This document shows positions 1 through 36,883 of a DNA stretch of 36,883 nt, in pieces. Within the stretch, counting starts at the first letter, position 1. Each line of letters opens with the position of its first letter. The translations under genes were made by a program, and so were the position numbers. Source of the DNA: Candidatus Zhuqueibacterota bacterium. Its GTDB lineage: Bacteria > Zhuqueibacterota > Zhuqueibacteria > Residuimicrobiales > Residuimicrobiaceae. The notes under the pieces were generated by a model. That model saw only the letters and a list, made by a program, of their open reading frames with translations, ran no database searches and was not told the DNA's origin. Location: assembly GCA_963169875.1 (NCBI GenBank), contig CAUJEL010000013.1, forward strand, positions 1 to 36,883, in the 5' to 3' direction.

Positions 1-86
1 GTCAACGTCGTCTTGCCGTGATCCACGTGGCCGATCGTGCCGATATTCACATGCGGCTTGGTTCTTTCGAACTTTGCTTTTGCCAT
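1..86 (-). CDS. tuf: Elongation factor Tu, first copy (5' end only)
   Basis: Only the first 28 codons are in the window; the gene runs off base 1. EF-Tu delivers aminoacyl-tRNA to the ribosome as a GTP complex. The start ATG is at 84-86 with an AAAGGAGA ribosome-binding site just before it. The 86 bases are identical to the first 86 bases of the complete tuf copy at 16194-16279, including the beginning of the G1 loop, while the sequences upstream of the two start codons are unrelated. It lies 44 bases after fusA, the usual place of tufA in the str operon. Confidence 0.95.
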
Positions 87-130
87 GACAAAATCTCCTT
101 TGATTCTTTATAACAAAACACAATTTTCAG

Positions 131-2215
131 TTATACTGCCAGCCCCATCTTTTGCAGGAGCTTTTTACTCACTTCATCACTAACGATCTGATAATTTTTG
201 AACTGCAAGGTAAAGATCGCCCGGCCTTGCGACATATTCCTCAGCGCGGTGGCGTAGCCGAACATTTCCGACATCGGGGCTTGCGCGGCGATCACCTGTA
301 CATCGCGGCGTTTGTAATGGTTCTCAATTTTTGCCCGCCGCACCGCCAGGTCGCTGAGGATGGCGCCGAAATAGTCATCCGGCGTCACAACCTCCAAATC
401 CATCACCGGCTCCATCAGAATGGGCTTGCCGCGCCGTACAGCGTCCTGCAGTGCCATGGAGCCCGCGATTTTGAAAGCGAGCTCGGTAGAATCGACATCG
501 TGAAAAGAACCGTCCACCAGCGTGGCCTTGATGTCGATGATCGGGTAGCCGGCGATGACGCCGCTGACCATCGCTTCCTTGAGTCCCTGTTCCACCGGGC
601 GAATGAACTGCTGGGGAACCTGCATGCCGTTGACGCGGCTGTGAAACTCAAAGATTTTTCCTTCTTCGCTGGGCGCGACTTCGATGACCACATGGGCGTA
701 CTGGCCCTTGCCGCCGGTCTGTTTGACAAACTTGATTTCGCTGGTGACCGGTTCGGTGATGGTCTCGCGATAAGCGACCTGCGGTTTACCCACATTGGCC
801 TGGACTCTGAAATCTCGCAGCAAGCGGTCAACCAGAATCTCCAGGTGCAGCTCACCCATCCCTGAGATGATCATCTGCCCGGTTTCGGCATCGACGTGAT
901 ACTCAAACGTCGGGTCTTCTTCAGCCAGTGCCTGCAGCGAAGCGGTCATGCGGTCCTGATCGGCTTTGGATTTCGGTTCGATCGCGATGGCGATGACCGG
1001 CACCGGAAACTGCATTTTTTCCAGCATCAGCGGATGCTTGGGATCGCACAGGGTGTCGCCGGTGCGGGTGTTTCGCAATCCGACGGCGGCAGCGATATCG
1101 CCGGCCGCGATGCGCTGAATCTCCTCGCGTTTATTCGCCGACATCAGCAGAATCTTGCTCAAGCGCTCTTTCTTTTCCGTGCTGCTGTTGAGCGCCGTCT
1201 CTCCGACCTCGATGGCGCCGGAGTAGACCCGGAAGTAGGTCAACTTGCCGACAAACGGGTCGGTCATGATCTTGAAGGCCAGCGCCGAAAAGGGCTCATC
1301 CACCGATGGTTTGCGGTGCTCGATTTTTTCCGTGTAAGGATTGACACCTTCCACATCCGGCACATCCAGCGGGCTGGGGAGATACGCCACGACCGCATCC
1401 AGGAGCGGCTGCACGCCGCGGTTTTTCACCGAAGATCCGCACAGGACCGGCACGATCGCCGCCTTCAGGGTTCCGCTGCGCAGGGCGCGATGGATTGCCT
1501 CGAGGGGCACATCCTCACCGGAGAGATACTTTTCCATGACCGCGTCATCAAAATCCGACAGGGTCTCCAGCAGGTCGTGATGCAGGCTTGTGGCCATTTC
1601 CGCGTAAGCCTCGGGTATTTCGGCCTCTTGCCAGGTCGTGCCCAGCGCTGCGTCATCGTAGTGGACTGCTTTCATGCGGATCAGATCGATGATCCCGGTG
1701 AAGCTGTCGCTGCTGCCGATGGGCAGTTGAATGGGCACCGGACGCGCGCTGAGGCGTTCGCGCAGCATGCGCAGAACGTGGTTGAAATCAGCGCCGACGC
1801 GATCCATCTTGTTGATGTAGGCGATGCGCGGGATATGATATTTATCAGCCTGGCGCCACACGGTTTCGGACTGGGGTTCAACACCCCCGACCGCGCAAAA
1901 AATCGCGACCGCACCATCCAATACTCTCAAAGAACGTTCCACCTCGGCGGTAAAATCGACATGGCCGGGTGTATCAATAATATTTATGCGATGATTCTTC
2001 CAGTTGCAGGTGATGGCGGCGGAGGTGATGGTGATGCCCCGTTCGCGTTCCTGCTGCATCCAATCCATCGTCGCGGCGCCGTCATCGACTTCGCCGATGC
2101 GATGAACTTTACCCGTGTAAAAAAGGATTCTCTCAGTAGTGGTCGTCTTCCCGGCATCGATATGGGCCATTATGCCGATGTTGCGCGTCTTTTCAAGATT
2201 GGATGGGGTAGACAT
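131..2215 (-). CDS. fusA: Elongation factor G
   Basis: Translocation GTPase of 694 residues, the usual bacterial EF-G length. The GTPase motifs are all visible: AHIDAGKT (17-24), RGITI (59-63), DTPGH (81-85) and NKMD (135-138), followed by the translation-factor domain 2, domain IV and C-terminal domains. It acts on the ribosome to move tRNA and mRNA after peptide-bond formation and, with ribosome recycling factor, splits ribosomes. It sits between rpsG and tuf in classic str-operon order. The ATG at 2213-2215 has no good Shine-Dalgarno sequence directly before it; a GGAGGAG lies about 30 bases upstream and belongs instead to a possible tiny reading frame. No in-frame alternative start looks better. 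Confidence 0.97.
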
Positions 2216-2435
2216 AAAAAAACCACTTACTTTTTGAGAGGCTCCTCCATACGGATAATCGGGAGCGGTTCAAGCGGGCGTCAGAAAATTGGCGCGCTGC
2301 GTGTCTTCTCTCTTCCTGCAAGTGGAAAAGTGATGCGTGCAACGCCAAGTCCTGGCACCCACTTTCCGGCCCGGCTTTCTTTAAGCCTGATTGAGCCGGA
2401 GTTAGAATGCTAGACTGGCAAATAAAAACGAACGA
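2216..2435. other. rpsG-fusA spacer
   Basis: A 220-base spacer, long for an str operon. On the minus strand it holds GC-rich, partly self-complementary sequence (CCGGCT at one end of a loop and AGCCGG at the other, about 2367-2395) and a GGAGGAG motif near 2245-2251. No T-tract follows the weak hairpin, so I do not call a terminator. I see no gene beyond a seven-codon frame described in the findings. Confidence 0.5.
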
Positions 2436-2906
2436 TTACCAACGGAAATGAGCGAAAGCCCTGTTGGCTTCGGCCATTTTATGGGTATCTTCACGTTTCT
2501 TGACCGAAGTACCTTCGTTCTTCGAGGCGGCGATGAGTTCATTGGCGAGCTTTTCCGCCATGGTTTTCTCAGAACGGTTTTTGGCATAGCCGATGATCCA
2601 GCGAATCGCCAGCGCTTGCTGACGGTCGCCGCGAATTTCCACCGGCACCTGATAGGTGGCGCCGCCAACGCGGCGGGAACGCACTTCCAACAACGGCTTG
2701 ACATTATGCATGGCTTTTTCAAAAACCGGCAAACCGTCGCTGCCCACTTTTTGCGTGATAATATCAACCGCGCCGTAAAAAATCTTTTCTGCCACACTGC
2801 GTTTGCCGCGCCGCAGCAAACCGTTGATGAACTTGGTGACCAGTACGCTATTATATTTTGGATCAGGCAGTACCGTACGTTTGGGTGGTGATTTTCTTCT
2901 CGACAT
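2436..2906 (-). CDS. rpsG: 30S ribosomal protein S7
   Basis: S7 of 156 residues, the standard length. S7 nucleates assembly of the 30S head by binding the 3' major domain of 16S rRNA and lines the E site. The N-terminal block beginning [10 protein letters not shown], the [12 protein letters not shown] segment and the C-terminal RAFAHFRW ending are family hallmarks. The ATG is at 2904-2906 with a weak GAGAG ribosome-binding site. It follows rpsL by 46 bases and precedes fusA, so it is part of the rpsL-rpsG-fusA-tuf transcription unit. Confidence 0.97.
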
Positions 2907-2952
2907 TAAATACTCTCAGTATAATATAAGGCTTTAGAAAAAGTATCTGCGA

Positions 2953-3324
2953 TTACTTGCCACGTTTGGCGCCATATTTGGAACGGCTCTGCTTGCGGTC
3001 TGCAACACCGCTGGTGTCGAGAACGCCACGGATGATGTGATAACGGACACCCGGCAAATCCTTGACGCGGCCGCCGCGAATCATCACAATCGAGTGCTCC
3101 TGCAAATTATGCCCTTCACCAGGGATGTAAGCCGTCACTTCAAAACCATTGGACAAACGAACACGGGCAACCTTGCGCAGCGCCGAGTTCGGTTTCTTCG
3201 GAGTGGTGGTATAAACACGGGTGCAGACACCACGACGCTGCGGCGAACCCGTCAACGCCGGTGCTTTCTCACGATTTTCTAAACTTTTTCGCCCTAACCG
3301 GACCAACTGATTGATTGTGGGCAC
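2953..3324 (-). CDS. rpsL: 30S ribosomal protein S12
   Basis: S12 of 123 residues, the decoding-centre protein. The [10 protein letters not shown] segment and [13 protein letters not shown] carry the conserved lysines where streptomycin-resistance substitutions arise, here in the sensitive form, and the aspartate that RimO methylthiolates in many bacteria. The start is GTG at 3322-3324, four bases after GGAGG; the mature N-terminus PTINQLVR is standard. It is the first gene of the str block, 83 bases downstream of rpoC, and a candidate promoter lies in that gap. Confidence 0.97.
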
Positions 3325-3354
3325 AACTCCTCCACGTTTTTAACAAAGCCTCTT

Positions 3355-3383
3355 AATATATAAAATATTTTTTCAAAATTCAA
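3355..3383 (-). promoter_or_regulatory. Candidate sigma-70 promoter for rpsL-rpsG-fusA-tuf
   Basis: On the minus strand TTGAAT (3378-3383), a 17-base spacer, then TATATT (3355-3360), within an AT-rich 83-base gap between rpoC and rpsL. The start site would be near 3348, giving a leader of about 24 bases that contains the GGAGG of rpsL. It would let the str genes be made independently of rpoBC. Inferred from sequence only. Confidence 0.5.
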
Positions 3384-3407
3384 GTTTTTTTATTAATTTC
3401 TCGCAAA

Positions 3408-6400
3408 TTATGCATCAATTAATTCGTCTTCATCCAGACCCTCAAAGTCGTCCTCATCCTCCACTTTGCGCGGACGTTCGGGACGCTCCGGAGGCGCTGG
3501 CAGATCGATTTCCGGTCCGGCCACCCGCAACTCGTGATACCGGTTGATGCCGGTTCCCGCAGGAATCAAGTGACCCATGACGACGTTCTCTTTCAGACCC
3601 AGCAATTCATCGACTTTGCCTTCCACCGATGCATCGGTCAGGACACGCGTTGTCTCCTGGAACGAGGCCGCGGAGATAAAGCTTTCCGTGGTCAACGATG
3701 CCTTGGTGATGCCCAGCAGCAGCGGCTGGAAGGTTGCCGGTTGACCCGAACGCGCCTGCGGAACAGTCTTTTCCGCGGTCTCCAGTTTGCGCACGACCTT
3801 GCGGAATTCTTCACCATCCATAATCTCGCCGACGCTGAATTTCGAATCGCCCTTCTCGGTCACGACCATCATGTTGCGGACTTTATCATTCTCCTGCAGA
3901 AAACTGAGACGGTCGACCTGGTCACCTTCGAGATAATGGGTGTCGCCGGGGTCTTCCACCTTGACCTTTTGCAGCATCTGCCGCACGATCACTTCGATGT
4001 GTTTGTCATTGATACGCACACCCTGCAAGCGGTAGACTTCCTGGATTTCGTTCACCAGGTATTCCTGCACCTTGTTGGCGCCCATGATGGCCAGGATGTC
4101 GTGCGGGGCTACGGATCCTTCCGACAGTTTTTCGCCGGCATGAACAAAATCGCCCGGATGCACCAGAACATGCTTGCCATAGCCAATCATGTAGACCTTT
4201 TCCTCGTGGCCATCCTCGGAACGGACGATGATCTTGCGCACACCGCGCTTCATCTCGCCGAATTCGACGATGCCGTCGATTTCGCTGACCACGGCCGGTT
4301 CTTTGGGCCGCCGCGCTTCGAACAACTCAGCCACGCGCGGCAGACCGCCGGTGATATCACGGGTCTTGGCGATTTCGCGCGGAATCTTAACCAGTGCATC
4401 GCCCGCGGCCACCTGTTCGCCATCGCGGATCACGAGGTTGGCACGCGTCGGTATGACATAGGAAGTGGCCACTTCGCCCTTCTCGTCCACGATGTTGATG
4501 GTGGGACTGAGGTTACGGCTGCGGGTTTCGATGACCACGCGTTGACGCATGCCCGTGGTTTCGTCCATCTCTTCGCGGAAGGTCACATTTTCCAGCAGAT
4601 CCTGGAAACGGACCGTGCCGCTGGTGGTGCTGATGATGGAAGCGGTATAGGGATCCCACTTGAAAATAACGGTATTCTTGGCGACGCGCGTGCCCGGCTT
4701 CACCAGAACCAGGGCGCCATAGGGCACGGTCAAGCGCTCCATGTTGCGGTTGTCTTCATCCTGGATGTTGATGCGGCCGTTGCGGCCGATGCAGACGATT
4801 TCGCCATCTTCACGTTCAACGGTTTTCAGATTGTCCCAGGCGATGATACCCTCGTGTTTCACCGCGACCTGCGACTGCGCCGCGATGCGCGATGCCGTAC
4901 CACCGATGTGGAAGGTACGCAGGGTGAGCTGGGTGCCAGGTTCACCGATGGATTGGGCCGCCATGACGCCGACCGCTTCGCCAATACAAACATTCTTGCC
5001 GGTAGCCAGGTTTCTGCCGTAACAGGCGGCGCAGACGCCGCGCGGGGATTCGCAAGTCAGTACGGAGCGAATCAGCACCGAATCCAGACCGGCATCGCTG
5101 ATTTTCTTGGCGATCTCTTCGCTGATGAGCGCGCCCACTTCGATGATCACATCACCGCTCTCCGGATCAAAGATATCTTCTGCCGCGACGCGGCCGACGA
5201 TACGATCGCTCATGGACTCGATGACTTCTTCACCTTCCTTGAGGTCACCGACGCGCAATCCGAGGATGGTGCCGCAGTCCGGCTGGGTGATGATGACATC
5301 CTGGGCCACGTCCACGAGACGCCGGGTAAGATAGCCGGCATCCGCGGTTTTGAGGGCGGTATCGGCCAGACCTTTGCGCGCACCGTGGGTCGATATAAAG
5401 TATTCAAGCACCGACAATCCTTCGCGGAAGTTGGCGGTGATCGGGTTTTCGATGATTTCGCCCATGGAGCCGGTCATCTTTTTCTGCGGTTTGGCCATCA
5501 AACCGCGCATGCCCGCGAGCTGGCGAATCTGTTCCTTGGAACCGCGGGCGCCGGTATCGGCCATCATGAAGATGGGATTGAAGCCCTGACGGTCCTGGCG
5601 CAGGCGCTCGAACATCTTTTCCGCGACCGCGCTGGTGGTATGGGTCCAGATATCGATGATCTGGTTATAGCGCTCGCCGTCGGTGATGATGCCGCGTTCA
5701 TAGCGTTTTTGAATGCCCAAAACATTTTTAAAAGCCTGTTCCAGCAGCTCATCTTTTTCCGGCGGCACGATGACATCATCCAGACCAACCGTGGTTCCGG
5801 AGCGCATCGCATAGCGGAAGCCGATCTCTTTGAGATTATCGAGCAGCAGGGCCGTGCGGTAATTACCCAATTTGTTATACGCCTGGGCGACGAGTTCCTC
5901 GATCGCCTTTTTGGTCAACAGAACATTGACCATGCGAATCTCTTCAGGCAACATGTCATTGAAAATGACACGGCCGGTCGTCGTCTCGATCATCTCGCCC
6001 TTGAAGCGAACCTTGATGGGGGCATGCAACGCGATACGGCCGTCGTTATAGGCGATGAGCACCTCTTCCGGCGATGAAAAGCTCATGCCCTCTCCCAGAA
6101 CGCCGGTGCGGCGTTTGGTGAGATAATAAATACCGAGCACGATATCCTGGCTGGGGATGGCCAATGGACGGCCATGGGCCGGCGACAGGATGTTATGGCT
6201 GGAAAGCATCAATATTTTCGTTTCAATCTGCGCATAGAACGACAGCGGCACGTGAACGGCCATCTGATCGCCATCAAAGTCGGCGTTGAACGCGGCGCAG
6301 ACCAGCGGGTGAATCTGTATGGCTTTGCCTTCGATCAGCACGGGCTGAAAGGCCTGGATGCCGAGGCGGTGCAGGGTTGGCGCGCGGTTGAGCATCACGG

Positions 6401-7694
6401 GATGATCGTCGATGATCTCCTCGAGGATATCCCAAACCTCGGAGCCGCGGCGTTCGACATATTTTTTGGCGCTTTTGACCGTTTTAACCAGGCCGCGTTC
6501 GACCAGTTTGCGGATGACGAACGGCTTGAACAGTTCCAACGCCATCTCCTTGGGCAGACCGCACTCGTGCAGCTTCAATTCCGGACCCACGACGATCACC
6601 GAACGGCCGGAATAGTCGATGCGCTTGCCGAGCAGGTTCTGACGGAAGCGGCCCTGCTTGCCGCGCAACATGTCGGAGAGGCTCTTGAGGGCGCGGTTGC
6701 CGTCACTGCGCACCGCGGAGGACTTGCGTCCATTGTCAAAGAGCGAATCGACCGCTTCCTGGAGCATGCGTTTTTCGTTGCGCAAGATGACTTCGGGCGC
6801 CTTGATTTCCAGCAGCTTTTTCAGACGGTTGTTGCGAATAATGACGCGGCGGTAGAGATCATTGAGATCCGATGTGGCAAAACGGCCGCCTTCGAGCGGA
6901 ACCAGGGGGCGCAGTTCGGGCGGAACCACCGGGATGACAGACATCACCATCCACTCGGGGCGGTTGATGCGATCGCGATTGGAGCGGCGGAAGGATTCCA
7001 CCACTTTCAGGCGCTTCAGCGCATCGGCCTTGCGTTGAATGGAAGTTTCGTTGCGGGCCTGGTAGCGCAGCTGATGAGAGAGTTCATCGATATTTACATG
7101 CTTTAGCAGTTCGAGGACACCCTGACCACCGATATTGGCATAAAACGTCTCCTCTTCGGGCAGACCATCTTCCTCTGTCTGCATGCGCTCGATGATGTCG
7201 AGATAATCCTCTTCAGAGATCAAATCCTTGGTGGAAAGACCGCTTTTGCCCGGACGGATCACCACATACGATTCGTAATAGATGACCTTTTCCAGTTCCT
7301 TGATGCTCATGCCCAGGATGTAGCCGATTTTTGAAGGCAGCGATTTCCAATACCAGATGTGCACCACCGGAACCGCGAGGGTTATATGCCCCATGCGTTC
7401 GCGACGCACGCTTTTCATGGTCACTTCAACGCCGCAGCGGTCACAGACGATGCCTTTATAGCGAATCCGTTTATACTTGCCGCAATGGCATTCCCAGTCG
7501 CGCACCGGTCCAAAGATTTTTTCGCAAAACAGGCCGTCTTTTTCAGGTTTGAAAGAACGGTAATTGATGGTCTCCGGCTTGGTCACTTCGCCATGAGAGC
7601 GTTCGAGTATTTTATCTGGAGAGGCAAGACCAATGTAAATGGACGAGAAATTTGGATCTTGCGTTGGAGTATCTTGAGCGAACATGTAATTCAA
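3408..7694 (-). CDS. rpoC: DNA-directed RNA polymerase subunit beta'
   Basis: Beta' subunit of 1428 residues, similar in length to the E. coli protein. The N-terminal zinc ribbon cysteines are C69, C71, C84 and C87; the catalytic Mg-binding motif NADFDGD is at 470-476; the second zinc site ([13 protein letters not shown]) and the trigger-loop region ([13 protein letters not shown]) follow in order. The tail is very acidic. The most plausible start is the TTG at 7692-7694, seven bases after a strong GGAGG; an ATG three codons further in would be 16 bases from that site. It is cotranscribed with rpoB across a 125-base gap that contains a long hairpin. Confidence 0.98.
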
Positions 7695-7743
7695 ATTGTC
7701 ACCTCCAAACTCTGTGAGCGAGCCTGGTTAAAAAAACGCATAA

Positions 7744-7789
7744 AGAGGCGTGGCAGATGCCCTTTTTTCGGCATTTCCGCCGCACCTCT
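7744..7789 (-). other. Intercistronic hairpin between rpoB and rpoC
   Basis: On the minus strand an outer stem (arms 7779-7789 and 7744-7754, 11 positions with one GU pair and one mismatch) encloses an inner perfect 5-bp stem ATGCC/GGCAT (70-74 and 57-61 of the 7700s) with an A-rich loop. A run of seven T follows about eight bases after the stem. It could be an attenuator, an RNase III-type processing site or a stabilising element ahead of rpoC. Confidence 0.55.
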
Positions 7790-7819
7790 AAAGCCGGTAT
7801 CATCAATGATTGATTTATG

Positions 7820-10800
7820 CTACTTTTTTGCTGACTTGCTGATCAATTCCACATCCAGACCCAGTCCCATCAATTCGCGTATGAGAACATTGAAGGATTC
7901 AGGCAGTCCCGGATCAGGAATATTCTCACCCTTGACGATGGCTTCGTAGGCCTTGGAGCGTCCGCGCACATCATCGGACTTGACCGTGAGAATTTCCTGC
8001 AGGGTATAAGCCGCGCCGTATGCTTCCAGAGCCCACACTTCCATTTCACCGAAACGCTGGCCGCCGAATTGGGCTTTTCCGCCCAGGGGCTGTTGGGTGA
8101 TCAGGGAGTACGGCCCGATGGAGCGGGCGTGAATTTTATCCTCGACCAGATGCGAGAGTTTCATCATATAGATCCAGCCGACCGTGACCTCTTCATCGAT
8201 CATATCGCCGGTGCGGCCGTCATACAGTTTGGATTTGCCATTCAGCGGTATGCCGGCTTTCTTCATCTCTTCATGAATTTCTGCCAGGCTTGCGCCGTCG
8301 AAAACCGGGGTGGCATAGAATCTATCCATTTTATGAGCCGCCCAACCCAGATTGGTCTCGAGAATCTGCCCCAGGTTCATACGCGAGGGCACGCCCAACG
8401 GATTGAGAACGATGTCCACAGGCGTACCATCGGGCATATAGGGCATGTCCTCGATCGGCACGATCTTGGACACCACGCCTTTATTGCCGTGACGGCCGGC
8501 CATCTTATCGCCCACCATCAGTTTGCGTTTCTTGGCAACATAGACTTTTGCCAACTGTACGATGCCGGGGGGCAACTCATCACCCACGGTGATTTTGAAC
8601 TTTTGCAGTTCGTATTCATCCTCGATGGCGGTCATCTTGCGGCTGAAACGGGTATTGATGACCTGAATCAGTTTGTTGGTGGCCGTATCCTCGGTGAGGT
8701 GCGAACTAAAATCAACATTACTATAATCAAGCTTGGCCAGCACCGCATCCTTGAGCACGGTCTTGGCTTTAACAAGCACTTTACCTGTGATGGCTTCGCG
8801 AACACCCGCACTGACCTGTCCGGATAGGGCAATGGTCAGCTTGTCGGCGCGCATTTTGCGGATTTTGGCTTTCTGTTCTTCCAGCCAGGCATCGAGTTCT
8901 TCGAGATTCTTCTTCTCTTTGCGGCGGGTGGAAGTGTCCTTCTTTTTGCGCGAGAACAGACGCGTATCGATGACAACGCCTTTCAGACCGGGGGTTGCTT
9001 TCAGGGAAGCATCCTTGACGTCCCCGGCTTTTTCACCAAAGATGGCTTTGAGCAGTTTTTCTTCGGGGGTAGGGTCGCTCTCCCCTTTCGGCGTCACCTT
9101 GCCGACGAGGATGTCTCCGGCCAGCACTTCAGCACCGACGCGGACAATGCCATTCTCATCGAGTTCCTTGGTGGTTTCTTCCGAGACATTGGGGATTTCG
9201 CGCGTCAACTCTTCCTCGCCGCGCTTGGTATCGCGAACCTGAAGCTCAAATTCTTCGATGTGTACCGATGTGAAAATATCTTCTTGAACGACGCGTTCTG
9301 AAATGACAATCGCGTCTTCAAAGTTATAGCCGCGCCAGGGCATGAAGGCGACCAGCACATTGCGTCCCAGGGCAAGTTCGCCCATTTCGGTCCCTGCGCC
9401 ATCGGCGATCACCTGTCCGGCTTTGATTTCATCGCCTTCGTTGACGATCGGTTTCTGGTTGATGCAGGTGTCCTGATTGGTGCGCATGAACTTGGTCAGC
9501 CTGTAGGTGACCACGCCGCTGTCATCGAAATCAGTGAGCTCGGCGAGTTTATCCTTTTGCAGCTTTTTCTCATGCTTGCGAATGACGACGCGGCTGGCGT
9601 CCACACGCACGACGACACCGTCGTGTTCGCTGGCGACGACGGCGCGCGAGTCCTTGGCGATCTTGCCTTCCATGCCGGTGCCGACAAAAGGCGCCTGCGG
9701 GGTCAACAAGGGCACCGCTTGACGCTGCATGTTCGACCCCATGAGGGCGCGGTTGGCATCGTCGTGGTCCAGGAACGGGATCAGGGCGGCGGCGGCGGAC
9801 ACGATCTGGGTCGGCGAAACGTCCATGTAGTGGAGTCGATCCGGTGTCACCACCGGGAATTCGCTGTGGATACGCGCCTTGACCAGCTCATTGATAAAAT
9901 TGCCCTTTTTGTCCAGCAGTTCACTGGCCTGGGCCACCATCAGATCTTCCTCGTCATCAGCCGCCATGAAGACAATCTTGTCCGTCGCCTTGCCATTTTC
10001 GACCAGGCGATAGGGCGTCTCGATGAAACCGAATTCATTGATGCGCGCAAAAGTAGTCATGGACGAAATAAGGCCGATATTCGGGCCTTCCGGTGTTTCG
10101 ATCGGACAGAGGCGGCCATAATGGGTATAATGGACGTCGCGGACTTCGAATCCGGCGCGTTCACGGGTCAAACCTCCGGGTCCCAGGGCGGAAAGACGGC
10201 GTTTGTGCGTCAATTCAGCCAGGGGGTTGGTCTGATCCATGAACTGCGAAAGCTGGCTGGTGCCGAAAAAGGTATTGATCACCGAAAGGATGGTTCTGGC
10301 GTTGACCAGATCTTGCGGCGTCGGATTTTCGCTTTCGCGCAAATTCATGCGTTCCTTGATGGTGCGCGCCATGCGCGCCAGGCCCACACTCATCTGAGCA
10401 GCGAGCTGTTCATCGACGGTGCGGACGCGGCGGTTGCCCAAATGGTCGATGTCATCGGCGGAGCGCTTGCCTCTGCGGAGATCGAGCAGATACTTGATGA
10501 TGCCGATGATATCTTCGCGGGTCAGGGCAATGTTATCCGGTGCGACCTGCAGACCGAGTTTTTTATTGAGACGATGGCGGCCAACTTCACCGAGGTCATA
10601 GCGTTTCGGGTTGAAGAACAAACGTTCGATGAGCTGCTTGGCGGTATCCAGATCGGGCGCCTCGCCGGAGCGCAGGTTTTCATAGATGGCTGCCAGCGCT
10701 TCATTGTCATCGGATGTTTTATCCTTCTCGAGCGTATTGCTGATGATCTCTTCGCCGTACGTCTTGTCGGAGCGCACCACATCGATCTTTTTGATGCCGA

Positions 10801-11623
10801 GATTGATGATGGAGCGAATTTTGTCTTCGGTCAGCTTTTGCAGTTTATCGACAATGATCTCGCCGGTATTGCGGTCGATGATATCATCGACGACGCGCTG
10901 GCCGTCCAGTTCCTGCGCATTTTCTTCGCTCACCACCACCTCTTCGCGGAGGTCAAAGGCATCGAGGATGTCTTTGTTGGTGGAGAAGCCAATCGCGCGC
11001 AGCAGGGTGGTGACGAGAAATTTTTTACGCCGGTCGATATAGACGATCATCAGATCATTGATATCGGTGGCGAACTCGACCCAGGATCCCCGCAAGGGAA
11101 TAATGCGCGCGGAATAGAGGCGTGTGCCATTGGGATGAGAGACCTCATCAAAGAACACGCCCGGAGAGCGATGCAGCTGGCTGACGATGATGCGCTCGGC
11201 GCCATTAATGATGAAGGTTCCGCGATAGGTCATGTAGGGGATGTTTCCCAGGTAGACGACCTGTTCGACGGAATTGGCCAGAGGATCATTGGGATTGTAT
11301 TCATCCTTGATGGACAGTCGCAGCTTGGCCTTGAGGGCCACGGCGAACGACATGCCTCTTTCCTGGCACTCTTCGACGCTGTATTTGGGCGGATCGATAT
11401 AGTATTCGAGGAATTCAAGAATAAAGTTTTCCCGGCTGTCGATGATGGGAAAAACGCTCTTGAAAACCGCTTGCAAGCCGACTTCGCGCCGTTGTTCCGG
11501 CGGCGTATCAGCCTGCAAAAAGTCCTTAAATGATTTTAGCTGAATATCCAATAAATCCGGGATTTCAGCTATGGACTTGATTTTAGAAAATGTCTGTCGT
11601 TCTCTTTTCAAACCAACGGGCAA
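7820..11623 (-). CDS. rpoB: DNA-directed RNA polymerase subunit beta
   Basis: Beta subunit, about 1267 residues with the start chosen here. The rifampicin-binding region reads FMDQTNPLAELTHKRRLSAL and carries the usual sensitive residues; the active-site and C-terminal clamp segments (GDKMAGRHGNKG, QQPLGGKAQFGGQRFGEMEV) are intact. Between FSRKKKD and ELPPGIVQLAKVYVA, roughly residues 890-1015, is an extra charged, helical block in the position of the Gram-negative beta insertion SI2. The reading frame is open up to a TTG at 11666-11668, but that codon lies inside a terminator-like hairpin; the TTG at 11621-11623 has AAAAGGAG eight bases before it and gives the usual beginning PVGLKRERQTFSKI. 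Confidence 0.97.
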   Translation of the reverse strand: MPVGLKRERQTFSKIKSIAEIPDLLDIQLKSFKDFLQADTPPEQRREVGLQAVFKSVFPIIDSRENFILEFLEYYIDPPKYSVEECQERGMSFAVALKAKLRLSIKDEYNPNDPLANSVEQVVYLGNIPYMTYRGTFIINGAERIIVSQLHRSPGVFFDEVSHPNGTRLYSARIIPLRGSWVEFATDINDLMIVYIDRRKKFLVTTLLRAIGFSTNKDILDAFDLREEVVVSEENAQELDGQRVVDDIIDRNTGEIIVDKLQKLTEDKIRSIINLGIKKIDVVRSDKTYGEEIISNTLEKDKTSDDNEALAAIYENLRSGEAPDLDTAKQLIERLFFNPKRYDLGEVGRHRLNKKLGLQVAPDNIALTREDIIGIIKYLLDLRRGKRSADDIDHLGNRRVRTVDEQLAAQMSVGLARMARTIKERMNLRESENPTPQDLVNARTILSVINTFFGTSQLSQFMDQTNPLAELTHKRRLSALGPGGLTRERAGFEVRDVHYTHYGRLCPIETPEGPNIGLISSMTTFARINEFGFIETPYRLVENGKATDKIVFMAADDEEDLMVAQASELLDKKGNFINELVKARIHSEFPVVTPDRLHYMDVSPTQIVSAAAALIPFLDHDDANRALMGSNMQRQAVPLLTPQAPFVGTGMEGKIAKDSRAVVASEHDGVVVRVDASRVVIRKHEKKLQKDKLAELTDFDDSGVVTYRLTKFMRTNQDTCINQKPIVNEGDEIKAGQVIADGAGTEMGELALGRNVLVAFMPWRGYNFEDAIVISERVVQEDIFTSVHIEEFELQVRDTKRGEEELTREIPNVSEETTKELDENGIVRVGAEVLAGDILVGKVTPKGESDPTPEEKLLKAIFGEKAGDVKDASLKATPGLKGVVIDTRLFSRKKKDTSTRRKEKKNLEELDAWLEEQKAKIRKMRADKLTIALSGQVSAGVREAITGKVLVKAKTVLKDAVLAKLDYSNVDFSSHLTEDTATNKLIQVINTRFSRKMTAIEDEYELQKFKITVGDELPPGIVQLAKVYVAKKRKLMVGDKMAGRHGNKGVVSKIVPIEDMPYMPDGTPVDIVLNPLGVPSRMNLGQILETNLGWAAHKMDRFYATPVFDGASLAEIHEEMKKAGIPLNGKSKLYDGRTGDMIDEEVTVGWIYMMKLSHLVEDKIHARSIGPYSLITQQPLGGKAQFGGQRFGEMEVWALEAYGAAYTLQEILTVKSDDVRGRSKAYEAIVKGENIPDPGLPESFNVLIRELMGLGLDVELISKSAKK

Positions 11624-11631
11624 AGGATTAA

Positions 11632-11638
11632 CTCCTTT
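11632..11638 (-). promoter_or_regulatory. Ribosome-binding site deciding the rpoB start
   Basis: AAAGGAG on the minus strand, eight bases ahead of TTG 11621-11623. The only other in-frame candidate further upstream (TTG 11666-11668) has no such site and an in-frame TGA four codons before it. Confidence 0.7.
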
Positions 11639-11666
11639 TGATGGGTGACTGGTGTGATCTATTGAC

Positions 11667-11695
11667 AAAAACCGAGCTCAGAGAGCTCGGTTTTT
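11667..11695 (-). terminator. Terminator-like hairpin (attenuator) between rplL and rpoB
   Basis: A perfect 13-bp stem with a 3-base loop: on the minus strand AAAAACCGAGCTC, loop TCT, GAGCTCGGTTTTT. The right arm ends in a T-run, so it has the form of an intrinsic terminator, beginning eight bases after the rplL stop. Because the arms also carry a matching A-run, it would work in either direction. Partial termination here would make rpoBC less abundant than the ribosomal proteins, as is known for the E. coli rplL-rpoB attenuator. Confidence 0.75.
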
Positions 11696-11703
11696 TATCG
11701 CGT

Positions 11704-12123
11704 CTACTTTAATTCGACTTCAGCTCCAGCCTCTTCCAACTTGGCCTTGATGTCATTGGCTTCTTCTTTGGTCACGCCCTCTTTTACTTTGCTGGGGGCG
11801 CCATCGACCAGATCCTTGGCTTCTTTCAGGCCGAGGTTGGTGATGGTACGAATGACTTTAATGACATTGATTTTGTTGGCGCCAGCCGCTTTGAGGACCA
11901 CGTCGAACTCGGTTTGTTCCTCAACAACCGGGGCAGCAGCCGCTGCACCTGGCATTACCATACCCATGGGCATGGCCATTGGAGCCGCAGCCGTCACGCC
12001 AAAGCGGGTTTCGCACGCTTTGATCAACTGAGACAGCTGGAGAACGCTCATTTCCTCGATGCTCTTAAGGATTTGCTCAACTTTGGCATCTTGGGCAACT
12101 GCAACATCTGCATTTTCGGGCAT
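11704..12123 (-). CDS. rplL: 50S ribosomal protein L7/L12
   Basis: Stalk protein of 139 residues, somewhat longer than the usual 120-130. The N-terminal dimerisation helix (to about residue 45) is joined by a Met/Ala-rich hinge ([18 protein letters not shown]) to the C-terminal globular domain [20 protein letters not shown] onward, which recruits translation GTPases. The start ATG (12121-12123) follows GGGAGGT. It lies 32 bases after rplJ, whose product L10 anchors L7/L12 to the ribosome. The extra length comes from a short N-terminal extension and the long hinge. Confidence 0.96.
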
Positions 12124-12155
12124 TTCTACCTCCCGTTAGAGTCAAAATATTAAGG

Positions 12156-12674
12156 TTATGATTCTTTCTTTTCTTTAATTGCCTGGAGAACGCCGACCAT
12201 ATTGGAGAGAATGGCCTGGATGCCGCCCATAAAGCCTGTGATGGGGGAAGCCATGGCCGAGACCACCTGCGCCAACAGGATTTCGCGGCTGGGGATCTTT
12301 CTCACTTCTTCCACAGCGGCTTGATCCAAAAGCTGGCCTTCGAGCATGGCCGCTTTGATCGACGGTTTTTCTTTATCCTTTTTGAAATCATAGATGATAC
12401 GCACCGGTGCAACCGGATCGCCCAGGGCAATGGCCATACCGGTGGGGCCATTGAGGAAAGGCACGATCTGTTCGAACCCGTTTTCCTTGGCGGAGATGCG
12501 CGCAAGCGTGTTCTTCACAACCAGATATTTTACATTGTTCTTGCGGAATTCCGCGCGGAGCCTGGTGATCTCTTCAACGGTCAATCCGGTAAAATCGGTT
12601 AGAAAAACGCTCTTCGCCTTGCTCAGGCTATCATTGATTTCTTCCAGCTTTTTTACTTTTACAGGTTGTGGCAT
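12156..12674 (-). CDS. rplJ: 50S ribosomal protein L10
   Basis: L10 of 172 residues, typical. It binds 23S rRNA at the base of the GTPase-associated centre and carries L7/L12 dimers on its C-terminal helix. Seen are the N-terminal KSVFLTDFTGLTVEEITRLR block and KYLVVKNTLARI, both family signatures. The ATG (12672-12674) is preceded by AAAGGA. Only 30 bases separate it from rplA, too few for the long structured L10 leader known from other bacteria, so any autoregulatory RNA would have to overlap rplA or lie elsewhere. Confidence 0.96.
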   Translation of the reverse strand: MPQPVKVKKLEEINDSLSKAKSVFLTDFTGLTVEEITRLRAEFRKNNVKYLVVKNTLARISAKENGFEQIVPFLNGPTGMAIALGDPVAPVRIIYDFKKDKEKPSIKAAMLEGQLLDQAAVEEVRKIPSREILLAQVVSAMASPITGFMGGIQAILSNMVGVLQAIKEKKES

Positions 12675-12704
12675 GGAGGATATCCTTTACTTCAAATGTG
12701 TTTA

Positions 12705-13409
12705 TCAAGCCTTTGCCGCTTCCACGATCTGGTTTTTATCCAAGCGGATACCAGGGCTCATGGTACTGGACAGGGTGACGCTTTTAATGTAAATCCCTTT
12801 GGCTGACGATGGCTTGAGGCGGTTGATCATATCCATGAATACCTGTACATTTTCCTTGATTTGATCTGGCGAGAAGGATTTCTTGCCCACCGCTGCATTG
12901 ATGATGCCATACTTGTCAACGCGGAAAGATATCTTGCCCGCTTTGGCCTCGCGAACGGCTTGTCCCACCTCAAAGGTGACCGTGCCGCTCTTGGGGTTGG
13001 GCATCAAACCACGGGTTCCAAGAATCTTGCCGAGCTTGCCGACCTGGCCCATGATATCGGGGGTGGCGATGACGACATCGAACTCGAGCCACCCGCCCTG
13101 AATCTGCGTGATGATATCATCGGAGCCAACATGATCTGCGCCCGCTTCGGACGCTTCTTTTTCCTTGGCGCCTTTGGTCAAAACCAGTACCCGCACTTTT
13201 TTGCCCGTGCCATGGGGTAGAATCACGGTGCCGCGGACCATCTGATCCGCTTTGCGTGGGTCAACGCCCAGGCGCACGCTGAGTTCGATGGATTCATCGA
13301 ACTTGGCTGTCGCCAATTCCTTTACCTTGACCACTGCATCTTCCAGATTATAGGCGATGCGGCGATCGAGTCTTTGCAAAGCTTCACTATACCGCTTACT
13401 ATGTCTCAT
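12705..13409 (-). CDS. rplA: 50S ribosomal protein L1
   Basis: L1 of 234 residues, the standard length. It forms the mobile L1 stalk that guides deacylated tRNA from the E site and in many bacteria represses its own operon by binding the mRNA. The GTGKKVRVLVLTKG segment and the LGTRGLMPNPKSGTVT signature loop are present. The ATG (13407-13409) has GGAG a few bases before it. It follows rplK by 52 bases. Confidence 0.97.
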   Translation of the reverse strand: MRHSKRYSEALQRLDRRIAYNLEDAVVKVKELATAKFDESIELSVRLGVDPRKADQMVRGTVILPHGTGKKVRVLVLTKGAKEKEASEAGADHVGSDDIITQIQGGWLEFDVVIATPDIMGQVGKLGKILGTRGLMPNPKSGTVTFEVGQAVREAKAGKISFRVDKYGIINAAVGKKSFSPDQIKENVQVFMDMINRLKPSSAKGIYIKSVTLSSTMSPGIRLDKNQIVEAAKA

Positions 13410-13461
13410 TATAACTCCAAAACACGTGTAATCATGAATCTACAGGGATGCGTCTATCTGA

Positions 13462-13884
13462 TTATTCGACCACAAGCCCCATGCTGCGGGCTGTGCCTTC
13501 CACCATACTCATCGCCGCTTCCACAGAAGCCGCATTGAGATCCTGCATCTTGAGTTCTGCGATTTCGCGCACCTGGTCCTTGGTCACCTTGCCAACCTTG
13601 TTGCGGTTGGGTTCGCCAGAACCCTTTTCAAGACCGGCTGCTTTTTTCAGCAATACCGCGGCTGGCGGCGTCTTGGTGATGAAGGAAAAAGAACGATCCG
13701 CATAAACCGTGATGATCACCGGAATAATCAGGCCTGCTTTATCCTGAGTTTTGGCGTTGAACTGTTTGCAAAACTCCATGATGTTGACACCGTGCTGACC
13801 CAGAGCCGGACCCACAGGAGGAGACGGATTCGCAGCGCCGGCAGGTATCTGCAACTTGATACTGCCAATTACTTTTTTTGCCAT
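13462..13884 (-). CDS. rplK: 50S ribosomal protein L11
   Basis: L11 of 140 residues, with the proline-rich N-terminal domain ([20 protein letters not shown]) that binds thiostrepton and factors, and the C-terminal rRNA-binding domain ([17 protein letters not shown]). L11 organises the GTPase-associated centre and is needed for RelA-type stringent signalling. The start ATG (13882-13884) is nine bases after nusG. Confidence 0.97.
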
Positions 13885-13893
13885 GTGACTACC

Positions 13894-14433
13894 TTACTGT
13901 TCTAATTCGATTTGCAGGAAATCTAGTTCAACCGGCGTGGCGCGTCCGAAAATACTCACCATCACCTTAACTTTGTTTTTCTCGTCATTAACCTCTTCCA
14001 CAAAACCCGTGAAATCGGTGAAGGGACCATCGGTGACCTTGATGGGATCGCCGATGTGAAACGGAATCTTGGAACGGTCTTTAACGCCGCCCTCAGTACG
14101 GCCCAGGATGCGCTCCGCTTCGTCGTTCTTGAGCGGCGTGGGCTCGTTTTTGCTGCCGACAAAATTGGTCACACCGGGCGTGTTGAGAATCAGATGGCGC
14201 GTCTCCTTGTCATAGACCATGTGCACCAGCATATAGCCGGGGAACATGATCTTGTTGCGCACCCTCTTCTTGCCCTCGCGCATCTCGGTGATCTCTTCCG
14301 AAGGAACAAGTATCTTGTCGATCTTTTCGTGCAAATTGGAATGCTTGATCTCGTTCTCCAGATAGGCCCTGATCTTGTTCTCATGGCCGGAGAGCACGTG
14401 TATCGCAAACCATTTTAATTCTTCTTGTTCCAC
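13894..14433 (-). CDS. nusG: Transcription termination/antitermination protein NusG
   Basis: NusG of 179 residues. The N-terminal NGN domain ([19 protein letters not shown] through [10 protein letters not shown]) binds RNA polymerase; the C-terminal KOW domain ([18 protein letters not shown]) contacts Rho or ribosomal protein S10. The start is a GTG at 14431-14433 with AGGAA about eight bases upstream. It follows secE by 115 bases; that gap includes a small hairpin closed by a UUCG tetraloop (about 14455-14466 on the minus strand). Confidence 0.97.
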
Positions 14434-14548
14434 TCAATTTTTCCTAATCTGACCCCGAAGGGTGTACGTCATGTCTGATCAAAAACCAATCTCGTCTTCA
14501 GCCCTGACATCCGACTCACATCGCTGGCTGCACTGCTTCTGATACGTA

Positions 14549-14731
14549 TTAATAGATGAAGTCGAGAACGCGCGACAGGATGTGATCGATGGCAAAAATA
14601 AATACCGCAAAAAACAGCGATACGAAAATCACCACCAGGGTCTGACCCTTGAGTTGATCCTTGCTCGGCCAGCTCACTTTGGCCATCTCTGTGCGTACAT
14701 CAGTGACAAAATTCACTAATCTCTGAAACAT
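14549..14731 (-). CDS. secE: Protein translocase subunit SecE
   Basis: Small single-span SecE of 60 residues: a short amphipathic helix with the conserved VRTEMAKVSWPSKDQL motif, then one membrane helix (about 28-52). It clamps SecY in the translocon. The ATG at 14729-14731 gives the normal N-terminus; an in-frame TTG 14 codons upstream (14771-14773) would add a segment untypical of the family. The gene follows tRNA-Trp by 86 bases and precedes nusG, the conserved secE-nusG pair. Confidence 0.93.
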   Translation of the reverse strand: MFQRLVNFVTDVRTEMAKVSWPSKDQLKGQTLVVIFVSLFFAVFIFAIDHILSRVLDFIY

Positions 14732-14817
14732 ACCATCTGCTTTCTGTTTGGGTATCGGCCAGCGGTACTTCAAGAGGCATCCGTTCAGGACACCCCTCGC
14801 TTGCTTCTATTCTATTG

Positions 14818-14891
14818 CAGGTCTGGAGGGACTCGAACCCCCAACCGTCGGATTTGGAGTCCGGTGCTCTACCAAATTGAGCTACAGACCT
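14818..14891 (-). tRNA. tRNA-Trp (CCA)
   Basis: A 74-base cloverleaf with acceptor arms AGGTCTG/CAGACCT, discriminator G, anticodon loop CTCCAAA (anticodon CCA), and T loop TTCGAGT. The top pair of the anticodon stem is a C-A mismatch. The 3' CCA is not encoded. It lies between rpmG (10 bases away) and secE, so it is very likely cut out of the rpmG-secE-nusG transcript. Confidence 0.95.
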
Positions 14892-14901
14892 ATGCCCAAG
14901 C

Positions 14902-15051
14902 TTAACGGGTCTCTTTATGAGCCGTACGCTTGTTACACCACCTGCAATATTTCTGGTATTCAACACGTCCTGTTTGCTTACGCTTGTTCTTGTCCGTGGA
15001 ATAGTTACGGCGTTTGCATTCAGAACATTCCAGTATGACTAAGTCTCTCAT
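14902..15051 (-). CDS. rpmG: 50S ribosomal protein L33
   Basis: A short gene of 49 codons. The product begins MRDLVILEC and has two CxxC pairs (C9/C12 and C36/C39), so it is the zinc-binding form of L33; RVEYQKYC and the basic tail ending HKETR fit the family. The ATG is at 15049-15051, with only a weak ribosome-binding site (GTAGGCTG). It is 37 bases after tuf and 10 bases before tRNA-Trp, the order tuf-rpmG-trnW-secE-nusG found in many bacteria. Confidence 0.93.
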   Translation of the reverse strand: MRDLVILECSECKRRNYSTDKNKRKQTGRVEYQKYCRWCNKRTAHKETR

Positions 15052-15088
15052 GATTCAGCCTACAAATAAAAGTTTGGACAGCGCCTGA

Positions 15089-16279
15089 TTACTTGATAAT
15101 CTTGGTTACAACACCGGCGCCAACCGTGCGGCCGCCTTCGCGAATGGCGAAGCGCAGACCCTCTTCCATGGCGATCTCGGTGATCAATTCTCCCGTCACC
15201 GTGATGTTGTCGCCCGGCATCACCATCTCGACGCCTTCCGGCAGATCGATCGTCCCGGTCACATCCGTCGTACGGAAATAAAACTGCGGACGATAGCCAT
15301 TGAAGAACGGCGTGTGACGGCCACCCTCTTCCTTGCTCAACACGTATACTTCACCCAGAAACTTGGTGTGCGGCAGGATCGATCCCGGCTTCACAATCAC
15401 CTGGCCGCGCTGCAATTCGTCTTTCTCAACGCCGCGCAGCAGCAATCCCACGTTATCGCCAGCCTGGCCTTCATCCAACAGCTTGCGGAACATCTCAACA
15501 CCCGTGCAAACCGTCTTCTTCTTCAATCCCAATCCGACGATCTCCACTTCCTCGCCAACCTTCACCTGGCCGCGCTCGATACGACCCGTGCCCACCGTGC
15601 CGCGTCCCGTGATCGAAAACACATCTTCGATCGGCATCAAAAACGGCTTGTCCGTCATGCGCGCCGGCGTCGGTATGTAGCTATCCACCGCATCCATCAA
15701 ATCCAGAATCGATTTGATCTTGGTGTCATCGGTCGGATTCTCCAGTGCCTGCAACGCACTGCCCGTGATCACAGGAATCTCATCACCCGGAAATCCGTAC
15801 TTGGTCAACAGCTCTCGCACTTCAAGCTCTACCAGCTGCAGCAGCTCAGGATCATCCACCATGTCCGCTTTGTTCAAATAAACCACCATCGACGGCACCA
15901 TCACCTGGCGCGCCAACAGCACGTGCTCGCGCGTCTGCGGCATCGGCCCATCTGCCGCCGATACCACCAGGATCGCTCCGTCCATCTGCGCCGCACCGGT
16001 CACCATGTTCTTGATGTAATCGGCGTGACCCGGACAATCCACGTGCGCATAGTGGCGATTCTTGGTCTCATATTCCGCATGGTGTACGTTGATGGTGACA
16101 CCACGAGCCTTCTCTTCCGGCGCGTTGTCGATCTCGTCGTACGCCTTGGCCTGCGCCAACCCACGCAACGACAACACCTGCGTGATCGCCGCGGTCAACG
16201 TCGTCTTGCCGTGATCCACGTGGCCGATCGTGCCGATATTCACATGCGGCTTGGTTCTTTCGAACTTTGCTTTTGCCAT
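15089..16279 (-). CDS. tuf: Elongation factor Tu, complete copy
   Basis: EF-Tu of 396 residues, full length. GTPase motifs: GHVDHGKT (19-26), DCPGH (81-85) and NKAD (136-139; most bacteria have NKCD). The beta-barrel domains 2 and 3 are intact to the C-terminal GVVTKIIK. The ATG (16277-16279) follows GGAGGAC. It is directly downstream of the four-tRNA cluster, as in E. coli tufB; the 63-base gap from tRNA-Thr(GGT) suggests it is expressed from the tRNA promoter after processing. Its first 86 bases match the second tuf copy exactly. Confidence 0.98.
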
Positions 16280-16342
16280 GATTTAGTCCTCCGGACAGTG
16301 AAATTTAATTCACAGCTATTCAGCTTTGCTTGTTTTATAGAG

Positions 16343-16415
<73 letters not shown>

Positions 16416-16465
16416 TTAAAATCTTACGGACTCTGCCAGGTGAGTACGAAGCGCCCCGATAGTTG

Positions 16466-16538
16466 AGCGGGAGACGGGACTCGAACCCGCGACCAACAGC
16501 TTGGAAGGCTGTGACTCTAACCACTGAGTTACTCCCGC
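16466..16538 (-). tRNA. tRNA-Gly (TCC)
   Basis: A 73-base cloverleaf: acceptor GCGGGAG/CTCCCGC, anticodon loop CTTCCAA with anticodon TCC, T arm GCGGG-TTCGAGT-CCCGT. No encoded CCA. It reads GGA/GGG. It lies 50 bases upstream of tRNA-Thr(GGT) in the same orientation. Confidence 0.95.
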
Positions 16539-16558
16539 CTGAATGCCAGCGGCCCGAC

Positions 16559-16605
16559 AAAAAAAAGGCCGGAATCGATTAACATGCGCACCAACCGAGA
16601 CCGGC
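16559..16605 (-). terminator. Terminator-like hairpin between tRNA-Tyr and tRNA-Gly
   Basis: On the minus strand GCCGG pairs with CCGGC (16601-16605 and 16568-16572), with a second 6-bp stem TCGGTT/AATCGA inside, followed by CC and eight T (16559-16566). Only 20 bases remain before tRNA-Gly, so no promoter fits after it; it may be a partial terminator or a processing signal within the tRNA transcript. The 207-base tRNA-Tyr/tRNA-Gly spacer otherwise holds no gene I can recognise. Confidence 0.45.
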
Positions 16606-16745
16606 AGAATAAACCATTCCGAGAATGACTACCCTCCTCGCCTGGCTTGTCTCCCGGGTTCTAGTGAAGACACAGGTTGTGATTTACTCACACGCAATCG
16701 AGTCTCTGATGTGCTGGCCGCTTGTCAGCAGCCAAAATATGGAAG

Positions 16746-16828
16746 TGGAGAGGGGAGGATTCGAACCTCCGAAAGCGTATGCTGACAGATTTACAGTCTG
16801 TTCCCTTTGGCCACTCGGGTACCTCTCC
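16746..16828 (-). tRNA. tRNA-Tyr (GTA)
   Basis: An 83-base class II tRNA with a long variable arm: acceptor GGAGAGG/CCTCTCC, discriminator A, anticodon loop CTGTAAA with anticodon GTA, T loop TTCGAAT. No encoded CCA. It lies 16 bases after tRNA-Thr(TGT). Confidence 0.95.
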
Positions 16829-16844
16829 ATATTTTATTTCAAAG

Positions 16845-16917
16845 AGCCACCAGCAGGAATCGAACCCGCGACGTCCTCATTACAAGTGAGGTGCTCTACC
16901 TACTGAGCTATGGTGGC
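16845..16917 (-). tRNA. tRNA-Thr (TGT)
   Basis: A 73-base cloverleaf: acceptor GCCACCA/TGGTGGC, anticodon loop CTTGTAA with anticodon TGT, T arm GCGGG-TTCGATT-CCTGC. No encoded CCA. It is the first tRNA of the Thr-Tyr-Gly-Thr-tuf unit. Confidence 0.95.
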
Positions 16918-16949
16918 GCGGTTTCGTATACTAACCAAGATAGCCATAT

Positions 16950-16977
16950 AATTTAAGAAAATTACTGAGAAAATCAA
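16950..16977 (-). promoter_or_regulatory. Candidate promoter of the tRNA-tuf operon
   Basis: On the minus strand TTGATT (16972-16977), 16-base spacer, TAAATT (16950-16955), in the AT-rich 87-base gap between cysS and tRNA-Thr(TGT). The start site would be about 25 bases before the tRNA. The match is moderate, but this is the only AT-rich stretch ahead of the tRNA cluster. Confidence 0.35.
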
Positions 16978-17004
16978 GAGAAATATTTAAAAATCATAAA
17001 ATTT

Positions 17005-18444
17005 TTACATTTTAACCACTTTCCAGCGGCTTCCCTCCACCCCATCCTCGATCACCACGCCCAAATCCTGCAGTCGCTGCCGCACCTCATCGGCCAGTTG
17101 AAACTCCTTTTTCTGCCGCAGGGTGGTGCGCAGATGCACCAGCAAATCGATGAAAGGCTCGGCCGCCACGCTCTCCGCAACACCGGGCGGCTGCAATCCC
17201 AAAACCTGACCGCAGAGTTCATTCAGGGTTTCATAGAGCACCCGGATGGCGGCGCCGTTCGCTTTGCCGGCGGTCGTGAGATGTTTATTGATCTCTCTGG
17301 AAAAATCAAAAAGATGTCCGATGGCGGCCGGGGTGTTGAAATCATCATCCATCTCCGCCAGAAAACGGCCGCGGTAGATCGCCGCCAGCTCGGCCGCGCC
17401 GCCCGCATCGCCTTCTGCCGCTTCACTCGCGGAGAGCTGCTGCAGCGTCTGCCAGGTGCCCTGCAGCCGCTCCAGACCCTGGGCCGCCGCGGTGATCGCC
17501 GTATCGCTGAAATCGACCGGACTGCGATAATGCGTTTGCAGGATGAAAAATCGCACCTGGTTGCCGTTGAATTTACCCAGCGCCTGTTCCACGGTGGTGA
17601 AATTGCCCAGCGATTTGCTCATCTTGACGCCATCGACCAGCACCATGTTGTTATGCAGCCAGTATTTGACAAAGGGCACCCCTGTGGCCGCTTCGCTCTG
17701 CGCGATCTCGCATTCGTGATGCGGGAACTGGTTTTCCATGCCGCCGCCGTGGATGTCCAGCGTCTCGCCGAGATATTTCATCGACATGGCCGAGCATTCG
17801 ATATGCCAGCCCGGAAATCCGCGGCCCCAGGGACTGTTCCACTGCATGATATGGTTGGAGTCCGCCTTTTTCCATAGCGCGAAATCCGCGGGATGGCGTT
17901 TTTCCTCGATGACGTTGAGGCGGGCGCCGGCCATCTGATCTTCGACCTTGCGGCCGGAGAGTTTGCCGTACCCGGGAAACCGGCTGACATCGAAATAGAC
18001 CGAGCCATTGACTTCGTAGGCCATGCCTTTTTCCAGCAACCGCTGCACCAGATCGATCTGTTCCGGCACATGGCCGCTGGCGTGCGGCGAGATGTCCGGC
18101 CGCAGCACATTGAGCGCGTCCATGGCCGCGAAATAGGCGCGGGTGTATTTTTCCACCAGTTCCATGGGCTGCACCTGCTCGCGCTCGGCGCCGCGCAAAA
18201 TGCGATCCTCGCCGCTGTCGAGCAGATGCCCCACATCGGTGATGTTCTGCACATAGCGCACTTTGTAGCCGGAAAAACGCAGATAGCGCACCACGATATC
18301 AAAGCTGAGATAGCTTTTGACATGGCCGATGTGGGGATAATCATACACGGTCGGACCGCAGACGTACATGTTCACCCGGCCCGGCGTGATGGGTTCGAAA
18401 ACTTCCTTGCGGCGGGTGAGACTGTTGTAAAGCATCAATGGCAT
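17005..18444 (-). CDS. cysS: Cysteine--tRNA ligase
   Basis: Class I aminoacyl-tRNA synthetase of 479 residues. HIGH is at 38-41 and KMSKS at 274-278. The active-site zinc ligands that select cysteine are visible as C29, C217, H242 and E246. The C-terminal half holds the DALR/anticodon-binding helices. It charges tRNA-Cys in the cytoplasm. The ATG (18442-18444) is 14 bases after ispF, so it is the last gene of the ispD-ispF-cysS run, an arrangement seen in several phyla. Confidence 0.97.
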
Positions 18445-18458
18445 ATCTTACCCTCTCG

Positions 18459-18965
18459 TCAAAATACAGTGCCGGAGGCCTCTCCGGAGGCCGGCATCTT
18501 GTCCACCAGCACCACCGCATGCGCGGTCGCACCCTCTCCCCTGCCTTCATATCCCATGCCTTCGCTGGTGGTGGCCTTGATGGAAACGGCATCCACAGGC
18601 GCCTGAACCGCCGCGGCTATATTCTCGCGCATGCGGACAACGAAGGGCGCAATTTTGGGACGCTGCAAAATCACGGTGGCATCGATATTGACCACACAGT
18701 ACCCCCGCTCCCGCAACAGCCCCGCCACCTGACGCAGCAGAGCAACGCTGTCCGCGCCGCGATACGCCGGATCCGTATCGGGGAAATGCATGCCAATGTC
18801 TCCCAAAGCCAGTGCACCGAGCAGCGCATCGCTGATGGCATGGCACAGCACATCAGCATCTGAGTGGCCCAGCAATCCCTTTTCGCAGGGTATTTCAACG
18901 CCGCCGAGGATCAGCTTGCGAGCCGGGACCAGGCGGTGCACGTCATATCCATGGCCGATGCGCAT
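18459..18965 (-). CDS. ispF: 2-C-methyl-D-erythritol 2,4-cyclodiphosphate synthase
   Basis: MEP-pathway enzyme of 168 residues that closes CDP-ME 2-phosphate to MEcPP with release of CMP. Zinc ligands D8, H10 and H42 are present, as are [10 protein letters not shown] and the C-terminal [14 protein letters not shown] nucleotide-binding segment. I use the ATG at 18963-18965, which is preceded by GGAG eight bases away and gives the standard N-terminus [10 protein letters not shown]; an in-frame TTG nine codons upstream would overlap ispD. One base separates it from the ispD stop, so the two are translationally coupled and act in the same pathway. Confidence 0.96.
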
Positions 18966-18966
18966 T

Positions 18967-19650
18967 TCAGGGCTCCAGAAAGGCTTGCACAAAGACCAGG
19001 TCTTCGTGCGAGGTGATTTTTATGTTGCGGTAATCGCCCATGACCACCTGCACCGGATGCCCCGTGGCCTCCACCAGCGCCGCATCATCGGTGCTGAAAT
19101 CTCCGCATTCATAGGCTTTGCGGTACGCGCTCTGGATCAAATCCTTGCGAAAGATTTGCGGCGTTTGCACCAGTATCAGGCGCCGCCGGTCGATGGTTTC
19201 GGCGACGCGATCCCCATCGATGCGTTTGATGGTGTCCCTGGGCGGCACCGCCGCAATGGCGGCGCCGTGCATCCCGGCGGCGGCAACGCAGCGCGCGATC
19301 ACATCAAGGCTCAGCAGGGGCCGCACGCCATCATGGATGGCGACCAGCCCGGTTTCCTCAGGCAAAACCGCGAGGCCGGCAGAGACGGAGTCATGGCGTT
19401 CAGCGCCACCCGCCACAGCGCGATGAAATTTGTGGATGCCCCAATCCCGCATCTGCGCGGCGTAGAAATCCAGCAGATCCGGCGGCAGAACGAGACAGAT
19501 GGCATTGATCAACGGGCTCTGCTGGAAAACGCGCAGGGTATAAAACAGCAGCGGTTTGCCGTGGCATGACACAAATTGTTTGCTGACCGGGCCGCCAAAG
19601 CGCTTACCCTGCCCGGCAGCGACGATGAGCGCGGTGACGTTCTCTTTCAC
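18967..19650 (-). CDS. ispD: 2-C-methyl-D-erythritol 4-phosphate cytidylyltransferase
   Basis: MEP-pathway enzyme of 227 residues that makes CDP-ME from MEP and CTP. The CTP-binding loop [37 protein letters not shown] and the closing [14 protein letters not shown] are all family motifs. The start is GTG at 19648-19650 with AGAAGGA nine bases upstream. The gene is 71 bases after queA, with a long hairpin in the gap, and abuts ispF. Having both genes implies isoprenoid synthesis by the non-mevalonate route. Confidence 0.96.
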
Positions 19651-19670
19651 GCAGCAAAATCCTTCTAAAC

Positions 19671-19707
19671 TACCCTTGCGAAGGTCTCAGAGACCTTTGC
19701 AAGGGTA
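19671..19707. repeat. 17-bp hairpin between queA and ispD
   Basis: A nearly perfect inverted repeat: arms 19671-19687 and 19691-19707 with a 3-base loop; the only imperfection is one G/T position. The left arm reads TACCCTTGCGAAGGTCT. No T-run follows in either direction, so it is not a simple intrinsic terminator. It may separate queA mRNA from ispD mRNA by RNase processing or be a copy of a dispersed palindromic element. Confidence 0.65.
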
Positions 19708-19721
19708 TCAGGGTATCGCGG

Positions 19722-20750
19722 TTAGATGATTAACATGGCATCGCCATAGCTGTAGAACTGGTATTTATCCCGCACGGCTTTGCGGTACGCCTTGAAGATC
19801 AGGTCGCGGCCGGCAAAGGTGGAGACCAGCATCAACAGCGTGGATTGCGGCAGATGGAAATTGGTGATCATGCGGTCAATGATCTTGAACTCATAAGGCG
19901 GATAGATAAATTTGTCGGTCCAGCCGTGACCGGATTTAGCCCATCCTTCCGAAGTGACATTGGCTTCCAGCGCCCGCACCACACTGGTGCCCACGGCGAT
20001 CACCTTGTTCTTGTCGCGTGTGGTTTGATTGATGATGTTGGCCGCCTCTTCGGAGATATCGAAAAATTCGGAATCCATTTTGTGGCGGCTGAGGTCCTCG
20101 ACCACGACGGGGCGGAAGCTGCCCAATCCAAGATGCAGGGTGATGGGAACCACCTTCACGCCTTTTTGCGCGATTTTTTTCAGGAGCGCATCGGTAAAGT
20201 GCAGACCCGCGGTTGGCGCGGCCACAGCGCCGCGGTCGGTCGCATAGACGGTCTGATAGCGATCTTTATCCATGGGTTCCGGTTCGCGTTTGATGTAAGG
20301 CGGCAAGGGCGATTTGCCGATGCGGTCGACAATTTTAAAGAAATCGCCGGAATAGTTGAACCGCACCACGCGGCCTCCCGACACGGTATTGTCGATGACA
20401 TCGCAGGCCAGTTCGTTTCCGATGCTGAGGCGGTTGCCGACGCGGACTTTGCGCGCCGGTTTGACCAGCACTTCCCATAATCCCTGTTCCAGCTCGCGCA
20501 GCAAAAACACCTCGACTTTGGCGTCGGTCTTGTCTTTGGTGCCTTCGAGCCGCGCAGGAAAGACTTTGGTCTGGTTAATGACCAGGCAATCGCCTTTATC
20601 CATATAATCGATCACATCGGCGAAGATGCCCTCCTCGATGGCCCCGGTTTCACGATTGACAATCATGAGACGGCACTCGTCCCGTTTATCGCTGGGGTAT
20701 TGAGCAATCAGCTTGTCAGGCAGCGTGTACTTAAAATCGGACAGTTTCAT
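19722..20750 (-). CDS. queA: S-adenosylmethionine:tRNA ribosyltransferase-isomerase
   Basis: QueA of 342 residues, which transfers and isomerises the ribosyl part of SAM onto 7-aminomethyl-7-deazaguanine in tRNA to give epoxyqueuosine. Family segments include FDYxLP-like KYTLPDKLIAQYP at the N-terminus, TAGLHFT (in APTAGLHFTDALL) and HLPQSTLLMLVSTFAG near the end. The ATG at 20748-20750 has GGAGGT upstream and gives the normal N-terminus MKLSDFKY; an upstream in-frame start would add 14 untypical residues. It follows ruvB by 84 bases in the yebC-ruvCAB-queA cluster common in bacteria. Confidence 0.96.
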   Translation of the reverse strand: MKLSDFKYTLPDKLIAQYPSDKRDECRLMIVNRETGAIEEGIFADVIDYMDKGDCLVINQTKVFPARLEGTKDKTDAKVEVFLLRELEQGLWEVLVKPARKVRVGNRLSIGNELACDVIDNTVSGGRVVRFNYSGDFFKIVDRIGKSPLPPYIKREPEPMDKDRYQTVYATDRGAVAAPTAGLHFTDALLKKIAQKGVKVVPITLHLGLGSFRPVVVEDLSRHKMDSEFFDISEEAANIINQTTRDKNKVIAVGTSVVRALEANVTSEGWAKSGHGWTDKFIYPPYEFKIIDRMITNFHLPQSTLLMLVSTFAGRDLIFKAYRKAVRDKYQFYSYGDAMLII

Positions 20751-20834
20751 TGCGGCGATACCTCCTCTAAAAAAATGGAGAACCCGGCACATCCCGGATT
20801 CCGGAACACACGCCTTTTATCTAAATCTGAAAAA

Positions 20835-21866
20835 TTATTTAAACATATTTTCCTGCAAAAAACTTCCCCGCTTGCGTTTAAAGTGTTGATAAGCGGCATC
20901 GGTGGCCACACGGCCTCGCGGGGTGCGGTTCAAAAAACCGGATTGGATCAGATACGGTTCATAGATTTCCTCGATGGTGTCGCTCTCTTCGCCGATGGCG
21001 ACCGCGAGGGTATTCAAGCCGACCGGACCGCCGGAGAATTTGTCGATCACCGCCAGCAGGATGCGTTTGTCCATATCATCCAATCCGCATTCGTCCACAT
21101 CGAGGCGCTGCAGCGAAGAGTGCGCCAGCTCCAGGGTGATGGTGGTGTGGCCGAGTATCTGCGCAAAATCGCGGATGCGCCGCAGCAGGCGGTTGGCCAC
21201 GCGCGGGGTGCCGCGTGCGCGTTTGGCGATCTCCAGGGCCGCATCGGGATCGATGGTGACGTTGAGTATCTTTGCCGAGCGCTGCACAATTTTGCAGAGC
21301 GGCTCCGGCTGGTAATAATCCAGGCGGAACGAAACCCCAAACCGCGCGCGCAAGGGTGAGGTCAGCAAACCCGCCCGCGTCGTGGCGCCCACGAGGGTAA
21401 AATGCGGCAGCTTGAGCTGGATCGAGCGCGCATTGGCGCCCTTATCCAGAATGATGTCCAGCTTGAAATCTTCCATGGCCGGATAGAGATACTCTTCGAC
21501 GACCCGGTTGAGGCGGTGAATCTCATCGATGAAGAGGATATCCTGTTCATTGAGATTGGTCAACAAGCCCGCCAGATCGCCGGCGCGTTCCAGCGTTGGC
21601 CCTGAAGTGAGGCGAATATTGGCGCCCATCTCCTGGGCAATGATGTGCGCCAGGGTGGTTTTGCCCAGACCGGGCGGGCCGTAAAAAAGCACATGATCCA
21701 GCGCCTCATTCCGTTCACGGGCCGCCTGGATGAAGACATGCAAGTTTTCCTTGAGTTTGTCCTGACCGATGAATTCGCCAAAGCGGCTGGGGCGCAATGA
21801 GGCGTCGAATTCCAGTTCCCCGTTTTGAATTTCGGGATATGTAGGCCGGTCAGTCTGATTCATCAT
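20835..21866 (-). CDS. ruvB: Holliday junction branch migration ATPase RuvB
   Basis: AAA+ motor of 343 residues. Walker A is GPPGLGKT (63-70), Walker B includes DEIH (114-117), the arginine-finger/sensor segment is GATTRAGLL, and the C-terminal winged helix ends with the typical RTPRGR motif. RuvB hexamers pump DNA through the RuvA-bound four-way junction. It lies 12 bases downstream of ruvA. Two adjacent ATG codons (21864-21866 and 21861-21863) are equally possible starts. Confidence 0.97.
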
Positions 21867-21878
21867 CGCGATTATTTC

Positions 21879-22475
21879 TTACCCTTGCAGGGCTGTGCGT
21901 ATCAAAGTTTCCAGATCTGCCTGATCACCGGCCTTGGCGGCGGCTTTGAGAAGCGCTTTTTGAGCTTCGGCCTTGGTGAATCCCAGACTCATGAGCGCCA
22001 CAACGGCTTGTTCGCCGCGTTCACCCGGTATGGCTGTCATCTCGGCAGCTCCCGCGGGAAGTCCCTGCAGCCGCTGCGCCGCCTTCTCTTTCAGATCGAT
22101 GATAAGGCGCTGCGCCGTCTTCTTTCCCAATCCTTGAATGCGCGTCAAGGCTGCCTCATCGCTGCGTGCGAGATAGGTGTAGAGGTCTTCCACCCTGGAG
22201 CCTGACAATATGCCGAGCGCCGAACGCACACCGATGCCGGAAACGGACAATAGCATCTGAAACAATTCTTTTTCCGCGGAGGAGGCAAACCCGATGAGAA
22301 TCAACGCATCTTCGCGTACATGAAGATGCGTGAAAAGGGATACGGTTGTTCCCACCCCCGGCAGGTTGGCAAACGTGGACAGGGGAATGAGAATCTCCAT
22401 GCCAATCCCCTGATGATCCAGGATCACATGCGTGGGATTTTTTTCAATTAAAGTACCGCGAACCGAAGCGATCAT
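21879..22475 (-). CDS. ruvA: Holliday junction DNA-binding protein RuvA
   Basis: RuvA of 198 residues: an OB-fold N-terminal domain (MIASVRGTLIEKNPTHVILD), two helix-hairpin-helix motifs (LSVSGIGVRSALGIL and IQGLGKKTAQRLIIDL) and a C-terminal RuvB-binding helical domain. It holds the four-way junction flat. The ATG at 22473-22475 is preceded by GAGG and gives the standard start; the frame is open 16 codons further upstream without a typical sequence. It lies 26 bases after ruvC. Confidence 0.96.
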   Translation of the reverse strand: MIASVRGTLIEKNPTHVILDHQGIGMEILIPLSTFANLPGVGTTVSLFTHLHVREDALILIGFASSAEKELFQMLLSVSGIGVRSALGILSGSRVEDLYTYLARSDEAALTRIQGLGKKTAQRLIIDLKEKAAQRLQGLPAGAAEMTAIPGERGEQAVVALMSLGFTKAEAQKALLKAAAKAGDQADLETLIRTALQG

Positions 22476-22501
22476 ACGCCCTCTACCCCACACACGCTGG
22501 T

Positions 22502-22978
22502 TTATCGTCGATATCCATGGCACAAGGCAATGGCCAATGCGTCCGAAGCATCCAGCGGATAATCGGCCAGGGGCATGTGCAAAATTTGCCCCACCATATA
22601 TTGAACCTGCTCTTTGGCGGCTGCGCCATGTCCGGTCAGAGCGAGTTTGATTTCGCGCGGCGCATAGGCCGTGACTGATTTTCCGGCATTCAGAGCCGCG
22701 AGAACAGCGGCACCGCGCGCCTGCCCCAGCTGCAAAGAAGATTTAATATTTCGCGCGTAAAAAATATCTTCGAGGGCCACCTCATCGGGATCATGCGTCG
22801 CGATCAGCCGCTCGATTTCGTCGTAAATGTATTTGATCCGCTCAAAAAAAGGAGTTTTCGCTGATGTGCGCACAACCCCGGCAGCGATGTAACTTGCCGC
22901 GCCCCGTTTTTCGATGGCGATGATGCCGTATCCCGTGACCTGGCTGCCGGGATCTATGCCCATCACCATCAGAGGCAT
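22502..22978 (-). CDS. ruvC: Crossover junction endodeoxyribonuclease RuvC
   Basis: Holliday junction resolvase of 158 residues with an RNase H fold. The four acidic catalytic residues line up as D9, E70, D143 and D146; GIDPGS and DASDALAIALCH are the family signatures. The ATG (22976-22978) is three bases after yebC. It cuts junctions processed by RuvAB, whose genes follow directly. Confidence 0.96.
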   Translation of the reverse strand: MPLMVMGIDPGSQVTGYGIIAIEKRGAASYIAAGVVRTSAKTPFFERIKYIYDEIERLIATHDPDEVALEDIFYARNIKSSLQLGQARGAAVLAALNAGKSVTAYAPREIKLALTGHGAAAKEQVQYMVGQILHMPLADYPLDASDALAIALCHGYRR

Positions 22979-22981
22979 GGC

Positions 22982-23728
22982 TTATTCCATGGCTTCAAGG
23001 GTTTCAGCATCGATATCAAAATTGGCGTACACGTTCTGAATATCTTCGTGTTCCTCCAGGGCGTCGATCAATTTGAGCACAGATTCAGCGGCCTTGCCTT
23101 CCACTTTTATGGTGTTGGCGGGTTCCATGGTGATTTCAGCCGAATCATAGGGAATTTTCGCGCCCTCGAGCGCCTTTTTCACCGCTTCAAGTTTTGCCAT
23201 CTCGGTGGTCAACCTGAAAACGTCGTCTTCCAGTGCAATATCTTCAGCGCCGGCATCGAGGGAGGCCATCATCAGATCATCCTCGTTGGTGGCGCTGGCC
23301 GGCACGATGATCACGCCTTTTTTGCTGAACATCCAGGCGACGCTGCCGGATTCACCCAGGCTGCCGCCGTGTTTGGAGAGGAGATGGCGGATTTCTGCGA
23401 CGGTGCGATTTTTATTATCCGTCAGGACTTCAAGATATATGGCCACGCCGCCCGGGCCGTAGCCTTCATAATTGATCTCTTCATAATTGACGCCCGGCAG
23501 CTCGCCGGTTCCACGTTTGACGGCGCGATCGATATTGGCAGCGGGCATATTGGCCGCCTTGGCAGCGAGCACGGCGGTACGCAGACGCGGATTGGCGGTT
23601 TCATCGCCGCCGCCATGACGCGCGGCAATGGTTATTTCCTTGATCAAGCGCGTGAACATCCGCCCTCTGGCGGCGTCGGTTTTCTCCTTCTTGCGCTTGA
23701 TCGTAGCCCACTTTGAGTGTCCGGACAT
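22982..23728 (-). CDS. yebC: YebC/PmpR family protein
   Basis: YebC/TACO1-family protein of 248 residues. The N-terminal MSGHSKWATIKRKK block, the GYGPGGVAI motif and the three-domain organisation are typical. Members bind DNA or act on the ribosome at proline-rich stretches; which applies here cannot be told. The ATG at 23726-23728 follows AGGAGG; the frame is open nine codons further, but that stretch runs into the upstream hairpin. It is the first gene of the yebC-ruvC-ruvA-ruvB-queA cluster and has its own promoter candidate and leader hairpin. Confidence 0.95.
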   Translation of the reverse strand: MSGHSKWATIKRKKEKTDAARGRMFTRLIKEITIAARHGGGDETANPRLRTAVLAAKAANMPAANIDRAVKRGTGELPGVNYEEINYEGYGPGGVAIYLEVLTDNKNRTVAEIRHLLSKHGGSLGESGSVAWMFSKKGVIIVPASATNEDDLMMASLDAGAEDIALEDDVFRLTTEMAKLEAVKKALEGAKIPYDSAEITMEPANTIKVEGKAAESVLKLIDALEEHEDIQNVYANFDIDAETLEAME

Positions 23729-23737
23729 GTTGCCTCC

Positions 23738-23775
23738 TAAAAATAAACCCGCCACCCTCGGATGGGATAGGCGGG
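23738..23775 (-). terminator. Terminator-like leader hairpin before yebC
   Basis: On the minus strand CCCGCC (23770-23775) pairs with GGCGGG (23748-23753), with an internal CCC/GGG pair, followed by TTTATTTTTA (23738-23747) and then the yebC ribosome-binding site. It has the form of an intrinsic terminator placed in the leader, so it could attenuate the yebC-ruv transcript or end read-through from the SPOR lipoprotein gene. Confidence 0.5.
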
Positions 23776-23852
23776 ATAATCCTAAAGTATTATGCTCGAC
23801 TGCGATTCATGATCGCCACACAGTTTTTCAATTTAATGATTAGGCGGTAAAT

Positions 23853-23882
23853 ATAATAAAAAAATAGCTTAATTACAATCAA
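23853..23882 (-). promoter_or_regulatory. Candidate promoter for the yebC-ruvCAB cluster
   Basis: On the minus strand TTGATT (23877-23882), 18-base spacer, TATTAT (23853-23858), just after the SPOR lipoprotein stop. The leader would be about 115 bases and contains the hairpin at 23748-23775. Confidence 0.4.
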
Positions 23883-23892
23883 AAAATGAACA

Positions 23893-24450
23893 TCACCAGG
23901 TATCCTGTGGATCATTTTGCAGGCTGTCAACAGGGGTGACCATTACACCGCTGCGTTGGGACGGGAACTGCTCGACCAGCGAACGCACAATCCAGGCGCC
24001 GGCAAAACCGCGCTCCAGGGCGTGCTGCTGCAGCGAATCCGCTTCTGCACGGGTGTGGCAGTCGCCGATGCGAAGTTTGTAATAGGGATTGTCGTACAAA
24101 AGGTAGGTGTTTTCGCTAAACCGCACCTGCGCATCCTGCAAGGCACGACGCGCTACCGCTTCATCGCGGGTCGCAACCAGTTGAACACGAAACCCCGCAA
24201 TCAAACGTTCTCCCGCCTCCATGCCATTTCCTTTGAGCCGTTCCAGCACCTCGGCTGCGGAACTGCCGTCGTTCTTCACGCCGGTAAAATCAGTGAAAAA
24301 TGAATCCAGCGCCGCAGGATCCCAGCTAACGTCCTGCTGGCGCAGGGTATCTGTTTTGTCGCGTAGATCCGGTTTACCCGCGGTATTCAGAGCACAAGCT
24401 GACAGACACCATACAAGTACGACAATGATAAGGTTAGTGTATTTATTCAT
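23893..24450 (-). CDS. SPOR-domain lipoprotein
   Basis: A 185-residue protein. Residues 1-19 form a lipoprotein signal peptide with lipobox LSAC and the modified cysteine at 19, so the product is probably membrane-anchored and faces the periplasm. Residues about 86-165 resemble the SPOR fold: GFRVQLVATRDEAVARRAL, then YYKLRIGDCHTRAEAD and GAWIVRSLV. SPOR domains bind peptidoglycan strands stripped of stem peptides, often at division sites. The linker (20-85) has no recognisable domain. The ATG (24448-24450) lacks a clear ribosome-binding site. It is transcribed divergently from the TPR gene. Confidence 0.75.
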   Translation of the reverse strand: MNKYTNLIIVVLVWCLSACALNTAGKPDLRDKTDTLRQQDVSWDPAALDSFFTDFTGVKNDGSSAAEVLERLKGNGMEAGERLIAGFRVQLVATRDEAVARRALQDAQVRFSENTYLLYDNPYYKLRIGDCHTRAEADSLQQHALERGFAGAWIVRSLVEQFPSQRSGVMVTPVDSLQNDPQDTW

Positions 24451-24488
24451 GGGACTATAGAGATAATATAACTGTCATTTTTCTGCCG

Positions 24489-24517
24489 AATTTATCACTA
24501 TTAAGCAACAAAATCAA
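24489..24517 (-). promoter_or_regulatory. Candidate promoter of the SPOR lipoprotein gene
   Basis: On the minus strand TTGATT (24512-24517), 17-base spacer, TAAATT (24489-24494). The start site would be about 32 bases before the ATG. The elements are imperfect. Confidence 0.35.
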
Positions 24518-24529
24518 CGAAAATATCCC

Positions 24530-24558
24530 TTGACATTCATGAGCAAACGCCTTATAAT
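24530..24558 (+). promoter_or_regulatory. Consensus sigma-70 promoter of the TPR gene
   Basis: TTGACA (24530-24535), exactly 17 bases, then TATAAT (24553-24558): a perfect match to the housekeeping consensus. Transcription should begin near 24565, about 30 bases before the ATG at 24596. Confidence 0.85.
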
Positions 24559-24595
24559 AAGCACTAAACTGGTTACAAGAATAGGAGAAGCTACA

Positions 24596-25267
24596 ATGAA
24601 CACTTCGTCCACGCATCTCATGGACGCCATGGAACTCATGGATGCCTCGCAAATCGATGATTTGACCGCTGCCCTGGAACAAAAAGTCAAAGAAGATCCA
24701 TCGGACATGCGAGCCCTGCTGATGTTGGGAAATGGTTATTATCTGCGCGGCAAGATATCCGAAGCCATCGCCACTTACCAGAAGGCCATACGAGTGAACC
24801 CCCGGCTTCCTTATGCTTATTATTATATGGGCGTCTGTCAGTACCGGTGCATGCGCCTGGACGAGGCCATCGCCACCCTCGAAGAGGCCATTAAAGTGAG
24901 TCCGGTCCTGATCATGGCGCACTACTGGCTCGGCATCGCCTACTACCACAAAGGCCTGTATCAAAAATCGCGTCACGCGTTTGAAATTCTGCTCAAGAAC
25001 AATAAAGAGTCAGCCGTTGCCCATTATCATGCGGCATTGGCATGCATGGCGGACCAGGCTTATGATTGCGCCCTGTTTCACCTCGAGGCTCTGGCAGAAC
25101 GCGGCAACGAAGATCCACAGGTTCAGCTCTATTTGGGCAATGTTTATTATCGTCTTAACCGCATCGAGGATGCCATTGCGGCGTACAAAAAAGGTCTGCA
25201 AAAAAATCCCGAAAACAACCCCTTGCGCGATGCGCTCAAGTATCTAACCGAAGTACAAGAGCCCTGA
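24596..25267 (+). CDS. Tetratricopeptide repeat protein
   Basis: A 223-residue protein made almost entirely of about five TPR units, for example ALLMLGNGYYLRGKISEAIA, AYYYMGVCQYRCMRLDEAIA, AHYWLGIAYYHKGLYQKSRH and VQLYLGNVYYRLNRIEDAIA. No signal peptide or membrane segment, so it is probably cytoplasmic and mediates protein contacts; the partner is unknown. The ATG at 24596 has AGGAGA eight bases upstream. The frame is open back to 24530, but that region is the promoter. A small GAGAC-AGA-GTCTC hairpin follows the stop without a T-run. Confidence 0.8.
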   Translation: MNTSSTHLMDAMELMDASQIDDLTAALEQKVKEDPSDMRALLMLGNGYYLRGKISEAIATYQKAIRVNPRLPYAYYYMGVCQYRCMRLDEAIATLEEAIKVSPVLIMAHYWLGIAYYHKGLYQKSRHAFEILLKNNKESAVAHYHAALACMADQAYDCALFHLEALAERGNEDPQVQLYLGNVYYRLNRIEDAIAAYKKGLQKNPENNPLRDALKYLTEVQEP

Positions 25268-25348
25268 GACAGAGTCTCCCGGGGATACCACGAAGAATGC
25301 GGCGACTAGTCACATAAGCTGCATAAAAAGAGAATTTTTATCTCGCAT

Positions 25349-25378
25349 TTTTTGTATCATATAGTGCAGATACAAAAA
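25349..25378. promoter_or_regulatory. Inverted repeat upstream of the citrate synthase gene (possible operator)
   Basis: A perfect 10-bp inverted repeat with a 10-base centre: TTTTTGTATC (25349-25358) and GATACAAAAA (25369-25378). No T-run follows the right arm, so it is not a terminator. It lies 26 bases before the ATG at 25405, in an AT-rich stretch likely to hold the promoter (TATCAT at 25355-25360 resembles a -10 box, but I see no good -35). A dimeric repressor site is one reading. Confidence 0.45.
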
Positions 25379-25404
25379 TTGAACCTTATCAGGCGGAGGA
25401 AGGT

Positions 25405-26769
25405 ATGTCATTACGCACTGAAAAATGGCAGCACATCGAGAGAGCCCAGAAACATCCCCTGGCGGATGTCGAAGAGCCCAATCTCATGCGAGATATTTTC
25501 CCTTATTCAGAAATCCCCAAAACCATCTTTGACGGCATCACCGTGGACGCACAACCGGCCCCGGAATTGTGGATCACCGATACCACGTTCCGCGATGGCC
25601 AGCAGGCGCGCACACCCTACACGGTGGAGCAGGCCTCTAAAATATTCGACCTGCTGCACCGCCTTTCCGGACCCCATGGCGTCATCCGCGCCTCTGAATT
25701 TTTTATCTATTCGGAAAGAGATCGCGAAGTCCTGGAAGAGGTGCGCAACAAAGGGTATCGCTTTCCGGAAGTGACCTCGTGGATACGCGCCAATCCGCAG
25801 GACTTTGAACTGGTCAGGCAAGTCGGCATCAAAGAGACCGGTCTGTTGACCTCCATTTCCGATTATCATATCTTTTTAAAATTCAAAAAGACGCGGCGCC
25901 AGGTGCTGGACAGTTTCATGCAGGTGGTCCGCGCCGCCGCTGAGGCCGGACTGGAAGCGATCCGCTGCCATTACGAAGATGTGACGCGCGCCGATTTCTG
26001 GGGCTGCGTCGTCCCCTTCACCGAAGAACTGATGAATTTTTCCGCGCGCTCCGGCTTGCGCATCAAGATTCGCCTCTGCGATACCATGGGATACGGCCTG
26101 CCCTATGCCACGGCCGCACTGCCGCGTTCCATCCCCAAAATGATCTTTTACCTGCAACGCGAATTCGGCATTCCCGGCGAACATCTCGAATGGCACGGAC
26201 ACAATGATTTTCATAAAGTGCACATCAACGCGGTTTCCGCCTGGCTCTCCGGCGCCTCCGCCGCAAACGGCACCATTCTCGGATTTGGCGAACGCACCGG
26301 CAATTCACCACTGGAAGGCCTGGCCGTTGAATATGCCTCGCTCACCGGTTCAACCAACGGCATGGACCTCACCGCCATCACCGAGATCGGCGAGTACCTG
26401 CGCGAAATCGGCACGGTCATTCCCGCCAATTTCCCGTTTGTGGGTGAAAATTTTAATGTCACCATGGCCGGCATTCACGCCGATGGCGTGATCAAAAATG
26501 AAGAAATCTATAATATTTTCGATACAGCAGCCATACTGAACCGGCCGCTGGGTGTCCATATCACCGACCGTTCGGGCGTCGCCGGCGTCGGCTACTGGGT
26601 CAACCAACAATTGCAAAAATTGAACAAACCGCCGGTTGACAAACGCGACCCGCGCGTCGCCGCCATCTTTGCGTGGATCGAAGAACAGTACGCCGGCGGC
26701 AGAGTCACCGCTATTTCTCAAGACGAGATGCATCAACAATTTAAACTGCATTTTTCTGAAAACGCCTGA
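25405..26769 (+). CDS. Probable (Re)-citrate synthase, homocitrate/isopropylmalate synthase superfamily
   Basis: A 454-residue DRE-TIM-type aldolase with TFRDGQQ (61-67), HGHND (264-268) and GERTGN (295-300), which bind the divalent metal and acetyl-CoA-derived substrate in this superfamily. It lacks the leucine-binding regulatory domain of LeuA and has an N-terminal extension before WITDTTFRDGQQ. Length and segments such as LHRLSGP, SDYHIF, LPRSI and FVGxxFNVTxAGIHADG agree with what I recall of the Re-specific citrate synthase of Clostridium kluyveri (about 450 residues). That enzyme condenses oxaloacetate and acetyl-CoA. Isocitrate dehydrogenase and aconitase genes nearby support this role. 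Homocitrate or isopropylmalate synthase is the alternative. Ribosome-binding site GGAGGAAGG precedes the ATG. Confidence 0.72.
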   Translation: MSLRTEKWQHIERAQKHPLADVEEPNLMRDIFPYSEIPKTIFDGITVDAQPAPELWITDTTFRDGQQARTPYTVEQASKIFDLLHRLSGPHGVIRASEFFIYSERDREVLEEVRNKGYRFPEVTSWIRANPQDFELVRQVGIKETGLLTSISDYHIFLKFKKTRRQVLDSFMQVVRAAAEAGLEAIRCHYEDVTRADFWGCVVPFTEELMNFSARSGLRIKIRLCDTMGYGLPYATAALPRSIPKMIFYLQREFGIPGEHLEWHGHNDFHKVHINAVSAWLSGASAANGTILGFGERTGNSPLEGLAVEYASLTGSTNGMDLTAITEIGEYLREIGTVIPANFPFVGENFNVTMAGIHADGVIKNEEIYNIFDTAAILNRPLGVHITDRSGVAGVGYWVNQQLQKLNKPPVDKRDPRVAAIFAWIEEQYAGGRVTAISQDEMHQQFKLHFSENA

Positions 26770-26789
26770 TTCGTTGGGCGTTTTCTTTT
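26758..26789 (+). terminator. Intrinsic terminator of the citrate synthase gene
   Basis: GAAAACGCC (26758-26766) pairs perfectly with GGCGTTTTC (26777-26785), loop of ten bases, then TTTT. The left arm overlaps the last codons and the stop lies in the loop side, so termination follows the gene closely. Confidence 0.6.
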
Positions 26790-26818
26790 AACAGGAATCC
26801 CAACAACGATCCCATTGC

Positions 26819-28783
26819 ATGGCAGTGCAAGTCCGCACAAATCCGGCCGTCAAGGTGCCCGCAACGGACCTGACGGCCGTGAAGCGCACCGAGGCGCCCT
26901 TGACCCTGGAAACGCTTTTCGTCTACGGCTCCCTCAACGATGATCACTACTTCCGGCTGATCACGGGTATCACATTGCCCGGACAGCCCGCTGTTCTGCC
27001 CAATTACCGGCGGGTGCAGCCGGAACGTGGATTTGCCTTTGCCATTCCCTGGCAGGGTGACCGCATCGAAGGCCGCCTGCTCACACAAGTCACCCCGGCG
27101 CTGCTCGCCAAACTCGATGAGTATGAATCCGCGGGCACCCTCTACAGCAGAGAGACGGTGCAGGTGTTGGTTGGCAGGCAGACGCTTCCCGCCTATGTCT
27201 ATATCGCCCATCCCGAAGCCCTGCGCCCTTACCTGGAAAAAGGGTTCGCCGAACGTGACCGCATTGAAGAGTACGTCGAACGCAGCGTGCATCGCTACCT
27301 CGAAGCCAAAGCGGATCGCTGCCTGCTGACGGATCGCAAACAGTTGGCTGTCAGCGTGACGCAAGAACTGCTCTCCGAGGAGATTCAGGGGCTCTTGATG
27401 CAGTATTTCCTCGATGATGGCTTGCCGCCCTTTATCATCAAGCATGAAATCGAAAAAGCCAACCTGCCGGATCTCGCCTGGCTGGAAACGGACCGCAAAG
27501 CCCAGCCCTATGCCAGCAACTATCTGGCAATGGCTGTTAAATTTATGGTTTTCAACCAATTGGAGGCCAGGTTCCGCGATGATTTCCGCGGCCACGCCAA
27601 AATAGCCGACGCACTCTATCAGCACACCCTCTCCGCCCTCATGGCCCTCAAGTTGATGGTCGACGCCCAATCCGCCCTCAAGAATGCCATGATCCAGCTT
27701 AAGGTGAACACCCGCCATCCGGATTTCAAGTACCCGGATTATGCCGTGGCTGCCATCTTTATCGCCGAGGAACTTTATCAGGCGAACAAGGCTCAGGAGA
27801 TCGCCGATTGGGTCCGGGATCATCACTGCGATGGCGTATCCCCTCTGGGCGCGGAATTGGAATTCTCTCCGCTTGGCGTGCGCGCCGTCTCCGCCCGCGA
27901 AGGCGAAGACCCGCAGTTTGACAGTTTCTACTATTTTTATGATTTTGATTTGATGCGCCGCGGCTGGAAATTGGGGGCGCACATCGATGACCATGGGTTT
28001 GTCGCCGCGCAGCAGCAGCGTTCCCGTGGATTCATGGAACTCGCGTTTGGCCGCTACCGCCTCCTCGGCGATGTCTCCAAGCCCGCCACCCAGGATCCCT
28101 GGGTCCTGGCCAAACTCATCGATCTGGCGGTGCGAATGATCGATATCCGGCCGCACTCCCTGCACATCAGCATTCAGGCCGATGCGGACGTGCCCTTCAA
28201 ACGGCTCGAGAACCCCGAGTTCTTTCTCTGCCTCCTGCTGCTCGGCGGCGACCTCCGTGAAGATAACGACGGCAAGCTTCGTGAAATGCGCATTTTCCAC
28301 CAGGAAATTCTCCATCCCGACATGGGCGTCTACCTGTCGCGCCTGAACCGCCATCACCAGAATCCCAAAGACAACCGCTGGCAGTCCGTGGTCGAATATC
28401 AATTTCCCAGACTCTACTACGATTATGATTATCAACCGCTGATCCTGGCGCTGAAAGGCTTTCAGCGCGGCGCCAATCCCTATCCGTTCAAGGACTGCCA
28501 TGACTGTCCGGACCAGGAGCTGCACAAGGAAGTGGAGATCGCCTTGAAGCAGTGGGCGACCTTCCCGGCCGCGCTGTCGGACCAGACTCTGAACGATTTT
28601 ATGCAGGTCGTGGCGGCTGGACTCGACGCAGAAGCGTCCAGCGCCGGGCCAGCCTACCGCGCATACGTCACCAGTCAATTACAAATCATCGAACGGCAGT
28701 TGCGCCGTCGCAACCAGCGCATCCTGGATTATCACCAGCGCATCAAACTGCAGCAGCACCGGCAAACCGGAAAATTGGAGTGA
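26819..28783 (+). CDS. Fusion of a gamma-glutamylcyclotransferase-like domain and an amidoligase-like domain
   Basis: A 654-residue cytoplasmic-type protein. Residues about 30-145 look like the GGCT/AIG2 fold: the FVYGSL loop, then LDEYESAGTLYSRETVQV, where the E of DEYE would be the catalytic acid, and AYVYI. A helical middle (about 150-335) is unassigned. From about 342 the GAELEFSPLG motif, HSLHISIQ (about 443), REMRIFHQE and VEYQFPR resemble the glutamine-synthetase-like ligases (glutamate-cysteine ligase and amidoligase families), which form amide bonds using ATP. The C-terminus is charged and helical. The role is not known; making and removing a gamma-glutamyl-type amide is one inference. 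The ATG at 26819 has no clear ribosome-binding site, so the start is uncertain. The next gene starts seven bases after the stop. Confidence 0.6.
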   Translation: MAVQVRTNPAVKVPATDLTAVKRTEAPLTLETLFVYGSLNDDHYFRLITGITLPGQPAVLPNYRRVQPERGFAFAIPWQGDRIEGRLLTQVTPALLAKLDEYESAGTLYSRETVQVLVGRQTLPAYVYIAHPEALRPYLEKGFAERDRIEEYVERSVHRYLEAKADRCLLTDRKQLAVSVTQELLSEEIQGLLMQYFLDDGLPPFIIKHEIEKANLPDLAWLETDRKAQPYASNYLAMAVKFMVFNQLEARFRDDFRGHAKIADALYQHTLSALMALKLMVDAQSALKNAMIQLKVNTRHPDFKYPDYAVAAIFIAEELYQANKAQEIADWVRDHHCDGVSPLGAELEFSPLGVRAVSAREGEDPQFDSFYYFYDFDLMRRGWKLGAHIDDHGFVAAQQQRSRGFMELAFGRYRLLGDVSKPATQDPWVLAKLIDLAVRMIDIRPHSLHISIQADADVPFKRLENPEFFLCLLLLGGDLREDNDGKLREMRIFHQEILHPDMGVYLSRLNRHHQNPKDNRWQSVVEYQFPRLYYDYDYQPLILALKGFQRGANPYPFKDCHDCPDQELHKEVEIALKQWATFPAALSDQTLNDFMQVVAAGLDAEASSAGPAYRAYVTSQLQIIERQLRRRNQRILDYHQRIKLQQHRQTGKLE

Positions 28784-28789
28784 GCGTAC

Positions 28790-29308
28790 GTGAAAGCCCT
28801 TGAAGATGTTATCATCGCCACTCTCACGGCAAACCAGAATGCCCTCATCTCTGCGGTGTGCTGCTCACTGCAAAAGTATGCGGACTCTCATTACGCCGTC
28901 ATCTCCTTTGAACAGCATCAGGACCGCGAGGAAGCGCTGTTAGATGCCTTTCTCACCGGTTTGCAGGAGCCTGATCATCGCGCCTATCTCGACTATGTGG
29001 TCATCAACGCAGGCTTGCGCTCAAGCGAGGGTTATTCACTGGAAGAGGTGCAGAAGGCGCTGTTCTTTTTTGAAGAAGCCGTATGGCAAACGCTGGTGCA
29101 GGCACACCCCTGCGATCTTGAACTGGTGGAAATGCTGGCGTTCTGCACCCGCATCTTCACCCGTGGCCGCGACGTACTGGCACAGATTTATCTGCAAAAA
29201 TCGCTGCACACACAGATCGAACTGGACGATTTACGGGAAAAATTTCAATCCTATCTTAACAGCTCACAAACCACGCCTGGATTGCCAGGCCCGGTAACTA
29301 ACCCATAA
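28790..29308 (+). CDS. Small helical protein, RsbRD N-terminal-like
   Basis: A 172-residue, mostly helical protein without signal peptide or membrane segment. The pattern with a LLDAFLTGLQ helix followed by RSSEGYSLEEVQKALFFFEEAVWQTL resembles the N-terminal domain of RsbRD-type stressosome and sensor proteins, which usually sits in front of STAS or kinase domains; here it stands alone, with a Pro/Thr-rich tail. The assignment is from pattern only. The start is GTG at 28790 with GGAG nine bases upstream that overlaps the end of the fusion gene, so translation is probably coupled. It is followed after nine bases by the isocitrate dehydrogenase gene. Confidence 0.5.
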   Translation: MKALEDVIIATLTANQNALISAVCCSLQKYADSHYAVISFEQHQDREEALLDAFLTGLQEPDHRAYLDYVVINAGLRSSEGYSLEEVQKALFFFEEAVWQTLVQAHPCDLELVEMLAFCTRIFTRGRDVLAQIYLQKSLHTQIELDDLREKFQSYLNSSQTTPGLPGPVTNP

Positions 29309-29317
29309 GGAGAAATC

Positions 29318-30514
29318 ATGAACAACGAGGTTTTGGATCGCGCAAAAGAGCATTTTGGCAAATTGGTGGCAGAACAACTGGCACGCGTCGAACGCATGAA
29401 GCAGGCGCAGCAGGCACCGGACTTTAGCACCTTAAAGCCCATCATCATCGGCTTCTGTTGGGGCGACGGAATTGGTCCGATCATCTCCCAGGAAACACAA
29501 CGCGTCATGGAATATCTGCTGGAAAAAGAAGTGGCGGATAAACGCGTTGATTTTCGCACCATCGAGGGTTTGACCATCGAAAACCGCGTCAAACACCTCA
29601 AGGCCATCCCCGATGACGTCCTCGAAGAGCTGAGGGCTTGCCATGTCATTCTCAAAGCCCCGACCACAACCCCGGAAAAAGGCGGGCCCTATCCCAACAT
29701 CGAAAGCGCCAATGTCGCCATGCGCCGCGAACTCGACCTCTTTGCCAATGTGCGTCCGGTCAAGGTTCCCAAAGAAAACGTGGACTGGATTTTCTTCCGC
29801 GAAAATACCGAAGGCGCCTACATCCTCGGCAGCAAAGGCATCCAGATCACCGATGACCTGGCCATCGATTTCACCGCCGCAACCCTGCAGGGCTCCGAGC
29901 GCATCATTCGCATGGCGTTCGAGTATGCCGCGAAGAATAATATCAACCGCCTCACGGTGGTGACCAAAGCCAATGTCATCAAAACCACGGACGGCCTGTT
30001 CCTGGAAACCGCCGAACGCATCGCCAAAGAGTATCCCCAGGTCAAATGGGATTCGTGGTATATCGATATCATGACGGCCAAACTGATCGACCCGAAGCGG
30101 CGCACGCAATTCCGCGTCGTGGTGTTGCCGAATCTCTATGGCGACATCATCACTGATGAGGCCGCCGAGTTCCAGGGCGGCGTTGGCACCGCGGGCAGCG
30201 CCAATATCGGCACGCGCTACTCCATGTTCGAAGCCATTCATGGCTCCGCCCCGCGCATGATCGATGAAGGCCGCGGCCAGTACGCAGACCCCAGCAGTCT
30301 GATCCGCGCCGCCGCCATGATGATCCGTCACATTGGTTTTGGCGGCAAGGCCGACCAGCTGGAAATGGCCCTGGATATCTGCAGCCAGTTCGAGAAAGAG
30401 GTGGTGATCACCGGTCGTGAAGGCGGCGCCACCGGCCGTCAGTTCTGCGACTATCTGCTCGAGACCATGAAGGATCCTTATCTGCAGAAACGCTGGCAGG
30501 CGCTGGCGCAGTAA
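29318..30514 (+). CDS. icd: Isocitrate dehydrogenase (isocitrate/isopropylmalate dehydrogenase family)
   Basis: A 398-residue beta-decarboxylating dehydrogenase. The substrate-loop region APTTTPEKGGPYPNIES and the helix ANVAMRRELDLFANVRPV (131-148), RENTEGAY (161-168), NLYGD (272-276) and EAIHGSAP (305-312) are family signatures. It would oxidise isocitrate to 2-oxoglutarate and CO2; NAD or NADP preference cannot be read with confidence. Isopropylmalate or homoisocitrate dehydrogenase are alternatives, but the citrate synthase-like and aconitase genes nearby favour isocitrate. An N-terminal extension of about 40 residues precedes the first strand. The ATG at 29318 follows AGGAGA and lies nine bases after the helical gene, so the three genes form one operon. 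Confidence 0.75.
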   Translation: MNNEVLDRAKEHFGKLVAEQLARVERMKQAQQAPDFSTLKPIIIGFCWGDGIGPIISQETQRVMEYLLEKEVADKRVDFRTIEGLTIENRVKHLKAIPDDVLEELRACHVILKAPTTTPEKGGPYPNIESANVAMRRELDLFANVRPVKVPKENVDWIFFRENTEGAYILGSKGIQITDDLAIDFTAATLQGSERIIRMAFEYAAKNNINRLTVVTKANVIKTTDGLFLETAERIAKEYPQVKWDSWYIDIMTAKLIDPKRRTQFRVVVLPNLYGDIITDEAAEFQGGVGTAGSANIGTRYSMFEAIHGSAPRMIDEGRGQYADPSSLIRAAAMMIRHIGFGGKADQLEMALDICSQFEKEVVITGREGGATGRQFCDYLLETMKDPYLQKRWQALAQ

Positions 30515-30523
30515 ACTCGTATT

Positions 30524-30559
30524 GTTCTCGTTCCCAGGCTGTTGCCCGGGAACGAGAAC
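30524..30559. repeat. Perfect 12-bp inverted repeat after icd
   Basis: GTTCTCGTTCCC (30524-30535) and GGGAACGAGAAC (30548-30559), with a further GGC/GCC pair inside. Palindromes of the form CGTTCCC...GGGAACG are widespread dispersed repeats in unrelated bacteria. It begins ten bases after the icd stop and could also protect the 3' end of the mRNA. Confidence 0.7.
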
Positions 30560-30641
30560 CATCTGGCATTCCGCATGAGCGGCTGGAGTTCGTCCCACAA
30601 GGACCGTGGAACGGCGTTATAAGGCTTGCAGCGTTCAACGT

Positions 30642-30664
30642 CCTCCGGCGCTCCGCGCCGGAGG
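30642..30664. repeat. Perfect 10-bp GC hairpin
   Basis: CCTCCGGCGC and GCGCCGGAGG around a TCC loop. No T-run directly follows. Confidence 0.65.
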
Positions 30665-30717
30665 GCAAGTCCGGTCATTCTGCGGCAAAAGGTTTTTTTT
30701 TACTGACTTGTACAAAT

Positions 30718-30747
30718 CCGGACGCTGCCAGGTCTTGCAGCGTCCGG
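30718..30747. repeat. Perfect 11-bp GC hairpin
   Basis: CCGGACGCTGC (30718-30728) and GCAGCGTCCGG (30737-30747) with an 8-base loop. No T-run directly follows on either strand; a T-run lies just upstream on the plus strand (an A-run for the opposite reading). Confidence 0.65.
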
Positions 30748-30811
30748 TGCACCGCCCCGGCGTGATGCGGGGATTTTCCCGATGAATTTTTGCAGCACAA
30801 GGTTCGTTGTA

Positions 30812-30833
30812 CCGCATTTATGCGGCCTTTTTT
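30812..30833 (+). terminator. Small terminator-like hairpin in the lutA leader
   Basis: CCGCA (30812-30816) pairs with TGCGG (30821-30825), extendable by one A/T pair, followed by CC and six T (30828-30833). It lies 68 bases before lutA and could end icd read-through or attenuate lut transcription. Confidence 0.5.
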
Positions 30834-30901
30834 ATCAGGCTGAAGCCTGAACGACCAACATCACCTAAATCCGTCATCCATGTCACCAAACGGGACAAAC
30901 T

Positions 30902-31627
30902 ATGAAAGTTGCTCTGTTCATCCCCTGCCTCTCCGAACACATGTTCGCGGAATCGGCCATGTCCATGGTGAAAGTCCTGGACCATTTCGGCATCGGCATC
31001 GACTATATCGAAGATCAGACCTGTTGCGGACAGCCGGCCTTCAACTCCGGGTACCGCAAGGAGATCATTCCCATCGCAGAGCGTTTCATCAAGCTTTTCG
31101 CGAACCACCAGTACATCGTGGCGCCATCCGGATCCTGCACCGCCATGGTGCGGGTTTTTTACAAGGAATTGGACATTGCGCCCGCGCTCAGACCTGCACT
31201 GGATGACCTCGGCCGCAAAATATTCGAATTCAGCGAATTCATGGTTGACGTGGCGCAGCAGGCTGAAATTGGCGGTTCCTTCCCGCACCGGGTCACCTAT
31301 CACGATTCCTGCCATCTGCTTCGCGAACTGGGCGTCAAGGAACAACCGCGCCACCTCATCCGCTCCATCCCGGATATCGATTTCGTGGAAATGGAGAAAC
31401 CGGATACCTGCTGCGGCTTTGGCGGCACCTTTTCCTATAAAATGGCGGAGGTCTCCCTGGCCATGGTGGCGCGCAAATGCCGCTATATCGAGGAGAGCGG
31501 CGCAGAGTACGTCGTTGGCGCGGATTCCAGCTGTCTCATGAACATCGAAGGCTATTTGCGCAAAAATAACATGCGCGCCCGCGCGCTGCACATCGCCGAT
31601 CTGCTGGCAAAAAGTCTGAACCTGTGA
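30902..31627 (+). CDS. lutA: L-lactate oxidation subunit LutA (CCG-domain protein)
   Basis: A 241-residue protein of the LutA/YkgE family with two cysteine-rich CCG domains: CCGQP (41-45) with APSGSC, and HDSCHLLRELGV with CCGFGG (170-175). These bind an iron-sulfur centre, as in heterodisulfide reductase subunit B and glycolate oxidase GlcF. LutABC together oxidise L-lactate to pyruvate in Bacillus subtilis. It is the first gene of lutABC; the ATG at 30902 is preceded by a weak GGGA and the stop overlaps the spacing to lutB by only 11 bases. Confidence 0.9.
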   Translation: MKVALFIPCLSEHMFAESAMSMVKVLDHFGIGIDYIEDQTCCGQPAFNSGYRKEIIPIAERFIKLFANHQYIVAPSGSCTAMVRVFYKELDIAPALRPALDDLGRKIFEFSEFMVDVAQQAEIGGSFPHRVTYHDSCHLLRELGVKEQPRHLIRSIPDIDFVEMEKPDTCCGFGGTFSYKMAEVSLAMVARKCRYIEESGAEYVVGADSSCLMNIEGYLRKNNMRARALHIADLLAKSLNL

Positions 31628-31638
31628 GGTCAACCATT

Positions 31639-33048
31639 ATGGAACTCTCTCCCAGCAAAACAAAAAATTATCTCCATGACGCATTGCAAGACGCTCGCTT
31701 GCGCGAAGCCGTGGACAAAGCCACGCAAACAGCCCTGAAAAAGCGCCAGGACAAAGTCAACCACATTCCGGTCTGGGAAGACATGCGCTGGCAGGCCCAT
31801 GCCGCCAAACGGGATGCCCTCGAGCATCTGGCTGAAAATCTGGAACTGTTCGAAAAGAACTGCCAGGCCAACGGCATTGTCGTGCATTGGGCCCGCGACG
31901 CCGAAGAAGCGCGCGCTATCATCCTGCAACTCATGCAGGACAAGGGTGTGAAAAATGTGGTCAAATCCAAATCACTGACCACCGAGGAACTGCACCTCAA
32001 TCATTTCCTCGAGGATAACGGTATCGAGACGCTGGAGACCGATCTCGGCGAATACATCGTCCAGCTCCTCGACCAGATTCCCTCCCACCTCACCGCGCCG
32101 GCCCTGCACCTCACCCGCGTCGATGTGGGCAAAGTCTTTCATGAGAAACTCGGGGTTCCCTACACTGAGGATCCGGACGAACTTTTGCAGATCGCGCGAA
32201 CGCGACTGCGGGAAAAATTTCTCGCCGCGGACATGGGCATCTCCGGCGTCAATTTCGCCTTCGCCGATTCCGGCAGCTTTTGCGTGGTGGAAAACGAGGC
32301 CAACGCCTTCCTCACCGTATCGCTGCCGCGCATCCATCTGGCGGTGATGGGGCTGGAAAAACTGCTGCCGGATCAGTCCAAACTGGGCACATTTCTCAAA
32401 CTGCTGCCCATCAGCGCGACGGGACAGAAAGCCTCCAGCTATGTCAATTTCATCGGCGGACCGCGGCGGCAGAGCTGCGGTGAAGGCCCGGAAGAAGTGC
32501 ACGTGCTGCTCCTCGACAACGGCCGTTCGAAGATTCTCGCCGAAAGCCAGCTGCGCGAGACCCTTTTTTGCATCCGCTGCGGCGCCTGTCTCAATGTCTG
32601 CCCCATTTACCAGCAAGTCGGCGGTCACGCCTATGGCTGGGTCTACATGGGACCTATCGGCATCACCCTGATCCCGCAGTATCTCGGCACGCTGGAGGGC
32701 CGCTATGCGCCCTATGTTTCCAGCCTCTGCGGCGCCTGCCACGAGATTTGCCCGGTGCATATCAACATCCCGCACCACCTGCTCACCCTGCGCAACCGCG
32801 TCGTCGACGCCGGGCTCTCGATGAAAGTTGAAAAATGGGGCATTCGCGCATGGGCCTTTCTCGCCAAATATCCAGCGCTGTATCGCTTCGCCACCTGGTT
32901 CCCGGGCAAATTCCAGCAACTGCTGCCCAAAGAAACCGCCTTTCCGGCGCCCGGTTATTTCAAAAAGCGGGCGCTGGGCCGATTCGACCAGAAAGGTTTT
33001 CGCAACCGCTATATGCAATGGAAAAAGAATAATCATTCGAAAGGATAG
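31639..33048 (+). CDS. lutB: L-lactate oxidation iron-sulfur subunit LutB
   Basis: A 469-residue protein with an N-terminal LUD-type domain and a ferredoxin-like part carrying two [4Fe-4S] motifs: C311xxC314xxC317xxxC321P and C364xxC367xxxC371P. The C-terminal helical segment includes the membrane-proximal KWGIRAWAFLAKYP region typical of LutB. It passes electrons from lactate oxidation toward the quinone pool or another acceptor. The ATG at 31639 has GAGGT eight bases upstream; a GTG overlapping the lutA stop would add five residues. lutC follows after two bases. Confidence 0.92.
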   Translation: MELSPSKTKNYLHDALQDARLREAVDKATQTALKKRQDKVNHIPVWEDMRWQAHAAKRDALEHLAENLELFEKNCQANGIVVHWARDAEEARAIILQLMQDKGVKNVVKSKSLTTEELHLNHFLEDNGIETLETDLGEYIVQLLDQIPSHLTAPALHLTRVDVGKVFHEKLGVPYTEDPDELLQIARTRLREKFLAADMGISGVNFAFADSGSFCVVENEANAFLTVSLPRIHLAVMGLEKLLPDQSKLGTFLKLLPISATGQKASSYVNFIGGPRRQSCGEGPEEVHVLLLDNGRSKILAESQLRETLFCIRCGACLNVCPIYQQVGGHAYGWVYMGPIGITLIPQYLGTLEGRYAPYVSSLCGACHEICPVHINIPHHLLTLRNRVVDAGLSMKVEKWGIRAWAFLAKYPALYRFATWFPGKFQQLLPKETAFPAPGYFKKRALGRFDQKGFRNRYMQWKKNNHSKG

Positions 33049-33050
33049 AT

Positions 33051-33734
33051 ATGTCCTCAGCCCGTGAAACGATATTGGCCCATGTGCGCCAGGCGCTCGA
33101 ACATCCCTCCCATGTGCCCGACACCGCTGCGGACATCACCCGGCGGGTCCGCGAGGGGTTGGAAAAGCTCTCGCCACCCGATCCCGGGGGCCTCGCAGAA
33201 CAGTTCAAAAAGGAAGTCGAAACCGTCTCCGGCGAATGTCATCTTTGCGCGGATGATGCCGCCGCAAAAGCCAAACTGCTGCAGCTCTTTCAGGCCGCCG
33301 GGTTGCAACAGATCGCCAGCGATGGCCATGGGCTCAGCCGCACCTATGGCGATCACCTGGTTCAACAGATGCCGGGCACGGCCCACATCGATCCAGCCTC
33401 GCTCAACTATGAGGAACGACGCCGCCAGATTGCGGTGATGCCCGCCGGATTGGTCGAGGCGGATTACGGCATCGCCGACACCGGCTCCCTGGTGATTCTC
33501 TATAGTTGTGAAGCCTCGGGATTGAGCCACGTTCTGCCCGAGACCATTTTCGCTCTGCTGCCCATCGACAGGCTGTTGCCCAATCTCTATTCAGTGACCG
33601 ATCAGGTGCCCCTGGAAAAAAGGAAAAACATGGTCCTCATCACCGGTCCAAGCCGCACCGCGGACATTGAAAAGATACTCATCCTCGGCGCACACGGTCC
33701 CAAACGGTTGGTCGTGCTTATTGTGGGAGTCTGA
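33051..33734 (+). CDS. lutC: L-lactate oxidation subunit LutC (LUD domain)
   Basis: A 227-residue LUD-domain protein. The segment GLVEADYGIADTGSLVILYS and the ending region GPSRTADIEKILILGAHGPKRLVVLIV match LutC/YkgG. It is the third part of the LutABC complex; its exact chemical role is less clear than that of LutA and LutB. The ATG is two bases after lutB with AAAGGA upstream. The frame is intact and of normal length. Confidence 0.92.
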   Translation: MSSARETILAHVRQALEHPSHVPDTAADITRRVREGLEKLSPPDPGGLAEQFKKEVETVSGECHLCADDAAAKAKLLQLFQAAGLQQIASDGHGLSRTYGDHLVQQMPGTAHIDPASLNYEERRRQIAVMPAGLVEADYGIADTGSLVILYSCEASGLSHVLPETIFALLPIDRLLPNLYSVTDQVPLEKRKNMVLITGPSRTADIEKILILGAHGPKRLVVLIVGV

Positions 33735-33735
33735 T

Positions 33736-33942
33736 ATGAAAACCTTGAAAAAATGGGTGGGACACAAGGGAATCGGGCTGATTAATGCCATCCTGGCGGC
33801 CATCATTCTCTACCGCCTCAGCGTCATTGTGGTGCTGAGCCGGCTCGATTACATCATTCTGGCGTATCTGATGTGCTTTCTCATCGTGAGCGGATTCATG
33901 CAGTGGAGCGATAAGATCCCGCGGAAACGATCCCGGGATTAG
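33736..33942 (+). CDS. Small two-helix membrane protein of unknown function
   Basis: A 68-residue protein with two predicted membrane helices, about 13-34 (GLINAILAAIILYRLSVIVV) and 38-55 (DYIILAYLMCFLIVSGFM), a short loop between them, and basic ends. I recognise no family. The ATG at 33736 has GGGAG seven bases upstream overlapping the end of lutC, and there is a single base between the genes, so it is translated as part of the lut operon. It could anchor the Lut complex at the membrane, which is inference only. Its last eight codons form part of a 36-bp repeat that recurs 75 bases downstream. Confidence 0.7.
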   Translation: MKTLKKWVGHKGIGLINAILAAIILYRLSVIVVLSRLDYIILAYLMCFLIVSGFMQWSDKIPRKRSRD

Positions 33943-34030
33943 CCGGACAAGCGTTCCGTGGTTTCCCCGGCGGCATCAGCTCCGCGGACAGAAACGCGGA
34001 AACGATCCCGGGATTAGCCGGATAAGCGTT
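33920..34030. repeat. 36-bp direct repeat at the end of the small membrane protein gene
   Basis: Copies at 33920-33955 and 33995-34030 differ at one base (33948 C, 34023 T). Each begins CGCGGAAACGATCCCGGGAT and contains the palindrome ATCCCGGGAT. The first copy covers the 3' end and stop of the upstream gene; the second is noncoding. The 39 bases between them are not part of the repeat. Confidence 0.9.
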
Positions 34031-34289
34031 GGTCAATGTCGCAATAAATCCCTTTTGTCCGTGCCATTTAATCCGTTTTATTCCTGAACCGCCAAGGACA
34101 GAGTTCGCCGGGGATGTTTTTGTTGAGATAATGGTATATGATTTGATTCGAATTACAACTCCGTCTCAAATGTTTCAATCGATGTTATTTTTTTGTTTTT
34201 CTTTTCTTTGCGTATCTCTGCATTCTTTACGGTGAATATTTCAGGCTAATTGGCAACTATTTTTAAACAACCTTTGAAAGGAATCTTTT
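34031..34289. other. AT-rich spacer before aconitase
   Basis: About 260 bases, clearly richer in A and T than the genes on either side, especially from 34120. It should hold the aconitase promoter, but I see no strong -35/-10 pair. One open frame (34029-34235) has no recognisable protein character and is not called. AAAGGAA at 34276-34282 is the ribosome-binding site of the next gene. Confidence 0.5.

Positions 34290-36883
<2,594 letters not shown>

Follow-up and report, generated by a model that had tools for sequence, protein, structure and literature searches.

A gamma-glutamyl cyclotransferase domain and a predicted glutamine synthetase-fold ligase domain in one polypeptide: a likely bifunctional protein of two uncultivated phyla, encoded beside probable citrate-cycle genes in KSB1

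Results

Gene order at the locus

The stretch of DNA analysed here (36,883 nt, referred to as the window) contains a probable operon on the forward strand, which opens with a TPR-repeat protein gene behind a sigma-70-type promoter, continues through genes for an HMGL-like synthase, a fusion protein and a short protein without a family to an isocitrate/isopropylmalate-type dehydrogenase gene, and probably ends at terminator-like hairpins (Table 1). The promoter overlaps the TTG that mechanical calling took as the start of the TPR gene, whose true start is probably the ATG at 24596. A further terminator-like hairpin lies between the synthase and fusion genes, so that the two may not be equally expressed in this genome, and attenuation may occur in this lineage.

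Table 1. Features of the locus, with positions in the window; residue numbers refer to the fusion protein
Feature	Position	Strand	Remarks
Sigma-70-type promoter, TTGACA-17-TATAAT	24530..24558	+	12/12 consensus matches
TPR-repeat protein	24596..25267	+	Opens the probable operon; AGGAG precedes the ATG
HMGL-like synthase, probable Re-citrate synthase	25405..26769	+	PF00682, E=6e-29
Terminator-like hairpin and T-run	26758..26789	+	MFE -15.2 kcal/mol, z -3.2; between synthase and fusion genes
Fusion gene	26819..28783	+	654 aa; GGCT-fold, helical middle, predicted GS-fold ligase-like domain, C-terminal helices
GGACT/AIG2-like gamma-glutamyl(amine) cyclotransferase domain	26915..27214	+	Residues 33-132
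E103 of the GGCT domain, predicted to be its catalytic acid/base Glu	27125..27127	+	Alignment with E82 of human GGACT
Middle domain	27254..27823	+	Residues ~146-335, ~190 aa; all-helical (DSSP on the predicted model)
GS-superfamily ligase-like domain (predicted)	27824..28498	+	Residues 336-560; Foldseek matches, conservation
GAELEF, GhExE motif (E346, E348)	27848..27865	+	Residues 344-349; alignment of 22 sequences
D390 (W-K-L-G-x-H-x-D), candidate active-site Asp	27986..27988	+	Invariant
E407 in RGF(L/M)E(L/Y)AFGR, candidate metal ligand	28037..28039	+	Invariant
PHSLHIS	28151..28171	+	Residues 445-451; H446 invariant, H449 replaced by Q in one relative
VEYQFPR	28391..28411	+	Residues 525-531; E526 and R531 invariant
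C-terminal helical segment	28499..28768	+	Residues 561-650; fastest-evolving part
172-aa protein	28790..29308	+	No family; GTG start; beside the fusion gene in 11/14 genomes
Isocitrate/isopropylmalate-type dehydrogenase, probable isocitrate dehydrogenase	29318..30514	+	PF00180, E=5e-66
Terminator-like hairpins after the dehydrogenase	30768..30835	+	Probable operon end

The fusion gene and its occurrence

The sequence-only reading had described the product of the fusion gene as a single protein carrying a set of short motifs, and these were borne out at their places: FVYGSL at residues 34-39, LDEYE at 99-103, GAELEF at 344-349, HSLHISI at 446-452 and VEYQFPR at 525-531. The ORF is real, far beyond chance; a 645-aa minus-strand ORF overlapping it was rejected as a shadow ORF opposite GC-rich coding sequence. 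The gene is single-copy in its 5.0 Mb host genome and encodes a small, soluble-looking protein. Between the two closest relatives dN/dS is 0.10 in the GGCT part, 0.05 in the middle and 0.04 in the ligase part, and conservation is highest in the ligase half, where identity across phyla is 47-53%, compared with 32-40% in GGCT. The middle domain is kept in both phyla and has no Pfam match. This domain, the citrate-cycle neighbours and the conservation over two phyla go beyond the sequence-only reading.

The fusion protein occurs in 14 of the 22 genomes of its own KSB1 order but not in any of the further 60 genomes of the KSB1 phylum that were searched. The view that it is private to KSB1 was nevertheless dropped, since relatives exist in a second phylum: a wider genome sample yielded two second-phylum genomes with the fusion, and a search of that phylum then found it in 8 of 44. 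Full-length relatives are 53-83% identical within the order and ~37% identical in the second phylum. Every complete gene of both phyla encodes GGCT, middle and ligase parts as one chain in the same order. In G400 (L169 6918-8780) a single in-frame stop separates the GGCT part of the gene from the ligase part, perhaps because the gene is broken or the assembly faulty at this point; this case aside, separately encoded domains were never seen across the two phyla.

No other kind of GGCT-ligase pairing turned up among 290 genomes scanned for GGACT, inspection having covered only the two longest open frames, and no relatives of the ligase half were found in phages, plasmids or viral contigs. Several candidates were set aside. 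A long frame with a GGACT match in G282 simply stays open because the DNA is GC-rich, and in G151 (L174 1480-2586) a GGCT-fold domain is followed by an unrelated C-terminal half, perhaps an amidohydrolase; neither is a GGCT plus a ligase. Two ORFs of ~640 aa in other KSB1 genomes, which match GCS2 weakly, are not relatives, having GCS2-like motifs and C-terminal CBS-like repeats. These proteins (L133 1241-3160 and L134 2066-3988) carry GAEQE, FQVHFQ and RIENR followed by the CBS-like repeats, and by their motifs may represent another uncharacterised ligase fusion in the KSB1 phylum. A literature search on a GGCT-ligase fusion found no paper. The GGCT-middle-ligase architecture is undescribed and kept whole across two uncultivated phyla.

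The N-terminal cyclotransferase domain

The sequence-only reading of a GGCT-like N terminus is supported. Residues 33-132 match the Pfam family GGACT (PF06094) with E=1e-17 and 65.3 bits against a cut-off of 22.8; the same family is matched in the five second-phylum fusion proteins checked, with 60-67 bits; a 12-sequence profile of the N-terminal domain retrieves the AIG2-like/GGACT structures 2g0q, 2jqv, 1xhs, 1vkb and 3jub from the PDB; and the full-length model matches GGCT/GGACT structures in Foldseek with probability 1.00. In these alignments E103, which closes LDEYE, falls on the glutamate of LDDFE in GGACT; this is E82 of the human enzyme, its acid/base Glu, and the substrates of GGACT are gamma-glutamylamines (PMC7022552). 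The glutamate that the sequence-only reading had singled out thus falls at the GGCT active site, and within the matched stretch 3jud, the E82Q mutant, differs from 3jub by an E-to-Q exchange at the position equivalent to E103.

Together with the Y36-G37-S/T38-L39 loop (YGSL or YGTL), E103 is kept in every relative that covers the region, in both phyla, and F34, Y36, G37, L39, E103 and R111 are invariant over the two phyla. Given the Pfam and PDB matches, the conserved loop and E103, and the dN/dS of 0.10, residues 33-132 very probably form an active cyclotransferase. Neither another PF06094 protein nor a GCS2 protein was found in the host genome, which would argue against a role in glutathione metabolism.

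A ligase-like domain at the C terminus

AlphaFold models were obtained for the full-length protein (pLDDT 69, pTM 0.61) and for residues 326-654 (pLDDT 73, pTM 0.78); in both, the core at about residues 350-420 is poorly modelled (pLDDT <50), as is the active-site loop. With the C-terminal model, of pLDDT 73 and with a poor core, Foldseek retrieved PafA (4bjr) with probability 1.00 and E 3.5e-4, followed by Dop (4b0r, 0.99; 7oy3, 0.95; 7oyh, 0.91), PafA (4b0t, 0.87), glutamine synthetase (8fbp, 0.66) and GshF (3ln7, up to 0.57). Its PDB matches at probability >0.4 are exclusively GS-superfamily ligases and deamidases, and no other fold exceeds 0.2 among the 50 matches listed. The full-length model likewise matches PafA (0.90) and Dop (0.84); it also matches abalone lysin, presumably through a helical part of the protein. 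In a viral structure library the C-terminal domain found only weak amidoligase matches.

At the level of sequence, residues 326-654 gave nothing convincing in Pfam, NCBIfam, PHROGs or the PDB, whether searched with phmmer or with 13- and 19-row profiles. Alignment by hhalign to self-built alignments of phage amidoligases (11 sequences), GCS2 and Pup ligases did not rise above controls consisting of 20 column-shuffled alignments. For Amidoligase_2 (PF12224) there was no Pfam match and the hhalign score lay within the shuffled controls; for the Pup ligase/Dop family (PF03136) there was no Pfam match and the score lay below the controls; for GCS2 (PF04107) there was no Pfam match and the score did not exceed the controls; and the COOH-NH2 ligase family (PF14395) was not matched. 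The host genome yielded no PF03136 protein. The ligase-like domain is therefore new as far as sequence comparison goes, and its membership of any named family is unsupported by sequence.

The motifs of this half were compared over 22 sequences from the two phyla. In GAELE (residues 344-348), G344, A345, E346 and E348 are invariant in 22/22 sequences, and GhExE is the ATP-binding motif of the GS-like superfamily (PMC7947786). The region around D390 appears to be ordered like the W-x5-D-x-S-L-R-x-G-x-E of phage amidoligases, and the succession GhExE - D - E - H - E/R along the chain is that of the superfamily. A GS-superfamily ligase-like fold for residues 336-560 is, on the predicted models, likely, the evidence being at the level of fold alone. 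Of the amidoligase-like C terminus put forward in the sequence-only reading, the GS-like fold is supported by a separate structure prediction of this half, which retrieved PafA, Dop, GS and GshF with a model of moderate quality; attribution to PF12224 found no support in sequence.

Neighbouring genes in KSB1 and in the second phylum

In every sufficiently long contig of the KSB1 order the fusion gene lies directly 3' of the HMGL-like synthase gene, and in several genomes of the order the two overlap or sit a few bases apart. A close ortholog of the synthase (at least 72% identity) is present in 14/14 fusion genomes and 0/8 non-fusion genomes, a count over related genomes to which no independent-sample statistic applies. 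The synthase reached no NCBIfam equivalog. Full-domain Si-citrate synthase (PF00285) was found in 2 of the 14 fusion genomes, and weak partial PF00285 matches occur in four more, within frames of ~910-930 aa. Because Si-citrate synthase is scarce in the fusion genomes and Re-citrate synthase belongs to the homocitrate/isopropylmalate synthase group (PMC12016533), we consider the HMGL-like protein a probable Re-citrate synthase. A second HMGL-like paralog, 53-54% identical (L135 G000:C203, L136, L177, L181), is present in both fusion and non-fusion genomes, with sugar-metabolism-looking surroundings in the genomes read.

Downstream of the fusion gene, the usual order is the 172-aa protein and then the isocitrate-dehydrogenase-like gene, followed either by long ORFs resembling aconitase and malate/lactate dehydrogenase (N-termini only) or by a lactate-utilisation cluster; in several genomes the synthase adjoins the isocitrate dehydrogenase. 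The best NCBIfam model for the dehydrogenase in the window is NADP isocitrate dehydrogenase, under its cut-off. The 172-aa protein was dropped as an obligatory partner, being missing beside the fusion gene in three genomes; it evolves fast, and other loci within the class encode weak homologs of it.

The neighbours differ in the second phylum, where apt (named from sequence only) lies upstream of the fusion gene in three genomes, a glutaminyl-tRNA synthetase gene (glnS) lies downstream in one, and a malic enzyme gene is divergently adjacent in two genomes of one family, a third malic-enzyme neighbour (G408) being suggested by an antisense frame only. The citrate-cycle link of the fusion is therefore lineage-specific; the theme that recurs is C4/C5-acid and glutamine/glutamate metabolism.

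Discussion

The analyses presented here suggest that the fusion protein is likely to be a bifunctional ligase/cyclotransferase. In the mechanism that we favour, the GS-fold half would use ATP to activate a carboxylate and would join it to an amine, the gamma-carboxyl group of either glutamate or a glutamate residue being the most likely carboxylate, and the GGACT half would take gamma-glutamyl groups off amines by cyclising them to 5-oxoproline by way of E103; both may act on one gamma-glutamyl amide, formed on a metabolite amine or on a protein lysine. PafA-type enzymes phosphorylate a gamma-glutamyl group and then ligate it to lysine (PMC7947786). The bond that PafA makes is gamma-glutamyl-lysine, and the compounds on which GGACT acts are gamma-glutamylamines, so that the halves of the fusion protein would run in opposite chemical directions; since opposite activities in one chain usually amount to a regulated switch, they may form an add-and-remove switch of this kind. 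A futile cycle of opposed halves would, as a counterpoint, need regulation. The protein may serve central carbon/glutamate metabolism, being co-encoded in KSB1 with the probable Re-citrate synthase and isocitrate dehydrogenase, a place to which control of the 2-oxoglutarate/glutamate supply would be well suited. To the whole of this reading, in which the opposed ligase and cyclotransferase halves act as a regulated add-and-remove switch in carbon/glutamate metabolism, we give a tentative probability of about 0.45.

Parts of this arrangement have counterparts in known systems. Human GGACT (PF06094; 3jub/3juc/3jud) resembles residues 33-132 in Pfam family, in the YGS/TL loop and in the position of the catalytic Glu, but it is a stand-alone protein of ~150 aa, whereas here the domain is fused to ~500 more residues. 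PafA and Dop (PF03136) are the best fold matches of the C-terminal half and have GhExE in common with it, and both handle the gamma-glutamyl-to-lysine bond (PMC7947786); they have no sequence similarity to the fusion protein, however, and the GGCT and middle domains are missing from PafA. The module of phage HTN1 places a GGCT and a GS-fold amidoligase in one functional group, with a motif order like that of the fusion, but the phage and bacterial amidoligase modules consist of separate genes with further partners (PF12224, PF14395, GAT, ATP-grasp), and the ligase half described here matches neither PF12224 nor PF14395.

In butirosin synthesis a gamma-glutamyl group is added by the ligase BtrJ, which is of the ATP-grasp type, and removed by the GGCT-fold protein BtrG. 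These are two separate proteins of an antibiotic cluster, and no antibiotic genes were noticed near the fusion gene; the fold of BtrG has been named as GGCT (PMC12756093).

We suggest that, if the halves are not opposed, both may still be active: the ligase would then join a citrate-cycle acid (citrate, isocitrate or 2-oxoglutarate) or another carboxylate to an amine, with the GGCT domain acting on a different gamma-glutamyl compound or at a later step. GS-fold ligases use varied carboxylates, the KSB1 gene lies among citrate-cycle genes and a malic enzyme is the neighbour in one second-phylum family, all of which would suit such an arrangement. A GGCT fused to a ligase that is not a gamma-glutamyl ligase would be an odd pairing, however, and phage modules group GGCT with amidoligase, so that we hold this to be rather unlikely, if worth bearing in mind.

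Less probable again is that the C-terminal domain is a deamidase or isopeptidase resembling Dop, and that the protein does no more than remove gamma-glutamyl modifications, by two routes. Dop structures are indeed among the best fold matches, and Dop and PafA have a common fold with small loop differences (PMC7947786), but PafA and GS are matched too, hydrolysis is exceptional among superfamily members (PMC7947786), and a second eraser in the same chain would be superfluous. We also think it very improbable that the GGCT-fold domain has no catalytic role and serves in binding or regulation, leaving the ligase as the sole enzyme: although conservation is lower in the GGCT part than in the ligase part, the invariance of F34, Y36, G37, L39, E103 and R111 over two phyla and the dN/dS of 0.10 speak for catalysis, and an acid/base Glu would be needless in a binding module. 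That the C-terminal domain is an unrelated new fold, and that a low-confidence model and a GxExE-like motif have misled us, is most improbable of all, since against the pLDDT of 73, the core below 50 and the lack of profile similarity stand two independent models that retrieve PafA/Dop, the absence of any rival fold above 0.4 in the C-terminal region, and a motif order that agrees with the superfamily.

Returning to the favoured reading of opposed halves, AceK (the isocitrate dehydrogenase kinase/phosphatase) and GlnE hold opposite modifying activities in one polypeptide, in citrate-cycle and nitrogen control. Their likeness to the fusion protein is one of analogy, as folds and chemistry differ and the target of the fusion protein is hypothetical. 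By that analogy a more specific proposal can be framed, which we regard as a long shot: that one chain writes and erases a gamma-glutamyl isopeptide on a lysine of Re-citrate synthase, isocitrate dehydrogenase or the 172-aa neighbour, with a PafA-like writer and a GGACT eraser that releases 5-oxoproline, and so tunes the supply of 2-oxoglutarate and glutamate as AceK does with phosphate in enterobacteria. If both halves share one bond, the fusion protein would offer a single-gene tool for reversible gamma-glutamylation and would add a further level of control where carbon enters the oxidative citrate cycle in organisms that apparently rely on Re-citrate synthase.
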